Assembly: GCA_018662225.1 (NCBI GenBank)
Contig: JABJGO010000040.1
Location: forward strand, 1-64,000
Reading direction: 5' to 3'
DNA length: 64,000 bases
Source: Rhodospirillales bacterium
GTDB lineage: Bacteria > Pseudomonadota > Alphaproteobacteria > Rhodospirillales > Casp-alpha2
Program-made: the position numbers and the translations under genes
The notes under the pieces: model-generated
The model's database searches: none
What the model saw: the letters and a program-made list of their open reading frames with translations, nothing else
Told to the model about the DNA's origin: nothing
Part shown: in pieces, positions 1 through 64,000 of the stretch
Layout: the number at the start of each line of letters is the position of its first letter
Position numbering within the stretch: the stretch's first letter is position 1

Positions 1-1
1 G

Positions 2-121
2 TACCGCCTGGGCGATGATGGCACATGGAACGTTTTATCACGAGCCTGTATCACAGGCAGCTTAGAACACGCACGGGCATCGCTCGTGCACACGAAGTTG
101 GAAAGGATGACAGACGAATAA
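2..121 (+). CDS. Possible 3' end of a gene cut by the left edge
   Basis: A plus-strand frame is open from the window edge to a TAA at 119-121, giving a 39-residue tail that begins YRLGDDGTWNVLSR. I do not recognise the family. The minus strand is also open across 1-222 and runs off the edge, so the coding strand is not settled. No upstream sequence is available to test either reading. Confidence 0.2.
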   Translation, partial: YRLGDDGTWNVLSRACITGSLEHARASLVHTKLERMTDE

Positions 122-238
122 TGCACCCAGCCGGTTGATCCAAAGATCAGGACACTCCATTTTAGCCAGTACAGCAAAGTAGACTGCGTGCTTATGACCG
201 GAACCTGATCTGCGGAGAGCATTATGTGCTACCCGGCA

Positions 239-255
239 GGACCACTATGTGGTCC
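239..255. repeat. Perfect inverted repeat (hairpin)
   Basis: GGACCAC, TAT, GTGGTCC: a 7-bp perfect stem with a 3-nt loop in gene-free DNA. No T-tract follows, so it does not look like an intrinsic terminator. Its function is unknown. Confidence 0.5.
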
Positions 256-449
256 GAGAGGGGCCAGCGGCCATGTAACAGTGCCGCACAAACAGGCCGA
301 ACACATGGCAGCACCAACCAGCACTGCATTTAAGTCAAATAAATCCTTGCCAACAGGGGGCCGTCCACACATGGCTATTCTCGGAAGTTCTTAACGTCTT
401 TCGAATATGGCAGTTTTGGCGGTAAAATCAGACATTCGCATTTGTGACA

Positions 450-492
450 CCGGTTTCCCATTTTATGAGTCCCCGTTCTCACTTTATGTGTC
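450..492 (-). repeat. Paired 16-bp repeats at 21-bp spacing, copy 1 of a 43-bp element
   Basis: On the plus strand TCCCATTTTATGAGTC (456-471) and TCTCACTTTATGTGTC (477-492) agree at 13 of 16 positions and start exactly 21 bp apart. The whole 43-bp segment, read on the minus strand, matches 31516-31558 (plus) at about 32 of 43 positions by eye. Closely spaced terminal repeats of this kind are typical of IS21-family ends, but no istA or istB gene is present, so this is at most a relic. A regulator-binding array is the alternative. Confidence 0.5.
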
Positions 493-495
493 AAA

Positions 496-507
496 CCACA
501 CGTGTGG
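496..507. repeat. 12-bp perfect palindrome CCACACGTGTGG
   Basis: A perfect palindrome a few bases from the paired repeats at 450-492, flanked by TCACTTTAT (479-487) and its inverse ATAAAGTGA (524-532). It may be an operator or part of an IS end. There is no direct evidence for either. Confidence 0.45.
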
Positions 508-628
508 AACTCAGTAACAGCAAATAAAGTGACACAGATAGAAAGATTTGTTAGTGTTATACATTAAGAAACGGGGCTAAGCGGACCAATATAGGCCAGC
601 AAGCCTCAAACCCTGGGAAAATTGAGCC

Positions 629-961
629 ATGTTTCGGTTCTCGGCATTCACAATTCTGGCCCTGATGGGCTGTGCAGTCTTGTCTTTTGGCGCGTCATTT
701 GAGGCGCGAGCCGAAGCGTTTGACGAAATTATTTGCAAACAGCGCAGTGATATTGTCGCCGGTCTGGCCAGTGAGTATTCGGAAGCGCCTGTTTCCATGG
801 GCTTTACCGAACAGGGCACCGTGCTGGAAATTCTGGCCGCCCCGGACGGGAACTGGACCATGATTGAGACGCTGCCGTCGGGCAAGGCGTGTCTGGTCGC
901 CAGTGGTGAAATGTGGCGCGGCAATATCCCCCAGCCCATACCATCCAATACCGCGTACTAG
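629..961 (+). CDS. Small exported protein of unknown function
   Basis: A 110-residue protein with a clear Sec signal peptide: basic start, hydrophobic core at about residues 5-22, and likely cleavage after FEARA near residue 28. The mature part of about 80 residues has two cysteines (one early, one late), which could form a disulfide in the periplasm. I do not recognise a domain; it loosely resembles short alphaproteobacterial periplasmic proteins annotated only as hypothetical. It converges on asnB with a 22-bp gap. The opposite strand is also open here, but the signal peptide favours this reading. Confidence 0.6.
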   Translation: MFRFSAFTILALMGCAVLSFGASFEARAEAFDEIICKQRSDIVAGLASEYSEAPVSMGFTEQGTVLEILAAPDGNWTMIETLPSGKACLVASGEMWRGNIPQPIPSNTAY

Positions 962-983
962 TCGTACTCGTCTAGCCTCAGGC

Positions 984-2756
984 CTACGCGTTTTCCAGAC
1001 AATGGAATATATCACCATCGGGCGTCATGCCGCCTATATGCTGGCGATGCCACAGCGCGTAGAACAATAGCGTCCAGGCGGCCTGTTTTTCACGCTTTGC
1101 ACCGCTACCCGCAGCCGCACTGAACAGGCTTTCAACCGTACCCGGCTGGCATAGGGCCTCAATACCGGGTTGCCTCGCCACCAGCGGGCCCAGTTGATCA
1201 CCCTTGGTACCGATCCACTGGCCCACTGGCACAGTAAACCCCATTTTCGGCTTGAATGGCTCAGACACTGGCAAGGCCTGTGCCAGCCATTTGCGCAAGA
1301 TCACCTTGCCCAGACGTCCGCTGGTTTTCAGGCGATCAGGCAGCCGGAAAGCAAAGTCCGCCAGCACCGGATCGATAAACGGAACACGGCCCTCGATACC
1401 ATGAGCCATGAGACACCGATCCAGTTTGCCCAACAGATCATTGGGCAACCAGTCGGCAATGTCGGTGGCTTGCACGGCTTGCAATCGGGTTCGGCCTGAA
1501 TGACTTTCGGTGGCCTCAGACGCGGCAATACCCTCCCGCCATCCCGTTGGTTCGCGGCGTAACACGCCTAAGCCATCGAAAGTGCCAGATTGCCGCATGG
1601 GGCGTCCGCCGAATATCTTCCACCGCGCGGCCCGGCGATAACGGCCGTAGCCGCCGAACAACTCGTCACCGCCTTCACCCGATAATATAACTTTGAGGCC
1701 AGCCTCGTGCGCTGTTTGCGCCAACTTGTAGGTGGGTAGCACCGCATAGTCGGCGGCCGGATCATCCATGGCCGCCGCCACCCGCGGTAAAAGCGTCCAG
1801 AAATCGTCTTCGGTAAATGATATCTCTTCATGCTCAGCGCCCACACTGGCCGCAGCACGCTGGGCCAGAGCCCGCTCGTCATGGACGTCGGTGCCATCAA
1901 AGCCGATGGTAAAGGCTTGAACCGGCCGCACGTTCAATCGCGCCATCATGGCCAGGATGGCCGATGAATCGATTCCGCCTGACAGGAACATGCCGTAATC
2001 CACATCGGCGCGTTGATGCAAATTCACGCTTTCTTCCAGATACTCATCCAGCAAGCGCAGGGCTTCGTCTTCCGATAGTCCGCGTGTGCCGCCATCAGGC
2101 AAGGCCGCGTGGTTGTGACGTTCGGCGATTCTGCCATCACGGATCACCAGCACCTCACCGGGCATGACCCGGTGGATACCGGCAAAGATCGTCTGACGGC
2201 CTGTGGTGAATTGAAGTTGCAGCAACTCGTCCTGCTTATCCGCAACCAGTTCCGCCTCAACCAATCCGGTGGCGATGATGGCCTGGGCTTCCGAGGCGAA
2301 AATAAATCCATCTTCAGTCTCGGCATAATAAAGCGGCTTGATACCGAATGGATCGCGCGCCAGTACCAACTGATCACCCGCCTTGTCGTCGATGGCAATG
2401 GTGTACATGCCGCGCAGGTGCTTCACGAACTCAAGCCCGTGGCTTGCATAAAGGTGCAGCGGCGGCTCGCAATCAGATGCCGTAGAAAATTCCACATCGG
2501 TCATAGTGTTGCGTAGCTCGCAGTAATTATAAATCTCACCGTTGGCGATCAGGGCCAGATCACCCTCGTAGAAGGGCTGATCACCACCATCCAGATCGAT
2601 GATCGCCAACCGGACCTGCACCATGGTTGTACCGCTGCGCTCATGCCTGCCTTCACCATCCGGTCCCCGGTGCAGCATGGCCGAAGCCAGCTTGTCGATC
2701 ACGCCGGGATCAACGAGCTTTTCGCCCATCATGGTCATGCCCGCAATGCCACACAT
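984..2756 (-). CDS. asnB: Asparagine synthase, glutamine-hydrolysing
   Basis: Makes asparagine or a related amide from an aspartyl-type carboxylate, ATP and glutamine. The 590 residues show the class II amidotransferase start MCGIAG with Cys2 as nucleophile, HRGPDGEG at 29-36, and the ATP-pyrophosphatase loop SGGIDSS at about 259-265, followed by SGEGGDELFGGYGRY near 358-372. The length fits AsnB. It is the last gene of a minus-strand run behind three glycosyltransferases; its ATG shares one base with the stop of the GT4 gene. AsnB-type enzymes in polysaccharide clusters often amidate sugar acids, so the acceptor may be a surface glycan rather than free aspartate (inference). Confidence 0.88.
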   Translation of the reverse strand: MCGIAGMTMMGEKLVDPGVIDKLASAMLHRGPDGEGRHERSGTTMVQVRLAIIDLDGGDQPFYEGDLALIANGEIYNYCELRNTMTDVEFSTASDCEPPLHLYASHGLEFVKHLRGMYTIAIDDKAGDQLVLARDPFGIKPLYYAETEDGFIFASEAQAIIATGLVEAELVADKQDELLQLQFTTGRQTIFAGIHRVMPGEVLVIRDGRIAERHNHAALPDGGTRGLSEDEALRLLDEYLEESVNLHQRADVDYGMFLSGGIDSSAILAMMARLNVRPVQAFTIGFDGTDVHDERALAQRAAASVGAEHEEISFTEDDFWTLLPRVAAAMDDPAADYAVLPTYKLAQTAHEAGLKVILSGEGGDELFGGYGRYRRAARWKIFGGRPMRQSGTFDGLGVLRREPTGWREGIAASEATESHSGRTRLQAVQATDIADWLPNDLLGKLDRCLMAHGIEGRVPFIDPVLADFAFRLPDRLKTSGRLGKVILRKWLAQALPVSEPFKPKMGFTVPVGQWIGTKGDQLGPLVARQPGIEALCQPGTVESLFSAAAGSGAKREKQAAWTLLFYALWHRQHIGGMTPDGDIFHCLENA

Positions 2757-3784
2757 CAGCGCACGCCCCGGATATGATCGAAGAATTCCATATATTTCTG
2801 TACCACCACGTCTTGTGTAAACGCCGCCTCATAGGCGCGCGTGCCGCCTGCAACCAATTGAGCGCCCAGATCAGCATCGCCCATAACCCGGTTCAGGTTT
2901 GCCGCCATGGCCGCTGCATCATCAATAGGTGACAGAAAACCACTGTCATCATGGGTGATCAGTTCCGAAGGCCCCTGGGATGCCGCAGCCACCACAGGCT
3001 TTCCCGCGGCCCATCCTTCGATAACCACATTGCCCAACGGCTCGTGCCGCGACGGACACACGTATATGTCACAGGTGGCCAGTAGTGCCGCGATATCCTG
3101 CCGCCAGCCCAGGAACCGAACGCGTTGATCCACGCCCCGGTTGTAGGCCTGTGTTTCCAACGCCAGTCGTTCAGGCCCCTCACCGGCGATCCACAGGTAA
3201 GCCCCCTCCACACTGATCATCGCGTCGAGCAGGGTATCAAACGCCTTGTTGGTGTGCAGGCGACCCATGCTCAGCAGGAGCGGTGCATCCTCGGGTGTAT
3301 CGAACTCTGCGCGGGAAATTGGGGGTGCCGCATCAACAGTAACAAAATTCGGCAGGTAGTGAGCGCGGTCTGCGGGCCATCCCTGCTCGATCAGGTAATC
3401 CACAATACCGCGAGTGTTCCCGACCAGATGATCGCAGTGCTTATAATATTTAAGGTCATAAAACCCGCCCAGACGCGCCACGTGAAGATAATCTCCGCGT
3501 GGCATCTTCGCCGTCGCCCGGTTCATCCACGTCATCACCACATCGGGTTTGAAGTGCTTCGCCATGCACCGCAGAGCGAGCGGCGTGTACATATCCAGCA
3601 TGCCGCCGAAGGGCAACGTCTTTGCCGTCACCCCGTAAGATGCCAGCCGGGCCTCACGTTCCGGGCCTTTGCGGATTACGATTTTCTGATCGATATCGGT
3701 ATTGTGAAGTGCACCCACCAGGCGCTCGAAAAAAGCCTCGGCACCACCGTGCTGCGCACCCGCCATGGCTTGCAGAAGACGCAT
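2756..3784 (-). CDS. Glycosyltransferase family 4
   Basis: A 342-residue GT-B-fold retaining glycosyltransferase that probably builds lipopolysaccharide core or another surface glycan at the cytoplasmic face. The N-terminus carries the glycine-rich acceptor loop (GAQHGGAEAFFERL, residues 8-21). The C-terminal half has the family E-x7-E signature within EPLGNVVIEGWAAGKPVVA. No signal peptide or membrane segment is seen. It abuts the upstream GT2 gene directly and overlaps asnB by one base, so the genes are almost certainly translated from one mRNA. Sugar donor and acceptor cannot be told from sequence. Confidence 0.85.
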   Translation of the reverse strand: MRLLQAMAGAQHGGAEAFFERLVGALHNTDIDQKIVIRKGPEREARLASYGVTAKTLPFGGMLDMYTPLALRCMAKHFKPDVVMTWMNRATAKMPRGDYLHVARLGGFYDLKYYKHCDHLVGNTRGIVDYLIEQGWPADRAHYLPNFVTVDAAPPISRAEFDTPEDAPLLLSMGRLHTNKAFDTLLDAMISVEGAYLWIAGEGPERLALETQAYNRGVDQRVRFLGWRQDIAALLATCDIYVCPSRHEPLGNVVIEGWAAGKPVVAAASQGPSELITHDDSGFLSPIDDAAAMAANLNRVMGDADLGAQLVAGGTRAYEAAFTQDVVVQKYMEFFDHIRGVR

Positions 3785-4543
3785 TTACTCGTCCTCCAAC
3801 TTGGCTTTCAGGTGGGACAGCAACGGATACAATCCGGCACACAGCGCGATCAGCAATCCATAGCCGCCTTCGCGGTACCCCTTACGCGAGACGTAGCATT
3901 TGAAAAACCGGGTAAACAGGCGACGCACATTGTTGGCGGTGGAACCGATCTCGCCACGGGCCCGCATGTCCCGGGCCTTGGCGGTGGTGTAGCTATCCAG
4001 TCGCCGGATAACGTCCGATATATTGCGGTCCACATGATGGATCAGATAGCCGTTCAACCGGTATCCCTTGGTGCCATGCCATGTGAGGCTGGGGTGCACG
4101 CTCTGTGGCCCCCACTCTTTTACACCCCGGCGTGACAGACGCGGCACGGCGGACGTGCCAAACGATCCGCCCCAGCCATAGCGCACAAGCCGGTCACCAA
4201 TATAGTTATCGACGGAAATTTCGTGCCAGCCATAGGTGGACTCGTTCACGGCCTGTCGCACATTGGTGGCGAGCTGTTCTGTGACCCATTCGTCACTATC
4301 AATTTCAAGTATCCATTCACCCTGACAGAACTTGAGACCTTCGTTACGGCGGTCACCTTCGATGTCCCACGACCCTTCCAACACGCGGTCGGTGTAGTTA
4401 GCCACAATGGTCTTGGTGCCATCGGTGCATTTATCCAGCACCACCACGATCTCATCGGCGAACTTAAGGCGGTCGAGACAGGCCGCAATGCGGTCTTCCT
4501 CATTGTGGGCAACCACAAGGGCGCTGAGTTTGATCTCGCTCAT
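3785..4543 (-). CDS. Glycosyltransferase family 2, LPS-core type
   Basis: A 252-residue GT-A inverting glycosyltransferase. It starts with the nucleotide-sugar fold (LSALVVAHNEEDRI) and has the metal-binding DxD in EIDSDEW at about residues 100-106. The shape resembles the WaaE/KdtX group, which adds glucose to inner-core heptose. The C-terminal third is basic and weakly hydrophobic, suggesting peripheral membrane contact. The ATG overlaps the stop of the heptosyltransferase-like gene by four bases (4540-4543), so translational coupling is expected. Confidence 0.85.
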   Translation of the reverse strand: MSEIKLSALVVAHNEEDRIAACLDRLKFADEIVVVLDKCTDGTKTIVANYTDRVLEGSWDIEGDRRNEGLKFCQGEWILEIDSDEWVTEQLATNVRQAVNESTYGWHEISVDNYIGDRLVRYGWGGSFGTSAVPRLSRRGVKEWGPQSVHPSLTWHGTKGYRLNGYLIHHVDRNISDVIRRLDSYTTAKARDMRARGEIGSTANNVRRLFTRFFKCYVSRKGYREGGYGLLIALCAGLYPLLSHLKAKLEDE

Positions 4544-5499
4544 GATCTGGTCTCACCCAACAATGACACGACTTCCTGTTCTACCTGGTCCACGCTCAAA
4601 TCCGCCATAAACTGGTGATGTGCTGAATTCTTGTAATCATAGTCCGCCGGGAACAATTCGTCATACCCTCTGCCCCCCCGCACGGCCCGACACCTGTCAC
4701 CCCACGGTGCATAGTGTTCTTCGCGGCTGGGGCCAAACAGGCCAAGGGTGGGAATACCCGCCGCCGCCGCCATGTGCATGAGGCCTGAATCGTTGCCCAC
4801 AAAAATTTGCGCGCGCTTAAGACAGGCATACAGCTCAAGCAAACTAACCATACCCATCAAATCGATGCGCTGACAGGGTGGAATATTCTCCAATAACGGT
4901 GCCGCTTGTAATCGCTCGTCGGTGGTGCCGAACACGGCGATACGGGCGTTTAGTAACGGGCCATCTGTACGGGTCAGTCGCTTGACCAGCTCAACGAAGT
5001 TCTCAGCGGCCCAAGTCTTGGGCTGCCAGTTCGATACAGGACCGAGTGCGATTATCGGCCCGCCTTCCGGCAACAACTGCGCCGCCCGCTCGTCCTGTGC
5101 TGCTGTGGTCCACAAAACGGGTGCGGGCGGATTGTCTTCCAACCCCAGCACGGCAGCATTGCGGATCATACGATGGCCATCCATGTGGCCCCGACCGATG
5201 TGCCGGCCTTTTTTATGGGGCACCAGATAGGTGATCGGCGAATTGCGCAAATCAATCACCTGATCCCACAGGCTGCCCACCGTATTCAGCCAGAAATCCA
5301 ACCAGTGCAGGGACATCTTCTTTTTGCGCAGCACGATAATGCGTTCCAGCCCCGGCACGGCCGCAAACAAACCGGCCGCCGCCGGGCCGCAAGCCACGGT
5401 TACGCGGGCGCCCGGATTCTGTTCAATCAGGTGCCGCAATACGCCCGATGACAGGACCGCATCGCCCACCCGTGTAGCGGTGACAAAAAGAATACGCAT
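4540..5499 (-). CDS. Glycosyltransferase family 9 (heptosyltransferase-like)
   Basis: Of the WaaC/WaaF/WaaQ type, which transfers heptose from ADP-heptose to LPS inner core. The start was moved to the ATG of MRILFVTATRVGDAVLSSGV (5499), because the first 25 residues of the longer frame are unlike the family and the canonical N-terminal beta strand starts here. That gives 319 residues. The donor-site motif NDSGLMHMAAAAGIPTLGLF lies near residues 235-255. It is the first gene of the run GT9-GT2-GT4-asnB. ygfZ is divergent, and the 114-bp gap to its start at 5614 must hold both promoters. Confidence 0.85.
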   Translation of the reverse strand: MRILFVTATRVGDAVLSSGVLRHLIEQNPGARVTVACGPAAAGLFAAVPGLERIIVLRKKKMSLHWLDFWLNTVGSLWDQVIDLRNSPITYLVPHKKGRHIGRGHMDGHRMIRNAAVLGLEDNPPAPVLWTTAAQDERAAQLLPEGGPIIALGPVSNWQPKTWAAENFVELVKRLTRTDGPLLNARIAVFGTTDERLQAAPLLENIPPCQRIDLMGMVSLLELYACLKRAQIFVGNDSGLMHMAAAAGIPTLGLFGPSREEHYAPWGDRCRAVRGGRGYDELFPADYDYKNSAHHQFMADLSVDQVEQEVVSLLGETRS

Positions 5500-5613
5500 A
5501 TGGCGTTTATACTGGGAAACCAACCACTTGCAAGACGCAAGCGCATTTGAGCACTGGCAGAACACGACCAGCAAGCGTATGTTAGATCACCAAAACGTTT
5601 TGAGGGTCGTCCC

Positions 5614-6495
5614 ATGAGTTTTCACTGTCAATTGCCAGATCGCGGCATCATTGCCATAACCGGCGATGATTGCGTCGGTTTTCTGCAAGGCATCGTCTCA
5701 AACGATGTAGAGAAAATCGACCAGACCACCGCCGGATATGGCGCGTTCCTGACCCCGCAGGGCAAGTATCTGTACGATTTTTTCATGGTTCAGATGGGTG
5801 GCACTATTTTGGTCGATACCGAACGCAGCCGGATCGACAGCTTCATCAAGCGCCTTGGCATGTACAAGCTCCGCGCAGACGTTCAGCTGCAAGATGTCAG
5901 TGACCAGTATTCGGTCGTGGCCCATTTCGGGGATGATGCGCTGAGCCAAGTGGGGCTTGATCCCACACCCGGTGCCGCCATGGCACTTCCCGTGGGTATG
6001 ATCTATGTAGATCCCCGGTTGGTCGAAGCCGGTGCGCGTATAATTGCGCCTGTTGATGCTGACATAGCTGACTTGCTGGAATCCGACGCCACGGGCCCCG
6101 CCGCCTATGACGACCACCGCATCAATCTGGGCCTGCCCGATGGCAGCCGCGATCTGATCGAAGATAAATCCGTGTTGCTGGAAAATGGTTTTGATGAATT
6201 AAACGGTGTGGACTGGAACAAAGGCTGTTACATGGGCCAGGAAGTCACCGCCCGCACCAAACACCGGGGGCTGGTCAAAAAGCGCCTGATGCCGGTGACA
6301 ATTACAGGTGATGCGCCGAAACCGGGCACGGCCATCATGGCCGGCGATCGGGAAGCCGGCGAAATGCGCTCATCTTCATCGGCTGGCCACACGGGCCTTG
6401 CCATGATCAAGCTGGATTATTTAGGCGGTGATGTGGGCTTGAGCGCAAACGGCGCGACCCTGATCCCGAGGACACCATCGTGGGCAATCTACTAA
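5614..6495 (+). CDS. ygfZ: Folate-binding protein YgfZ (Fe-S cluster maturation)
   Basis: A 293-residue GcvT-fold protein of the YgfZ/CAF17 family, which uses tetrahydrofolate while maturing or repairing certain Fe-S enzymes. The hallmark KGCYMGQE is visible at about residue 202 onward, followed by TARTKHRG as in the family. The length is usual for the alphaproteobacterial form. A GTG-started methyltransferase overlaps its 3' end by 16 bases. It is one of three GcvT-fold proteins in the window, with the dehydrogenase at 12220 and DmdA at 54710. Confidence 0.9.
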   Translation: MSFHCQLPDRGIIAITGDDCVGFLQGIVSNDVEKIDQTTAGYGAFLTPQGKYLYDFFMVQMGGTILVDTERSRIDSFIKRLGMYKLRADVQLQDVSDQYSVVAHFGDDALSQVGLDPTPGAAMALPVGMIYVDPRLVEAGARIIAPVDADIADLLESDATGPAAYDDHRINLGLPDGSRDLIEDKSVLLENGFDELNGVDWNKGCYMGQEVTARTKHRGLVKKRLMPVTITGDAPKPGTAIMAGDREAGEMRSSSSAGHTGLAMIKLDYLGGDVGLSANGATLIPRTPSWAIY

Positions 6496-7199
6496 AACGG
6501 TTGTTTCAGTCGGCCTTTCCCGCTGAACCGACCATCGCCCCACCCGGCAACACTCATGCCGTCCTGCGCCAATCAGCGACCATGTTAAAGCCCGTCATAG
6601 GCGCTTACCGCCGCCGCTTTACGCAGGAAGGCCCCACACCCAAGGGCGTGTTCTGGGCCGATGGGCACGCTGTAAAACAGCGGTTCGATATTCTGGCCCG
6701 AGTGATTGATCCGGCCCATAACGCACTGGGCTCATCCACCGTCAACGATCTGGGGTGTGGATATGGCGCCCTGTACGATTACCTGTCCGATCACCCTGCA
6801 TTACGTGGCGGCACCTATCATGGCTATGATATCTGCCAGACACTACTGGACTCCTGCATCACCCGCATCCGCGACCCGCGCGCCTCATTCTCCCACGCCA
6901 TGCGGGCCACCGAACGGGCGGACTACGCGTTCGTGTCGGGCACCTATAACATGAGCTTGGCGGCGGACGACGAAGACTGGCAGGCTTACGTGTTTGCGTC
7001 GTTACAGGATATCTGGAATCAAACCGATGTGGCCCTAGCCTTCAACATGCTGGATCACGCGGACGATAATCAACTGGCCGGATTATTCTACGCCGACCCA
7101 AAAGTCTTCGCAGATTTTTGCCGCACGAAATTATCGGAAAACATCGAAGTCATCACGAACTACGGCCTACCGGATTTTACGATTTTTGTGAGGCGTTAG
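6480..7199 (+). CDS. Class I SAM-dependent methyltransferase, substrate unknown
   Basis: 239 residues. It begins at GTG (6480) inside the end of ygfZ; the GAGGA about ten bases upstream supports that start and suggests coupled translation. Motif I is VNDLGCGYGALYDYL near residues 83-97, and the SAM-binding fold covers the middle of the protein. There is no signal peptide. The coupling with ygfZ is the only functional hint. Confidence 0.75.
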   Translation: MGNLLKRLFQSAFPAEPTIAPPGNTHAVLRQSATMLKPVIGAYRRRFTQEGPTPKGVFWADGHAVKQRFDILARVIDPAHNALGSSTVNDLGCGYGALYDYLSDHPALRGGTYHGYDICQTLLDSCITRIRDPRASFSHAMRATERADYAFVSGTYNMSLAADDEDWQAYVFASLQDIWNQTDVALAFNMLDHADDNQLAGLFYADPKVFADFCRTKLSENIEVITNYGLPDFTIFVRR

Positions 7200-7221
7200 C
7201 CGCGAAGACTTTTGGGTCGGG

Positions 7222-7557
7222 TTAATCGCCAGCTGCCATATTCTTGGCTTTTCTGTCACGACCATAGAACGTGGACAAGTAGTCCAGGATCGGGCCCCAC
7301 TCTTCTTCGTCTGGCTCTGCCATTCCCTGTTCTTCTATCATCCAGACAAGGGTCTCTTTCCAACTCTCCCGATTAAGTCCCTGTTGGGTGACCGTCATTA
7401 AAGAATGACAAGCCTGGCAGGAATAGAACACTTCCTCACGGCCATTGCCCTCCGGCAGACCTAGCCATTCATCTTCACTCGCGTAGCCAGCCGGGGCTTG
7501 GAAGCCCCAGCTGGCAAACACGACCAGAAATGACAATTTTCTGATATTTTTCCGCAT
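7222..7557 (-). CDS. sorU: Small periplasmic cytochrome c, electron acceptor of sulfite dehydrogenase
   Basis: 111 residues from the ATG at 7557, which lies 5 nt after the stop of the sulfite dehydrogenase gene; a longer frame reaches 7674 but overlaps that gene heavily. There is a Sec signal peptide (residues 1 to about 26), one haem-binding CQACH at 47-51 and a methionine-containing stretch (MIEEQGM, 73-79) that may supply the axial ligand. Size and position match the monohaem partners of SorA/SorT enzymes (SorB, SorU), which pass electrons to a terminal oxidase. The name rests on gene order, not on an alignment. Confidence 0.78.
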   Translation of the reverse strand: MRKNIRKLSFLVVFASWGFQAPAGYASEDEWLGLPEGNGREEVFYSCQACHSLMTVTQQGLNRESWKETLVWMIEEQGMAEPDEEEWGPILDYLSTFYGRDRKAKNMAAGD

Positions 7558-7562
7558 GGACT

Positions 7563-8882
7563 CTATGCCACCGTAACCGCGACGCGGTGCATTGAGTTGT
7601 TGAGATAACCTTTTGGATTCCATGCAATAGCAAATGGCTGCATACGGTTCTTGGTGTCCGTTGCCCGTGCCCAAACCTCATAGTATCCCTTTTCAGGAAA
7701 TTTGATGGTTTGAGTGAAATGCTGCCAAGCATATGGGTTTGCCGGACCTTCAAGATCAGCCTTGATCCAGGTAACACCAAAATCAATCGAAAGATCGATT
7801 GAAGCCACCGCATCATCACCAGCCCATGCGTGTCCGCGGACCTGAACAACATCTTGCCCATCAGGAAGGGCAACACCTGTTTCCGGGAAGGTAATAAGCG
7901 ATTTTACAGGCATGGCCTCGATGATTTCAAAGTCTCCCTTAGGAACCTTTGTTCCGGGGGCAACCGGGTATCCGGGTACGCGATAGGCTTTGCCCGTCAT
8001 TTTAGGACCATCGTGGACCTGATCACGGAGCCAGATACGCTCCAGCCATTTTTGAGAACATGATCCGGGCCAACCAGGAACAACCAAACGTAAAGGAGCG
8101 CCATTCATGGCATGCAACGGTGCGCCATTCATTTCAAACGCGATCAGGTTATTGGGGTTCATGGCCTTGTCGATCGGGACGCCGCGTGAAAGAGATAACT
8201 TCCCTTCTTCACCGGACAGGTGCGAATCTGCACCCACATGTGCGGTGTAAATGACCTCATCTTTGACGCCCGCAGCCTTCAGGACATCTGCGTAACGAAC
8301 GCCAGTCCAGGTTGAACATGCAACGGCACCGTAGGTCCATTGATTACCCTTTGCTGGTGGATCAAAAAAGCCTCGCCCGTTACCGCCGCATTCAATCGTG
8401 AGCTGCTTTGTAACGACTTCGAATTTGCTCTTCAGATCGGCGATAGACAGGGTCATCGGATTGTTCACCAATCCGTCAACAGTCAACGTCCAGTTATTGG
8501 GATCCATGTCTTCGGGTGGAATGCCATTATTGCGCACGAAGTGACGATTAGTCGGCGTGACCCGATCGTCCAACAGGTGTGCGGGTGTTTCGGCATTAAC
8601 CGGGCGGTCGTTAAAAACGGTCAGCCCATCTTTACCTTCAATCATTCCATGAGTATCAGCGAGCGCAACCGGAACAAAACCAGCCGGCATGTTGCGATGG
8701 AATGGAATGGCCGACCCAATCATGGCGCCCATTGTGGCAAGGCCTGCACCTTTAAGGAAGCCGCGGCGATTTTTGTTTGGCGTCCTTCCAAAAATCACCT
8801 TATCGGCGACGTCAGGGTCCTTGTCATAAAGCTCGTAAAGATTAACGGTGCTATCTTCTATCGTTGTGTCATCTTTTGGCAT
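7563..8882 (-). CDS. sorT: Molybdopterin sulfite dehydrogenase (SorT/SorA type), Tat-exported
   Basis: Oxidises sulfite to sulfate in the periplasm. The 439 residues carry a twin-arginine signal within NRRGFLKGAGLATMGAMIG (38-56), an oxidoreductase molybdopterin domain with the probable Mo-ligand Cys165 in IECGGNGR (163-170), and a C-terminal Mo-co dimerisation domain. The partner is a small monohaem cytochrome rather than the dihaem SoxD, and no other sox genes are present, so a Sor-type enzyme is more likely than SoxC. The order sigma, anti-sigma, dehydrogenase, cytochrome matches the Sinorhizobium meliloti rpoE4-sorT-sorU locus as I recall it, where expression responds to sulfite. It is preceded by an ECF-like promoter and an odd tandem-repeat leader. 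Confidence 0.85.
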   Translation of the reverse strand: MPKDDTTIEDSTVNLYELYDKDPDVADKVIFGRTPNKNRRGFLKGAGLATMGAMIGSAIPFHRNMPAGFVPVALADTHGMIEGKDGLTVFNDRPVNAETPAHLLDDRVTPTNRHFVRNNGIPPEDMDPNNWTLTVDGLVNNPMTLSIADLKSKFEVVTKQLTIECGGNGRGFFDPPAKGNQWTYGAVACSTWTGVRYADVLKAAGVKDEVIYTAHVGADSHLSGEEGKLSLSRGVPIDKAMNPNNLIAFEMNGAPLHAMNGAPLRLVVPGWPGSCSQKWLERIWLRDQVHDGPKMTGKAYRVPGYPVAPGTKVPKGDFEIIEAMPVKSLITFPETGVALPDGQDVVQVRGHAWAGDDAVASIDLSIDFGVTWIKADLEGPANPYAWQHFTQTIKFPEKGYYEVWARATDTKNRMQPFAIAWNPKGYLNNSMHRVAVTVA

Positions 8883-8913
8883 AATACGTCCCTACCTCTG
8901 TTTAATTTTTCAG

Positions 8914-8966
8914 GCGTTATCTTGACTCCCTCGAAGACTCCTTCGAAGACTCCCTCGAAATAACGC
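8914..8966 (-). repeat. Three 12-bp tandem repeats framed by a 7-bp inverted repeat, in the sorT leader
   Basis: GACTCC(C/T)TCGAA is repeated three times without gaps (8924-8959). The array is framed by GCGTTAT (8914-8920) and ATAACGC (8960-8966). It lies 32-84 nt upstream of the sorT start, downstream of the predicted promoter at 8975-9003, and would be transcribed in the leader. The framing arms could pair in RNA and present the array as a loop. Either a regulatory leader or a neutral tandem duplication would fit. Confidence 0.7.
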
Positions 8967-8974
8967 TTAAACAA

Positions 8975-9003
8975 TAGAACGCACGCCACCACAGAATTAT
9001 TCC
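8975..9003 (-). promoter_or_regulatory. Candidate ECF-sigma promoter of sorT-sorU
   Basis: Read on the minus strand, GGAATAA (9003-8997) is followed after 15 nt by CGTTCTA. This fits the GGAA(C/T) -35 and CGTT/TCTA -10 pattern of group-4 sigma factors. It lies about 100 nt upstream of the sorT ATG and just after the anti-sigma gene, so the adjacent sigma factor is the obvious candidate. This is pattern matching only. Confidence 0.5.
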
Positions 9004-9057
9004 AAAAAAGATTCGAAATATTTGTGATATGGGCTCAGAGCCTCAGAATATTATGTC

Positions 9058-9861
9058 TCAGGTCACGCAAGGGGCGCTTTTTGCGCGACTCTCCGCCAAC
9101 AGCGTTTGGGTGCTGGGGTTCATAGGCAATCTAATTTTGGTCGACTCATAGACGGCATTTGCAATTGAGCGGAACCGTTCAGATGCCATTCCTTCTGCCA
9201 TAAGCATATAATCCAGGTGACCAACGTGCCATCCGTATAAAGACACTTGATCGCGTTGGAAAAAAGTCAGCTCGTCTGATAGTGGCGCTGACTCGCCCGT
9301 CACAAGCAGAGAAACCTTACAGCCACGGGTTCCTGTATAACCGACGAGCAATGATTGCTGACCGCGGTACAAGACATCTTTCGAAACATAGGCAACCGTT
9401 AGTTTAGCCGACGTCAAATCCGGAACATACGATTCGACCAGTCCGCCGATCAAAGAGACCTTAACAAGGTCACCAAGGTTATTTGGGTATGGAACATCCG
9501 TTGCGGCGATATCCCAAGCCTGATGAATTTCCCAAGCAGACGGAATCCACTCGGCCACCGTGTCACCAACCGATGCTTTTTCTAACAAGAACGCGCCGAC
9601 GGCCAGAAGTCCCGCCACACACGCAGCGACCAGAAAATGTTTAACGTTCCGGCCGCCTGACGAAGATTGGACAGGTAATTTCAGAAGCGGTGTGTCAATG
9701 CTCTCAGCAATGGACAAGCGCAGTTGGCTTAGCACCGCAACCTGGCGGGCTAGCTCGCTATTGCTGGCTATGGCGCGCGAAACTTCTGCCGCATGCCCTG
9801 TATCCAGTTCACCATCGACATAAGCGTTTAGCGTCTCAAAACTCGGCGTGGTAGTCTGCAC
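9058..9861 (-). CDS. Membrane-bound anti-sigma factor
   Basis: 267 residues. The cytoplasmic N-terminus has the anti-sigma look (ETLNAYVDGELDTGHAAEV, residues 9-27), without the His and Cys pair of zinc-binding ZAS domains. One membrane segment (about residues 75-92, HFLVAACVAGLLAVGAFL) leads to a periplasmic sensory domain of about 170 residues. It starts 3 nt after the ECF sigma gene, the usual arrangement. Its likely role is to hold that sigma factor until a periplasmic signal, plausibly sulfite, releases it. The periplasmic domain is not one I can name. Confidence 0.8.
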   Translation of the reverse strand: MQTTTPSFETLNAYVDGELDTGHAAEVSRAIASNSELARQVAVLSQLRLSIAESIDTPLLKLPVQSSSGGRNVKHFLVAACVAGLLAVGAFLLEKASVGDTVAEWIPSAWEIHQAWDIAATDVPYPNNLGDLVKVSLIGGLVESYVPDLTSAKLTVAYVSKDVLYRGQQSLLVGYTGTRGCKVSLLVTGESAPLSDELTFFQRDQVSLYGWHVGHLDYMLMAEGMASERFRSIANAVYESTKIRLPMNPSTQTLLAESRAKSAPCVT

Positions 9862-9864
9862 GCT

Positions 9865-10389
9865 TCATGTCCTCCGTTTGACAGGTAGTCCTTGAACATT
9901 GCTGCCATTAATTGCCGTAACAAGCGCATGACGTGCCCGGCTTATTCTGCTCATAACTGTCCCGATCGGGACGTTCAGTAATTCTGCGGCTTCTTCATAG
10001 CTGAGACCCGCGGCATCGATCAAGCCAATGATTTCTCTTTGTGCAGTAGGCAGCTTTGCCAGTTCGAATTTTACGGACAATGCATTGATTAAACGCTCAT
10101 CCCCCCGAAAATATTCCATATTGTCAGAAGATAAATGAGTCCCATCCGTCACCCATGTTTCAGCAACCTTTCTCCGTCGACATTTATCGATGAAGGCATT
10201 TCTCAGAATGCGGAAAAGCCACGCGCGATATGCCGAATGCTGCGTCGGAATATTCCGTGCGCCAAGGGCTTTTAAAGCACACTCTTGAACAAGGTCTTTG
10301 GAATCATCATGGTTTTGGCTCAGGCTCATGGCGTAACCATAGAGCCGACCAAGATAGTCCTCTAAACGAAGCTCATGATCTGTGGACAC
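9865..10389 (-). CDS. ECF (group 4) RNA polymerase sigma factor
   Basis: 174 residues starting at GTG (10389), with a GGGGAGAG Shine-Dalgarno upstream. Region 2 covers about residues 8-75, including DSKDLVQECALKAL and the basic AFIDKCRRRK. Region 4 covers about 110-165, with the helix-turn-helix LSYEEAAELLNVPIGTVMSR. There are no other domains. It heads the sigma, anti-sigma, sorT, sorU run. I found no clear copy of the sorT promoter motif directly upstream, so autoregulation is not evident from sequence. Confidence 0.88.
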   Translation of the reverse strand: MSTDHELRLEDYLGRLYGYAMSLSQNHDDSKDLVQECALKALGARNIPTQHSAYRAWLFRILRNAFIDKCRRRKVAETWVTDGTHLSSDNMEYFRGDERLINALSVKFELAKLPTAQREIIGLIDAAGLSYEEAAELLNVPIGTVMSRISRARHALVTAINGSNVQGLPVKRRT

Positions 10390-10497
10390 GCCGCGAACTC
10401 TCCCCTACCCAACATCGAACCAATAGTATCATCGAATATATGGCACAATCCTATATCACATTCTTGATTATTTTTCGGTCAGGGTAAAACCGGAAGC

Positions 10498-10536
10498 TTT
10501 ACAGGCGAGCTACCCATTCGAATCAGGCACTTATAA
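10498..10536. repeat. 39-bp direct repeat, copy downstream of the sulfatase
   Basis: This segment and 12112-12150 agree at 34 of 39 positions by eye, in the same orientation. The shared core includes TTTACAG, CCATTCG and ATCAGGCAC. This copy lies about 30 bp beyond the sulfatase stop and contains the palindrome ATTCGAAT. The pair brackets the sulfatase gene. Confidence 0.7.
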
Positions 10537-10564
10537 ACATAAGCATGAGGTCGAGCGACGACGA

Positions 10565-12040
10565 TCAATGAGACGGCGTCCAGTCGTCGCCCCACATTTC
10601 CTGCCAGAGAAATGGCCGAGTTGAGTTCGACTTAACGCGGCCTCCTTTCCAAAGGTTCCATTTGGGATCTGCGTATAGATCAAAGAACGCATCTATTTTT
10701 CCGCCAAGCTCTTCAACAATGTTTTGATGTACTGCATCATCGGCCAGGTTCGTTCGCTCGCCTGGATCATTCTGCAGATCATACAGTTCACTTGAAAATG
10801 CATAGTTGGACGATGGCACCCGTTTCATGAACAACCACTCAGGCGTTCGTACAGATCGGGTTTCTTCCTGCTCCATATAGACATTCTGGTCCCACTGAAC
10901 CGCTTCGCCCGCCAGAATAGGACGCAAGCTGCGACCCGGAGCATCTTCCCTGGACGGCAAATCCAACCCACAGCAATCCAAAATGGTGGTGAACACGTCG
11001 GTGGTTCCGACCATGGATGAGTCTACCACACCTGATGCCGCACCGTTTGGATCCCTGATGATCAGAGGAATGTTATGGGCTTCGCGGTGTGTGTTTGACG
11101 GCCATGTATCTTCGCCATGCCCCCAAAAACCATGCTGGCCCAAAGACATGCCATGGTCAGCGGTGTAGATGACGATGGTATCATCCGTCAAACCGTTATC
11201 ATCAAGATGTTTCAACACCTTGCCCACGCCCCTGTCGACGATACTCATCTGAGAATAGTAGTTCCGTAATGTAGGCAGATCATTCGGAAGCTGAGCCAAT
11301 GACTGATAATACCCGTCTTCCTCACCCGGTAGTTTGTCGTGCCGCATCAGTATCCAGTCGATCAACTGCTGGCTCACGCCTTCCCTCGGGACCGATGCCA
11401 TGGGCAGGTCGCGGTATCTATCAGCAAAATCATTGTCAGGCTCACCCTTAACCGAAGGCCAGTGACCATAAGGAGCAGGGTATGTGAGATACAGAAAGAA
11501 TGGCGGCGTGTCCGGCCCTTTGTGATCATCGATATAATCCGCCGCCTTGTCGGTGAAGAAATCCACGCTATGTCCGGGCACTGTGAAGCTATTGCCATTA
11601 TCATTGATCTCATTGTCATAGAATGACTGAACATGACCAATGCCCGATGTGACCCAATGAGAGAACCCATTCTGGGCAACATCCGGAAATCCAAGATGAT
11701 ACTTCCCGATGAGCGCCGTATCGTAACCCACACGACCGAGTCGTTCGGGCAACGTGTCAAATTCAGCAATAGCGTTCCAACCCGCAGGCCATGCATCCAT
11801 AGCATCATCATCCAGCCACGTATGAACACCGTGCTGGGATGGCATAAGACCGGTAAGAACCGTCGCCCGACACGGCGAGCACATGGCATTTGGACAATAG
11901 GCCTGATCGAACCGAACGCCCTGTCTGGCCAGATGATCCAGATTAGGTGTGAAAATTTCGGCATTGCCGGAGCACCCCATCATGTCGGCGGGTTGATTGT
12001 CTACGAACACCAAAACGATGTTTGGCTGATCCCGTCGCAT
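10565..12040 (-). CDS. Sulfatase (formylglycine type), cytoplasmic
   Basis: Hydrolyses a sulfate ester; the substrate is unknown. The 491 residues start with the metal-binding strand IVLVFVDNQ (8-16). The C-x-P-x-R signature CSPCRATVLTG starts at Cys54, the residue that must become formylglycine. A second metal motif, DHGMSLGQHGFWGHGEDT, sits near residues 293-310. The first motif reads V-D-N where many sulfatases have D-D. There is no signal peptide, so a small imported sulfate ester is likelier than a polysaccharide. No maturase gene is in the window. It is divergent from the dimethylglycine dehydrogenase-like gene. A link to choline-O-sulfate would be attractive but is unproven. Confidence 0.85.
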   Translation of the reverse strand: MRRDQPNIVLVFVDNQPADMMGCSGNAEIFTPNLDHLARQGVRFDQAYCPNAMCSPCRATVLTGLMPSQHGVHTWLDDDAMDAWPAGWNAIAEFDTLPERLGRVGYDTALIGKYHLGFPDVAQNGFSHWVTSGIGHVQSFYDNEINDNGNSFTVPGHSVDFFTDKAADYIDDHKGPDTPPFFLYLTYPAPYGHWPSVKGEPDNDFADRYRDLPMASVPREGVSQQLIDWILMRHDKLPGEEDGYYQSLAQLPNDLPTLRNYYSQMSIVDRGVGKVLKHLDDNGLTDDTIVIYTADHGMSLGQHGFWGHGEDTWPSNTHREAHNIPLIIRDPNGAASGVVDSSMVGTTDVFTTILDCCGLDLPSREDAPGRSLRPILAGEAVQWDQNVYMEQEETRSVRTPEWLFMKRVPSSNYAFSSELYDLQNDPGERTNLADDAVHQNIVEELGGKIDAFFDLYADPKWNLWKGGRVKSNSTRPFLWQEMWGDDWTPSH

Positions 12041-12111
12041 GTTGAACCTCGCTGTTTTCCAGTACGTCGCGATTACAGAGTCGCAGAAACGATAATTCCC
12101 ATCAAGAAGTC

Positions 12112-12150
12112 TTTACAGCCGGGCTATCCATTCGGATCAGGCACGTATAA
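12112..12150. repeat. 39-bp direct repeat, copy upstream of the sulfatase
   Basis: Partner of 10498-10536 (34 of 39 identical). It lies 72-110 bp upstream of the sulfatase start and 70 bp before the divergent dehydrogenase gene. On the minus strand one frame through it reads YVPDPNG followed by a stop, which looks like the tail of a lost coding region. In the other copy the tyrosine codon is a stop. Confidence 0.7.
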
Positions 12151-12219
12151 TATGCGTAGGCATGATGCGATGTAATCAACTGCCCAATCGATACAACCTG
12201 CCCTGAATGAGAGAGCCCC

Positions 12220-14700
12220 GTGAGCGATACAATATCCAATGAGCCCAATCCATTACCGTCGTCCGCCCGTGTGGTTATTGTGGGTGGGGGTATTATCGGA
12301 ACCTCGGTGGCCTATCATCTGGCCCATATGGGCTGTAAGGATGTGGTGTTGCTGGAACGCGACAGCATCACTTCCGGCACCACATGGCACGCGGCTGGCC
12401 TGATCGTTACATTTGGCAGCCTGTCAGAAACATCCACGGAAATTCGCAAATACGGCCGCGATCTTTATAGCCGGCTGGAGGCCGAAACCGGTCAGGCCAC
12501 CGGGCTTAACCAGTGTGGGTTAATCGAAGTCGCCACCGATGAGGACCGATTGGAGGAATACCGCCGGGTGGCCACCTTCAACCGTTACTGTGGTGTGGAC
12601 GTAGAGGAAATCTCACCTGGGGAGGTCCAGGACCTGTTCCCCATTGCCCGTGTGGATGACGTGCTGGCCGGGTTCTATATAAAGGATGATGGCCGGGTCA
12701 ATCCGGTCGATGTGACCATGGCTCTGGCGAAAGGCGCGCGCCAGCAAGGTGCGCAGATCATCACCGGCGTGTCAGCCACGGGCGTTACCCGCAAAAATGG
12801 ACACGTGACCGGCGTGACCACCGATCAGGGCGATATTGCGTGCGAGTTCGTGGTCAACTGTGCCGGTATGTGGGCCAGACAGTTCGGGGCCGAACACGGC
12901 GTTGTTATCCCCAATCAGGCCGCCGAACATTACTACCTGATCACCGAGTCCATTGATGGCATCAGCTCGGACTGGCCGGTGCTGGAAGACCCATCCCACT
13001 ACGGTTATTACCGCGAGGAAGTTGGCGGGCTGATGATTGGCTTGTTCGAACCGGAAAGTGCAGCCTGGAATGTGGACCGCATTCCGCAGGATTTCTCGTT
13101 TGGTGAGATTGACCCGGACTGGGACCGTATGGGGCCGTTTCTCGAGAAATGCATGAGCCGTGTTCCAATTTCGGTGAATACCGGCATCAAGAAATTCTTT
13201 TGCGGCCCGGAAAGTTTCACACCCGATCTGGCCCCCGTTGTGGGCGAGGCCGCAAACCTTAAAAATTACTTTGTATGCGCCGGTCTGAATTCTATCGGCA
13301 TTTTGTCGGGCGGTGGTCTGGGCCGTATCATGGCTCACTGGATTTTAAATGGAAAACCAGACGTAGATGTCACAGGCTTCAACGCAAACCGCATGCAAGC
13401 CTTTCAGGCCAACCCGGAATATCGCCGTGAGCGGGTCACCGAAATGCTGGGATCCGTCTACAAATGCCACTACCCCACCAAGGCACCTGAGACCGCGCGG
13501 GGCGCAAAACGTTCGGCGTTACATGACCGTCTAGCCGCCGCCGGAGCCTATTTCACCGACGTTAGCGGCTGGGAAGGCGCAAGCTGGTACGCGCCCAGCC
13601 CTGATCTGGCCACGGTCGACAAACTGTCCTTTGGCCGCATGAACTGGTGGCCTTACTGGCAAGCTGAACACAGAGCCTGCCGCGAGGCTGTGACCCTGAC
13701 GGATATGAGCTTTATGGCAAAGTTCATGGTTCAGGGGCGTGATGCAGGGAAGGTGCTCGACTACATTTCGGCCAACAAAGTCAACGGCAATACAGGACAG
13801 ATCACCTACAGCCAGTGGCTCAATGACGAGGGCAGGATCGAAGCCGACCTCACCGTGACCAAGCTGGACGATGATAAATTTATGGTGGTCGTAACCGACA
13901 CCATGCACGGTCATGCCGAATCCTGGATGCGATCAAATATACCTGATGACGCCCATGCTTTTGTCACCGACGTGACCTCGGGCCTGACCCAGATAAACAT
14001 TCAAGGCCCGGGCAGCCGTGACTTGTTACAAGCCCTCACATCGGTTGATTTAAGCCATGAAGCCTTCCCGTTCCGCGCCGCACGCGATATCGATATAGGC
14101 CTCGCCCGCGCCTTGTGCGTGCGGATCACCTATGTGGGTGAATTGGGGTACGAGCTGTATATACCATGCGAGCAGGCCGTTCATGTTTACGACCGTTTGG
14201 TTGCCGAGGGCAAATCTCATGGACTGGTTCATGCCGGTTTAAGTGCGCTGGGTAGTCTTCGTTTGGAAAAGGCCTATCGCGATTATGGTCACGATATCGA
14301 CAATACGGACAATCCATTCGATACAGGGTTGGGTTTTGTTGTATCGCTCGACAAACCTGGTAGTTTCATTGGACAGAAAGCCGCCAAAGCTCAAAAATTG
14401 AAAGCACCCTATACGCGTGGTTTGGTGCAAGTGCTGGTGGGCGATCCGGAACCACTGCTGTGGCACGGCGAGGTAATCTTGCGCGACGGCCAAATGGTTG
14501 GTGACGTAAGGGCCGGCAGTTACGGCCATACGCTGGGCGGTGCTGTCGGTCTTGCCATGATTGAGAGTGGGGAAACGCCGGTCACGGCGGATTACCTGGC
14601 AACAGGCACATGGGAAATTGAGATCGCGGGAAAGCGTTACCCGTGCACCTGCTCTCTGCGGGCCCTGTACGATCCGGAAATGCGGCGTATTCTCAGGTAG
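12220..14700 (+). CDS. FAD-dependent dimethylglycine/sarcosine dehydrogenase-like protein
   Basis: An 826-residue flavoprotein with a C-terminal GcvT-like folate domain, the layout of dimethylglycine and sarcosine dehydrogenases that oxidise N-methyl groups and pass the C1 unit to tetrahydrofolate. The N-terminus shows the FAD dinucleotide loop VVIVGGGIIGTSVAYHLAHM (18-37), then SGTTWHAAG (about 57-65), whose histidine is the covalent flavin site in DMGDH. A middle FAO_M-type section precedes the GcvT part (about 440-820), which includes the late GYELY motif. There is no signal peptide, so it is cytoplasmic. It stops 1 bp from a convergent methyltransferase gene. Substrate assignment is by family only. 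Confidence 0.85.
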   Translation: MSDTISNEPNPLPSSARVVIVGGGIIGTSVAYHLAHMGCKDVVLLERDSITSGTTWHAAGLIVTFGSLSETSTEIRKYGRDLYSRLEAETGQATGLNQCGLIEVATDEDRLEEYRRVATFNRYCGVDVEEISPGEVQDLFPIARVDDVLAGFYIKDDGRVNPVDVTMALAKGARQQGAQIITGVSATGVTRKNGHVTGVTTDQGDIACEFVVNCAGMWARQFGAEHGVVIPNQAAEHYYLITESIDGISSDWPVLEDPSHYGYYREEVGGLMIGLFEPESAAWNVDRIPQDFSFGEIDPDWDRMGPFLEKCMSRVPISVNTGIKKFFCGPESFTPDLAPVVGEAANLKNYFVCAGLNSIGILSGGGLGRIMAHWILNGKPDVDVTGFNANRMQAFQANPEYRRERVTEMLGSVYKCHYPTKAPETARGAKRSALHDRLAAAGAYFTDVSGWEGASWYAPSPDLATVDKLSFGRMNWWPYWQAEHRACREAVTLTDMSFMAKFMVQGRDAGKVLDYISANKVNGNTGQITYSQWLNDEGRIEADLTVTKLDDDKFMVVVTDTMHGHAESWMRSNIPDDAHAFVTDVTSGLTQINIQGPGSRDLLQALTSVDLSHEAFPFRAARDIDIGLARALCVRITYVGELGYELYIPCEQAVHVYDRLVAEGKSHGLVHAGLSALGSLRLEKAYRDYGHDIDNTDNPFDTGLGFVVSLDKPGSFIGQKAAKAQKLKAPYTRGLVQVLVGDPEPLLWHGEVILRDGQMVGDVRAGSYGHTLGGAVGLAMIESGETPVTADYLATGTWEIEIAGKRYPCTCSLRALYDPEMRRILR

Positions 14701-14701
14701 T

Positions 14702-15520
14702 CTACTCAGCTAAATCCTTAAGAATAGCGTCTCTGATATCATCGGGAAAATGGTTTGGCACCTCGGCCTCAATATCATCGAATGTGACCGCGTCCCACTT
14801 TGAGCCGTTCTTTTGTACCGCCCAGAACCCTTTACGGGTGGGCAGCGGTCCAAGCACCTCGGCAACCGCCGCCGTTACACCGGGGAAGAACCGTATGTCA
14901 GTGTCCGGCATACGAACCGACTCCTGTTCGCGAGTCTCAGCCAGAAATTCCGGATCGCAGTCTTCCGCCTGAATGATCAGGTCATCACCACACAGGTACC
15001 CGCCATCGGCCAGCAATCGCTGGGCTTCCATCAAATCGAATTTGGCTGCCGAATAGCGATGATCGCCATCCACATAGACCACATCGAAATGGCCGTCGCG
15101 CAGTTGCGGCAACGCATTCTTGCTACCCGCGCGTAAGTGGGTAAAGCCGCCGCTAGCCTTGATGCAACCTGTGTTGTGGCGAAAAATATCATAGGCCAGC
15201 CCGGTTTCCATAATGCGCGCGAACTGGCGCTCAAACGGCGTGGCCTCGACTGGTGGGGTGAAATAGGGATTGTGCGGATCAACCGAGGTCAACGCTCCCT
15301 TGCCGTCATTGTATTTGGCCAACGCCGCATCCCACGTGAGCAGGGACGCCCCGAGCCACGACCCGATTTCCAACACGCGAATGTCAGGTTTCCCCGACAG
15401 TCGTCGAATCAAATCCATCATGAAAACATGGCAAGGCCGGGGTGAGCCGAAGCACACGCCCTTGTCCAGAAATGGCTCGCCGCCGGAAACGAGCGTCAGA
15501 AGATCAGCCGTTTTGTCCAT
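14702..15520 (-). CDS. SAM-dependent methyltransferase, Methyltransf_24 type
   Basis: 272 residues. A SAM-binding Rossmann fold is clear: VLEIGSWLGASLL (motif I, about residues 44-56), then SVDPHNPYF, DVVYVDGDHRYSAAKFDL and DGGYLCGDDL. The VDGDH motif is typical of the Methyltransf_24/CmcI-like group, seen in sugar and natural-product O-methylation. It stands alone, convergent with the dehydrogenase, and its start is followed closely by a divergent beta-barrel gene. The acceptor is unknown. Confidence 0.8.
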   Translation of the reverse strand: MDKTADLLTLVSGGEPFLDKGVCFGSPRPCHVFMMDLIRRLSGKPDIRVLEIGSWLGASLLTWDAALAKYNDGKGALTSVDPHNPYFTPPVEATPFERQFARIMETGLAYDIFRHNTGCIKASGGFTHLRAGSKNALPQLRDGHFDVVYVDGDHRYSAAKFDLMEAQRLLADGGYLCGDDLIIQAEDCDPEFLAETREQESVRMPDTDIRFFPGVTAAVAEVLGPLPTRKGFWAVQKNGSKWDAVTFDDIEAEVPNHFPDDIRDAILKDLAE

Positions 15521-15660
15521 ACTCTTTTCCTTGTCCTTGCCCTAGTTCTAATCCGATCCTTAGCTCGATCTCACGGCATGGGATGGATGAAGTTGTTTAT
15601 CACCATATATGATCGTGCCATGATCCACCACATAACTGAATAGCACATAACGAGGACGCA

Positions 15661-16227
15661 ATGAGCAGCGATAACAACATTGATTATGGCCCCCTGGAAC
15701 ACCTGATCGGCATGTGGGCGGGGGATGAAGGCACGGACATTGCACCCGAACCGGGTGGTGAGGAGAACAATCCCTACGACGAGACCATCACCTATACCGA
15801 GGCAGGTGATACAACGAATGCGGAATCCCAAACCCTCGCCGCCATACATTATCATCAGATCGTTCGGCGTAAATCCAATGGCAATGTGTTTCATAATCAA
15901 ACCGGTTATTGGATGTGGGACCGCGAGACCAACACCGTCATGCATTCCTTTGTGATCCCCCGCGCCGTGTGCGTCCTGGCGGGTGGCGTTTATACGGGCG
16001 AACAGGATGCGGACGGGCGGGCTATTATCACCGTGGAGGCCAAAGCCGACGATTCCAACTGGCAAATCATCCAGTCCCCCTTCATGCAGGAGAACGCATC
16101 GACCACAGCATTCCGCCAACAGATCATCGTAGGAGGTGGCAAGCTGACGTATGATCAAACCACGATGGTAGATATCTACGATAAAACGTTCGAGCACACG
16201 GACCGCAATACGCTGACCCGTTCATAG
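15661..16227 (+). CDS. FABP-like / nitrobindin-like beta-barrel protein
   Basis: 188 residues. The start PLEHLIGMWAGDEGTD matches the G-x-W-x-G opening of the nitrobindin/THAP4-like (DUF1794) haem-binding beta-barrels. A row of alternating beta strands follows (Y-x-E, H-x-Q, GYWMWD, VMHSF). The length is usual. Some relatives bind haem through a C-terminal histidine; I cannot assign that ligand here. There is no signal peptide. It is convergent with ppdK, with a 41-bp gap. Confidence 0.72.
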   Translation: MSSDNNIDYGPLEHLIGMWAGDEGTDIAPEPGGEENNPYDETITYTEAGDTTNAESQTLAAIHYHQIVRRKSNGNVFHNQTGYWMWDRETNTVMHSFVIPRAVCVLAGGVYTGEQDADGRAIITVEAKADDSNWQIIQSPFMQENASTTAFRQQIIVGGGKLTYDQTTMVDIYDKTFEHTDRNTLTRS

Positions 16228-16268
16228 CTCTCCCACGCAATCGCATGGCAGGGCTCTGCTCAAGAGCA

Positions 16269-18935
16269 CTAGTCGTCAGCGGCTAACAACGCGGCCTGTG
16301 CAGCGGCCAGTTTAGCCACCGGCACCCGGTACGGTGAGCACGACACATAATCCAGTCCCACGTCCTGACAGAAATGGATGGACGCCGGATCACCACCGTG
16401 CTCGCCACAGATACCCATCTTCATACCCGGACGGGCAGCGCGGCCCCGTTCCACACCCATGCGGACCAATTCGCCCACGCCGTCCTGATCAATGGTCACG
16501 AACGGATCATCGGTCAGCACGCCGCGCCGGTAATACTCATCCAGAAACGATCCCGCATCATCGCGCGAGAATCCGAAACAGGTTTGCGTTAAATCGTTGG
16601 TACCGAAGCTGAAGAATTCCGCGGATTGGGCGATGTCACCAGCCTGAATACAGGCCCGTGGTAATTCCACCATGGTGCCGACCATATACGTTAAGTCTGT
16701 ACCCGTCTCGGCCATCACCTGTTTGGCCATGTCATCGACCATGACCTTGAATACATCGAATTCAGGACGGCTGATGATCAGTGGGATCATAATTTCAGGG
16801 TGGGCGGTATCGCCACGTTTGGCGATTTCGGCGGCGGCTTCAAAAATAGCACGCGCCTGCATCTCATAAATTTCCGGGTACGTGAGGCCCAGACGACAGC
16901 CCCGATGACCCAACATGGGATTGACCTCATAAAGCTCATCGGCTCGCTCGCGAAGTGCCGCCAGCGTCACACCTGCGGCATCGGCCACGTCCTGCATCTG
17001 GTCATCGCCATGGGGGATGAATTCATGCAAGGGCGGGTCCAACAGTCGGATGGTGACCGGTAAGCCCTTCATAATATCGAACAACTCAACGAAGTCTTCG
17101 CGCTGATAAGGCAGCAGCTTATCCACCGCGATCCGGCGGGCGGTTTGGTCCTTGGCCAGAATCATTTCACGCACATGAACAATCCGCTTGGGGTCGAAGA
17201 ACATATGCTCGGTGCGGCTGAGGCCGATACCTTCGGCACCGAATTTACGGGCCGTGGCCGCGTCCAGCGGGGTCTCGGCATTGGTGCGAACACCAAGGGT
17301 GCGGACCTCGTCCACCCATTCCATGAGATCAGCAAAAGCGCCGGTCAGCTCAGGTTGAATGGTGGGCACCGTACCGGCCATGATTTCGCCGCTGGTACCG
17401 TCCAGGGTAATCACATCGCCTTCGGCAAACACGCGACCCTGGGCCGCCATGGTCTTGGCATGATGATCCACATGCAGGGTTCCGGCACCGGATACACAAG
17501 GCTTGCCCATGCCACGGGCCACAACGGCGGCGTGGCTGGTCATGCCCCCGCGGGATGTGAGCACCCCTTCGGATACGTGCATGCCGCTGATGTCTTCGGG
17601 GCTGGTTTCCGTGCGAACCAGAATGACCGACTCGCCGTTGCCGGTCCAAATCTCGGCGTCTTTCGAGCTGAATACGATTTTGCCGGTGGCAGCACCCGGT
17701 GAAGCCGGCAGGCCCCGACCGATCACGTCGCGCGGCGCGTCGGGATCAAGCATGGGGTGCAGTAACTGACCCAACTGGTTAGGATCAACCCGCATGATGG
17801 CTTCGCGTTTGTTGATCAGACCTTCGGATTCCATATCCAGCGCGATATTCAGCGACGCTTTCGCCGTGCGCTTACCGCCCCGGGTTTGCAGCATCCACAG
17901 CTTATTCTGTTGAACCGTGAATTCCATGTCCTGCATGTCTTTGTAGTGGGCTTCCAGTTTGTCACGCACATCGCACAATTCCTGGAACACCACGGGCATG
18001 ACTTCTTCCATCGCAGGCATGTCCGCGCCCTGTGTCGCCTTTTCGGCGATGGTCAGGGGCTGCGGTGTGCGGATACCGGCGACAACGTCTTCGCCCTGAG
18101 CATTGATCAGGTATTCGCCGTAAAAATGGTTTTCGCCCGTGGCCGGGTTGCGGGAAAAGCATACGCCGGTGGCGCAATCTTCACCCATATTCCCAAACAC
18201 CATGGCCTGAATATTAACGGCGGTACCCCAATCAGCGGGGATATTATGCAGCGACCGGTACACGGTGGCGCGGTTGTTCAGCCAGCTGCCGAATACGGCA
18301 CTGATGGCGCCCCACAGCTGCTCGGTGGGGTCTTGCGGAAACGGACGGCCTAACTCGGATTCAATTTCGCGTTTGTAATCATCAACGATTATTTTCCATT
18401 GATCCGCCGTCAGGTCTGTATCCAGATTAACATCAAGCCGCAGCTTGTGATCTTCCAAAATGTCTTCGAAAATACTGTGATCCACGCCCAACACCACATC
18501 GCCATACATCTGAATAAACCGGCGGTAGCTGTCATAGGCGAAGCGCTCATCGCCACTGACCTTCGCCAGAGCTTCTACAGTTTCGTCATTTAGCCCTAGG
18601 TTCAGGACCGTATCCATCATGCCCGGCATGGAAGCCCGCGCGCCGGACCGGACCGAAACCAGCAAAGGTTGGTCACTTCCGCCAAACGTGGCACCCAGCG
18701 TCTTTTCCATAGATGCCATGGCGGCATCAACACCAGCGCTCAGATCATCGGGGTACGTGTCGTCATTGGCGGTGAAGTGGTTGCATACATCGGTCGTGAT
18801 GGTGAAACCCGGTGGGACCGGAATACCAAGGGCTGACATTTCGGCCAGATTGGCACCCTTGCCACCCAGCAGGTTTTTCATTTCAGCGTTGCCTTCGGCC
18901 TTGCCGTCACCAAAGTTGTAAATCCACTTGGTCAT
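16269..18935 (-). CDS. ppdK: Pyruvate, phosphate dikinase
   Basis: Interconverts pyruvate, ATP and phosphate with PEP, AMP and pyrophosphate, so it can feed gluconeogenesis or run a pyrophosphate-saving glycolysis. The 888 residues are full length. The N-terminal ATP-grasp domain starts GGKGANLAEMSALGIPVPPG (about 24-43). The swivelling phosphohistidine domain has GGMTSHAAVVARGMGKPC with catalytic His468. The C-terminal PEP/pyruvate barrel ends with GICGEHGGDP, with the active-site cysteine. It follows glyS with an 11-bp gap, and glyQ-glyS-ppdK is a familiar alphaproteobacterial order. Confidence 0.95.
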   Translation of the reverse strand: MTKWIYNFGDGKAEGNAEMKNLLGGKGANLAEMSALGIPVPPGFTITTDVCNHFTANDDTYPDDLSAGVDAAMASMEKTLGATFGGSDQPLLVSVRSGARASMPGMMDTVLNLGLNDETVEALAKVSGDERFAYDSYRRFIQMYGDVVLGVDHSIFEDILEDHKLRLDVNLDTDLTADQWKIIVDDYKREIESELGRPFPQDPTEQLWGAISAVFGSWLNNRATVYRSLHNIPADWGTAVNIQAMVFGNMGEDCATGVCFSRNPATGENHFYGEYLINAQGEDVVAGIRTPQPLTIAEKATQGADMPAMEEVMPVVFQELCDVRDKLEAHYKDMQDMEFTVQQNKLWMLQTRGGKRTAKASLNIALDMESEGLINKREAIMRVDPNQLGQLLHPMLDPDAPRDVIGRGLPASPGAATGKIVFSSKDAEIWTGNGESVILVRTETSPEDISGMHVSEGVLTSRGGMTSHAAVVARGMGKPCVSGAGTLHVDHHAKTMAAQGRVFAEGDVITLDGTSGEIMAGTVPTIQPELTGAFADLMEWVDEVRTLGVRTNAETPLDAATARKFGAEGIGLSRTEHMFFDPKRIVHVREMILAKDQTARRIAVDKLLPYQREDFVELFDIMKGLPVTIRLLDPPLHEFIPHGDDQMQDVADAAGVTLAALRERADELYEVNPMLGHRGCRLGLTYPEIYEMQARAIFEAAAEIAKRGDTAHPEIMIPLIISRPEFDVFKVMVDDMAKQVMAETGTDLTYMVGTMVELPRACIQAGDIAQSAEFFSFGTNDLTQTCFGFSRDDAGSFLDEYYRRGVLTDDPFVTIDQDGVGELVRMGVERGRAARPGMKMGICGEHGGDPASIHFCQDVGLDYVSCSPYRVPVAKLAAAQAALLAADD

Positions 18936-18946
18936 GTGTTGTCCTG

Positions 18947-21001
18947 TTACCCTTCAATACGGGAGAAATCAGCAATTTCATCCACGGACCGGCGAACCAG
19001 CGCCAGTAAATTCAATCTGTTCACACGCACAGCGGCGTCATCGTCGTTGACCGTAACCTTGTCAAAGAAGGCGTCCACCAAGGGGCGCGCGCCGGCCAAC
19101 TTTTCCATGACGGCGGTGAAATTTTCAGCGGCCAGCGACGAGGTTATATCCGTACCCATGGCCTGAAGATAATCGTGCAGGGCGCGTTCTTCGTCTTGTG
19201 TCAACAAAGCCGCATCCACGCCTGCGTTGAAAGCCGTGCCGTCTTTCTTTTCTTCGATACGCAGGATATTGGCGGCGCGTTTGTAAGCGGCCAAAAGGTT
19301 CGCGCCATCGTCGGTGGCAAGGAAACCCTTCAAGGCATCCACACGGGCCAGCAATCGAACCAAATCATCTTCCCCGCCCAGCGCAAATACCGCATCAATC
19401 AAATCATGCCGCACACCTTGTTCTTTCAAATGAACTTTCAGGCGGTCGGCGAAGAAATCGAGCAGACCAGCGCCGTCATCTTCGTGCCCGTCATACAGTT
19501 TAGCCGCGGTCGAAAACACGCGGCTCAGGGGAATACGATGATCGTTCTCCAAGATCAATCGAATCACACCCAGTGCCGCACGACGTAACGCATACGGGTC
19601 TTTCGATCCGGTTGGTTTTTCATCAATTCCGAAGAAGCCCACCAGCGTATCAATCTTGTCGGCCAGTGCCACACAAACGCTGATCGGTTTGGTGGGGCAT
19701 GTATCGCCGGGGCCTTGCGGGGCGTAGTGTTCGGCGATGGCGTCTGCCACCTCGGTACTTTCGCCGTCGTGCTGGGCGTAATAACGACCCATGATACCTT
19801 GCAAATCAGGAAATTCCGCTACCATACCCGTGGACAGATCAGCCTTCGCCAAGCGGGCGGCGGAACGTGCCTTGTCCTTGTCGGCACCGTCAACAAAACC
19901 TGCAATTTCAGCGGCCAGCGCCTGCATACGGTCGACCTTATCATCCAACGTGCCTAGCCTGGCATGGAAGATCCGGTCTTTAAGCGCCGGTGCGCGAGAT
20001 GCCAGCGAAGACTGCTGATCCAGATCCCAAAAGAATCGGGCATCGGCCAGACGGGCATTGAGAACACGCTCGTTACCGGCTGTCACCTGCGCGCCACCAT
20101 CCTTGGTTTCTGTGTTGGCCACCACGATGAAGCGGTTGGCCAGATTGCCGGAACTGTCGAGACAGGCAAAATACTTCTGATGGGATCGCATGGACGTGGT
20201 CAGCACCTCGGGCGGCAGGTCCATGAACTGATCATCAATACGACCCATGAGCACCACCGGCCATTCCACCAGTCCGGCGACTTCGTCCAGCAGGCCCTTG
20301 TCATCTTTAACCATAAGCCCTTCGGTACCGGCCAGCTTGGCCGCATCCGACGCGATCAAATCACGGCGCTCTGACGGATCAATCATGACTTTGACCGCCG
20401 ACAGCTTGGCTTTGTATTCATCGAAGCTCGACACCGTAATCGCCGCAGGGCTCATGAACCGATGGCCCACGGTGGCACCCGTTGATGATACCGGCCCGAA
20501 TGTCACGGACAGCGGCTTGCCATCAAACAGGCACACAAGACCATGCAACGGTCGCACCCAACGCAAATCATGATTCGCCCATTTCATGGACTTGGCCCAC
20601 GGCAAGGCGCTCAACGCCTCCGTGATCACACCCGGCAGGATGTCACCAGCGGCAGCGCCCGGTTTTTCGATAACCACAAAGTAGAACTCACGACCTTTAA
20701 TCTCACGCTTTTCGCATTGATCAATGGTCAGGCCGGTGGAGCCCAGAAAACCGTTCAGTGCCTGTTCCGGCGCATCGGTTGCGGGGCCTTTGCGTTCTTC
20801 TGAAATATCCGGGGTGCTTTCCGGTATCCCATCAGCCACAAAGACAAGGCGGCGCGGCGTGACGAACGTTCGGGCGTTCTCGAACTCAAGTCCGGCTTTC
20901 TTCAGACCATCGGCCATCAAACGCTTCAGATCGTCAGCAGCGCGGGCCTGCATACGGGCGGGGATTTCTTCGGACAGGATTTCAAGGAAAAGCTCGGCCA
21001 T
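18947..21001 (-). CDS. glyS: Glycyl-tRNA synthetase beta subunit
   Basis: 684 residues of the bacterial alpha2-beta2 glycyl-tRNA synthetase. The N-terminal [18 protein letters not shown] is diagnostic, the middle carries the HD-like domain (HARLGTLDDKVDRM region), and the C-terminus has the anticodon-binding domain found in ArgRS. The beta subunit handles tRNA recognition while GlyQ holds the adenylation site. The ATG overlaps the glyQ stop by one base (TAATG), typical of equal-stoichiometry partners. Confidence 0.95.
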   Translation of the reverse strand: MAELFLEILSEEIPARMQARAADDLKRLMADGLKKAGLEFENARTFVTPRRLVFVADGIPESTPDISEERKGPATDAPEQALNGFLGSTGLTIDQCEKREIKGREFYFVVIEKPGAAAGDILPGVITEALSALPWAKSMKWANHDLRWVRPLHGLVCLFDGKPLSVTFGPVSSTGATVGHRFMSPAAITVSSFDEYKAKLSAVKVMIDPSERRDLIASDAAKLAGTEGLMVKDDKGLLDEVAGLVEWPVVLMGRIDDQFMDLPPEVLTTSMRSHQKYFACLDSSGNLANRFIVVANTETKDGGAQVTAGNERVLNARLADARFFWDLDQQSSLASRAPALKDRIFHARLGTLDDKVDRMQALAAEIAGFVDGADKDKARSAARLAKADLSTGMVAEFPDLQGIMGRYYAQHDGESTEVADAIAEHYAPQGPGDTCPTKPISVCVALADKIDTLVGFFGIDEKPTGSKDPYALRRAALGVIRLILENDHRIPLSRVFSTAAKLYDGHEDDGAGLLDFFADRLKVHLKEQGVRHDLIDAVFALGGEDDLVRLLARVDALKGFLATDDGANLLAAYKRAANILRIEEKKDGTAFNAGVDAALLTQDEERALHDYLQAMGTDITSSLAAENFTAVMEKLAGARPLVDAFFDKVTVNDDDAAVRVNRLNLLALVRRSVDEIADFSRIEG

Positions 21002-21912
21002 TATGCGGCTCCTCCGTCCAGATCACTGGCTTTATGGATTTCAACCCATTGCTCGCAACAGCCCTTGGCCAGCGTGCGAACGCGCCCGATATACGCAGCG
21101 CGCTCGGTCACGCTGATTACGCCACGGGCATCTAACAGGTTAAACAGGTGACTTGCTTTCAGGCATTGATCGTATGCGGGTAGCGGCAAACGGGCTTCCA
21201 GAATTCTGGCGCATTCTTTTTCGGCGTCTTCAAAATGACGGCGCAGCACGTCCGTATCAGCAATCTCGAAGTTATAAGCCGAATGCTGTTGCTCGTTTTC
21301 TAGATAAATATCGCCATATGTTTTGCCGCCCTGATCCTTGGGCACCCCATCCCAATCCAGATCGTATACGTTCTCAACACCCTGCACATACATGGCCAGA
21401 CGTTCCAGTCCGTAGGTCAGTTCCACCGGTACCGGCGTGCAATCCATACCGCCGACCTGCTGGAAATAGGTGAACTGGGAGACCTCCATGCCATCGCACC
21501 ATACTTCCCAACCCAGACCCCAGGCACCCAGCGTGGGGCTTTCCCAGTCGTCTTCCACAAAACGGATATCGTGGTAATCGGGATCGATGCCAATCGTGGC
21601 GAGGCTTTGCAGATACATTTCCTGAATATTGGTAGGACTGGGCTTCATGAGCACCTGAAATTGATAGTAGTGCTGTAACCGGTTGGGGTTTTTGCCATAA
21701 CGGCCATCGGTGGGACGGCGCGATGGCTGCACATAAGCCGCGTTCCAGATTTCAGGCCAAAGTGCGCGCAACGTGGTCGCCGGATGGAACGTACCCGCGC
21801 CCACTTCCACGTCATAGGGCTGTATAATCACACAGCCCTGATCCGCCCAGAACGTTTGCAGGGCGAGAATGATAGACTGGAAACTCTTCGATTTATCAGA
21901 TGCGCCGGACAT
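21001..21912 (-). CDS. glyQ: Glycyl-tRNA synthetase alpha subunit
   Basis: 303 residues holding the class II catalytic core that activates glycine. Recognisable family stretches are [19 protein letters not shown] (11-29), the [20 protein letters not shown] region, and [20 protein letters not shown]. The length is normal. It starts the glyQ-glyS-ppdK run. The gap to the next upstream gene (21913-22022) is about 110 bp and presumably holds the promoter. Confidence 0.95.
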
Positions 21913-22022
21913 GCCCGCGTTCCTTTGGTTTAACCATTAGGTGCGCTGCAACATAGCCAGCGCCTTGGAGCGGGTCAACACACGGAAATCACAGAGGATA
22001 TGGCGGCAGATATGGCTTTGGA

Positions 22023-22301
22023 TTATCCCGGATACGGACAGTCTTCACGACCGCAAGACCGCGCGCTACCCGAGGCCACAAATGATCCGCACACCGTGCA
22101 TTCAATCATGGTTTCCACATCCTGCTCCGCCGACTTTGCCGCACCAGCATTGGCAGAACCACGCGGCTTACCGCCATTGCTGCGCGTGCGCACGTCTCTT
22201 TCGCGGCGCGCCTGCATTTCGGTAAACCAGCGGAAGCCGTAAAAAATAGCGGCGATCACGATCCCGGTGAAAAGAAGCTTTTGCAAACTGAATCCAAACA
22301 T
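22023..22301 (-). CDS. Small membrane-anchored protein with C-terminal Cys motif
   Basis: 92 residues: one N-terminal membrane segment (about 8-24, KLLFTGIVIAAIFYGFRW), a basic linker, then ECTVCGSFVASGSARSCGRE near the end. The CxxC plus later cysteines could bind zinc, as in small PP0621-like proteins of the alphaproteobacteria and pseudomonads. That resemblance is from memory. Its function is unknown. It lies between trmN6 and glyQ on the same strand and may be co-transcribed with either. Confidence 0.65.
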   Translation of the reverse strand: MFGFSLQKLLFTGIVIAAIFYGFRWFTEMQARRERDVRTRSNGGKPRGSANAGAAKSAEQDVETMIECTVCGSFVASGSARSCGREDCPYPG

Positions 22302-22368
22302 ACTTACCTTTTAGGGTGCCGGGGTATCAGGGGTCAAGGCTTTCACCCGCTGCCCAGCGATCTCATAT

Positions 22369-23127
22369 TCAGCGAATCGCCATAGCATCACCATGACGCA
22401 GGATATGATCCGCTTCTTCAGTATAGCTACCTGTATCATTATGCAGGATCAGACCACCCGTTGTCAGGGTCTCTGCCACTGCACCCTTCGTTCCTTGCAC
22501 CAAAATACGCTTGGCCGGGCTAGAACGATCTGGTCCCGGCCATAAAGGACAGATAACAATCTGACCGAAATGCTGCTCCATCAGGGTTGTGATTTCACCA
22601 ACCCTGTCCGCCCGGTGCACCATGGTAAAAGTGCCGCCAGGTTTCAGCACCGACCAGGCCAACGAGACCCACTGCGCCAACGGAACGTGACTTTCCACCA
22701 TCGCCATGGCTTTGACCGGGTCAGGTGGTGGGTTGCCCTGTCCCGCTGCCATATAGGGCGGATTAGTCATCACGTGATCAAACGGCGCCAGATCAGGCGG
22801 TGAGGCCACGTCACCTTTGATCAGTTCAATAGACTGACCAAACCCGTTCGCCGTCACATTCAGGCGAGCCAGTTCCAGCATTTCGGGTTGTAGTTCAAGC
22901 CCGGTTACAGAAACGCCGGAAACACGGGCCACCAGACACAGTGCCGCTGCACCGCTACCGCACCCCAGTTCCAACAGCCTGTCACCATCTGCCGCCGGGG
23001 CGGCAGCGGCCAGAAACACCGGGTCGATAGCAACCCGGTATCCCTTACGGTGTTGGGTCAACGTGACCCGACCATCAAGCAGGTGATCGGTTGTTCTATC
23101 TGGCGTTTGATCTGGTGTTTGGTCCAT
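22369..23127 (-). CDS. trmN6: tRNA1(Val) (adenine-37-N6)-methyltransferase family protein
   Basis: 252 residues. An N6-adenine-type Rossmann methyltransferase with LLELGCGSGAAALCL (about 50-64) and the catalytic NPPY in DHVMTNPPYMAAGQGNPP (about 124-141), as in TrmN6/YfiC, which methylates A37 of tRNA-Val. A following HADRVGEI stretch also suits the family. The first residues are a DQTP-DQTP-DRTT repeat produced by a 12-bp tandem duplication, so a slightly later start is possible. It is divergent from ispB. Confidence 0.82.
   Translation of the reverse strand: MDQTPDQTPDRTTDHLLDGRVTLTQHRKGYRVAIDPVFLAAAAPAADGDRLLELGCGSGAAALCLVARVSGVSVTGLELQPEMLELARLNVTANGFGQSIELIKGDVASPPDLAPFDHVMTNPPYMAAGQGNPPPDPVKAMAMVESHVPLAQWVSLAWSVLKPGGTFTMVHRADRVGEITTLMEQHFGQIVICPLWPGPDRSSPAKRILVQGTKGAVAETLTTGGLILHNDTGSYTEEADHILRHGDAMAIR
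23101..23124 (-). repeat. 12-bp tandem duplication at the trmN6 start
   Basis: TGGCGTTTGATC and TGGTGTTTGGTC stand in tandem (10 of 12 identical) directly after the start codon on the minus strand. They encode a doubled D-Q-T-P. Because the unit is a multiple of three, the reading frame is preserved. Confidence 0.7.
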
Positions 23128-23142
23128 TTTTCCTCTTTAGCT

Positions 23143-23174
23143 GTGTTGACCCGTGCTTGACCCATGCTTGACCC
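23143..23174. repeat. Tandem 10-11 bp repeats, each containing TTGACC
   Basis: GTGTTGACCC, GTGCTTGACCC and ATGCTTGACCC follow one another in the trmN6/ispB divergent spacer. Each carries a TTGACC that resembles a -35 hexamer; the last is well spaced from a -10-like TATGCT. Confidence 0.65.
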
Positions 23175-23197
23175 GGGGGTCATGGCATTCGTATGCT
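23168..23197 (+). promoter_or_regulatory. Candidate sigma-70 promoter of ispB
   Basis: TTGACC at 23168-23173 and TATGCT at 23192-23197, with an 18-bp spacer. Transcription from here would begin near 23204, after the upstream in-frame ATG at 23164, which supports the internal TTG (23242) as the ispB start. Confidence 0.4.
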
Positions 23198-23241
23198 CGG
23201 CCTCAGCACGACCATCGTGCCATAACTTGGGAAATAATACA

Positions 23242-24258
23242 TTGGGCATCGTCGTCAACCTCGATGAAGAACGCAAGAAGCAACCGTCGCTGGACGCGTT
23301 GACCGATCTGGTGGCAGACGATCTGAAGGCCGTCAACGTCGAGATCATCAAGCGCATGCACAGCCCGGTTGCCATGATCCCACAACTGGCTGGCCATATT
23401 GTGGCCGCCGGGGGCAAGCGATTACGCCCCATGCTCACTTTGGTGGCATCGCGCATGTGTGGCTATGGCGGAGACCGCCACGTGGCACTGGCGACCTGTG
23501 TCGAGTTTATTCACACCGCGACCCTGCTGCATGACGATGTGGTAGACGAAAGCGATTTAAGGCGCGGTAACCAGTCCGCCAACGCTATCTGGGGCAACCA
23601 GGCCAGTGTGCTGGTGGGTGATTTCCTGTTCAGCCGCTCGTTCGAATTGATGGTCGAAGACGGCTCTATTGATGTGTTGCGCATTTTGTCCAACGCCTCA
23701 TCCGTGATTGCCGAAGGCGAAGTCATGCAACTGATGACCGCCAACGATACGGAAACGGGCGAGCCTCAGTACCTGGAAGTAATCACGGCCAAGACGGCCA
23801 AACTGTTTGCAGCGGCTTGCGAAATTGGTGCTGTGGTGGCGGACCGACCGCAGGTGGAACAGGAAGCCCTCAAGGCTTTCGGCATGAACTTGGGGATCGC
23901 ATTTCAGATCATCGACGACGTGCTGGACTATTCCGCAGTGCAAGCCGAATTGGGCAAATCCATCGGTGATGATTTCCGCGAAGGCAAGATCACGCTACCG
24001 GTTATTCTGGCCTTCCGCCGGGGCACGGATGAAGAACGCACTTTCTGGCGCAAGACGCTGGAAGACCTGGAACAGACCGATGATGATCTGGCCCATGCGC
24101 TGGAACTCATGTCACAGAACAATTCCCTCAATGACAGCGTAGACCGCGCCCGTCATTACAGCGCCATCGCCCGCGATGCATTAGGCATTTTCGATGACTG
24201 TCCGGAAAAATCCGCTCTGCTGGGACTCATCGAATTCTGCATTGATCGGCCATATTAA
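23242..24258 (+). CDS. ispB: Polyprenyl (octaprenyl-type) diphosphate synthase
   Basis: Extends FPP with IPP units to make the ubiquinone side chain. From a TTG start at 23242 the protein has 338 residues beginning MGIVVNLDEERKKQPSLDAL, as family members do. The in-frame ATG at 23164 would add 26 residues unlike the family and precedes the likely promoter. The first aspartate-rich motif is DDVVDESD (98-105), the second DDVLD (225-229), with GGKRLRP at about 57-63. Chain length cannot be read reliably from sequence. Its stop codon sits in a 12-bp tandem duplication. Confidence 0.9.
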   Translation: MGIVVNLDEERKKQPSLDALTDLVADDLKAVNVEIIKRMHSPVAMIPQLAGHIVAAGGKRLRPMLTLVASRMCGYGGDRHVALATCVEFIHTATLLHDDVVDESDLRRGNQSANAIWGNQASVLVGDFLFSRSFELMVEDGSIDVLRILSNASSVIAEGEVMQLMTANDTETGEPQYLEVITAKTAKLFAAACEIGAVVADRPQVEQEALKAFGMNLGIAFQIIDDVLDYSAVQAELGKSIGDDFREGKITLPVILAFRRGTDEERTFWRKTLEDLEQTDDDLAHALELMSQNNSLNDSVDRARHYSAIARDALGIFDDCPEKSALLGLIEFCIDRPY

Positions 24259-24279
24259 TCCCCCGGCTAATCCCCCGGG
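24256..24279 (+). repeat. 12-bp tandem duplication that copies the ispB stop codon
   Basis: TAATCCCCCGGC and TAATCCCCCGGG stand in tandem (11 of 12 identical). The first TAA is the ispB stop and the second repeats it in frame. This is another case of the short tandem duplications seen elsewhere in the window. Confidence 0.75.
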
Positions 24280-24323
24280 CTAAGATCGCCGCTGAACACT
24301 TCTTGCCGTAGAGTCTTTGTGAT

Positions 24324-24400
24324 TGGTCGGGGTGGCAGGATTTGAACCTACGACCTCTCGCTTCCGAAGCGAACACGCTACCAGGCTGCGCTACACCCCG
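24324..24400 (-). tRNA. tRNA-Pro (anticodon CGG)
   Basis: A 77-nt cloverleaf on the minus strand: acceptor CGGGGTG pairing with CACCCCG, discriminator A and encoded CCA at 24326-24324, D-arm GCGCAGCCTGGTAGCGT, anticodon loop TTCGGAA (CGG, reads CCG), and T-arm with GGTTCAAATCC. The T-loop reads TTCAAAT. The flanking 24401-24592 (192 bp) shows nothing else I can name. Confidence 0.95.
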
Positions 24401-24592
24401 ACCGTGTGGACGGTTTAACTGGCGCCACCCAAATTGGCAAGGTCCAAAGGTTTTCAATAGCTGCCGGGAAAGCGCTCAGTCGTCGAACCAACCATTGGCA
24501 TCAATTTGCCTGGCTCACGCTAACTGAACCTTAACCATACGTTTGTATGATGCTATCATCTTCGCGGGAGGCACCCGGAAAAGGAACTTACT

Positions 24593-25075
24593 ATGGCAGA
24601 TGATGATTCAGGCGATCGAGACGGCGGCGAAGTCACACCCAGCGAGCTCGATGAACTTAGCCATGCCGAGCTTCAGATGCTTTACCGAGAATCCACAGAA
24701 ACCCTGCGGTTTGTAAAAAACATGCAGTGGCGTGTGGTTGGGTCCACCTTACTGACCCTTGGTGGAATGGTCGTGATTGCCAGCATGGTTGATGCGGACA
24801 AGTCACTCACCAACACATTTATGGGTATAAGCATACTGTTGTGCGTCGGCGTGGTGTTCACGTTGATTATCTATCAATTCTGGCAGCACAACGAGATCAT
24901 GAAAATCGACGCCATGAATTCTCATTTCTCCAGCCTGTTCGCCAAGGTCAGAGCCAAAAAATCCCGGATGGAAGGCAATATCCACCGATACCTCCTGTTG
25001 TTCTTTATGATCGTTACAGTCATTCTTGGTGTGACGGTCGCACATTTGGCACTGTCGCGAATAGCGCAGATATAA
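24593..25075 (+). CDS. Membrane protein of unknown function, three TM segments
   Basis: 160 residues. An acidic cytoplasmic start (residues 1-45) is followed by membrane segments at about 48-64, 74-94 and 133-152, with a basic linker (FAKVRAKKSRMEGNIHRY) before the last. I recognise no family motif. A GGAGGCACCCGGAAAAGG stretch just upstream of the ATG provides a Shine-Dalgarno. It lies between the tRNA and the M24 peptidase run, with a 70-bp gap downstream, so co-transcription with the latter is possible. Confidence 0.7.
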   Translation: MADDDSGDRDGGEVTPSELDELSHAELQMLYRESTETLRFVKNMQWRVVGSTLLTLGGMVVIASMVDADKSLTNTFMGISILLCVGVVFTLIIYQFWQHNEIMKIDAMNSHFSSLFAKVRAKKSRMEGNIHRYLLLFFMIVTVILGVTVAHLALSRIAQI

Positions 25076-25145
25076 AAAACGCAAATTGCGCAAATTTGAA
25101 TGCTGCGTATTGCGGTTATCTGATTTCTGACAGTAAGATCGCCTA

Positions 25146-26315
25146 ATGAGAAAGGCACCCCCCAGAGGATTCGAGTTATCGGAGTTCGAGCGCCGCATGT
25201 CGCGCGTTCAACGCGTTATGCATGACCGGTCCATCGACGCTATTCTGCTGACCACTGAACCAGATGTGCGCTATTTTTCTGGCTTCCACACCCAGTTCTG
25301 GGAAAGTCCCACACGGCCATGGTTCCTGGTCCTGCCTCGTGAAGGAAAACCCATTGCGGTGATCCCCGGCATTGGCGCGGCGGGTATGCGCGCCACATGG
25401 GTAGATGATATTCGCACCTGGCATTCACCACAGCCGGAAGATGACGGTATCTCCATGCTGGCCGATGCTCTTTCGTCACTGACAACCAAGTCTAACCGTA
25501 TTGGTGTGCCGCTCGGTCACGAAAGCCTGCTGCGAATGCCAGCGGGTGACTATCAAGTATTACGAGATCGTTTATCCGGTATTGAGATCGTCGATGTGGC
25601 CACCGAACTGCATCAGTTGCGGTATGTAAAATCGCCTGCCGAAGTGGCAAAAATCCATCATGTGTGTCAAATCGCATCCGATGCGTTTGAAGCCCTGCCT
25701 CAATCGCTAAAGGCTGGCGAGAGTGAGCGCGAAAATGTGAAACGCTTTCGCATAGACCTATTGAACCGGGGTGCAGACAGCACACCCTATATCGTTGGCG
25801 GTGCCGGACCGGGCGGATACGGCAATATCATCATGGGGCCGGGTGATCGCATCATTGATGAAGGAGACATCCTGATCATTGATACAGGCACCGTCTATGA
25901 CGGCTACTTCTGCGATTTCGATCGTAATTTCGGCTTTGGTCATGTGGCCGATGATGCCATGCGCGCCTACGAGACCGTTTTCAAGTCCACCGATGCGGGG
26001 TTTGAAGCCGCTAAACCGGGCAACACCACAACCGATGTGTGGGCCGCCATGTGGGCGGTGATGGAATCCGGTGGCGCACTAGGCAATGACGTGGGCCGTA
26101 TGGGTCACGGGCTTGGTATGCAGCTAACCGAATGGCCATCCAATACCGAAACAGATATGACGGTATTAGAGCCCGGCGTGGTTTTGACGCTCGAGCCGGG
26201 CATGGAATTCGCCCCCGGTCGACAGATGGTTCACGAAGAAAACATTGTTATCACTGATGATGGTGCCGAGTGGCTCAGCCGACGCGCACCTCAGGAAATG
26301 CCGATCATCGGCTAA
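25146..26315 (+). CDS. M24 family metallopeptidase (Xaa-Pro peptidase/creatinase type)
   Basis: 389 residues. The N-terminal creatinase-like domain is followed by the pita-bread M24 catalytic domain. Metal ligands appear as Asp246 (IIDTG) and Asp257 (FCDFDRNF), His321 in GHGLGMQLTEWP, and glutamates in LTLEPGMEF and VHEENIVI. Relatives cleave N-terminal X-Pro bonds or hydrolyse small amides (creatine, ectoine), so the substrate is open. It heads a co-directional run with an MFS transporter 17 bp downstream, which suggests uptake and processing of one small compound. It lacks the DddP-specific motifs. Confidence 0.85.
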   Translation: MRKAPPRGFELSEFERRMSRVQRVMHDRSIDAILLTTEPDVRYFSGFHTQFWESPTRPWFLVLPREGKPIAVIPGIGAAGMRATWVDDIRTWHSPQPEDDGISMLADALSSLTTKSNRIGVPLGHESLLRMPAGDYQVLRDRLSGIEIVDVATELHQLRYVKSPAEVAKIHHVCQIASDAFEALPQSLKAGESERENVKRFRIDLLNRGADSTPYIVGGAGPGGYGNIIMGPGDRIIDEGDILIIDTGTVYDGYFCDFDRNFGFGHVADDAMRAYETVFKSTDAGFEAAKPGNTTTDVWAAMWAVMESGGALGNDVGRMGHGLGMQLTEWPSNTETDMTVLEPGVVLTLEPGMEFAPGRQMVHEENIVITDDGAEWLSRRAPQEMPIIG

Positions 26316-26332
26316 CGATATCTGGAAGTTAT

Positions 26333-27508
26333 ATGTCACAGCCATCGACACCCATGCTGTACGGATTCAGCCTGGGACATTTTTGTAACGATTTTGCCCC
26401 TTGTGCGGTCTGGATTATCGGACCGGCCGTTGCCCTTGCCATGGACTTGAGCCCGGCTCAGTTAGGCATGCTGTTCGCTATTCACAGTGCGGGATCAGCC
26501 CTGGCGTTTTTTCCGGCGGGTATGGTATCCGATCATATTTCTGATCGCGGGCGGTTGCTGTTGCTCACCTTCGTGTGGGTGACCGTGGGTTATTTAGTCG
26601 CGTCGTTCGCGCCCAATTACTGGACGCTGGCGATTCTGCTGGCCGTGGCGGGCATTGGCGATGCCGTGTGGCACCCGGTAGCAACTGGCGTTCTGATGCA
26701 GGAATTCCCCAATTCCCGGGCCAAGGCGCTGGGCATTCATGCCATTGGAGGCTCATTATCAGACGTTGCTGGCCCGCTGGCTGCCGGGTTCCTGTTGACG
26801 TATGTGGACTGGCAAACAACCCTTCAACTGTGTGTTATTCCCACCGCCATTATGGCCGTTGCTTTTATCCCGATTGCCGCAAAAGTACCCAAGAAAACCA
26901 AATCCAGAATATCCCGCGCGGATTTTGTCGGCATCTGGCAAACTTGGCGTACCCCGGCCGGTATGCGTTTTGTGATGCTCATTTGCTGCTACAACATGGC
27001 GGCCATATCGCTCCTGAGCATGATACCGCTGTATTTGCAGACAACGTATAGTCTCAGCATCAGCATGACCGGTATCGTATTTTCGGGGATGCTGCTTGCA
27101 GGCGCGCTTCTGCAACCCTTTATCGGTAGTGTTTCAGACCGCATTGGCCGCCGCCCAATCACGATTGCCGGAAACCTGATCGCAGCGCTTGGCGCTGCTG
27201 CAATGTTTCTATCACCAAACCTGTTTGTCCTGATTGTGGTACAGGTTATCGCCGTTGGCACACTGGTCGCCATTCGACCCGCCATATTGGCCGCCGCCGT
27301 CGAGCATGCGGGCAAAAAAGAATCAACCACGCTGGGCCTTGCCTTTTCGATCATGGACGGCGTGGGTGCACTGGGCGCGTTGCTGGCCGGTGCCGTGGGC
27401 TCCATCCAGCTTGACTATGCCTTTTTGCTGGCCGCCGGACTTTCCATTATAGCCGTAATCTTGGCCTTAGGCCTGCCGCGTACCGCAAAAGCCGAGGTTG
27501 CGGCATAA
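26333..27508 (+). CDS. Major facilitator superfamily transporter
   Basis: 391 residues from the ATG at 26333, which has TGGAAG a few bases upstream; an earlier in-frame start at 26270 lies inside the peptidase gene. Twelve hydrophobic segments are expected. The loop between helices 2 and 3 reads GMVSDHISDRGRLLL, and the second-half equivalent is GSVSDRIGRRP, both MFS signatures. It sits between the M24 peptidase and the molybdopterin oxidoreductase, so it probably moves their substrate or product. Direction and cargo are unknown. Confidence 0.85.
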   Translation: MSQPSTPMLYGFSLGHFCNDFAPCAVWIIGPAVALAMDLSPAQLGMLFAIHSAGSALAFFPAGMVSDHISDRGRLLLLTFVWVTVGYLVASFAPNYWTLAILLAVAGIGDAVWHPVATGVLMQEFPNSRAKALGIHAIGGSLSDVAGPLAAGFLLTYVDWQTTLQLCVIPTAIMAVAFIPIAAKVPKKTKSRISRADFVGIWQTWRTPAGMRFVMLICCYNMAAISLLSMIPLYLQTTYSLSISMTGIVFSGMLLAGALLQPFIGSVSDRIGRRPITIAGNLIAALGAAAMFLSPNLFVLIVVQVIAVGTLVAIRPAILAAAVEHAGKKESTTLGLAFSIMDGVGALGALLAGAVGSIQLDYAFLLAAGLSIIAVILALGLPRTAKAEVAA

Positions 27509-27564
27509 CTTTCCGAGTATTAGCATCCTGACCATCAGTTTCACCCATAAGGTCCTGACGCGCC

Positions 27565-29643
27565 ATGCCCGATGATTCCGTTCTATCCACCTGCCCCCAC
27601 GATTGCCCCAGCGTTTGCTCGTTGGAGATTGAGCGACTCAGTCCGACCCGTATTGGACGGGTTCGAGGCGCGCGCGACAACACATACACCGCAGGCGTAG
27701 TTTGTGAGAAAGTGGGGCGCTATGCCGAACGTGCCCATCACCCGGATCGGCTGACCACCCCTTTGCGCCGCGCCGGGCCCAAAGGCAGCGGTGAATTTGA
27801 GGCCATATCTTGGGACGAGGCGCTTGATGAAGTCGCTGGAGCCCTGCTGAAGGCCGAACAAAAACATGGATCCGAATCTGTGTGGCCCTATAATTATGCC
27901 GGTACCATGGGGTTGCTCATGCGCGATGGCATTGAACGGTTGCGCCATACCAAAAACTACTCCGGACAATACGATACCATCTGCACCACACCAGCGTGGC
28001 AAGGCTTCATCGCCGGGACCGGCATTCTAATGGGGCCTGACCCCCGTGAAATGGGTGTGTCCGATTTGATCGTCATCTGGGGCACCAACCCGGTGAATAC
28101 CCAGATCAACGTCATGACTCACGTAACCAAAGCCCGTAAGGAACGCGGTGCCAAGATTGTCGTTATCGATACCTACAACACAGGGACCGCCAAACAGGCG
28201 GACATGTTCCTGCGGGTCAACCCGGGCACCGATGGGGCGGTGGCCTGTGCCATCATGCATGTGTTATTCCGCGACGATCTGGCCAATCGGGATTTCATGG
28301 AAAAGTTCACCGATGTACCGGGTGAACTGGAAGAACACCTGAAGACTAAAACACCCGTGTGGGCATCCGAAATTTCTGGTGTGCCCGCCGCCCACATCGA
28401 AACGTTGGCCCATATGATTGGCACAACGCCGCGGACATACCTCAGGCTGGGGTATGGCTTCACCCGCAGCCGCAATGGTGCCACCAACATGCACGCGGCC
28501 ATGAGCATCGCTTCCGTTACCGGCAGCTGGCACGTGGAAGGTGGTGGCGCATTCCACAATAGCGGCGCGATTTTCCAAACGGACACCACCATGATTGAAG
28601 GGCTGGACGTGCGTGACCCGACTATTCGGATACTGGATCAGTCACGCATCGGCCCCATTCTGTGCGGTGACAAACGGGATCTGGGCGACGGTCCACCGGT
28701 AACGGCCCTGTTTATCCAAAATACCAATCCCATGTCCATCGCGCCCGATCAGGAAAAGGTTCACCGGGGTTTTGCCCGTGATGACTTGTTTGTGTGTGTG
28801 CATGAACAATTTATGACCGAAACTGCCGCCATGGCCGACATCGTGTTGCCCGCAACCATGTTCGTGGAACACGACGACATCTACAAGGCCGGTGGCCACC
28901 AACATATATCATTGGGCCTCAAGATCATTGATGGTCCGCCCGATTGCCGTAACAACCATGAGGTTCTTTGCGGTCTGGCGGAACGGTTAGGTGTGGACCA
29001 TCCGGGCTTTCACATGACGCCGCGTGAACTTATAGACCGCACGTTACAGGATTCAGGGCGCGGCACGTTGGCCGAAATGGAAGAAACCAACTGGCTGGAT
29101 TGCCAACCCCCGTTCGACGAATCGCATTTTGTGAACGGGTTTGGTCATGCGGACGGCAAGTTCCGGTTTAAACCTGACTGGGCTGGAAATAAAAAACGGG
29201 GTTACGTGGATAATCGGGTGATGGAGTCAATGCCGCAGCTACCCGATCACTGGACTATTATTGACCAAACCTCAGCAGAGCATCCGTTTCGCCTGGTCAC
29301 GGCACCGGCACGGACTTACCTGAATTCAAGCTTCAACGAGACGCCGTCATCCATCAAACGCGAAGGACGCCCGGACGTACAAATTCACCCGGATGACGCG
29401 GCAGAGTTAAACATCAATGATGGCGACCGTGTACGCATGGGCAATGATCAGGGCAGCCTCGTCTTGCATGCCCGTCATGACACCGGCATCAATCGCGGCA
29501 CGGTGATCAGCGAGGGTATCTGGCCCAACCACGCCTTCGAGGAAGGCAAGGGCATCAATGTGCTGACTAGTGCAGAGCCGATCGCACCCGCGGGTGGTGC
29601 TGCTTTCCATGACACAGCCGTCTGGATCAAAGTTGCCTCATGA
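27565..29643 (+). CDS. Molybdopterin-dependent oxidoreductase with one 4Fe-4S site
   Basis: 692 residues of the DMSO-reductase superfamily. The N-terminal cluster ligands are Cys10, Cys14, Cys18 and Cys47. Cys140, in DTICTTPAWQ, stands where the molybdenum ligand is usually found. Mid-protein stretches (VIWGTNPVNTQ, VVIDTYNTGTAKQAD, FIQNTNPM) and a C-terminal molydop-binding domain complete the fold. There is no Tat signal, so it works in the cytoplasm. The family is common in proteobacteria and annotated only generically. Its stop overlaps the ABC1 kinase ATG by four bases, a tight coupling I cannot explain functionally. Confidence 0.85.
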   Translation: MPDDSVLSTCPHDCPSVCSLEIERLSPTRIGRVRGARDNTYTAGVVCEKVGRYAERAHHPDRLTTPLRRAGPKGSGEFEAISWDEALDEVAGALLKAEQKHGSESVWPYNYAGTMGLLMRDGIERLRHTKNYSGQYDTICTTPAWQGFIAGTGILMGPDPREMGVSDLIVIWGTNPVNTQINVMTHVTKARKERGAKIVVIDTYNTGTAKQADMFLRVNPGTDGAVACAIMHVLFRDDLANRDFMEKFTDVPGELEEHLKTKTPVWASEISGVPAAHIETLAHMIGTTPRTYLRLGYGFTRSRNGATNMHAAMSIASVTGSWHVEGGGAFHNSGAIFQTDTTMIEGLDVRDPTIRILDQSRIGPILCGDKRDLGDGPPVTALFIQNTNPMSIAPDQEKVHRGFARDDLFVCVHEQFMTETAAMADIVLPATMFVEHDDIYKAGGHQHISLGLKIIDGPPDCRNNHEVLCGLAERLGVDHPGFHMTPRELIDRTLQDSGRGTLAEMEETNWLDCQPPFDESHFVNGFGHADGKFRFKPDWAGNKKRGYVDNRVMESMPQLPDHWTIIDQTSAEHPFRLVTAPARTYLNSSFNETPSSIKREGRPDVQIHPDDAAELNINDGDRVRMGNDQGSLVLHARHDTGINRGTVISEGIWPNHAFEEGKGINVLTSAEPIAPAGGAAFHDTAVWIKVAS

Positions 29644-31196
29644 GCATTCTGAAACGCGCCCACAGTCTGGTGAAAATAGCGATGGGCGTTCGGGCCACAC
29701 GAAAGGCCGGATCAGACAAAGAGCGTGAGCACGCGCAAGCCGCACTAGCGGAATTATTTTCCGACGCGCGCGGTGGCGCCATGAAGATCGGCCAGATGTT
29801 TTCGGAAATCGGTGGCGACACATCGCTCGCTCAATTGACCCGGGGCGTGGAGCCATATCCGTTCGAGCATATGTTGCCTGCACTGGAACAAGGCCTGGGC
29901 CGCCCGGCGAGCGAAGTCTTTAAATCTATCGATCATACCGGCATTGCCGCATCGTTGGGCCAGGTGCACCGAGGCGTATTGCTGGATGGCACAGACGTCG
30001 CCATCAAGATCAGATATCCCGGCATTAGCGACGCCGTGGGAGCCGAGATGAAAATCGTTGGTATGATTCCCGGTGTTGGCCCGGCCAAAAAGTGGGGCAT
30101 CGATCTGGATGGTTACAAACAATCCATAAAAGAAAACATGGACCGCGAGTTGGACTACCGCACGGAAGCCAATCGCCAAATCTCCTTTCGCCAGGCCAAC
30201 CAAGTGCCCGGTCTTTGCGTGCCTGAGGTAATTTCCGAGCTGTGCAGCGAAGGCGTTCTCGTTCAGCACTGGGAAGAAGGCCAGTACCTGGAAGATATTC
30301 TGGATTGGCATCACAATGACCGTCACGCCATCGCGCGGATCATTCTCACCACCCTGTTCCATTGTCTTTTTATCAGTGGCTCGCTGCATGGTGATCCCCA
30401 TATGGGGAATGCTTTCTATCGCAAGAATGCTGCAGGTGTTCCTGAATTTGTTCTGCTGGATTATGGCTGTACCGTGGACGCCACAAAGACACAGAGCGAT
30501 GCCTTGCTTGAATTGATCATGGCCGTTCACGAAGGCCATCACATTCCAGCATTCGAGTGCCTGTGCGACATGGGGTTTGCCCCTGAAAAACTGGAATACA
30601 TTCGTGAAGACCTGCCCCATGCCATACAGGTTCTATTGGCACCATTCGCCAGAGAAGAACTGTTCGATCCCAAAACATGGCCCATTCAAAAGCAATTTGA
30701 AGATCTGATGGGCGAACGACGGTGGTGGCTCCGGTCTGCCGGCCCTCCTGAATCCCTGTTTTGTGTGCGTATTTTTCACGGTGCGTTGTCACAGATGGAA
30801 AGCCTTGGCGTAAACTTATCGTGGTGGCATGTGCTGAATTCCTGTCTTGGACCCGAGGCCATGCATGCGGCAGCAACGCGTCTGGCCATACGGCGTGTTA
30901 CCTCGATGGGCTCACCACCACCCAAATCCGCCGCAGAAGACCGGCCGGTAAAATCACAAGAGCTTCGCGTGCGCGTAACAGAAGGCGATAAACAAGTCGT
31001 CGCCATCGCCATGCCGGCCCGGGCGGCCTATGATCTGATCAATATCATGCCCGAAGACGTTATTGCCCACATCCGCGAAACTGGCTCCGTCGATCTGGAC
31101 GCCGTTATGTCGCGTATCGTGGAAACACAGGCCGAGCCACAATCATTGTTTGAACATGATCGTGAGGCACGGCATTATCGCGTCTGGTTAGAATGA
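29640..31196 (+). CDS. ABC1/UbiB (AarF) family atypical kinase-like protein
   Basis: 518 residues. The ABC1 core shows KIGQ (49-52), the alanine/glycine loop AASLGQVH (103-110), Lys123 in AIKIRYPG, ELDYRTEAN (170-178), HGDPHMGN (250-257) and DYG (274-276). These are the KxGQ, nucleotide-loop and catalytic/metal motifs of UbiB/ADCK proteins, which act with quinones or other lipids. Residues from about 380 onward are a C-terminal extension I do not recognise. Unlike UbiB it sits in no ubiquinone operon; it is translationally coupled to a molybdopterin enzyme. Confidence 0.85.
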   Translation: MSILKRAHSLVKIAMGVRATRKAGSDKEREHAQAALAELFSDARGGAMKIGQMFSEIGGDTSLAQLTRGVEPYPFEHMLPALEQGLGRPASEVFKSIDHTGIAASLGQVHRGVLLDGTDVAIKIRYPGISDAVGAEMKIVGMIPGVGPAKKWGIDLDGYKQSIKENMDRELDYRTEANRQISFRQANQVPGLCVPEVISELCSEGVLVQHWEEGQYLEDILDWHHNDRHAIARIILTTLFHCLFISGSLHGDPHMGNAFYRKNAAGVPEFVLLDYGCTVDATKTQSDALLELIMAVHEGHHIPAFECLCDMGFAPEKLEYIREDLPHAIQVLLAPFAREELFDPKTWPIQKQFEDLMGERRWWLRSAGPPESLFCVRIFHGALSQMESLGVNLSWWHVLNSCLGPEAMHAAATRLAIRRVTSMGSPPPKSAAEDRPVKSQELRVRVTEGDKQVVAIAMPARAAYDLINIMPEDVIAHIRETGSVDLDAVMSRIVETQAEPQSLFEHDREARHYRVWLE

Positions 31197-31216
31197 CTAA
31201 AAGATAGGAAGTCACG

Positions 31217-31501
31217 ATGGTTACGATTGGAATGGACTATAGAACCCTGCCTGGAAAAGAGCAGGAGTTCATCGACAATTTCCGCGCCGTTCTCGCGGCT
31301 ATTAACGAAGCCGACGGCCATGACGAATCACACCTGTATGAAGACGTGGACGAAAAAGGGTCATTCCTGATTGTCAGCAACTGGAATGAGCATGAAGCCT
31401 ACCAGGAATTCATTCAGAGCGACGCCTTCAAGGAAGTAACCTCTTTCGCCAAGGAAAACATCTTGGCTGAACGCCCCAAACACAAGGTTTATCGCAGTTA
31501 G
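31217..31501 (+). CDS. ABM-domain (antibiotic biosynthesis monooxygenase-like) protein
   Basis: 94 residues, one dimeric ferredoxin-like ABM domain: VTIGMDYRTLPGKEQEF, then HLYEDVDEKGSFLIVSNW and the closing HEAYQEFIQSDAFKEV. Such proteins include haem-degrading and quinol monooxygenases as well as enzymes of unknown activity. I see no residue set pointing to one of them. It is the last gene of the M24-to-ABM run, 20 bp after the kinase, with a clear AGGAAG Shine-Dalgarno. Confidence 0.8.
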   Translation: MVTIGMDYRTLPGKEQEFIDNFRAVLAAINEADGHDESHLYEDVDEKGSFLIVSNWNEHEAYQEFIQSDAFKEVTSFAKENILAERPKHKVYRS

Positions 31502-31515
31502 AGCCTATGTGAATT

Positions 31516-31558
31516 GTCTCATAAATTGAGAATAGTAACTCATAGAGTGAGAAACCAG
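31516..31558 (+). repeat. Paired repeats at 21-bp spacing, copy 2 of the 43-bp element
   Basis: TCTCATAAATTGAGAA (31517) and ACTCATAGAGTGAGAA (31538) start 21 bp apart and agree at 12 of 16. The first half-site also forms TCTCA-N5-TGAGA. The 43 bp match the minus strand of 450-492 at about 32 of 43 positions. It lies just past the ABM gene, in the convergent spacer before the PhyH gene. Confidence 0.5.
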
Positions 31559-31670
31559 AGGCCGTTGGCTCGAATATCTGATTCTGCCTCAAGAACAGTC
31601 GTATTTGAAAGCCGTTAACAGCTTCTGAGAATAGCCAGAAGAGACATTCAGAGTGATTAAGAGCCAGCAC

Positions 31671-32519
31671 TCACTCGCGTGGCAAACCCGAACGCTGCCA
31701 GTCGGTAACCCAAGCCGAGTTAACCTTATCGGTGCGATGATGACCGAGGTCATCACCGTGCATCTGATAGCCGAGTAGTCGACGGATGTGCTCAGGGTAG
31801 CGTGCTGCGACATCCGATGGAATATCGATGTACTGGTTGACCTCCTGACGCAACCAACCCAACGCATAGGTGTTGACTAGAGCCATGCGCGGATGAGCTG
31901 AACGATTGGCGCCACCGCCATGCCACGCAGAACCAAGATACAACAAGAGCGACCCCTTAGGCATCGACGCTTGCACGCTTTCCTCTGTCGCAGGTGCAAT
32001 TTCCTCTGACACAGGAACGATTTCCGAATCGATCTGCAGGTGGCTTTGCGGTACCACATGGGTAGCGCCATTCTCAATGGTAAAATCGTCGAGCGCCCAC
32101 AATGCTGAGAACTGCCATTCAACACCTGGCACACGCAATGGATACATGGAGTCATCCCGGTGCAGCACTTGCTGGGCTTCGCCCGGATGGATCTCAATCC
32201 CGGAGGTGCTGCCGATACGGTAATTGACACAGTTTGGTAACAGGATACTGTCGGCAACTTCCAGTACCAAGGGATGGCCAATCAGGTCTGCTGAGGTGGG
32301 AGAAAAACCAAGAACGCTAGCAATCCGTAGCGTCGTATAGCCGTTGAAATCGTTCTGAACCGCCGTGCCGACCCGGTCGAATTCGGGGCGAAATTCGTCG
32401 ACGACGCGGTCAATAGTCACGTCGTTGGCAAGCGACTCGATGATTACGGCGCCATCTCGGTTGAGTGCGGCGATGACGGTTTCGGGTGTTACGTCGGCTT
32501 TAAAACGTTCCAGGCTCAT
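31671..32519 (-). CDS. Phytanoyl-CoA dioxygenase (PhyH) family oxygenase
   Basis: 282 residues. A non-haem iron, 2-oxoglutarate-type dioxygenase. The proximal iron pair is H-R-D in VLHRDDSMYP (about 120-129), the distal histidine is in GSAWHGGGANRS (about 200-211), and the following arginine would bind 2-oxoglutarate. The family hydroxylates substrates from phytanoyl-CoA to ectoine and phosphonates, so the substrate is open. It stands alone on its strand; 32520-32638 upstream should contain its promoter. Confidence 0.82.
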   Translation of the reverse strand: MSLERFKADVTPETVIAALNRDGAVIIESLANDVTIDRVVDEFRPEFDRVGTAVQNDFNGYTTLRIASVLGFSPTSADLIGHPLVLEVADSILLPNCVNYRIGSTSGIEIHPGEAQQVLHRDDSMYPLRVPGVEWQFSALWALDDFTIENGATHVVPQSHLQIDSEIVPVSEEIAPATEESVQASMPKGSLLLYLGSAWHGGGANRSAHPRMALVNTYALGWLRQEVNQYIDIPSDVAARYPEHIRRLLGYQMHGDDLGHHRTDKVNSAWVTDWQRSGLPRE

Positions 32520-32638
32520 ACGTCCTCCAAAAATGTAAACAGAAATTTTTCATACACTCTGGTGCACGATAACAGTATGCTGAAATCGTTGCTCCCAACT
32601 ACTATAGTGCATAATATCACAAGCATATCGGTTCACTG

Positions 32639-32759
32639 ATGTCTGATTTGGGACATCGTTGAAATTCTTGGCTGCAGATTGTTCTTGTCCGCTTAGGGCC
32701 ATTCTCAGAAGTTTCCGAGAACCGGAACTATAGTCTGCTCTACGCCGCAAATCGGACAT
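32639..32759. repeat. About 121-bp intergenic segment with matching inverted ends
   Basis: The left end ATGTCTGATTTGGG (32639-32652) and the right end CGCAAATCGGACAT (32746-32759) are imperfect inverted repeats (about 12 of 14). The left end adds GATGTC-N8-GACATC at 32638-32657, and the middle holds TTCTC-N10-GAGAA. No coding frame is evident. This resembles a small non-autonomous repeat element, but no target duplication is clear. Confidence 0.4.
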
Positions 32760-32792
32760 TGCCTGTGGTGCCAAACCACAACCTGAACCAGT

Positions 32793-33619
32793 TTACCAGG
32801 CAAGTCTGGCCACGGGTTTCCATGCGCGGGCCATATCCATCGCTTGTTGTACGAGGTCCTCCGGCATCCGGGCCGACAAATCGATCACGTTCTGATGGGC
32901 CGCCGTATAGCCGTTTCGGTCGGCCAGAATGAGATACATGAGCGCTCGTATCTCGTCTTTTTCAACGCCCTCACCGCGCGCAAACCGAACACCGGCATGA
33001 TTTTGCGCCTTTGCGTAGCCCTGCTGAGCCGCCGCCAGAAACCATTTGAAGGCTTCAGGCTTGTCTTCGGTCACCCCGTCACCGTCGCGGTACATCTTAC
33101 CAACATTATATTGCGCTTTGTGGAAGCCCGCCTCGGCGGCCATGAGAATCAATCGAAATGCCTCGTCGGCATCAGCGTCCAATCCGCTTCCGTAGTAATA
33201 CATCTTTCCAAGGGTATATTGGGACCGGACTGAGCCAGCGGCGGCGGCCTGTTGCAGCAGCTCTACGGCTCGGCCAAAATCCTGCGGTACATTGGCTCCA
33301 CTGATAAAGGCCAGTGCCATATTGTGCATGGCGCGGTAATTCCCGCCCCCTGCGGCACGTTGCCACCATTCCAACGCTTGCCCTGGTCCTGTACGACGCC
33401 GCGACCCTCGTCGAACATCAGGCCAACATTATATTGCGCCCGTGCATCACCAGATTCCGCCAACGGCAACCATATCTGTACCGCGCCGTAAAAATCGCCC
33501 TGTTGATAGTGCGCCCAACCATCTTCAAATGTGCTGGCCTGTACGGTGGCTGGGAACAACCCACCGATCACACACAGTATTGCCATTGACCGCTGGCACC
33601 ATGCTGTAAATTTTGCCAT
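32793..33619 (-). pseudogene. Exported Sel1-repeat protein, split by a one-base frameshift
   Basis: The first frame (33619 down) gives a signal peptide (residues 1 to about 28, ending ATVQA) and the first Sel1/TPR-like repeats (ARAQYNVGLMFDEGRGVVQD). It then loses the repeat pattern and stops at 33263. The second frame (33374-32793) continues with EWWQRAAGGGNYRAMHNMA and further Sel1 repeats (YTLGKMYYYGSG, YNVGKMYRDGDG). The frames join if one base is restored near 33376-33382, where the sequence implies G-K-A-L-E-W-W. Whether this is a real mutation or a sequencing error cannot be judged here. Intact relatives are periplasmic scaffold proteins. Confidence 0.8.
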
Positions 33620-33638
33620 GCCCCTCCTCCAATCGCCT

Positions 33639-34265
33639 TCAGGACGCTTGTGCCGTGTACTTGCTTACCTGCATTCTTAAGCTTTCAATCAGGCCATCCA
33701 CCCCCTGATTCTTGACCACGGCTGCAAATTCTGAGCGCTGTACTGATATCATACTGACGCCTTCAACAATGATGTCCATAATCTGAAAACGATTCTCGTC
33801 CAGCCGAACCCGCCAGCCGCAGTTCAGCGGTGCGGCGTCGGCACGATGGACCTTGGACAAAACGACGGCGTCCCGCTTACCCATGGGTTGCGCTTTCACA
33901 ATCTCAAGCTCCTCACCCGCGTAGCCACCCAGTCTGCGGGAATAAGTGGTCAAAACGTATTTGGAAAACAGTTGCAAATATTCTGATTGCTGGGCCTCGG
34001 TTGCCTTTTTCCAGGCCCGGCCCAAAACGAACCGACCGATCTTATCGAGGGCGAAGTTACGTGACAGCAACTGGCGCACTTGCTCTTCTCGTTGCTCAAG
34101 AGGTATGGACTGGTCTGACAACACCTTGATCGCCTGCTCGCCCAGTGCGGTCACGAATCGGGCGGCCTCAGCCGGTGGCGCAACCTCCTCGGCGGCATGC
34201 GCACTCAGAGGCGACACCCACAAGACGGTGACGAATATCCACGATGTAACAACGGCTTTAATCAT
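33639..34265 (-). CDS. mlaC: MlaC/Ttg2D-type phospholipid-binding periplasmic protein
   Basis: 208 residues from the ATG at 34265 (MIKAVVTSW), preceded by AAGAGTGG; an in-frame start at 34322 would add 19 residues before the signal peptide. The signal peptide ends near SAHA (about residue 25). The rest has the Tol_tol_Ttg2 look: VRQLLSRNFALDKIGRFVLG, then EYLQLFSKYVLTTYSRRLGG. MlaC shuttles phospholipids between the outer and inner membranes. The mlaFED partners are not adjacent. The Sel1 gene follows 19 bp downstream on the same strand. Confidence 0.82.
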   Translation of the reverse strand: MIKAVVTSWIFVTVLWVSPLSAHAAEEVAPPAEAARFVTALGEQAIKVLSDQSIPLEQREEQVRQLLSRNFALDKIGRFVLGRAWKKATEAQQSEYLQLFSKYVLTTYSRRLGGYAGEELEIVKAQPMGKRDAVVLSKVHRADAAPLNCGWRVRLDENRFQIMDIIVEGVSMISVQRSEFAAVVKNQGVDGLIESLRMQVSKYTAQAS

Positions 34266-34436
34266 TCCACTCTTATGCCTGATTTCCAGTACGACAGGAT
34301 GGGACGCTATTATGCGGATCAATTTACAGCGTTTTCAAGGCTGGTCGTCATTTTTAAAATTTCATGACGGTAGAACAATTGACAACAGTGTGACGATGCG
34401 GCCTCATATCAGACCGTATTAGAATTCTGGTTCGCT

Positions 34437-35630
34437 ATGCAAAAACTCATTGTTGGTATCGTTATCGGCGCTGTGGTCGGCATACTGTTCGGTGCATCAG
34501 TTGTTGCACCGCGCCTGATTCCGAATGAATTGGAAGCGGGGCCCCAACGCACCCTCGATTCAGAAACCGTGGATGACACGGTCATTCCGCCCGAAGGCAA
34601 TATAGTAGAAACAGTGCCCGTCACTGAACTATCCAACACTGCGGCACCCTCGGGCGATGACGGCGGCGGCTTGAATTGGGAACTGGCCAGTGCATTTCCA
34701 TCTGATATGCCCTTGTTTGGTGATCTGCCACGCCGGTTGGAAAAGCAAATCGAAACCCTGTCGGGTGGTGCCAGTACAGTACGATTTCATGAACCCGACA
34801 CCCTGGCGCCCGCATCAGAACTAATGGAAGCTGTACGATCAGGCGCCGTAGATGTGGCTTATACCGCGCCGGTCCTGTCCGTTGATCAAATTCCGGCCCT
34901 TGGACTTTTCGGCGGCGCACCATTCGGACCGACACCCACAGAACTTCTAGCTTGGCTTTACGCCGGTGGCGGGATGGAAGAGCTAAACAGCATTTATCAT
35001 AACCGGGATCTACACGCCCTACCCTGTGGATTATTAGGCGCAGCGTCTGCGGGCTGGTCCAATAAAAAGATAACATCCCCTGAGGATTTTGCGGGGCTTC
35101 GCATGCGTATTGATGGCCCGGGCGCGGCCATCGTAAGCAAACTGGGTGCTGAACCCGTGACCATGCTACCGGGTAGAGTTGCACAAGCGCTCAAAGATGG
35201 CGAGATCGATGCGGCAGAGCTGTCTTTACCGTCCGTTGATCTTGGGTTCGAACTCCACCGGGTAGCAGACTACTACTACTTCCCCGGATGGCATCATCGC
35301 TCAACATTGTTGGTGTTAATGATGCGGCTGGAAACCTGGCAATCATTGACAGCTAATCACCAGGGGTACCTGGAAATCGCCTGTGGCGACAACACGCGCC
35401 AAGGCCTGGCTGATGGAGAAGCAACGCAGTTGGACGCTCTGAAACGAATTACCAGCGCAGGCGTTGATGTTCTGAGACTACCAGATAACGTTCTGAAAAG
35501 CCTTGCCCACGCATGGCGCGTGACCGCACAAGAATATAGCCGAGAGGATGAAGAATTTGCCCAAACTTGGCGGTCGTTATACACATTCCAACGCGATTTT
35601 GGTATCTGGTACGACCTGAATCAATTATGA
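34437..35630 (+). CDS. Orphan TRAP-type (DctP-like) substrate-binding protein, membrane-anchored
   Basis: 397 residues. An N-terminal hydrophobic segment (about 4-22) followed by a long acidic, proline-containing linker to residue 80 looks like an uncleaved anchor or long leader. The binding-protein core follows (LNWELASAFP, then AGWSNKKITSPEDFAGLRMR), whose arginine (within about 205-225) is the usual carboxylate-binding site in DctP proteins. No TRAP permease genes are nearby, so it may serve a distant system or act as a sensor. It is divergent from mlaC. Confidence 0.72.
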   Translation: MQKLIVGIVIGAVVGILFGASVVAPRLIPNELEAGPQRTLDSETVDDTVIPPEGNIVETVPVTELSNTAAPSGDDGGGLNWELASAFPSDMPLFGDLPRRLEKQIETLSGGASTVRFHEPDTLAPASELMEAVRSGAVDVAYTAPVLSVDQIPALGLFGGAPFGPTPTELLAWLYAGGGMEELNSIYHNRDLHALPCGLLGAASAGWSNKKITSPEDFAGLRMRIDGPGAAIVSKLGAEPVTMLPGRVAQALKDGEIDAAELSLPSVDLGFELHRVADYYYFPGWHHRSTLLVLMMRLETWQSLTANHQGYLEIACGDNTRQGLADGEATQLDALKRITSAGVDVLRLPDNVLKSLAHAWRVTAQEYSREDEEFAQTWRSLYTFQRDFGIWYDLNQL

Positions 35631-35730
35631 GATGATCATCGTAACGCGTTTTGAATGGTTGAATATCTGCAAATTGACGCTAATAATGCCGCTGAGGCCA
35701 AAGAATTTTAGTTCAACAAGGTGAGACTCT

Positions 35731-36120
35731 ATGAAAAAAGTACTGATTTCCTCCATCGCTGTTGCCGCCGTTGCTATTATGAGCGCGGTATCTGCACCTG
35801 CTTATGCTGATGTGGCAAAAGGCGAAAAAATCTTCAAAAAATGCAAGGCATGCCATACTGTCGAAAGTGGTGGCGCAAACGGAATGGGGCCGAACCTTTT
35901 CGGTATCGTGGGCCGTGCTGCGGCAACCGCTGATGGCTTCAAATATTCCGATGCCATGAGCGAAGCTGCTGCTGGTGGTCTAGTCTGGGACGAAGAAAAC
36001 CTGGATGGGTTTCTGAAAAAACCAAAGAAGTTTATGAAGAAAACCAAAATGTCTTTCGGTGGGATCAAAAAAGACGGCAAACGGGCTGACTTGATCGAGT
36101 ACCTGGGCACATTGAATTAA
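35731..36120 (+). CDS. Class I cytochrome c (c550/c2-like)
   Basis: 129 residues. A signal peptide (1 to about 26, ending PAYA) directs it to the periplasm. Haem binds at CKACH (38-42), and the axial methionine is probably Met107 in [11 protein letters not shown]. The [10 protein letters not shown] loop at 54-62 is typical of mitochondrial-type cytochrome c. It would carry electrons between the bc1 complex or dehydrogenases and a terminal oxidase, and could receive them from the sulfite dehydrogenase. AAGGTGAG precedes the ATG, and a strong terminator follows 22 bp after the stop. Confidence 0.92.
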
Positions 36121-36142
36121 GTAGCTGCTCTATAAATTCAAA

Positions 36143-36174
36143 AACGCCGCGCTGAGCAATCAGGGCGGCGTTTT
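36143..36174 (+). terminator. Rho-independent terminator after the cytochrome c gene
   Basis: AACGCCGC (36143-36150) pairs perfectly with GCGGCGTT (36165-36172) around a 14-nt loop and runs into a short T-tract (36171-36174). It separates the cytochrome c gene from apt. Confidence 0.85.
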
Positions 36175-36211
36175 AGTGAAGACTTCAATTCGAATACGGA
36201 CACATTCCCCG

Positions 36212-36730
36212 ATGGACCTTAAAGATCATATCCGCGCCATTCCGGACTTCCCCATCCCCGGCATCCTGTTTTATGACATTTCCACCCTGCTGGCCCATGC
36301 CGAGGCCTGGAAAGTTGCCGTTGATCGGCTGGCCGAACATGTATCGAAGCACAAACCGGATGTGCTGGTTGGTATCGAATCGCGCGGGTTCCTTGTTGCG
36401 GCACCATTGGCCCTGAAACTGGGTATCGGTTTTGCGATGGTACGCAAGAAAGGCAAGCTACCGGGATCCACCATCAGTTTTGAGTATGAGCTGGAATACG
36501 GCACGGATATTATTGAAATTCAGGATGACGCTGTAAAACCGGGTGACCGGGTGGTTGTACTGGATGATCTGTTGGCAACAGGCGGCACAATGGGTGCGTC
36601 GCTGGATTTACTGGACAGTGCCGGGGCGGACGTTGTGGGCACAGCGTGCATCATCGAATTAAATTTCCTGAATGGACGAGAAAAATTAAATGGTGTTCCG
36701 TTCCACTCCCTAATCTCTTACGATGACTAA
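36212..36730 (+). CDS. apt: Adenine phosphoribosyltransferase
   Basis: Salvages adenine with PRPP to AMP. The 172 residues run from the ATG at 36212 ([18 protein letters not shown]); the longer frame opens at a GTG inside the terminator tail and is unlikely. The PRPP-binding motif [17 protein letters not shown] lies at about 116-132, and [13 protein letters not shown] at about 54-66 is the adenine-side loop. It is cytoplasmic and full length. An MFS gene follows 105 bp downstream on the same strand. Confidence 0.93.
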
Positions 36731-36835
36731 TATTACCGAGTAGAGACTCGGCATAATTGGGCTCTCTACAGGAGTGCCCAGCAACCGTTCGATTTGGACC
36801 AGCCCTTCCAGCTTTCGGTATAGCGTACATTCATC

Positions 36836-38068
36836 ATGATCCATTTGTTCAGCTACCTGCAATTTGCCATCAATAACCTCAGATTTCTGGGCTTCGGGTT
36901 CGTCATGGTGATGGCCTCCAGTTTCGGGCAAACCTACTTCATTGGCATTTTTGGTCCGGCCATACGGATGGAATTCGACCTGACCTACACGTCGTGGGGT
37001 GGCATTTATATGGTCGGGACATTGGCCAGTGCTCTGCTGTTGCCCTGGACCGGCCAGTTAATTGATCGGGTCACCCTGCCCCGCTATACCGCCTGTGTTA
37101 TTCTGGCGCTGGCGGGTGCCTGCGTATTTATGGCATGGGTGCCGTCCGCCACATTATTGATCGTGGCTATATTTCTGTTGCGCCAGACCGGTCAGGGCCT
37201 CATGAGCCTCACCGGGTCAACGGCAATGGCTCGATATTTTCCCAAAGATCGGGGCAAGGCTGTTGGCCTGTCGTCTATCGGGTTTTCCATCGGCGAATCC
37301 ATCCTGCCCGTTCTCATGGTTCTGGCCATATCGATTGTTGGTTGGCGGACCACCTATAGCGGTGTGGCACTGGCAACGGTGGTCATCGTCCTGCCCGTCG
37401 CCATGTGGTTGCTGAAAGGGCACCACATCAGGCATCAGGCCCTTCAGGACCAGTTGGATAAAGAACAGCTGGAGACCGATGCATCGTCCTGGTCCCGGCG
37501 CGAGGTTCTCGGGGATTACCGGTATTACTTGCTAATGCCAGCCGTGCTGGCACCATCGTTCGTTGGCACCGCGCTATTCTTTCATCATTTGTCGCTGGCA
37601 GAATTAAAGGGCTGGGACGCCACGTGGTTTACAGGCAGCTATTGGGTCTACGGCACAGGCACCATCATTTCCATGCTGCTGTCCGGCCCCCTCATCGACC
37701 GGTTGACGGCCGTGCGGGTCTTACCAGCCTTTCTGATGCCCATGGTAGCCGGATTGATCCTGGTATGGGCCTTTGACGACGCTTGGTGGGCTTGGCCCTA
37801 CCTGTTCCTGTTCGGCCTCAGTTCCGGACTCGCCTTTACCGGGCTGACCACATTGTGGGCTGAGATCTATGGCGTGAAAAACCTGGGTGCCATCAAGTCG
37901 TTGTTCTATGCCATCTCGGTCTTCGCCTCAGCGCTGGGGCCTGTGACCATGGGCTTCATGATGGATCAGGGAATTCCTATTGAAAACATCTGCTTGATGT
38001 TCGCCAGCTATATGGTGGCCGCAAGTGGATTGCTGTGGATCGCTTTAAAAGCTTATCGGGAGGGATAA
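36836..38068 (+). CDS. Major facilitator superfamily transporter
   Basis: 410 residues with about twelve membrane helices. MFS landmarks include TGQLIDRVTLPRYTA (after helix 2) and SGPLIDRLTAVRVLP (after helix 8). The acidic loop near 200-215 (QLDKEQLETDASS) divides the halves. It resembles monocarboxylate/oxalate-formate-type porters more than drug exporters, but only loosely. There is no operon partner; mutY is convergent 22 bp downstream. Confidence 0.82.
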   Translation: MIHLFSYLQFAINNLRFLGFGFVMVMASSFGQTYFIGIFGPAIRMEFDLTYTSWGGIYMVGTLASALLLPWTGQLIDRVTLPRYTACVILALAGACVFMAWVPSATLLIVAIFLLRQTGQGLMSLTGSTAMARYFPKDRGKAVGLSSIGFSIGESILPVLMVLAISIVGWRTTYSGVALATVVIVLPVAMWLLKGHHIRHQALQDQLDKEQLETDASSWSRREVLGDYRYYLLMPAVLAPSFVGTALFFHHLSLAELKGWDATWFTGSYWVYGTGTIISMLLSGPLIDRLTAVRVLPAFLMPMVAGLILVWAFDDAWWAWPYLFLFGLSSGLAFTGLTTLWAEIYGVKNLGAIKSLFYAISVFASALGPVTMGFMMDQGIPIENICLMFASYMVAASGLLWIALKAYREG

Positions 38069-38090
38069 ATGGAACGCCTGGAAACGGTTT

Positions 38091-39131
38091 CTAAAGGGGA
38101 ATGACGGCAACGACTTTCTTCATAACGGTCGGCAGGGCATGGCTGCCCAGGTCGGATGGGTGAACCCATACGCCATTGTCCAAATTACGGCTCTCGCCGG
38201 TCTGCCCTGTCCACACCTGAAGCCGAAGATGGAAATGGGTGAAGGTGTGAGCGACCTCACCATCCAGAGCGTGCCATACAGTTGTGGGTAGCGGTGCCTG
38301 TCCGGCGACCGTGGCATCATCTTCCTGAGCCTCCAGCCAGTCGGTTGACGGGAATTCCATCATCCCGCCCAACAACCCTTTTTCCGCGCGGCGACGCAAA
38401 TGCACCCGGCCATCACCGTCCGTTAGCCAAAAAACCACACCGTATCGTGTGGGCCGTTCTTTCTTGGCGGCCTTTCGCGGGAACAAAGCTGGATCGTCCT
38501 GTTTTGTGGCGCGGCACTCAGATACCCAAGGACACCGGTCGCATTTAGGATTCTTGGGCGTGCAGATACCGGCACCCAGATCCATCATAGCCTGGGCGAA
38601 ATCACCAGCCCGCCCTGGTGGTGCCAATTCTGACACGCGGACCTTCACCCGCTGTTTACCCGCCGGCATTTTATCGTCCATGGCATCAAGCCGGGATATG
38701 ACACGGATGATATTGCCATCCACCGGGGCTGTATCCTGACCAAATGCGATAGCGGCAATGGCCGCAGCGGTATAATCCCCGATACCGGGTAAGGTGATCA
38801 AACCGTCCTCAGTATCCGGAAAACGCCCGCCGTGGTCGCCTACCACCTTTTGCGCACAAGCGTGCAGGTTACGGGCTCTGGCGTAGTACCCCAATCCCTG
38901 CCACTCATGCAGCACATCATCCAGTGAGGCGGCGGCCAGCGCCAGAACATCGGGCCAGCGCTCAAGAAATTTCTGATACCGGGGTTTTACCGTTGCGACG
39001 GTGGTTTGCTGGAGCAGCACCTCAGATAACCACACGCGGTAGGGATCAGGGTTGTCGGACCGCCACGGCAAGGTCCGACGCTCGCGACCATACCAATCCA
39101 GTAACTGTAATGCTGTTGCTTGCTCTGCCAT
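38091..39131 (-). CDS. mutY: A/G-specific adenine glycosylase MutY
   Basis: Removes adenine mispaired with 8-oxoguanine. 346 residues from the ATG at 39131 (MAEQATALQLLDWYG); the longer frame to 39179 adds residues unlike the family. Catalytic Glu37 is in SEVLLQQT and Asp138 in VDGNIIRV. The helix-hairpin-helix is LPGIGDYTAAAIA (114-126). The 4Fe-4S cluster is Cys190-x6-Cys197-x2-Cys200-x5-Cys206. A C-terminal NUDIX-like domain recognises 8-oxoG. It is divergent from dciA with only 22 bp between the starts. Confidence 0.95.
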   Translation of the reverse strand: MAEQATALQLLDWYGRERRTLPWRSDNPDPYRVWLSEVLLQQTTVATVKPRYQKFLERWPDVLALAAASLDDVLHEWQGLGYYARARNLHACAQKVVGDHGGRFPDTEDGLITLPGIGDYTAAAIAAIAFGQDTAPVDGNIIRVISRLDAMDDKMPAGKQRVKVRVSELAPPGRAGDFAQAMMDLGAGICTPKNPKCDRCPWVSECRATKQDDPALFPRKAAKKERPTRYGVVFWLTDGDGRVHLRRRAEKGLLGGMMEFPSTDWLEAQEDDATVAGQAPLPTTVWHALDGEVAHTFTHFHLRLQVWTGQTGESRNLDNGVWVHPSDLGSHALPTVMKKVVAVIPL

Positions 39132-39153
39132 GTGGCTAACCGTACCATTGTGT

Positions 39154-39684
39154 ATGAGCCAGAAAAACCCGAACATCACTTATGCTGACAAGAAGTTACC
39201 GCCCAAACGTGGCGGCACGGCCCGCCTTGTGGGTCAGCAGGTCGGTGGCCTGACCAAACGCGCTTACGGGCGCCGCGGGTTTTCGTCCGGCGAACTCATC
39301 GCCGAATGGGCACGGGTTGTGGGCGATAATCTGGCTGCCCTGTCATCGCCTGAACGCATTACCTATCCCCGTAACAAGCGGTCCGGCGGCACGCTTCACC
39401 TGCGGGTGGCATCGGGGTCCATTGCGGTGGAACTTCAACATCTGGAACCTGTACTACTGGAGCGCATCAACGGGTATTTTGGCTATAACGCCGTGCAAGG
39501 CGTGCGATTGACGCAAGCCCCACTGCCCGATATGCCGAAACAGGCCAAGATCGAAAAACAACCACTGGACCCGGAAAAAGTGGCCGAAATTACAGCGCTT
39601 CTGACGGACGTAGACGACGACGATCTACGCCGTTCGCTGGAAGAACTGGCGCACGCCATCGCACGGCGCGAGGACAAGGCCTAG
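39154..39684 (+). CDS. dciA: DciA-like protein (DUF721), helicase loader/regulator
   Basis: 176 residues from the ATG at 39154 (MSQKNPNITYADKKLPPK). The DUF721 core (about 30-115) contains IAEWARVVGDNLAALSSPER, followed by LHLRVASGSIAVELQHLEP. DciA proteins help load or regulate the replicative helicase DnaB in bacteria lacking DnaC. The place between mutY and the dsbA-smc block is the usual alphaproteobacterial one. The acidic C-terminal tail (about 150-176) is probably flexible. The stop overlaps the convergent agmatinase-like gene by four bases. Confidence 0.85.
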   Translation: MSQKNPNITYADKKLPPKRGGTARLVGQQVGGLTKRAYGRRGFSSGELIAEWARVVGDNLAALSSPERITYPRNKRSGGTLHLRVASGSIAVELQHLEPVLLERINGYFGYNAVQGVRLTQAPLPDMPKQAKIEKQPLDPEKVAEITALLTDVDDDDLRRSLEELAHAIARREDKA

Positions 39685-40649
39685 TCGTAATACCCGGCCT
39701 GAACCGTTTTGCCGATGAAATTCACCGCCATGCGGCCAGCCGTAATCGCTGTAACATCACCCAGATCATATTTAGGGGCGATTTCGTTTAAATCCATACC
39801 CACAAGTCGCCCCTTACCGATAAGCCCATGGATCAGTGTGCGGGCCTGATGGAACCATAACCCGCCCGGCGTGCGCGCCATAACAGCGGGGGCAATAGCC
39901 GGGTCCATGCCATCCAGATCAATAGTCAGATAGTAATGCCCGCCATCCGGGATCCGGTCCAGAACCGACTGCATGCCATTGTCGTGAATATCATAAGCCG
40001 TGATGATGTTTGAGCCATACGCGCGGGCGGCTTTGACTTCTTCTTCGCGTGCACTGCCCGATGCCCGAATGCCCAGTTGATAAATCTGGTCAATATGACC
40101 CATTTCTGACGCCCGTCGGATGGGGCTGGAATAGCCTTCTTCAACGCCATTCACATCATTGCGCCAATCAATGTGTGCATCAATTTGGACCAGTGTGATG
40201 GTCTCGCCCAACACGTCCAGCGCCCGCATGACCGGAATCGGCACACCGTGATCGCCACCAAACGTAATCAGGCTGGCACCTGTACTGAAAACCTTTCGCG
40301 CCGCCTCTTCGGCTCGCTGGTAATGGTGGGAGAGCTCACGCGCATCCGCCCGTACATCACCCACATCCACAACCTTGATATCGCGGCCATTCAGCAGCGT
40401 GCTATCGATATCGAAATCCCAATGCTTGCTACCCATGATAAGCTGATCCGATGCCTGACGAATGGCTGTAGGTGCATTGGTCTGATCGTTGGTGACTTCA
40501 TCAATATTGTAGGGATCTCCGTGTGGGATGCCCATGATTGCTATATCTGCGTCAAACGCATCCATATCCGTGCTCAGGGGGAAATCCATGAATGTCTGGA
40601 ACACGCGTCTAGGCGGTTTAGTGAGCGTTTTTTTGCTGGGTGCTGGCAT
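39681..40649 (-). CDS. Agmatinase/arginase (ureohydrolase) family protein
   Basis: 322 residues. Binuclear manganese ligands are all present: His134 in GGDHG, Asp157-x-His159-x-Asp161 (DAHID), and Asp244 and Asp246 in IDLDGMDP. It therefore probably hydrolyses a guanidino compound to urea plus an amine. Sequence style is of the SpeB branch rather than arginase, but relatives include guanidinobutyrase and guanidinopropionase, so the substrate is open. It interrupts the familiar mutY-dciA-dsbA-smc neighbourhood on the opposite strand. Confidence 0.87.
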   Translation of the reverse strand: MPAPSKKTLTKPPRRVFQTFMDFPLSTDMDAFDADIAIMGIPHGDPYNIDEVTNDQTNAPTAIRQASDQLIMGSKHWDFDIDSTLLNGRDIKVVDVGDVRADARELSHHYQRAEEAARKVFSTGASLITFGGDHGVPIPVMRALDVLGETITLVQIDAHIDWRNDVNGVEEGYSSPIRRASEMGHIDQIYQLGIRASGSAREEEVKAARAYGSNIITAYDIHDNGMQSVLDRIPDGGHYYLTIDLDGMDPAIAPAVMARTPGGLWFHQARTLIHGLIGKGRLVGMDLNEIAPKYDLGDVTAITAGRMAVNFIGKTVQAGYYD

Positions 40650-40799
40650 GATAAACTCCTGAAAAATGGGCCGCGCGCGTAGCTCGCCCTCTAATTGCCG
40701 TATTCTGTATCAACGATAAGGGTAGAAAAACCGGAATTGTGGAAAACATTGGCTCGACTCTGGGGCACTCCCGATTCTATAGTTCAATATGTTGTGGTT

Positions 40800-41447
40800 A
40801 TGGAGGCCAATTTGCGTCAATATATACAAAGTGTTGCGGTTGCTGTTAGTATGCTTTTTCTCGTTTCCGGGGCAGTTTTGCTCGGAAATAGTGAGGCACA
40901 CAGTGAAATACTGGATACAGCCACCGCTTTGGAAGAAAGATCACTGGGCGATCCGAACGCCCCATTGACGATTTATGAGTATTCGTCATTGGGTTGTCCG
41001 CATTGTAAGGCATTCCACAAAAACACCCTGCCCATGGTCATGGAGGAGTTTATTGATACCGGTAAAGTCCGCCTCGTCTATCGTGACTATCCACTTGGCA
41101 ATCGCGCCATGGCGGCGGCCATGATTGCACGCTGCGCACCACAGGAACGGTACTTTGGTATGCTTGAGCTTTTCTTTCAAAAGCAATCCGACTGGAGCCA
41201 GTCAGAGGATGCCATCGGTGCCCTGACAGCGGTGGCAAAGTTTGGCGGCCTGTCTTCGGATGATGTGATGGCGTGCTTGCAGGATCAGGACTTACTGAAC
41301 GGCATCCGCACCCGCGCCGAAGCGGGTAGTGACGAATTTGGCATCGAGGCAACACCAACGTTCATCATTGGTGACACCGGTGAAAAAATTGAAGGGGCCA
41401 TGGGGCCTGATGAGTTCCGCAAGGTTCTGAACGACGCACTAAATTAA
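40800..41447 (+). CDS. DsbA-family thioredoxin-fold protein
   Basis: 215 residues from the ATG at 40800; a TTG-started extension to 40695 is less likely because the signal segment (about 10-30) would be far from the start. The redox centre CPHC lies at 66-69 after YSSLG, and the cis-proline loop is ATPTFIIG near 185. The fold and place next to smc match the exported DsbA/DSBA-like thioredoxins of alphaproteobacteria, which oxidise or isomerise periplasmic disulfides. Confidence 0.87.
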   Translation: MEANLRQYIQSVAVAVSMLFLVSGAVLLGNSEAHSEILDTATALEERSLGDPNAPLTIYEYSSLGCPHCKAFHKNTLPMVMEEFIDTGKVRLVYRDYPLGNRAMAAAMIARCAPQERYFGMLELFFQKQSDWSQSEDAIGALTAVAKFGGLSSDDVMACLQDQDLLNGIRTRAEAGSDEFGIEATPTFIIGDTGEKIEGAMGPDEFRKVLNDALN

Positions 41448-41501
41448 TAATCATGTGGACCAGCATACGACGCTGGCGAACATAAATGGGGTTCAACTGA
41501 G

Positions 41502-44500
41502 TTGCTACAATTTACAAAACTAAAATTATCGGGCTTTAAGTCCTTTGTAGATAACACGGAAATGCCGGTTGAACCCGGCATGACCGGCGTTGTGGGCCCC
41601 AACGGTTGTGGTAAATCCAATCTGGTTGAAGCCCTGCGCTGGGTTATGGGCGAAACGTCGGCCAAGCAGATGCGCGGCAAGGAAATGGAAGATGTGATTT
41701 TTGGTGGCACCGCATCTCGCCCCAGTCGTAACATCGCCACGGTTGCACTTGCCCTTGATAACCGTGACCGCGTGGCACCAGCCCAGTTCAATGAGTTTTC
41801 CGACCTGGAAGTTACCCGTAAGATTGAACGGGACAAAGGTTCCACGTACCGCGTCAACGGTAAGGAAGTACGTGCCCGTGATGTGCAACTGCTGTTTGCC
41901 GATGCCGCATCGGGTGCGCGCTCGACAGCACTTGTCTCGCAAGGCCGTGTTAGCCAGATCATTTCTCAAAAACCCACGGATCGGCGTCATATTCTGGAAG
42001 AAGCAGCCGGTATCACCGGGCTGCATTCCCGCCGCCATGAAGCAGAGCTTCGCCTGCGTGCGGCTGAAACCAACATGGAGCGCCTGGATGATATTCTTGG
42101 CACACTGGAAACTCAGCTACAGGGTCTCAAAAAACAGGCCCGTCAGGCCAATCGCTACCGGAATCTAAGCGATCATATCCGCAAAGCGGAAGCCACCCTG
42201 TTCCATCTCAAATGGGTGCAGGCTGATACCGCCATGAACGAGTCCCGTGTTGTGCAGCAATCCGCCGAAGACACGGTCAATGAACTGACCCGCCGCACGG
42301 CGACGGCATCGCTGGAACAAACCAAAGCTGCCGCTGACCTGCCGGCGCTTCGTGAGGCTGAAGCAGCGGCGGCAGCTGAGCTGCAACGCCTGACCATCGC
42401 CCGCGATGGCCTGAGCGCCGAAGAAGCACGTATTCTGCGCGAACAGGAAGAATGCGGCGAACGCCTGACCCAGATTGCGCAGGATATCGAACGGGAACAA
42501 GAACGCTCCCATGATGCGGTCGAAGCCATCAAACGACTGGATGCGGAGAGCACCGAACTGGAAGAAAGCCGGACTGGCGAAGATGAAGCCGTCGCCGAGT
42601 CCGCTGAAACCCTGAAACTAGCCAACACCAACGTTCTGGAACTGGACGAAGAGCACACCCACCTGACCGAAGAATTGGCGGCTGCCGAAGCGCGCCGGGC
42701 CAGTCTGGAACGGGCCGCAGGTGATCTGCAATCGCGACTGCAACAGATTTTGCAGCGCATGGATGTGACCCAGGAACAACGTAGTGCGCTATTGGAAGAA
42801 TCAGGCGAAGCGCAGAACCTGACCGCGTCCGATACCGATGTTGCCGATGCTGAACGGGGATTGGAACAGGCACGCGAAGCCATCGATGCGGCCGAAGCTG
42901 CCCGTGAGGCTGCCAGTACCGAGGTCGAGGCCGCCCGCGCCGCCGAAGCCGAAGCCAGATCCAAACTCACCGGTTTTCAGGCTGAAGAAAAAGCCCTGTC
43001 CACCGTTCTGGAAAGCGAAGAGCCTGAAATGTTTCCGCCACTAATCGATGCGGTTAATGTGAAGTCCGGCTACGAGGGTGCTCTTGGTGCTGCCTTGGGT
43101 GATGATTTGTCGGCACCGGCAGATGAGCCGTCCGCCGTACACTGGCGGACGCTTGATGGCTATGATGATGCCGCCGCACTACCCGCTGGTGCTGAACGCT
43201 TGTCGGGAATGGTGAGCGGCCCCAAAGCCCTGACCCGAAGGTTGTCTCAAGTCGGTGTGGTTGCCGACGAAGACACCGGCCGTAAACTGCAAACCGACCT
43301 GAAACCGGGCCAGCGACTGGTTAGTTCCAGCGGTTGGCTGTGGCGTTGGGATGGCTTTACCGTCTCTCCCGATGCAGCAACCGGTGCCGCTATGCGCCTG
43401 GAGCAGCGCAACAGACTGGCGCAGGTCCGAACCGAGATTGAAACCGCCACCCGTGATGCAGAACGGGCCGGTGCCAACACCACAGAAGCTCGCACGCACG
43501 TGGAAGAGGCAACCGAGGCTCAACGCGCCGCACGCGGCACCTCGCACGAGGCTGAAAAGCGACTGGCCGTGGCGCGTGAACTTCAAGGGGCGCTTAAAGA
43601 AAAAGCGGCGGCTCGTTCATCCCGCGTAACCGCATTGGAAGAACAGATTGCGGCCCTCAACAACGACCAGAACGAAATCGCTGTTCGTGAAAAAGAAGCA
43701 CAGGAAGCCGTCGCCAGCATGCCGGCTATGGAAGACCAGCGCGGTCGCCTTGAAGCCGTCCGTCAGGACTTGACCGATCGCCGCACCCATCAGGCAGAAT
43801 GCCAAAGCCAGTATGCCGGTCATGCCCGGATCGCCGAAGAGCGTGAGCGCCGCATTGCCGATATCGTCCGCGAATTGGAATCATGGCAGAACCGCCAGAA
43901 AGGTGCCGCAGGCCAGATCGAGCAACTGGAAGCTCGCCTGGAAGCCCTGGGCGCCCAGCAGGAACGCTTGAAGAGCCTGCCATCAGAAATCGAGACCAAG
44001 CGTCTGGAACTGGCTGGTATGGTCGAAGGTGCTGAAAAGAAACGCCAGGGCATGGCCGATCAACTTGCAGCAAGTGAAAACCGGGTCAACGATTCGGCCA
44101 AGGTGTTGCGTGAGTTTGAAAGTGCGCTGGCCGATGCCCGTGAAGCGCGTGCGCGGGCCGAAGGTATCGTAGAGCAAAATCGCGTGACCATCGAGTCCAT
44201 TGCAGAACGGGTGTCGGAGAAACTGCAAACCACACCGCAAAACCTGGCTGAGCTGGCGGAAATTACCGAAGACACCAAATTGCCCGATATGGAATCCGCC
44301 GAACGCCGGGTCGAGCGTCTGACCAAAGAACGCGACACCATGGGACCGGTTAATCTTCGCGCGGAGCAGGAAGCCGAAGAACTGACCGAACAGATCGACA
44401 CCCTGAATTCCGAACGTGATGATCTGACTGAGGCCATTGGCAAGTTGCGCCGTGGCATTGCAGAGCTAAATCGTGAAGGTCGCCAACGGTTGCTGGAAGC

Positions 44501-44987
44501 CTTCAAGGAAATGGATGAGAACTTCCAGAAGCTGTTTGTTCAGCTATTTGGCGGCGGTACCGCACACCTTCATCTGACAGATGCCGATGATCCGCTGGAA
44601 GCAGGTCTTGAAATCATGGCCAGCCCGCCCGGCAAGAAACTTCAGGTGCTCTCACTGCTATCCGGTGGTGAGCAGGCCTTAACGGCGACGGCGCTACTGT
44701 TTGCCGCATTCCTCAGCAATCCGGCCCCCATCTGTGTGCTGGATGAGGTCGACGCCCCGCTTGATGATGCCAACGTGGATCGCTTCTGCTCCATGGTTGA
44801 GAAGATCGCCAAGGGTTCAGGCACCCGCTTTATCCTGATCACCCACCACCGAATGACCATGGCCCGTATGGACCGCCTGTTTGGTGTGACCATGACCGAA
44901 CGCGGCGTGTCCCAACTTGTTTCCGTCGATTTGCAGCAGGCTGAGTCTATTCGGGATACGGCAACCGCAGGTGCGGGCGCGGCCTAA
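41502..44987 (+). CDS. smc: Chromosome segregation ATPase SMC
   Basis: 1161 residues from a TTG start. Walker A GPNGCGKSN at 32-40, long coiled coils (about 170-480 and 650-960), the hinge between them (about 500-610), the ABC signature LSGGEQ at 1053-1058 and Walker B CVLDEVDAPLDDAN soon after. It forms dimers that extrude DNA loops with ScpA and ScpB, which are not in the window. Usual family length. The upstream ATG near 41485 runs into a stop, which supports the TTG. Confidence 0.96.
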   Translation: MLQFTKLKLSGFKSFVDNTEMPVEPGMTGVVGPNGCGKSNLVEALRWVMGETSAKQMRGKEMEDVIFGGTASRPSRNIATVALALDNRDRVAPAQFNEFSDLEVTRKIERDKGSTYRVNGKEVRARDVQLLFADAASGARSTALVSQGRVSQIISQKPTDRRHILEEAAGITGLHSRRHEAELRLRAAETNMERLDDILGTLETQLQGLKKQARQANRYRNLSDHIRKAEATLFHLKWVQADTAMNESRVVQQSAEDTVNELTRRTATASLEQTKAAADLPALREAEAAAAAELQRLTIARDGLSAEEARILREQEECGERLTQIAQDIEREQERSHDAVEAIKRLDAESTELEESRTGEDEAVAESAETLKLANTNVLELDEEHTHLTEELAAAEARRASLERAAGDLQSRLQQILQRMDVTQEQRSALLEESGEAQNLTASDTDVADAERGLEQAREAIDAAEAAREAASTEVEAARAAEAEARSKLTGFQAEEKALSTVLESEEPEMFPPLIDAVNVKSGYEGALGAALGDDLSAPADEPSAVHWRTLDGYDDAAALPAGAERLSGMVSGPKALTRRLSQVGVVADEDTGRKLQTDLKPGQRLVSSSGWLWRWDGFTVSPDAATGAAMRLEQRNRLAQVRTEIETATRDAERAGANTTEARTHVEEATEAQRAARGTSHEAEKRLAVARELQGALKEKAAARSSRVTALEEQIAALNNDQNEIAVREKEAQEAVASMPAMEDQRGRLEAVRQDLTDRRTHQAECQSQYAGHARIAEERERRIADIVRELESWQNRQKGAAGQIEQLEARLEALGAQQERLKSLPSEIETKRLELAGMVEGAEKKRQGMADQLAASENRVNDSAKVLREFESALADAREARARAEGIVEQNRVTIESIAERVSEKLQTTPQNLAELAEITEDTKLPDMESAERRVERLTKERDTMGPVNLRAEQEAEELTEQIDTLNSERDDLTEAIGKLRRGIAELNREGRQRLLEAFKEMDENFQKLFVQLFGGGTAHLHLTDADDPLEAGLEIMASPPGKKLQVLSLLSGGEQALTATALLFAAFLSNPAPICVLDEVDAPLDDANVDRFCSMVEKIAKGSGTRFILITHHRMTMARMDRLFGVTMTERGVSQLVSVDLQQAESIRDTATAGAGAA

Positions 44988-44991
44988 ATCT

Positions 44992-45597
44992 GTGGATACA
45001 GCATCCAGACGACACTCACCGTCGACGCAGCGCAATCGAGACATCATTCTGTCCGTCCTTAAAGACGTGCTACCGGATACCGGCACGGTGCTGGAAATCG
45101 CCAGTGGTGCAGGTGAGCATGCGGCCTATTTTGCCCCGCATTTTCCGACCTTAACCTGGCAGCCCACCGATATTGATCGCGATAACTTCGGTAGTATCCT
45201 CAGCTGGGCCAGCGATACGGGTGGTGCGGTCCTTGACCCCGTACATTTGGATACTCAAGGAAACCCATGGCCCGTAGAAGCCGCTGCGGCTATCATGTGC
45301 ATGAACATGATCCATATCTCACCCTGGGCCAGTACCGAGGGTCTGATACAGGGCGCTGGAAGAATACTGGGTGCCGGGGGTGTTCTTTTTCTTTACGGCC
45401 CCTACAAACAAGATGGCGTGGCCCTTGCACCCAGCAATGGTTCATTTGATGAGTGGCTCAAAAACCAAAACCCGAAATGGGGTATCCGTGAACTTGGTCA
45501 TGTGGAAATTCTAGCGACGGCTAACGGCCTTAAACTAGACCACATTGTCGACATGCCAGCCAATAATCTCAGCCTCATATTCCGTAAAGAGGCCTAA
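44992..45597 (+). CDS. DUF938 SAM-dependent methyltransferase-like protein
   Basis: 201 residues if the GTG at 44992, 4 nt after the smc stop, is used. The frame is open back into smc, so a slightly earlier start cannot be excluded. Motif I is VLEIASGAGEHAAYFAPHFP, the DUF938 opening, followed by WQPTDID. The family is methyltransferase-like with unknown substrates. The stop overlaps the convergent MFS gene by four bases. Confidence 0.8.
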   Translation: MDTASRRHSPSTQRNRDIILSVLKDVLPDTGTVLEIASGAGEHAAYFAPHFPTLTWQPTDIDRDNFGSILSWASDTGGAVLDPVHLDTQGNPWPVEAAAAIMCMNMIHISPWASTEGLIQGAGRILGAGGVLFLYGPYKQDGVALAPSNGSFDEWLKNQNPKWGIRELGHVEILATANGLKLDHIVDMPANNLSLIFRKEA

Positions 45598-46808
45598 ACT
45601 GTTGCCGTGATACGCTTGGCACCAAGCCGTTTGTTCACCTTAAGCCCAAGTGGCACCAGCGCAATCAGTGCCAGCCCAGCCACAGCAAACGCGGCGGGTA
45701 AGCCAGCAAACACCAGAACTCCGCGCACAACACCCGGCGCAATGGCACCAGATACATCACGGTACGTGGCGTAAACAGCCGACATCTCGGTGCGCTCTGA
45801 CGGCTTAACGGCCATGAGAAATGGCAGGCCTGCGCTGATATCCAGCAACACCAGAAACAGGGAGGCCAGGATCAACGCTACGATGGTGATTTCAGGCACC
45901 CCTGAAGCAAGGAAGGCGAGGCAAAAGAAAGTCCCGGATAACACAAAACCGGTCAGCAGAGCCTGTCGAATAGACCGGGCCTGCATCCAACGCAGCATGA
46001 ATGGCGTGATAAACAGGAAAGCGTTGGCGATAGATACGGTCAGGCCGCCCAACTGTTCACTGTAGCCGCTCTCCACCACATAAATGGGGACATATATAAT
46101 ATAGACCCACCATGCGGATGACCTGACAACAGCAAAAATCCACCCGGCAATCAGCCGTGGCTGAGCAAAGAAACGGGGCAAGAAGGCCAGCGGGTTAGCG
46201 GTCCGGCGGCGCGCCTTGGTGATCACCTTGCCATTGCCCAGTCGTAAAACCCAAAACACGATCAACTGTACACATCCCGCGACCGCGGCGAACACAAACG
46301 GCGCTAGTGCCCATTGACCCATGAGCCAAACGCCGAGAAACGGCCCCACGGCCCAACAGGTGCCGCTGTAGAACAACCGTGTGGTTTCGAACTGCCCCAG
46401 GTTTGTGCGCTCCACGTAATCCATAACGTAGGCATTGAAAGAAATGGACGTAATGACAGAAGCCAACGTAGACACACCAAGCCCCACACCAACAAGCCAG
46501 CCACTTGCTGTACCGGTCAACATGGCCCCACCGGCAATCCCCACAACGCCAATTGAGTAAAACCACCGTCGGGGAATCAGGCGGGATATTGCAGGTGACA
46601 GAAGCGCCAGGATAAACGACGCAATTCCAATGACCAGATACACTTCGGAGACAGATTCCGCGTCACCGAAGTTTCTGTAGATCACAATAGGAAAGACCGA
46701 GAGCAGTATACCGCGTGTGGCGCTTTCCGCAGCCGCCAACATAGCAACGCCTTTGATGCCCGGATTTGGGGCATGGCGTAACGATTCCGGTATACGTCGT
46801 TGAAACAT
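45594..46808 (-). CDS. Major facilitator superfamily transporter
   Basis: 404 residues, about twelve membrane helices. Basic cytoplasmic loops include SRLIPRRWFYS after helix 2 and RLGNGKVITKARRRT between the halves. No cargo-specific motif is recognised. It stands alone on the minus strand between smc-DUF938 and the MATE gene, with which it shares a divergent promoter region (46809-46979). Confidence 0.78.
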   Translation of the reverse strand: MFQRRIPESLRHAPNPGIKGVAMLAAAESATRGILLSVFPIVIYRNFGDAESVSEVYLVIGIASFILALLSPAISRLIPRRWFYSIGVVGIAGGAMLTGTASGWLVGVGLGVSTLASVITSISFNAYVMDYVERTNLGQFETTRLFYSGTCWAVGPFLGVWLMGQWALAPFVFAAVAGCVQLIVFWVLRLGNGKVITKARRRTANPLAFLPRFFAQPRLIAGWIFAVVRSSAWWVYIIYVPIYVVESGYSEQLGGLTVSIANAFLFITPFMLRWMQARSIRQALLTGFVLSGTFFCLAFLASGVPEITIVALILASLFLVLLDISAGLPFLMAVKPSERTEMSAVYATYRDVSGAIAPGVVRGVLVFAGLPAAFAVAGLALIALVPLGLKVNKRLGAKRITATV

Positions 46809-46979
46809 GCTCGCCCCTGCCCTTATGCGATAATGTGGGAACTTGTCCGTCCAATCATAGTTATGCTCGCCTCACGGAAACACCTAGTGAATTAAACTCG
46901 GGAAGGTTCGACAAAAAATTTGTTCAGGGATATAACGCCTGAAATACGCTCCCTCGTTCAGAACATAGAATCACAAACC

Positions 46980-48353
46980 ATGTCGAAAACTGAAATGGCG
47001 CCTGCTGGTCGCCTGACCACAGGCTCGGTCGGACAACACGTCACCAACATGACGGTCCCCATGGTGTGGGGAATCTTCGCCATTGTTGCCGTCAGTATCA
47101 CCGACATGTTTTTCGTTGGGCAACTCGGTACAGTACCGCTCGCCGCCATGGGATTCGTCGCCCCTGTATCCATGCTCTTGTTTTCGTTGGGCATCGGCAT
47201 GGGTGCTGGCACCTCTTCTGTTGTATCTCGCGCTATTGGCGGGTCCAGCCGGGATCATATCCAACGCCTGACCACAGATGCCCTTACATTGACGTTTCTG
47301 ATCTCATCGGTGTTCACCCTGCTTGGCATCGTAACCATAGAGCCGACTTTCCGATTGTTGGGGGCAGATGACGAGACCATGCCCTATATCACCGCCTACA
47401 TGGTGCCGTGGTATATAGGTATTGTCTTCCTGGTTGTCCCGATGACCGGCAACAGCGCGATCCGCGCCTGTGGCGATGCCAAGTGGCCGGGCTTGATTAT
47501 GTTGGGATCCGCGATTCTCAACGCCATACTAGACCCTATTCTGATCTTTGGCCTGTTGGGGGCGCCGCGCATGGAAATCGCCGGTGCAGCATGGGCCACG
47601 TTGTTGGCCCGCCTTTTCACGCTGGTCGGTGCGCTGTGTATTCTGCATTTCCGTGAACACCTGATCACGTCATTCTGGCCAGGTTGGGCAAAGTTTGTGC
47701 GATCGGCTAAAGACATTTTGCATATCGGCATACCGGCGTCGGTGAACCAGATGCTTAATCCGCTGGCCGCCGCGGTCCTGACCGCCATTGTGGCATCCTA
47801 TGGCGTGGGTGCCGTTGCTGCCTTCGGTGTGGCCACACGTATCGAAGGGCTGGCCTTGGTGGTTCTATACGCTCTGTCAGCAGCTATCGGGCCGGTTGCC
47901 GGTCAGAATTGGGGCGCGGGGCTAACGCCTCGAGTTCGTGAATCACTGATCTTCTGTTTTCGCTTTTGCGCCATATTCGGTGTGGGTGGCAGCATCATAC
48001 TATTCGCCCTGTCACCGCTCATTACCCCCCTGTTTGACCCAGATCCGGGCATTAGCGGCACGGCCGATCTTTATCTGCGCATCGTCCCGTGGTCCTATGC
48101 CTTTCATGGCGTCGTCATGATTGCGGCGGCATTTTTCAATAGCATTGCCCGACCCGGACGATCACTGTCCCTGACGGTAATCCGTATGTTGGTTTTGATG
48201 GTCCCACTAGCTTTGCTGGGCAGCACGCTACTGGGTATCATTGGGGTGTTCTGGGCCGTCGCCATAGCCAATACAGCTTCTGGCATCCTGGCAATTGTAT
48301 GGTCACTGAAAGCTTGCCAAATTACGGCTCCCCCTGAACAGGGCCCGTCATAA
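46980..48353 (+). CDS. MATE family multidrug efflux transporter
   Basis: 457 residues from the ATG at 46980; a TTG-started extension to 46920 is possible but not needed. Twelve helices are expected. The MATE signature is in both halves: ITDMFFVGQLGTVPLAAMG near the N-terminus and, after the central loop, SVNQMLNPLAAAVLTAIVAS. It exports cationic compounds by Na+ or H+ antiport. There are no neighbours in an operon. Confidence 0.88.
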   Translation: MSKTEMAPAGRLTTGSVGQHVTNMTVPMVWGIFAIVAVSITDMFFVGQLGTVPLAAMGFVAPVSMLLFSLGIGMGAGTSSVVSRAIGGSSRDHIQRLTTDALTLTFLISSVFTLLGIVTIEPTFRLLGADDETMPYITAYMVPWYIGIVFLVVPMTGNSAIRACGDAKWPGLIMLGSAILNAILDPILIFGLLGAPRMEIAGAAWATLLARLFTLVGALCILHFREHLITSFWPGWAKFVRSAKDILHIGIPASVNQMLNPLAAAVLTAIVASYGVGAVAAFGVATRIEGLALVVLYALSAAIGPVAGQNWGAGLTPRVRESLIFCFRFCAIFGVGGSIILFALSPLITPLFDPDPGISGTADLYLRIVPWSYAFHGVVMIAAAFFNSIARPGRSLSLTVIRMLVLMVPLALLGSTLLGIIGVFWAVAIANTASGILAIVWSLKACQITAPPEQGPS

Positions 48354-48450
48354 TCATGTTTTTAGGGAATCCTGATGTGTTTTTTCACCCAGATGGCCGT
48401 TTGGTAAAAAAAAGTTTTCCACAGAGCCATTTTTCTGAGCACTGTAAGCC

Positions 48451-48855
48451 ATGAACACACAGCCTGAAAAACCGGGCAGCACACCGCCAGCGCCAAAAAA
48501 TCTTGAGGAAAAACAAAGCCTTGAAGATTTAGACCGACGCGTGCGGGAACTGCGTGAAGAACGCCGGAAACCATCCAAGCTGTCCATGAACATAAAAGCG
48601 CCACCAAGCAACGTTCTGGGGCTTGCTTTTCGGGTCGCTGTCGAGTTAGTTTCCGCGCTGGTTGTAGGGGCGATCATCGGTTGGTCGCTTGATTACTGGC
48701 TCGATACGCGCCCCTGGATCATGCTGGTTTTTGTCGTCTTGGGCGCCGCCGCCGGTATCCTGAATGTCTATCGTTTGGCGAGCGGGTTTGCTTATGCCGC
48801 CAACTACCAAACGGCAGACGAAAAAGATCAGGAACATCGGGACAGCGACTTGTAA
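48451..48855 (+). CDS. atpI: ATP synthase subunit I (AtpI)
   Basis: 134 residues. A charged N-terminal half (EDLDRRVRELREERRK) precedes two membrane helices at about 62-80 and 88-105, with GWSLDYWLDTRPW between them. AtpI assists assembly of the c-ring. Its place 78 bp ahead of atpB heads the F0 operon. The F1 genes are not in the window, consistent with the split F0/F1 operons of alphaproteobacteria. Confidence 0.88.
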   Translation: MNTQPEKPGSTPPAPKNLEEKQSLEDLDRRVRELREERRKPSKLSMNIKAPPSNVLGLAFRVAVELVSALVVGAIIGWSLDYWLDTRPWIMLVFVVLGAAAGILNVYRLASGFAYAANYQTADEKDQEHRDSDL

Positions 48856-48933
48856 GAACGGTAGAAATTTATACACTTAACCGGCCTGATACAAAAATCA
48901 GGCGGATTACGGATTAAAGAGGGGTTTACAGGC

Positions 48934-49668
48934 GTGGCCGTAGAAAAACACAGTCCGCTCGCGCAGTTTGAAATCAAGGAACTGATCCCAATGGAGATCG
49001 GCAGTCTGGATGCCTCATTCACCAATTCATCGTTGGTTATGGTGCTGACAGTTGTTTCCATTGCCGCGTTTCTTGTTTTGGGCATGCGAAAGCACGCACA
49101 CGTACCCGGCCGATGGCAGTCCATGGCCGAGCTCAGCTACATCTTCATCGCCAATATGGTGAAAGATACCGTGGGCAGCGAAGGTCGGACTTACTTCCCG
49201 TTTATTTTCAGCGTTTTCATGTTTGTGCTGTTTGGCAACCTGTGGGGCATGGTTCCCTATAGCTTTGCCTTCACCAGCCATATCGCCGTCACCTTCACCA
49301 TGGCCGCATTCGTGTTCATTGGTGTGACCTTGATCGCGCTGGCAAAACATAAGATGCATTTCTTTTCATTTTTCATGCCACAGGGTGCACCGATCTACAT
49401 GGCCCCCCTGTTGATCCCGATCGAGGTCATTTCCTACCTGTCACGGCCCATTAGCCTCAGCGTTCGTTTGTTCGCTAACATGCTGGCTGGCCACACCCTG
49501 TTGAAGGTGTTTGCAGGTTTTGTGATTTCGCTGGGTGCCTTGGGCGTTTTGCCACTGTTATTTGTGGTAGCCCTGACCGGACTGGAATTTGTTATCGCCT
49601 TTTTGCAGGCTTTCGTCTTTGCTATTCTGACGTGCCTGTACCTTAACGACGCGTTGCACCTGCACTGA
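48934..49668 (+). CDS. atpB: ATP synthase F0 subunit a
   Basis: 244 residues starting at GTG, with GAGGGG placed ten bases upstream. The essential proton-channel arginine is Arg178 in SLSVRLFANMLAGH. Five or six membrane helices; the C-terminal GLEFVIAFLQAFVFAILTCL stretch is also conserved. With the c-ring it forms the proton path through the inner membrane. Confidence 0.95.
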   Translation: MAVEKHSPLAQFEIKELIPMEIGSLDASFTNSSLVMVLTVVSIAAFLVLGMRKHAHVPGRWQSMAELSYIFIANMVKDTVGSEGRTYFPFIFSVFMFVLFGNLWGMVPYSFAFTSHIAVTFTMAAFVFIGVTLIALAKHKMHFFSFFMPQGAPIYMAPLLIPIEVISYLSRPISLSVRLFANMLAGHTLLKVFAGFVISLGALGVLPLLFVVALTGLEFVIAFLQAFVFAILTCLYLNDALHLH

Positions 49669-49736
49669 TCGCAGATACAACGCCTGTATATTCAATCAAA
49701 CAAGTCACTATTATTGTAGAAAAAGAGGAATAAACC

Positions 49737-49961
49737 ATGGAAATCGAAGCCGCAAAACTGTTGGGCGCTGGTCTTGCCGTTATTGGCGTTATTGGTTCTG
49801 GTATTGGTATTGGCAATATCTTTGCCTCCTTTATTCAGGCTGTTGGCCGCAACCCATCTGCACAGGGTGCTGTCTTCCCAATGACCATGCTGGGCTTTGC
49901 CCTGGTGGAAGCCATCGCACTGTTCGCGTTGGTTATCGCACTCGTTATTCTGTTCGGTTAA
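49737..49961 (+). CDS. atpE: ATP synthase F0 subunit c
   Basis: 74 residues, a two-helix hairpin. The polar loop is GRNPSAQG (38-45), and the proton-carrying carboxylate is Glu58 in GFALVEAIALFAL. The glycine-rich first helix (GSGIGIGN) packs the ring. It is followed by a 102-bp gap with a weak hairpin, which may set its higher expression relative to the b subunits. Confidence 0.95.
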   Translation: MEIEAAKLLGAGLAVIGVIGSGIGIGNIFASFIQAVGRNPSAQGAVFPMTMLGFALVEAIALFALVIALVILFG

Positions 49962-50063
49962 TTTCCGAAGACTGAAAGCCGGGTGTTTTCAAAAATGGGT
50001 GTCTTAGGGCACCTAAATTGAAACTTCCGGTCCTCGTCTTGGAATTCCCGTTTAGGAGGACAC

Positions 50064-50555
50064 ATGCCACAGCTGGACATATCCACGTTTCCGTCTCAGA
50101 TATTTTGGCTCACCGTCACGTTTGCAGCCCTTTTCCTTATTATGTGGAAAGTGGCTGTACCACGGATTGCCGATGTTCTTGAATCACGCCAGCGGCGTAT
50201 TGAAGACAATCTGGACAAAGCTGCTGAGTTCAAAAAGGACGCAGAAGCCGCTATCGAAGCCTATGAGAATGCTATTGCCGAGGCTCGCGCCAGTGCACAA
50301 AGCACGATCAATGAAATGGCCCAGAACCTTGCTACCGATATGGCTGCCCAAGAAGCCGCGTTGGCCGAAAAGCTGCAAGCTCGAATTTCGGAGAGCGAAG
50401 CCGCTATTAGCGACGCCAAAACGGCAGCAATTTCCAGTATTCGTGATGTGGCACAGGATGTGGCAAGCAGCGCCGTTGAAAAGCTGGTTGGTGATGCACC
50501 TGACGCATCAGTCGTTGGTTCCGCAATTGACAGCGCCTTGAAGGCGCGTTCTTAA
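50064..50555 (+). CDS. atpF': ATP synthase F0 subunit b' (b2)
   Basis: 163 residues. An N-terminal membrane helix (about 12-30, FWLTVTFAALFLIMWKVAVP) is followed by the long coiled-coil peripheral stalk, rich in alanine and glutamate (DKAAEFKKDAEAAIEAYENA). This diverged second b-type subunit is typical of alphaproteobacteria and photosynthetic bacteria. Strong AGGAGG upstream. Confidence 0.92.
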   Translation: MPQLDISTFPSQIFWLTVTFAALFLIMWKVAVPRIADVLESRQRRIEDNLDKAAEFKKDAEAAIEAYENAIAEARASAQSTINEMAQNLATDMAAQEAALAEKLQARISESEAAISDAKTAAISSIRDVAQDVASSAVEKLVGDAPDASVVGSAIDSALKARS

Positions 50556-50563
50556 AGGAGGAT

Positions 50564-51061
50564 ATGGATATGGGTGCAATTATTCAAGATCCAGCCTTCT
50601 GGGTTCTGGTTGCTTTTATTGGCCTGTTCGCGGTTATCATCTATCTGAAAGTTCCGGGAACTGTGGGCGCACAGCTGGACAAACGATCCACACAGATCGA
50701 AAGCGATATTCGCGAAGCTGAAAAATTGTGCGAAGAAGCACAAAATTTGTTGGCGACCTACGAACGGAAGCAGAAAGATGCCCTTCGCGAGGCCGAAGAC
50801 ATTCTCGCCAATGCTAAAACCGAAGCAGGCCGTATGGCTGAACACGGTAAGGAACGCCTGGAACAGGCTTTGACCCGCCGCGAAAAGCAGGCCGTGGATC
50901 GCATTGCCCAGGTAGAAGCACAAGCGATCGAAGAAGTTCGCCATATGGCTGTTGATATCGCCATGGACGCCACACGCGAATTGGTTGCTGCACAAGTAGA
51001 TGCCAAGGGCGACGCCATTGTCGATGCGGCAATTGGTAATCTGGCCAGTAAGCTGCACTAA
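50564..51061 (+). CDS. atpF: ATP synthase F0 subunit b
   Basis: 165 residues. One membrane helix near the N-terminus (PAFWVLVAFIGLFAVIIYL, about 9-27) and a coiled coil (QLDKRSTQIESDIREAEKL onward) form the other arm of the stator. It starts 8 bp after atpF', with AAAGGAGG in between. A rho-independent terminator follows 23 bp later and closes the F0 operon. Confidence 0.93.
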   Translation: MDMGAIIQDPAFWVLVAFIGLFAVIIYLKVPGTVGAQLDKRSTQIESDIREAEKLCEEAQNLLATYERKQKDALREAEDILANAKTEAGRMAEHGKERLEQALTRREKQAVDRIAQVEAQAIEEVRHMAVDIAMDATRELVAAQVDAKGDAIVDAAIGNLASKLH

Positions 51062-51084
51062 CCCGGTTCCACGACAAAATTGAT

Positions 51085-51122
51085 AAAACCGGGGTGGCCA
51101 GCTGGTTTCCCCGGTTTTTTTA
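51085..51122 (+). terminator. Rho-independent terminator of the F0 ATP synthase operon
   Basis: AAAACCGGGG (51085-51094) pairs with CCCCGGTTTT (51109-51118) around a 14-nt loop, then continues as T residues. A TTTTATTTGA repeat (51117-51126 and 51134-51143) directly follows. Confidence 0.85.
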
Positions 51123-51155
51123 TTTGACCCGGGTTTTATTTGAAACGAGCAACTC

Positions 51156-51860
51156 ATGATTACGGATGACAAAAAGGCACTGGTCTTGTTTTCAGGGGGG
51201 CAGGATTCCGCTACCTGTGTTGCCTGGGCACTTGAGAACTTCTCCCACGTGGAAACCATTGGTTTTGATTATGGCCAACGCCACCTGATCGAAATGGATA
51301 TGCGGCCCACGATTTTGGACGCTGTGCGTAATATCTCGCCCCTGTGGGATGACCGGTTGGGTGAGGATCATGTGCTCGATCTGAATGTACTGGGCGATAT
51401 CAGCGATACAGCCCTGACCAGCAAAACCGAGATCGTACTGGCCGAAAATGGCTTACCCAATACGTTCGTGCCCGGTCGCAATCTGGTTTTCTTGAACTTT
51501 GCTGGCATTGTTGCCTACAGACGTGGTCTTGGTCATATCGTCGGCGGCATGTGCGAGACAGATTTCTCCGGCTATCCTGATTGCCGAAACGAAACCATGA
51601 AAGCCATGGCCAAGGCATTAGGCTTGGGTATGGACGAGCCGTTTGTCATCGACACCCCATTGATGTGGATGGATAAAAGCGAAACCTGGGCATTGGCGGA
51701 ATCCCTTGGCGGCGAAGCGTTGGTGAACATCATCAGGAGCGATACCCACACCTGCTACCTGGGGGAACGCGGCGACCTTCACGACTGGGGACATGGCTGT
51801 GGCACATGTCCGGCCTGTGAGCTACGGATCAAGGGCTGGATATCTTACGCCGCAGCATAA
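51156..51860 (+). CDS. queC: 7-cyano-7-deazaguanine (preQ0) synthase
   Basis: Converts CDG to preQ0 with ammonia and ATP, on the queuosine pathway. 234 residues. The PP-loop is SGGQDS at 13-18, followed by the FDYGQRH segment (about 39-45). Structural zinc is held by Cys200, Cys215, Cys218 and Cys221 ([13 protein letters not shown]). Other que genes are not in the window. It stands alone behind the ATP synthase terminator. Confidence 0.94.
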
Positions 51861-51949
51861 GGCCATCTCAAATCTTGTGCATGAGCCGCTTTAATCCCAT
51901 GGGGCATTAATGTAGTGTGCACACAACACAGGATGGTAACGGATATAAG

Positions 51950-52363
51950 ATGGCAATAAAATTGAACGATTCGACTTCGATCCTGAGCGACCTAAACGTT
52001 CTCGTTGTAGATGATCAGGAGACAATGCGGAAGATTATCCGGCAACTCCTGAAGCAGGCGCAGATAGGGAATTCTTTCGAAGCCGCTAATGGCGAGGAAG
52101 CCCTTAAATTCATTGAAAATATCCACGAACCCAACCCTGATGTGGTCATTTGTGACCTGCACATGGATGGCATGGATGGCATGGAGTTTGTCCACCGTAT
52201 GCGTCGTAAGAAAAATCAGACGCCGATCCTGATCCTGACCGGTGATGAGGACAAGTTCTTGCGTGAAGTTACCGAACAGGCAGGCGCCACACGTATCTTG
52301 ACCAAGCCTATATCGGCAGGTGATCTTGCCAAGGAAATCAGCTCAGCTGTCGGTTTCGGTTAA
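51950..52363 (+). CDS. Single-domain response regulator (CheY-like)
   Basis: 137 residues from the ATG at 51950 (MAIKLNDSTS); a GTG at 51917 would add 11 residues. One receiver domain: acidic pair in LVVDDQETMRK, phosphoryl aspartate in VVICDLHMDGMDG, and the conserved lysine in ILTKPIS. No output domain, so it acts by protein contact or phosphorelay. No histidine kinase is adjacent. Its end overlaps the convergent cupin gene by four bases. Confidence 0.87.
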   Translation: MAIKLNDSTSILSDLNVLVVDDQETMRKIIRQLLKQAQIGNSFEAANGEEALKFIENIHEPNPDVVICDLHMDGMDGMEFVHRMRRKKNQTPILILTGDEDKFLREVTEQAGATRILTKPISAGDLAKEISSAVGFG

Positions 52364-52977
52364 TCCCACACATAGATGCTGGGCAGATCAACGCTGTCGA
52401 TCCAGCAGGCAAAGCTGATAAGTGGCTCATCAGCCGTCTGTATTTCGTGCCGTATGCCCGACGAATGGTAGACCAGATCACCTGATGGCCGATCAAGCCA
52501 GGGCTCAGCTCCCCGTTTCCATTGTGCCTCACCACCCATAACGCCATAAACCTCGCTTTGTTTGTGTGCGTGTGGGGGATACCACGCATGGGGTCCCTGT
52601 ATGGTGATGGCCGTGGTCAGGTCATCAGAAAACCAGCACCCTTCCGGGCCGGTCAGCCGAAGAATGGCATACTTCTCGTTGAAGGCTGCGGCCCGTTTGT
52701 CATCATTGTATGACGCGTACATGCCGAACCAGCGCAACTGGTCGCGCTCTGAATACGCCGCACGGGCCAAGTCCCCCAAGGGGTTATCACCGCATAGTCC
52801 AATACAGGTACCGAAGTACTGATCGGCCATGGGCATGGTTTGAGGTTCTTCTTCCTTAACCGGACCAGACCAATCCACACGATCAACGATCTTGGCATAG
52901 CTACTGGATGATTCATGATCCTGAGCGGCCGCCCATTCACACATGGTTTTCAGGGCGGCGATGGTTTTTGGATACAT
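52360..52977 (-). CDS. DMSP-lyase-like cupin (DddL/DddQ superfamily), copy 1
   Basis: 205 residues. A helical N-terminal half is followed by a cupin whose first motif is WYPPHAHKQSEVYGVMGGEA (132-151; His136, His138, Glu142, Tyr144) and whose second is HSSGIRHEIQT (His171, His177). This is the metal-site pattern of cupin DMSP lyases, which cleave DMSP to dimethylsulfide and acrylate. It is the last gene of the five-gene minus-strand DMSP operon, 11 bp after dmdB. Homology is clear by motif and context; lyase activity is not proven, and it could bind a related sulfonium or betaine. A paralogue lies at 58380. Confidence 0.8.
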   Translation of the reverse strand: MYPKTIAALKTMCEWAAAQDHESSSSYAKIVDRVDWSGPVKEEEPQTMPMADQYFGTCIGLCGDNPLGDLARAAYSERDQLRWFGMYASYNDDKRAAAFNEKYAILRLTGPEGCWFSDDLTTAITIQGPHAWYPPHAHKQSEVYGVMGGEAQWKRGAEPWLDRPSGDLVYHSSGIRHEIQTADEPLISFACWIDSVDLPSIYVWD

Positions 52978-52988
52978 ACTATTCAGCT

Positions 52989-54674
52989 CTATTCATGCAC
53001 TTGGTCATGGGCCTGGTCACGGGCCTGGTCACGGGCCTGGTCACGGACCTGGTCACGCAGGACAAATTTCTGAATCTTGCCCGTTGATGTTTTGGGCAAG
53101 TCGCCAAACACCACACGTTTTGGCCTTTTGAATCCTGCCATGTTGTCTTTACAAAATGCAATGATTTCTTCTTCGGTTGCCGTGGCATCCGGTTTCAATT
53201 CCACAAAGGCACATGGCACTTCGCCCCATTTCTCATCGGGTACGGCAACCACAGCAGCCAAGGCCACTGAAGGGTGTTTATAAAGAACCCCCTCTACTTC
53301 CACAGACGAGATGTTCTCACCACCAGAGATAATCACATCCTTCAGGCGGTCCTTGATCTGAATATATCCATTCGAATGCACCACAGCCAGATCACCAGAA
53401 TGGAACCAGCCATCAGCAAACGCTGTTTCTGTTGCCTCGGGCGCTTTGTAGTAGCCCTTCATGACCGCATTACCCCGGATGAGGATCTCGCCTAAAACCT
53501 TACCGTTGGCCGGTACCGGGTTGGCAGTGCCAACTTCGGCCACAATGATGCCTTCCATCATGGGGAAGCGTACACCTTGCTGAGACTTGATTTCGGCCTG
53601 CTCGTCAAATGGCAAGGCATCCCACTGATCCTGCCAGGCGCAATGGAGCACATGACCATAGGTTTCGGTCAGGCCATACACATGCATGACCTCAAACCCC
53701 AGAGCCTGAACCTGTTCCAGCACGGCCGCAGGCGGTGGTGCACCAGCCGTCATGGCCTTAACCGGATGATCGAATGTCTTCTTTTCCTCGTCCGGTGCGT
53801 TGACCAACATGCCCAAAACAATGGGCGCGCCACCAAAATGGCTGATCTTGTGTTCGACAACCGCATCAAAGACCGCCTTGGCGGTGGTATAGCGACAGCA
53901 AACGATGGTCCCGGTTACCGCCGCCATGGTCCAGGCATGGCCCCAGCCGTTACAATGGAACATGGGAACCGTGTACAGATACGTTGGGTGATTGGGCAAT
54001 CCCCAGCCGACCACGGTGCCCATGGTCATGAGGTACGAGCCACGGTGGTGATAGACCACGCCTTTGGGGCGACCACTGGTGCCAGATGTGTAGTTTAGCG
54101 CCAGCGCCTGCCATTCATCCGTGGGCAAGGTCCACGCGAAGTCTGGCTGGCCTGTATTCAGAAACGCTTCGTAATCCATGCTGCCCAGCCGCTCACCTTC
54201 GCCGTCTTTCAACTGGGCCTGATCATCCACAATATCGATGATGTGAAGATCGCCCCGACCATGCAATTCAAGGGCTGCCTTCATGGTAGGCGAAAACTGG
54301 GTGTCGGTGATCAGCACCTTGGCGTCGCTATGATCCAGAATGTAGGCAATGGTGTCCGCGTCCAAACGCGTGTTCATAGCGTTGAGAACGGCCCCACACA
54401 TGGGAACACCGTAATGGGCTTCAAACAGCTCAGGGGTGTTGGCAGCGATAACGGTAACAGTATCGCCCACGCCAATGCCTAAATTATCCAGTGCACTGGC
54501 CAGACGCACACAGCGGTCATAGGATTCGCGCCAGTTATAGCGGCGGTAGCCATAGATAACGGCAGGATAGTCAGGGAAGACGTCCCGAGCGCGTTGCATG
54601 AAGGACAGTGGCGAAAGGCTCACATAATTGGCTGCATTCTTGTCCAGGCCGCTATCGTACGCATTTGAGGACAT
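52989..54674 (-). CDS. dmdB: Acyl-CoA synthetase, probable methylmercaptopropionate-CoA ligase DmdB
   Basis: 561 residues of the AMP-forming acyl-CoA synthetase family. The ATP loop is NYTSGTSGRPKGV (194-206), then YGLTETYGH, GWFHSGDLAV and IKDRLKDVIISGGENISS. The C-terminal catalytic lysine is Lys533 in KTSTGKIQKF. Lying 35 bp after dmdA, it most likely activates the MMPA released by DmdA to MMPA-CoA, the second step of DMSP demethylation. The last 20 or so residues are a repeated R-D-Q-A tail made by a 12-bp tandem array. dmdC and dmdD are not in the window. Confidence 0.88.
   Translation of the reverse strand: MSSNAYDSGLDKNAANYVSLSPLSFMQRARDVFPDYPAVIYGYRRYNWRESYDRCVRLASALDNLGIGVGDTVTVIAANTPELFEAHYGVPMCGAVLNAMNTRLDADTIAYILDHSDAKVLITDTQFSPTMKAALELHGRGDLHIIDIVDDQAQLKDGEGERLGSMDYEAFLNTGQPDFAWTLPTDEWQALALNYTSGTSGRPKGVVYHHRGSYLMTMGTVVGWGLPNHPTYLYTVPMFHCNGWGHAWTMAAVTGTIVCCRYTTAKAVFDAVVEHKISHFGGAPIVLGMLVNAPDEEKKTFDHPVKAMTAGAPPPAAVLEQVQALGFEVMHVYGLTETYGHVLHCAWQDQWDALPFDEQAEIKSQQGVRFPMMEGIIVAEVGTANPVPANGKVLGEILIRGNAVMKGYYKAPEATETAFADGWFHSGDLAVVHSNGYIQIKDRLKDVIISGGENISSVEVEGVLYKHPSVALAAVVAVPDEKWGEVPCAFVELKPDATATEEEIIAFCKDNMAGFKRPKRVVFGDLPKTSTGKIQKFVLRDQVRDQARDQARDQAHDQVHE
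52999..53058 (-). repeat. Five 12-bp tandem repeats in the dmdB 3' end
   Basis: The unit GCCTGGTCACGG occurs five times without gaps; the three middle copies are identical and the outer two vary. It is read in frame as R-D-Q-A/V repeats at the C-terminus of DmdB, beyond the catalytic lysine, so copy number could change without breaking the enzyme. Confidence 0.9.
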
Positions 54675-54709
54675 TATCGCTCTCCCTGATGTACTCAGAT
54701 AGGTATAAC

Positions 54710-55825
54710 TCAGATAAAAGGCAGGTCAGATACACTGCCGTCACGCATCGTGCCATCGGGCAAGACGACCTTAACCGCCAAACCCACATCCCAGAAGCCT
54801 TTGTCCATCATGGCAAAGGCAACCGTACTTGCCAAATCGGGTGAATAGGCAGACGACGTGACACCGCCCACGTGCTTACCATTAACCTGTACTGACCATT
54901 CATCTGTTGTGGGTGGTACGGGGCCACCATCGATCTTCAAACCTCGCACAAGGCGACGAGTCCCTTCTGCCATGACTTTGGCCACCGCATCGCGGCCCAG
55001 CGCCTCAATGGGGCGGTCCACATGACAATATCGGTCCAAGCCACATTCCAGCGGATTGTGCGCACGGGTCATATCATTCCCGTAGGACAACAGCCCACCT
55101 TCAATGCGCTCAATATGGTTGGGGCAACCGGGTCTGATCTCAAAAGGCTGGCCCGCTTCCCACAAGGCATCCCACAATTCCAACGCCAGATCTTCACGAT
55201 CCACATAAATTTCAAACCCGCCCTGTTTGCTCCATCCGGACCGGGCGATGACAAAGGGGTGATTGTTGAAGCTCAGGCGCTCAAAGCGGAAAAAACGAAT
55301 ATCACGCACCGACTCGCCAAACACCTGAGCCATCAAATCGTCTGATTTAGGCCCCTGAATAGCCAGCGGCCATACGTCAGGCTCGTGGGTCGCCACATCC
55401 AAACCCAAGCCTGTGGCTAACCCCCGTGCCCACAACAGCACATCAGAGTCCGCCAAAGACAGCCAATAATGATCATCAGCCAGCTTCAAGCCCACCGGAT
55501 CGTTGATCATACCGCCGTCAGTGTCGACCAGTGGTGCGTAGAAGCATTGGCCTTCAATCATGCCGCCAATGTCGCGGACCGTCATCAACTGTACCAGGCG
55601 CGCCGCATCCGGACCCTGTATTGAGACCTGGCGTTCACACCCCACATCCCAGATCTGAACATGTTGTTTCAGATGGGTATAGTCAGCCTCAACGGATTCA
55701 AATACCGTTGCCAACAGCATGTGGTTATAGACGGTGTAGCTTTTAACCCCAGCCGCTTCCACACGTGGCGAAAATGGTGTCCGCCGGGTGCGACGGGACT
55801 GGGAAAGTGTAGCCGGTGCCATCAT
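54710..55825 (-). CDS. dmdA: Dimethylsulfoniopropionate demethylase DmdA
   Basis: Transfers a methyl group from DMSP to tetrahydrofolate, leaving methylmercaptopropionate. 371 residues from the ATG at 55825, which has AAAGG upstream and lies 8 nt after the DUF1326 stop. The GcvT fold matches DmdA closely as I remember it: SRRTRRTPFSPRVEAAGVKS at the start, then CERQVSIQGPDAARL, SGWSKQGGFEIYVD and LLSYGNDMTRAHNPLECGL. DmdA is distinguished from GcvT by such stretches. The adjacent acyl-CoA ligase strengthens the call. Confidence 0.93.
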   Translation of the reverse strand: MMAPATLSQSRRTRRTPFSPRVEAAGVKSYTVYNHMLLATVFESVEADYTHLKQHVQIWDVGCERQVSIQGPDAARLVQLMTVRDIGGMIEGQCFYAPLVDTDGGMINDPVGLKLADDHYWLSLADSDVLLWARGLATGLGLDVATHEPDVWPLAIQGPKSDDLMAQVFGESVRDIRFFRFERLSFNNHPFVIARSGWSKQGGFEIYVDREDLALELWDALWEAGQPFEIRPGCPNHIERIEGGLLSYGNDMTRAHNPLECGLDRYCHVDRPIEALGRDAVAKVMAEGTRRLVRGLKIDGGPVPPTTDEWSVQVNGKHVGGVTSSAYSPDLASTVAFAMMDKGFWDVGLAVKVVLPDGTMRDGSVSDLPFI

Positions 55826-55833
55826 CAGGGCCT

Positions 55834-56445
55834 TTACGGGCCAGACCACTCAAGGCGACAGAACTCGGCGCTGCGGCCACCGAAGTCCCAAACCCGGCCA
55901 AAATCACGGATTTTGGCTGTCGTTGCTTTGGACACGATAATATCAGGCGCAATCCAATACCCTGAATTCTTGATCACCACGGGTTCTTTGCCGTTGGCCC
56001 CCATAACAGGCTCGATCACAGCGTCGATCTTGCGGGGGATATTGAATACGCGTTTGTCACCATTCTTGGCATAAGAAATAGGTACACGTTTGGCGCCCAG
56101 ATACTGACCCACCAACACACGAAGCACGCCAGTGCTGCCACCGGCCTGACCAGTCAGGATTTCTTCGATGGCCTGCGCCTGAAAATCATCAGCGCGTTCG
56201 TCAATGTAAAGAGCCGCTGTCCAGTTACCACGCCCCATGTTGCCGGGAATATCCAGCAAGATACCTGCGTTCAGGCCATCCAGCTTGGTATTGCCAAAAT
56301 AGCCGTCTTCAATCTGGATACCGGCCCAACCCTGACAGTAACCTTCGGTTGGGGGGTGAACACCCAATGACACAACGCAGGGGCAGAAAACTGTGCAGCT
56401 GCAATTGAGGATCAATTCACCGTTTAACGTCCACTTCTTTGCCAT
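55834..56445 (-). CDS. DUF1326 protein with N-terminal cysteine cluster
   Basis: 203 residues. The DUF1326 hallmark is at the N-terminus: Cys15, Cys17, Cys21, Cys23 and Cys37 in LILNCSCTVFCPCVVS and the following EGYCQGW. The arrangement looks like a metal site. There is no signal peptide. The family has no established function that I know of and is often next to DUF2182, as here. It lies 14 bp after the DUF2182 gene and 8 bp before dmdA, so all are surely co-transcribed. A role in handling the metal needed by the cupins, or in DMSP/methylthiol metabolism, is inference. Confidence 0.82.
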   Translation of the reverse strand: MAKKWTLNGELILNCSCTVFCPCVVSLGVHPPTEGYCQGWAGIQIEDGYFGNTKLDGLNAGILLDIPGNMGRGNWTAALYIDERADDFQAQAIEEILTGQAGGSTGVLRVLVGQYLGAKRVPISYAKNGDKRVFNIPRKIDAVIEPVMGANGKEPVVIKNSGYWIAPDIIVSKATTAKIRDFGRVWDFGGRSAEFCRLEWSGP

Positions 56446-56459
56446 CGTTTTTCCTTACT

Positions 56460-57380
56460 TTACGAAATAACCGTGGTGATGAGGCTTAAACCCCACACAA
56501 CAAGTACAACACCAATTACTCGCCCAAAAAATTGACCTTTGGGTAGAATTTTTTCAAATAACATAATAACGCTCAAGATCGCCATCCACACCAGGTTCAT
56601 GGTACCACCCACAAACATGATGGCCATCAACGCCCAGCAACACCCGGCACAATAGAGGCCATGCTGCATGCCCATTCGAACAGCACCAATTTTACCTTCG
56701 CGCCAATGAAGCAGAAAGTATTTCATGGGTGAACGACATTGGCTGAGACAGGCTTCCTTCAAGGCGCTCCATTGATACAGGCCTGCCATGATCAAAACCA
56801 CGCCACCAACAACAGGGGCCACGTCCAGCAATGACGCGGACTGCGCAAATGTGTCACTAATGAGCCATTGAAGCATGGTCACCCCGACACCAAGGCCAAC
56901 CCAAACCAGCAAATACCCACTGGCAAACACGGCCGTGGGGGCACTCGGCATTCCTTTTGTGGCGGCGGCCTGGTTAATATCTGAATAGGCCGCGATCACG
57001 GGGGCTGCCGTCGGTAACATCATGCCAATAGCCATGACCATCCACATGGCCAGCACCAGCGCGGATTGCTCTATGGTCCAGCGTCCGGCGTCCGTGCCAC
57101 TGCTGGCGATCACGGCACGGCAAATTTCGCTCCAGATTGATCCAGGGGGAAAGGCACTATACCCGGCCCAAACGAGAACCTGATCGACCATTTCCATACC
57201 GGGGCCAAGATTGGTGACACCACCATCAACCGCCGCATGATCCATGGCAAATACCCAGACACCGACCCAGGCCATTGCACTGGCCGCAACAATTGCGCCA
57301 TAGACCGTCAGTCGTTCCCACGGAAATACTGGCGCATCAGGCGAAACCGCCGCGTTATCAATTGGTAGTGTGTGCGTCAT
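56460..57380 (-). CDS. DUF2182 integral membrane protein, putative metal-binding
   Basis: 306 residues with about seven membrane helices (about 24-46, 106-130, 150-172, 186-204, 245-262, 264-278, 286-304). Conserved polar features fit DUF2182: MAIGMMLPTAAP in helix 2, CLSQCRSP (Cys211, Cys215), and HGLYCAGCCWALM (His240, Cys244, Cys247, Cys248). The cysteine/histidine pairs in or near the membrane suggest metal or thiol chemistry. It is the first gene of the DMSP operon and is divergent from a LysR regulator. Confidence 0.82.
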   Translation of the reverse strand: MTHTLPIDNAAVSPDAPVFPWERLTVYGAIVAASAMAWVGVWVFAMDHAAVDGGVTNLGPGMEMVDQVLVWAGYSAFPPGSIWSEICRAVIASSGTDAGRWTIEQSALVLAMWMVMAIGMMLPTAAPVIAAYSDINQAAATKGMPSAPTAVFASGYLLVWVGLGVGVTMLQWLISDTFAQSASLLDVAPVVGGVVLIMAGLYQWSALKEACLSQCRSPMKYFLLHWREGKIGAVRMGMQHGLYCAGCCWALMAIMFVGGTMNLVWMAILSVIMLFEKILPKGQFFGRVIGVVLVVWGLSLITTVIS

Positions 57381-57443
57381 TGGCTCGTCAACAGGTCCTC
57401 AAATCGTCCTTCGAGCGCATTTTCTGCCACACCGATGCCCATC

Positions 57444-57475
57444 ACAAGCAATGAATATTGGACATATGGCCTTGT
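57444..57475. promoter_or_regulatory. Candidate LysR operator between the DMSP operon and its divergent regulator
   Basis: The 113-bp divergent spacer contains ACAAG (57444-57448) and CTTGT (57471-57475) as an inverted pair. Between them are CAAT-N4-ATTG and a T-N11-A spacing (TGAATATTGGACA), the loose consensus of LysR sites. AT-rich DNA follows. Weak evidence by itself; the position makes it the obvious control region. Confidence 0.35.
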
Positions 57476-57493
57476 TTTATTTATGGATCAGTT

Positions 57494-58396
57494 ATGAAAC
57501 GCCGATTACCTCCCTTGAACTGGCTCAGATCCTTCGAATCAGCGGCACGATTGCTCAGCTTCACCGCTGCGGGTGAAGAGCTGTATCTGACCCAGGCCGC
57601 CATCAGCCAGCATATCAAATCACTGGAGCAATATCTGGGAACGCCGCTGTTCATCCGCCTGCCACGAAGCCTGCGCCTTACAGATCATGGCAGGGCCTAT
57701 CAGCTACGAATCGAACCTGTTCTTAATCAGCTGGCCGACGACACAGACGAGATATTTGGCCACGACACCAAGAACCAGCTGGTTATTCGGGTTAACGCGG
57801 CATTTTCCGTGCTTTGGCTGGCCCCCCGCATTGGCCGCTTTCTCGCCGCAAACCCCAATATTGATTTGCGGATCACCAACCCCGTGTGGGCGCTGGGTGA
57901 AATGGAAGAAGGCGCGGATTTTGAAATCCAGTACGGTAGTGGCGATTGGCCAGGGATGGACGTAACCCAACTAACCCGGGATACGTTGTTCCCGGTGTGC
58001 CATCCGGATCACGTGTCGCGTACCCATGACGACTTAGCCGCAGAGCTACGCATCCATGTGATCGGTTATCGGGACGGTTGGGCAGACTGGTGCAAGGTTG
58101 CGAATTCAGCAGACCTGGCCATTAACCGCGATATCCAGTGCGATAATTCCATCATGGCTTTCGAGATGGCTGCCAAGGGCATCGGCGTGGCAATTGCGCG
58201 TCACTCGTTGGCAAGCGAGATGTTGGGCAAAGGAGTTCTGGCGCGGCCTTTCGATACGGCGGTGCCGACCAGTCAAAACTTCTATCTCATAAATCCGCTC
58301 AACGTATCCACATCACCGTCGAAAACGGCTTTCCGAGACTGGCTCATCGCTGAGGCAGCAGAATTTCAAGACGGAAGCTCTATCCCCGCACCATAA
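57494..58396 (+). CDS. LysR-family regulator (GcvA-like), probable DMSP cluster regulator
   Basis: 300 residues from the ATG at 57494 (MKRRLPPLNWLRSFE); the frame extends to 57458. The winged helix-turn-helix is LSFTAAGEELYLTQAAISQH followed by IKSLEQYLGTPLF, of the GcvA style. The C-terminal effector domain (about 90-295) is periplasmic-binding-protein-like. It is divergent from the DUF2182-dmdAB operon and convergent with the second cupin, whose stop it overlaps by 17 bp, so it probably controls one or both. The ligand may be DMSP, acrylate or a derivative (inference). Confidence 0.85.
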   Translation: MKRRLPPLNWLRSFESAARLLSFTAAGEELYLTQAAISQHIKSLEQYLGTPLFIRLPRSLRLTDHGRAYQLRIEPVLNQLADDTDEIFGHDTKNQLVIRVNAAFSVLWLAPRIGRFLAANPNIDLRITNPVWALGEMEEGADFEIQYGSGDWPGMDVTQLTRDTLFPVCHPDHVSRTHDDLAAELRIHVIGYRDGWADWCKVANSADLAINRDIQCDNSIMAFEMAAKGIGVAIARHSLASEMLGKGVLARPFDTAVPTSQNFYLINPLNVSTSPSKTAFRDWLIAEAAEFQDGSSIPAP

Positions 58397-59000
58397 CAAG
58401 GGGGCTATCCACATGGGTGGTCCATAACCACACCGTCAACAATGCTGAATGGTTGGTTTGCATGGCGTGGCGAATGCCTGTTTCATGGTGAATCAGTGTG
58501 CCGGATTCCACAGGGAACCATGGGTCTGAGCCAATTTTCCAATCCCCGTCACCACCGATGATCCAGTACGTCTCCACTGCTTGATGAGCATGGGGTGGAT
58601 AGTAGATATCAGGTGCCTGAATACTAAAACCGCCGGCGATTTTGTCTGATACCAGTGGGCCGTTACTGCCGAAGATCGAACAATAGGCAAAACGGTTCTG
58701 GAAAGCCTCGATATCAGGTTCATCCGCGTTGCCTTCGCCCCACAGGTTCCACCTGATCTGATCCTTGGCACCGAGAATGGCTTCACCAATCATGTGGGCG
58801 TTGGACCCGTATTGCCCTGCCGACGTGCACAGGCTTTCAAGGCACTCATCCACAACTGCCGGGCTGCGGGGTTCCGTCGGTTGTAACGCCGACGACCATT
58901 TAACATGTTTTAAGGCAAAGGCCGCAGCCTCACCCGCATCGTCACCATTTAATGCCGCGGATTCGAACAAATCCTTCAAAGCCCCAATTACGCGCTTCAT
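58380..59000 (-). CDS. DMSP-lyase-like cupin (DddL/DddQ superfamily), copy 2
   Basis: 206 residues. Cupin motif 1 is YYPPHAHQAVETYWIIGG (133-150; His137, His139, Glu143, Tyr145). Motif 2 is HHETGIRHAMQT (171-182; His178), then LWTTHVDSP. Metal and catalytic-type residues line up one for one with the cupin at 52360, and the W after GGDGD also matches. It resembles DddQ more than other lyases by eye. It starts 3 nt after the ligA stop on the same strand, so it is attached to a housekeeping operon. The two N-terminal halves differ strongly, arguing against a recent duplication. Confidence 0.8.
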   Translation of the reverse strand: MKRVIGALKDLFESAALNGDDAGEAAAFALKHVKWSSALQPTEPRSPAVVDECLESLCTSAGQYGSNAHMIGEAILGAKDQIRWNLWGEGNADEPDIEAFQNRFAYCSIFGSNGPLVSDKIAGGFSIQAPDIYYPPHAHQAVETYWIIGGDGDWKIGSDPWFPVESGTLIHHETGIRHAMQTNHSALLTVWLWTTHVDSPLVMVRG

Positions 59001-59003
59001 ACT

Positions 59004-62785
<3,782 letters not shown>

Positions 62786-62826
62786 GGGCGGGGCAAACTC
62801 TCAGATATTTAGCAGGCCATCAATTA

Positions 62827-63666
62827 TTACCAGAACTTATACCAGGACTCATCTTCCGTCTCATCTACACGGATCTGTTTGCCCTCGACCAATTGGTAAG
62901 CATCCACGTACCACTCACTACCGGGGAAGTTATGTCCCAGCACGGCAGCACTTTTCCGTGCCTCCTCTACCAAACCAATGGCGAGATATGACTCGGTCAT
63001 CCGCAATAATGCTTCTGGCACGTGAGTTGTGGTCTGGTATTGGTCAATCACCACCTTGAAGCGGTTAATCGCCGCCAGATACTGGCCCTGTTCCCCGTAA
63101 TACCGACCAATTTCCATTTCCTTACCCGCCAAATGATCAAACGTCAGGTCAAGCTTGACCCGGGCGTCCTTGGCGTAGCTGCTCTCAGGGAACCGGGTGA
63201 TCAACTCGTTCAGCGTGCGTAAGGCATCGCTGGTCATTTGCTGATCGCGGTCTACCGTGGAAATTTGTTCGTAATAGCAAAGCGCCTTCAGATAATAAGC
63301 GTAAGGCGTATCGCTGTGCGAAGGGTGTAGCTGGATAAACCGGTCAAGGGTGATGACCGCATCATCGTAGTCGTTATCCATATAATAGGAAAATGCCGCC
63401 ATGAGCTGGCCTTTTGTGGCCCACTTGGAATAAGGGTGTTGCCGTTCGACCTCATCAAAACCTTTGGCCGCGATCTTATAGTTGCCTTTATCCAAATTAT
63501 TTTTGGCGGCATTATAGAGAATGTCGACGGGTTCTTCCACGTACTCATCTTGCGACGGTGCCGCGCAAGCAGACAGGAACACCATAACACCCATGATCAG
63601 CAAAATGCCGAAGGACAGGCCAGGTATGGCTGATTTTTGGCTCGTGTGACGCATCATCGAATTCAT
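62827..63666 (-). CDS. bamD: Outer membrane assembly lipoprotein BamD
   Basis: 279 residues from the ATG at 63666; a longer frame to 63756 adds an unneeded hydrophobic stretch, and ATGs at 63657 and 63654 are alternatives. A lipoprotein signal ends in FLSAC, with Cys34 as the lipidated residue. TPR-like helices follow (LYNAAKNNLDKGNYKIAAKG, then HPSHSDTPYAYYLKALCYYE), five repeats as in BamD/ComL. It works with BamA to insert outer-membrane proteins. Confidence 0.93.
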   Translation of the reverse strand: MNSMMRHTSQKSAIPGLSFGILLIMGVMVFLSACAAPSQDEYVEEPVDILYNAAKNNLDKGNYKIAAKGFDEVERQHPYSKWATKGQLMAAFSYYMDNDYDDAVITLDRFIQLHPSHSDTPYAYYLKALCYYEQISTVDRDQQMTSDALRTLNELITRFPESSYAKDARVKLDLTFDHLAGKEMEIGRYYGEQGQYLAAINRFKVVIDQYQTTTHVPEALLRMTESYLAIGLVEEARKSAAVLGHNFPGSEWYVDAYQLVEGKQIRVDETEDESWYKFW

Positions 63667-63790
63667 CGTATTTTTGGGCGGCTCTTGTTCTCGTACCATA
63701 AGAATATAACACGCCAAAAATGCGAAGACGAACACTCGCTGAGGAATGTTCGTCACAAATTACCGCATTTGAGTCAAAAAATCTGGAAAA

Positions 63791-64000
63791 TCAGGCGTTC
63801 GCTGCAATTGCGAATTCTGAACGATCCGCATCGATGCCGCCATTTGGCATGTTATCGGCTTCATCGGCGGCAATAACATCATATGTCCACGCCGATTCGT
63901 CCGCGAATAAAGCGCGAAGCAATTGGTTGTTCAGGGCATGGCCGGAACGGACGCCAGAGAACGCCCCAATGATCTGACCACCGGCCAGATACATGTCGCC
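63791..64000 (-). CDS. lpxC: UDP-3-O-acyl-N-acetylglucosamine deacetylase LpxC, C-terminal part
   Basis: The last 69 or so residues of LpxC; the start is beyond the right edge. The tail [20 protein letters not shown] is highly characteristic of LpxC, where the histidine lies near the active site. LpxC commits lipid A synthesis. The gene lies 124 bp upstream of bamD on the same strand, giving lpxC-bamD-recN-ligA. Confidence 0.93.

Follow-up and report, generated by a model that had tools for sequence, protein, structure and literature searches.

A DMSP Lyase-Like Cupin as the Last Gene of a dmdA Operon in a Rhodospirillales Bacterium

Introduction

Bacteria can turn DMSP, a sulfur compound of algae, into methanethiol or into the climate gas DMS, and most studies of this choice treat the genes for the two routes as separate. 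The locus described here raises the question of what a DMSP lyase-like cupin does as the last gene of an operon that carries the demethylase gene dmdA. Judging from the gene order, a single gene cluster may serve both of these fates. A recurrent operon ending in a lyase-like cupin would join the two fates, or would give a substrate to an orphan member of the family. The likeliest payoff is modest, namely one more lyase; a negative result with DMSP would be more informative, because it would suggest that a dmdA operon encodes some new activity. We analysed the first 64,000 nucleotides of contig JABJGO010000040.1 of a Rhodospirillales bacterium (the window) and compared the locus with those of other genomes.

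Results

The dmdA Operon and Its Neighbours

The genes of the locus are as follows.

52360-52977, minus strand: cupin1, a cupin of family PF16867 (DMSP_lyase), 205 amino acids, ATG start
52989-54674, minus strand: acyl-CoA ligase of the PRK08162 subfamily, in the dmdB position (877 bits, cut-off 677)
54710-55849, minus strand: dmdA, DMSP demethylase, true start probably the ATG near 55822
55834-56445, minus strand: DUF1326 protein (PF07040, 175.6 bits)
56460-57380, minus strand: DUF2182/PpoB2-family membrane protein, possible metal chaperone (PF09948, 216.1 bits)
57381-57493: gap of 113 bp between the divergent DUF2182 and LysR genes, likely a regulatory region
57494-58396, plus strand: LysR-type regulator, GcvA-like (PF03466 and PF00126), in an ORF that opens at 57458, with a likely ATG at 57494
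58380-59000, minus strand: cupin2, a PF16867 cupin, 206 amino acids (78.3 bits, cut-off 27)

Five closely spaced genes on the minus strand (DUF2182, DUF1326, dmdA, the acyl-CoA ligase and, last, cupin1) are separated by 14, about 11 (counted from the ATG near 55822), 35 and 11 bp, so that cupin1 starts 11 bp past the ligase stop. The LysR gene diverges from this operon across the 113-bp gap; its product scores 270 bits with the GcvA subfamily model, below the cut-off of 288. The cupin2 gene overlaps the LysR gene tail to tail and lies 3 bp after ligA and 5.4 kb from cupin1. The initial annotation had correctly noticed a lyase-like cupin behind a dmdB-like gene, but it gave no strand and overlooked cupin2, the DUF2182/DUF1326 pair and the regulator. 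With two PF16867 cupins in a recurrent cluster, the observation is somewhat richer than it was at first.

The description of the locus as a demethylation operon holds, as its third gene encodes a DMSP demethylase (565 bits with the NCBIfam equivalog, cut-off 410). The best PDB match of this protein is 3tfh (377 bits), named a GcvT-like aminomethyltransferase in the PDB table, which we take to be the Pelagibacter DmdA. According to PMC7487153, a W, an E and a Y of DmdA are tied to DMSP and folate; the stretch SGWSKQGGFEIYV of the window DmdA appears to retain them, with the numbering matched by spacing. The name dmdB, on the other hand, suits the next gene by position and not by model: the ligase scores 323 bits with the curated 3-(methylthio)propionyl-CoA ligase model NF005426 (cut-off 822) and is assigned to PRK08162. 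A ligase of this type also adjoins DmdA in two more distant genomes (G221 and G229), so it plausibly serves the DMSP pathway, and despite its NF005426 score the window ligase may act on MMPA.

Elsewhere in the window, positions 12220-14700 (plus strand) encode an 826-aa FAD oxidoreductase with GcvT domains that resembles dimethylglycine dehydrogenase. A molybdopterin sulfite-dehydrogenase-like protein (7563-8882, minus strand) and a sulfatase (10565-12040, minus strand) score below the curated cut-offs of the named models. The M24 metallopeptidase at 25146-26315 (plus strand) was considered as a DddP and rejected: the solved structures that it matches best are dipeptidases, with no DddP among the matches listed.

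Cupin1 Belongs to the DMSP Lyase Superfamily

The product of cupin1 scores 79.3 bits with the PF16867 DMSP_lyase profile (cut-off 27, E 3.5e-22). Of the other 47 genomes searched in its family, three have an orthologue (72, 62 and 56% identity), in each case immediately after the ligase gene. The pN/pS ratios are 0.21-0.38 for cupin1 against its orthologues and 0.24-0.36 for cupin2, in both cases with synonymous sites near saturation, and both genes look to be under purifying selection. The PF16867 score, the orthologues behind the same ligase and the pN/pS ratio exclude a chance ORF, and cupin1 is a real gene. Among plasmid records, 189 match cupin1, all at less than 60% identity and mostly from Rhizobium and Sinorhizobium, and 2 match cupin2.

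The structure model of cupin1 (pLDDT 92.5) resembles DddQ over nearly the whole chain, with Z scores from 24.8 (4la3; 188 residues, 2.1 A, 19% identity) to 23.4 (5cu1). The best score is 9 above that of DddY (15.8) and 12 above those of other cupins (12.3 or less); DddK gives 12.9. The cupin2 model is likewise DddQ-like (best Z 25.1).

The motif Y-P-P-H-A-H-K-Q-S-E-V-Y of cupin1 supplies Y133, H136, H138, E142 and Y144, and a GIRH motif supplies H177. These residues align with Tyr120, His123, His125, Glu129, Tyr131 and His163, listed as essential for DddQ in PMC4437653. All the metal ligands and both tyrosines are kept in cupin1 and cupin2 alike. The Pfam score, the full-length DddQ-type predicted fold and the six residues place cupin1 inside the DMSP lyase superfamily; a position outside it, which the initial annotation would have counted against its proposal, was checked for and is not what we find. 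That annotation had also matched PPHAH-x3-E-x-Y with GIRH to the cupin DMSP lyases. The pattern is present, but the same six residues occur in 85 of the 96 rows that we compared, most of them proteins of no known function, so the motif cannot identify a DMSP lyase and was dropped as proof of lyase function. The site of cupin1 is competent-looking, and its motif marks the superfamily, not lyase activity. Lei et al. 2018 are said to have found that the superfamily includes non-lyases, with cupins of no known function among them.

One residue sets the nearest relatives apart: Gln127 is present in 16/16 rows of the wider clade of cupin1 and cupin2 vs 4/80 of the others. On four MAG contigs we also observed PF16867-like cupins in which YTYGFE replaces YHHEYH, with loss of the metal ligands (L080:958-1554, L082:5331-5927, L083:4519-5115 and L084:7080-7787). 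Each shares a gene run with an intact relative of cupin2.

Phylogeny and Paralogues

The tree covers 93 proteins of the superfamily, with 3 DddQ fragments as its named lyases (96 rows in total). Cupin1 and its three orthologues (100/100) and cupin2 and eight relatives (100/98) form separate clades; a node at 91/82 unites both with two sister proteins and a further one. Another clade (97/93) holds L161 and the three DddQ fragments. In the best tree, whose deep forks are weak, cupin1 is not part of the DddQ clade; a single clade of cupin1 and DddQ is not rejected (p-AU 0.108). A further clade with HPPEEVY-type motifs is presumably DddL-like.

The genome that harbors the window spans 3.5 Mb in 103 contigs and is 95.7% complete. 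Besides cupin1 and cupin2 it carries two more PF16867 genes, on contigs 3 and 22, which makes four in all. The contig-3 paralogue (L066:4382-4987) groups next to the DddQ clade (98/92) and would be a better candidate than cupin1 for a plain DddQ-type lyase. The contig-22 cupin (L067:2329-6135) lies behind a class I methyltransferase gene and faces a DUF2182 gene with two DUF1326 genes. Two of the three DUF2182 genes of the genome, those on contigs 2 and 22, adjoin a PF16867 cupin, an adjacency with a chance of about 4e-4 under even spacing; the copy on contig 55 does not. A copper methanethiol oxidase was considered as the client of the DUF2182/DUF1326 pair and rejected, as the genome has no SBP56. 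It does have a DmdC-type acyl-CoA dehydrogenase (PF12806), which no NCBIfam model names DmdC. No AcuI was found over the cut-off in this genome (best 101 bits, cut-off 297).

Recurrence of the Cluster

The cluster was sought in 48 genomes of the family, including its own, and in a collection of 84,980 species genomes. The collection scan gave 12 loci. Three are the cupin1 orthologues described above, two encode distant Ruegeria proteins, and the remaining seven are of the cupin2 type, including four in MAGs whose titles read Proteobacteria or Lysobacterales. The whole cluster is present in the same order in G225, and split over two contigs in G238. The genome bin.380 has ligA, cupin2, DUF2182, DUF1326, dmdA and the ligase in a row without the LysR gene or cupin1 (L079, on the same contig as G033). 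Ligase and cupin1 stand at a contig end in SI075_bin47 (G241), and ligA and cupin2 only were found in G084. The sources known so far are all MAGs. In SI075_bin47 a gene for an S15-family hydrolase begins 3 bp past cupin1 on the same strand (L059:1301-3022).

A search of 297 genomes of the order (E 1e-100 or better) found 13 DmdA loci. Cupin2 and the DUF pair adjoin DmdA in three of them (G000, G225 and G033), which are close relatives; the searches at the other ten found no cupin and no DUF pair next to DmdA. The DUF pair therefore accompanies DmdA in 3/3 loci with cupin2 and 0/10 without it. Among the titles listed in a limited literature search on the cupin family, dmdA neighbourhoods and MMPA lyase, none names this cluster.

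Neighbourhoods of Related Cupins

The sister cupins were surveyed in 16 genomes of one alphaproteobacterial family, where nine orthologues of at least 42% identity were counted. Genes for OYE-family flavoproteins lie at eight of these nine loci and MttB methyltransferase genes at five, with a corrinoid protein at three; the families at L104 and L108 were confirmed by Pfam. In 22 control regions of the same family, OYE genes occur in 2 and any demethylase-type gene in 7. Three weaker rows (G689, G458 and G683, the last of them at a contig end) had been dropped from the survey, and none had such a gene; with them included, any such gene is found at 9/12 loci vs 7/22 controls (p 0.02) and OYE at 8/12 vs 2/22 (p 0.0009), p-values that overstate the association because the orthologues share descent. 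Three of the four gammaproteobacterial-type cupin2 genes also follow an OYE-type gene. For the two flavoproteins tested, the leading matches are dienoyl-CoA and enoate-type reductases, followed by histamine or trimethylamine dehydrogenases. Enoate reduction or methylamine oxidation would fit a cupin that eliminates an amine or a sulfide and leaves an enoate.

The broader proposal that lyase-like cupins accompany demethylases in general was rejected: a DmdA- or DMGDH-type gene was present at 2 of 39 previously unseen loci (L134, on the same contig as L079, and L143) and at 0 of 41 controls (Fisher p 0.23). Since the pattern fails across the superfamily, and the families were chosen after some loci had been viewed, the survey gives a hint for the nearest clade only. 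Among other loci, two tandem PF16867 cupin domains stand just before a dimethylglycine-dehydrogenase-like gene in G631 (L112:3804-7454), the first closing a 978-aa open frame, part of which is probably non-coding. The surveyed alphaproteobacterial family also has cupins of another PF16867 clade (L224, L228, L230 and L231), which lie near divergent MttB and OYE-type genes.

Discussion

The Proposed Activity of Cupin1

Our preferred reading, held tentatively and at somewhat less than an even chance, is that cupin1 is an active metal-dependent beta-elimination enzyme. DMSP would be its likeliest substrate because cupin1 is the last gene of a dmdA operon. In DddK, according to PMC10686828, the substrate is bound by the metal and loses its alpha proton to a tyrosine, with breakage of the beta C-S bond. 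In cupin1 the metal would be held by H136, H138, E142 and H177; by analogy with DddK (PMC10686828), Y144 would remove the alpha proton, with help from Y133, and the beta C-S bond of DMSP would break to give DMS and acrylate. Both MMPA and acrylate may be substrates of the adjacent acyl-CoA ligase, and cupin2 would be another enzyme or partner of this type. A source of the metal may be the DUF2182/DUF1326 pair, and the operon may be under the control of the divergent LysR.

DMSP cleavage is favored by the PF16867 membership, the DddQ-like fold, the six residues and the recurrent place in a dmdA operon. Two precedents come from published work: of 26 roseobacters with dmdA, all but two have acuI behind it (PMC3338564), a case of a cleavage-branch gene in a dmdA operon, and a divergent LysR controls dddW of R. 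pomeroyi (PMC4437653). Against it stand the occurrence of the same residues in 85/96 rows, the place of cupin1 outside the DddQ clade in the best tree, the ten of 13 DmdA loci of the order without such a cupin, and the presence in the family of enzymes of no known function (Lei et al. 2018). The lack of an AcuI over the cut-off also leaves the disposal of acrylate without explanation. The initial interpretation finds partial support: the membership of cupin1 in the superfamily is established, and its action as a lyase is a proposal.

Other Possible Activities

Next in rank, though in our view unlikely, comes an active cupin1 whose true substrate is another methylated onium compound, for example beta-alanine betaine split to trimethylamine and acrylate; the adjacency to dmdA would then reflect a wider onium-degradation module. 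The OYE genes at 8/9 and MttB genes at 5/9 sister-cupin loci (OYE in 2/22 controls) and the OYE-type gene before 3/4 gammaproteobacterial cupin2 genes point this way, and Gln127 (16/16 clade rows vs 4/80 others) hints at an altered site. However, the three dropped rows lack such a gene, 7/22 controls have a demethylase-type gene, the association fails for the superfamily (2/39 unseen loci), and the demethylase of the window cluster itself is a DMSP demethylase. We consider it improbable that cupin1 is no enzyme and instead binds a pathway compound, or acts as a regulatory or structural partner of cupin2 in a two-cupin complex. Two PF16867 cupins do share one cluster in G000, G225 and G238, and four proteobacterial loci pair a cupin2 relative with a cupin lacking the metal ligands; yet both window cupins retain every metal ligand and both tyrosines, cupin1 appears to be under purifying selection, and cupin2 occurs without cupin1 in some genomes.

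It is very doubtful that cupin1 splits MMPA, the product of DmdA, into methanethiol and acrylate without CoA. Cupin1 closes an operon whose DmdA makes MMPA, such a demethiolation has been proposed and not formally precluded (PMC3338564), and elimination is typical chemistry for known lyases of this fold (PMC10686828). Nevertheless, a thiolate is a poorer leaving group than dimethyl sulfide, the operon ligase and the DmdC-type dehydrogenase of the genome suggest the CoA route, and no AcuI over the cut-off was found there. The boldest idea, and the one to which we give the least credence, is that cupin1 is the missing CoA-independent MMPA demethiolase while cupin2 cleaves DMSP, so that one cluster would set the split between methanethiol and DMS. 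Among all these readings, DMSP cleavage by cupin1 stays the most likely, and a small share of the probability is given to none of them.

Comparison with Known Systems

PpoB2 of Marinomonas passes copper to a tyrosinase (PMC2855505). It is of the same Pfam family as the DUF2182 protein of the operon, although the present operon has no tyrosinase. The roseobacter dmdA-acuI operon, as reported in PMC3338564, resembles the cluster in that a cleavage-branch gene follows dmdA; that gene encodes a reductase there and a lyase-like cupin here, where no AcuI was found. Cupin1 shares its superfamily and residues with the DMSP lyase-like cupins of no known function (Lei et al. 2018). DddK and DddY are likewise cupin barrels with a metal and tyrosine site of this type, but their structural match is weaker, DddK being short and DddY twice the length. 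DddQ (4la2, 4la3, 5jsp, 4b29 and 5cu1) is matched by cupin1 in fold over the full length (Z 23.4-24.8) and in each of the six essential residues. It differs in its sequence (18-21% identity in the structural alignment), in its separate clade in the best tree and in the Trp or Met that the DddQ fragments have at Gln127 of cupin1, and cupin1, unlike DddQ, sits in a dmdA operon.

Follow-up and report, generated by a model that had tools for sequence, protein, structure and literature searches.

A DUF2182-DUF1326 gene pair at the head of a dmdA operon

The window, i.e. the whole stretch of 64,000 nucleotides from Rhodospirillales bacterium contig JABJGO010000040.1 that was analyzed, contains an operon on the minus strand in a DUF2182-DUF1326-dmdA-ligase-cupin arrangement. 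The first gene (56460..57380) encodes an integral membrane protein of 306 amino acids from the DUF2182/PpoB2 family (COG5486-type, PF09948) and is followed by a gene (55834..56445, PF07040) for a cysteine-rich soluble DUF1326 protein of 203 amino acids, the start of which does not have the look of a signal peptide. Next in line are dmdA for DMSP demethylase (54710..55825; NF009133, 565 bits, cut-off 410) and a gene for a dmdB-like acyl-CoA ligase (52989..54674), for which the best NCBIfam model is NF006020 with 877 bits and which scores 323 bits with the 3-(methylthio)propionyl-CoA ligase model NF005426, under the cut-off of that model. The last gene of the operon encodes a cupin DMSP-lyase-like protein (52360..52977; PF16867, 79 bits, cut-off 27). 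A gene for a tyrosinase partner is absent from this set. A LysR-type regulator gene (57494..58396, plus strand; PF00126 and PF03466) is transcribed divergently, and a second cupin DMSP-lyase-like gene resides past it on the minus strand (58380..59000; PF16867, 78 bits). DUF2182 and DUF1326 are separated by 14 bp and DUF1326 and dmdA by about 8 bp, assuming that dmdA starts with the ATG at 55825. A preliminary description made from the sequence alone had already placed both genes ahead of dmdA with gaps of 8-14 bp, in full agreement with the positions and the common strand of the open reading frames. The arrangement is more than chance, as it is met again in further genera and, in one case, in a bacterium from a different phylum.

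Linkage to DMSP and acrylate catabolism

A DUF2182-DUF1326-dmdA-dmdB-cupin cluster with a divergent LysR gene is present in a bacterium from another genus of the same family (G013), where the regulator at the equivalent place is 61% identical to that of the window. In another genus of the same order (G079) the genes are arranged as cupin-DUF2182-DUF1326-dmdA-dmdB. Scanning of named genomes with an alignment made from the window, G013 and G079 yielded 80 loci, mainly from roseobacters and in addition from Dongia-type Rhodospirillaceae and one Nitriliruptorales genome, which belongs to another phylum. The usual order in roseobacters is a divergent GntR/FCD regulator gene, DUF2182, DUF1326, often a DinB-family gene, dmdA and acuI. 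Within 3 kb, the 78 distinct loci feature DUF2182 (75 loci), dmdA (66), the GntR gene (65), acuI (63) and the DinB gene (50). The latter (PF05163) separates DUF1326 from dmdA in the majority of roseobacter operons (about 50 loci, e.g. L103:10606-11109, plus strand). Relatives of DinB include metal-dependent thiol-S-transferases, and the gene may encode another unstudied enzyme of DMSP operons. The dmdA-acuI order of our loci is the same as that reported for the operon of Ruegeria pomeroyi, which is induced by acrylate and DMSP; the portion of that account considered here describes no DUF2182, DUF1326 or DinB genes, whereas in our loci these lie between the divergent GntR/FCD gene and dmdA (PMC3338564).

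For an unbiased sample, 150 Rhodobacteraceae genomes were drawn evenly and DmdA was counted above the model cut-off. It is encoded in 62 of these genomes, DUF1326 in 77 and DUF2182 in 80. The two partners are hardly ever separated: at 89 of the 91 DUF1326 loci, DUF2182 is found on the same strand at a distance of no more than 1.5 kb. In 46 of the 62 dmdA genomes, DUF1326 resides 43-1694 bp upstream of dmdA. Both DUF1326 and dmdA occur in 52 genomes, dmdA only in 10, DUF1326 only in 25 and neither in 63. The corresponding Fisher test at genome level gives p 1e-11 and is not corrected for phylogeny, so that we base the linkage on gene adjacency and on the clade described below instead. Since DUF1326 is absent from 10 of the 62 dmdA genomes, demethylation can do without the pair. 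Counter-evidence comes from 120 genomes closely related to that of the window: DmdA scores above the cut-off in 14 of them, and in only three of these is the pair adjacent to dmdA. The notion that the pair belongs with dmdA is supported, and random placement in relatives, which the preliminary description had set against its own proposal, is not what is seen in the Rhodobacteraceae.

Some genomes point at a connection that is wider than DmdA. Linked-type DUF1326 without dmdA was found in 16 genomes of the sample, and in 12 of them acuI is no more than 3 kb away in the same orientation; in two more, the locus ends at a contig edge. At three loci from the scan of named genomes (L064, L074 and L078) the pair is located beside acuI, and the gene for DmdA resides at another place in the genome. 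Several marine Paracoccaceae have a gene for a 413-aa reductase beside the pair in the place of acuI, which we take to be crotonyl-CoA carboxylase/reductase-like (Ccr-like). In the Dongia-type genomes, the pair is accompanied by the gene for a dmdB-like ligase, and no protein reaches the DmdA cut-off. The occurrence of the pair with acuI or the ligase in genomes lacking dmdA indicates that it follows DMSP/acrylate catabolism and not DmdA alone, and its retention beside acuI in such genomes argues against a tie to methanethiol production alone. In one genome (G144; L137, G144:C59, about 4837-6066), the gene finder reported the dmdA next to the intact pair and acuI as two separate frames, which looks as if dmdA were decaying while its neighbors are kept.

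A single clade of DMSP-linked DUF1326 proteins

In a tree of 165 DUF1326 sequences, one clade with a support of 0.99 holds 104 proteins, including all 96 that are linked to dmdA, acuI, the dmdB-like ligase or the Ccr-like reductase. Not a single linked protein is found among the 61 sequences outside; the remaining eight clade members are mostly encoded at contig ends or beside DinB/GntR genes. The link between DUF1326 and DMSP genes is not a matter of chance. The DUF1326 protein of the window resides in this clade.

The preliminary description had noted a CxC-x3-CxC cluster plus a fifth cysteine in this protein, and these are indeed present as C15-x-C17-x3-C21-x-C23 (codons C15 to C23 at 56377..56403, minus strand) and C37 (56335-56337, minus strand). 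A sixth cysteine, C196 (55858-55860, minus strand), had been missed. All six are invariant in an alignment of 45 DUF1326 relatives. In the larger set, C15, C17, C21, C23 and C37 are each conserved in 104 of 104 sequences inside the DMSP-linked clade and in at least 60 of the 61 outside. The five-cysteine set is family-wide and no DMSP-specific feature. C196, in contrast, is present in 103 of 104 clade members versus 8 of 61 other sequences, and H30 in 99 of 104 versus 2 of 61; the window protein has both. In total, 28 residues are shared by nearly all members of the linked clade and seldom occur elsewhere, among them F20, H30, W40, Y163, W164, R184, F188, E194 and C196.

The genome from which the window originates contains DUF1326-DUF2182 units at three places (contigs C2, C22 and C55). 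The pairs on C22 and C55, just as those from other Pseudomonadota, share the two-gene unit and the CxC-x3-CxC plus C37 signature with the DMSP-linked type, but they mostly lack C196 and H30, branch elsewhere in the tree and are not accompanied by conserved neighbors. Among 100 neighbor proteins at 28 unlinked loci, no family was found at more than four loci, and the unlinked pairs thus look context-free. Two unlinked copies, on C55 of the window's genome (L029:6853-9319) and in G013 (L031:732-3099), carry a gene for a rhodanese-type sulfurtransferase between DUF1326 and DUF2182. On C22 (L028:2329-7085), two tandem DUF1326 genes are combined with one DUF2182 gene and preceded by a GntR/FCD gene on the same strand; the genes for a third PF16867 cupin and for a methyltransferase converge on this pair.

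Sequence motifs and predicted structures

DUF2182 from the window matches PF09948 over residues 110-299 in a Pfam profile search (216 bits, cut-off 28.7). This family is now named PpoB2, 'copper chaperone', in Pfam. Hydrophobic segments comprise residues 23-49, 101-133, 146-176, 177-208, 238-282 and 283-306. The C-x3-C and H-x3-C-x2-CC motifs ascribed to the protein in the preliminary description are present with all their residues as C211-x3-C215 in a predicted cytoplasmic loop (56736..56750, minus strand) and as H240-x3-C244-x2-C247-C248 in a membrane helix (56637..56663, minus strand). The histidine, however, is not general: it is replaced by leucine in roseobacter proteins and occurs only in lineages outside this group. 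In an alignment of 39 DUF2182 sequences, C211, C215, C244, C247 and C248 are invariant and so are M112, M116, M120 and M121. The loop formed by residues 209-237, which carries C211-x3-C215, contains five Lys and Arg residues, and a topology is predicted from the positive charges in which the C-x3-C motif would face the inside and the Met/Cys loop the outside.

This latter loop connects TM1 and TM2. In the 37 residues ahead of TM2, methionine accounts for 21% in the linked clade, for 14% in other DUF2182 proteins and for 4.6% in the remaining parts of these sequences. Roseobacter DUF2182 proteins have a Met-rich TM1-TM2 loop. The window protein is devoid of it and instead contains one cysteine, C87, in this predicted periplasmic region (57120..57122, minus strand), a residue shared with its two closest relatives (L047 and L048). 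A cysteine in the same loop is also present in the Dongia-type proteins. The structure model of DUF2182 depicts a helical membrane protein (pLDDT 82), and a search for similar folds among solved structures did not yield any match beyond the helical background (best Foldseek E 0.42, best Z 6.5).

The DUF1326 protein matches PF07040 over residues 14-191 (176 bits, cut-off 25). Its structure model, based on 45 sequences, has a mean pLDDT of 84, with values below 50 for residues 18-31 inside the cysteine loop. No sequence match to solved structures was found for this protein. In the structure comparison, the twelve top-ranked rows without exception belong to the acetoacetate-decarboxylase type (beta-cone fold), the best one aligning 156 residues with a Z of 10.9 and an rmsd of 3.4. 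DUF1326 thus resembles members of the acetoacetate decarboxylase superfamily over most of its length. It differs from them by its N-terminal cysteine cluster, by the missing sequence match and by the lack of a conserved lysine: a Schiff-base lysine was sought, and no lysine is invariant among the 45 clade members or family-wide among the 165 DUF1326 sequences. To our knowledge, the fold resembles acetoacetate decarboxylase and no known copper chaperone.

A possible Cu(I) relay

PpoB2 from Marinomonas mediterranea is involved in the specific transfer of copper to the tyrosinase PpoB1 (PMC2855505). A metal role of the pair is likely because DUF2182 belongs to the PpoB2/COG5486 family, the single studied member of which transfers copper to a tyrosinase. 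Of the metal- or thiol-handling module envisaged in the preliminary description, the metal part has thus gained weight, but metal delivery to cupin lyases has not (see below). The soft-metal ligands, i.e. the Met-rich (21%) or Cys-bearing loop, the invariant C-x3-C and C-x2-CC motifs and the CxC-x3-CxC cluster of the partner, would favor Cu(I). In our proposal, the two proteins form a Cu(I) relay of the PpoB2 type, in a variant dedicated to DMSP/acrylate, a reading that stands evenly poised between right and wrong. From family membership and ligand chemistry we infer that the metal is copper, how the membrane protein is oriented and that the ion is handed over between the two proteins; the direction of copper flow and the physiological purpose are offered as conjecture.

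According to this proposal, DUF2182 would capture Cu(I) at its periplasmic loop, be it Met-rich as in the roseobacters or equipped with one cysteine as in the window type. The ion would then move along the Met motif in TM2 and the helix bearing C-x2-CC toward the C-x3-C motif on the cytoplasmic side, which could exchange it with the CxC-x3-CxC cluster of cytosolic DUF1326, where C37, C196 and H30 are conceivable as further ligands. The likely purpose would be to keep copper available and harmless while DMSP catabolism disturbs the thiols of the cell, with demethylation leading to methanethiol and sulfide, which bind Cu(I), and cleavage leading to acrylate and acryloyl-CoA, which consume thiols. 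Apart from the ligands and the family, the proposal draws on the close pairing of the two genes, on the dedicated DUF1326 clade and its linkage to dmdA and acuI, and on the nearness of the gene for the copper enzyme MtoX to the pair in Marinovum algicola, G169 and G272 and to a DUF2182-like gene in G254. Several observations count against the relay: the cysteine loop is modeled with a pLDDT below 50, the window's DUF2182 has no Met-rich loop, its genome does not encode the copper enzyme MtoX (see below), DUF1326 is missing from 10 of the 62 dmdA genomes, and its fold is decarboxylase-like.

The window's DUF2182 and PpoB2 fall into the same Pfam family by profile match and both are membrane proteins encoded in operons with genes for enzymes. 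The DMSP operon differs in that it is devoid of a tyrosinase gene, that DUF2182 travels with DUF1326 and that the proteins of the linked clade have Met-rich or Cys-bearing predicted outer loops. A search of the literature for the DUF names, DMSP, the dmdA operon and copper did not reveal a published function for the pair; neither DUF1326 nor DUF2182 is mentioned by name in the literature searched, and COG5486 was met only in a review on Marinomonas. The same statement in the preliminary description accordingly holds for the literature searched, but a plasmid record of Marinovum algicola annotates the two genes as 'Transmembrane protein involved in DMSP breakdown' and 'protein involved in DMSP breakdown', and the linkage to DMSP has thus been noticed at the level of annotation. 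As far as we checked, the dedicated clade, its marker residues, the link to acuI and the copper reading are new.

Alternative functions

DUF1326 might instead be a ligand-binding protein or an enzyme of DMSP/acrylate metabolism, with the cone serving as a pocket and the cysteines holding a structural or catalytic metal that is loaded by DUF2182. We consider this doubtful. The idea would agree with the acetoacetate-decarboxylase-type structures that make up all top matches (best Z 10.9), with the 28 clade-specific, nearly invariant positions and with the company of the acyl-CoA genes acuI, Ccr-like reductase and dmdB-like ligase. However, no lysine is invariant and decarboxylase Schiff-base chemistry is therefore not conserved, a common fold by itself shows no function, and clade-specific conservation by itself does not prove a pocket. 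It is also conceivable, and in our opinion unlikely, that linked DUF1326 represents a new metalloprotein that unites the cone, a six-cysteine Cu(I)/thiolate site and a pocket of aromatic, Arg and Glu residues for a DMSP/acrylate intermediate and that is loaded in the PpoB2 manner. If true, such a protein would constitute an unrecognized step of the marine DMSP pathway.

It appears rather improbable that methanethiol, sulfide or persulfide, and not a metal, is what the cysteine clusters carry. Methanethiol is a product of demethylation (PMC5739008), a DinB-family gene follows the pair at 50 of 78 loci, and a rhodanese-type sulfurtransferase is encoded inside the pair on C55 of the window's genome and in G013. 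Yet the sulfurtransferase is found with unlinked copies rather than with members of the DMSP clade, the Met-rich loop and the Met motif fit Cu(I) and not thiols, and the pair is kept with acuI in genomes that lack dmdA.

The methanethiol oxidase MtoX requires copper and its gene is often situated beside genes for SCO1/SenC chaperones (PMC5739008). Hence, the pair could metallate or feed MtoX as its single client, for the removal of DMSP-derived methanethiol. Apart from the copper requirement and the SCO1/SenC neighbors, this would be consistent with the DUF2182-DUF1326-acyl-CoA ligase-DmdA-AcuI-SBP56 cluster of Marinovum algicola, which includes MtoX, and with the location of mtoX behind the divergent regulator of the pair in G169, near the pair in G272 and directly upstream of a divergent DUF2182-like gene in G254. 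The pair and SCO1/SenC have in common that a probable copper-handling gene occurs in a methanethiol/DMSP cluster, but the protein families are unrelated and the pair mostly does not adjoin mtoX. Moreover, mtoX is present in 32 of 52 dmdA carriers with the pair versus 4 of 10 without it (p 0.30, no clear association) and at none of the 80 loci from the named-genome scan, and searches for MtoX in the genome of the window and in seven further carriers (G013, G079, Nitriliruptorales and Dongia-type among them) found none. We therefore regard the single-client idea as improbable overall, and for the window it is rejected, as MtoX is absent from that genome. Delivery of metal to the adjoining cupin DMSP lyases, considered in the preliminary description and called to mind by the two PF16867 cupins flanking the window's operon and a third that accompanies another pair elsewhere in this genome, is highly improbable and was dismissed, because PF16867 occurs in 28 of 52 dmdA carriers with the clade pair versus 6 of 10 without it, i.e. 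there is no association, no cupin gene adjoins the pair in roseobacter operons, and both copper and zinc act as inhibitors of the cupin lyase DddQ (PMC4437653).

Within the copper-relay proposal, the weak association with mtoX, the missing association with cupins and the existence of carriers devoid of MtoX lead us to favor general copper supply or buffering amid thiol stress by methanethiol, sulfide or acrylate over service to one enzyme. DMSP demethylation decides which share of marine organosulfur ends up in methanethiol rather than in the climate-active gas DMS. The integration of the DUF1326-DUF2182 pair into DMSP operons suggests an unstudied metal-handling step in a pathway of global importance. 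If about three quarters of the dmdA-bearing Rhodobacteraceae have a dedicated copper-handling pair in the dmdA operon, copper status may set the flux through the pathway or its cost, and current models would lack one step. The pair may have been overlooked because it is not mentioned with the dmdA-acuI operon in the portion of the Ruegeria pomeroyi account considered here (PMC3338564). The clade-specific residues and the availability of named culturable strains render its role directly testable.

Some gene arrangements around mtoX deserve mention in their own right. At one locus (L174, G192:C1), dmdA at 5450 is directly followed by mtoX (6704-8101) and the pair is absent. The DUF2182-like gene located 3' of mtoX (L224:4644-5480, minus strand) is found beside adhC-like and metallo-beta-lactamase-like genes, and the divergent protein that it encodes is possibly a copper chaperone of this methanethiol oxidation cluster. 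On a short contig that also carries mtoX, a gene for an enoyl-CoA hydratase-like protein (L225:1472-2281, plus strand) follows a GntR gene opposite DUF2182 and possibly represents dmdD.
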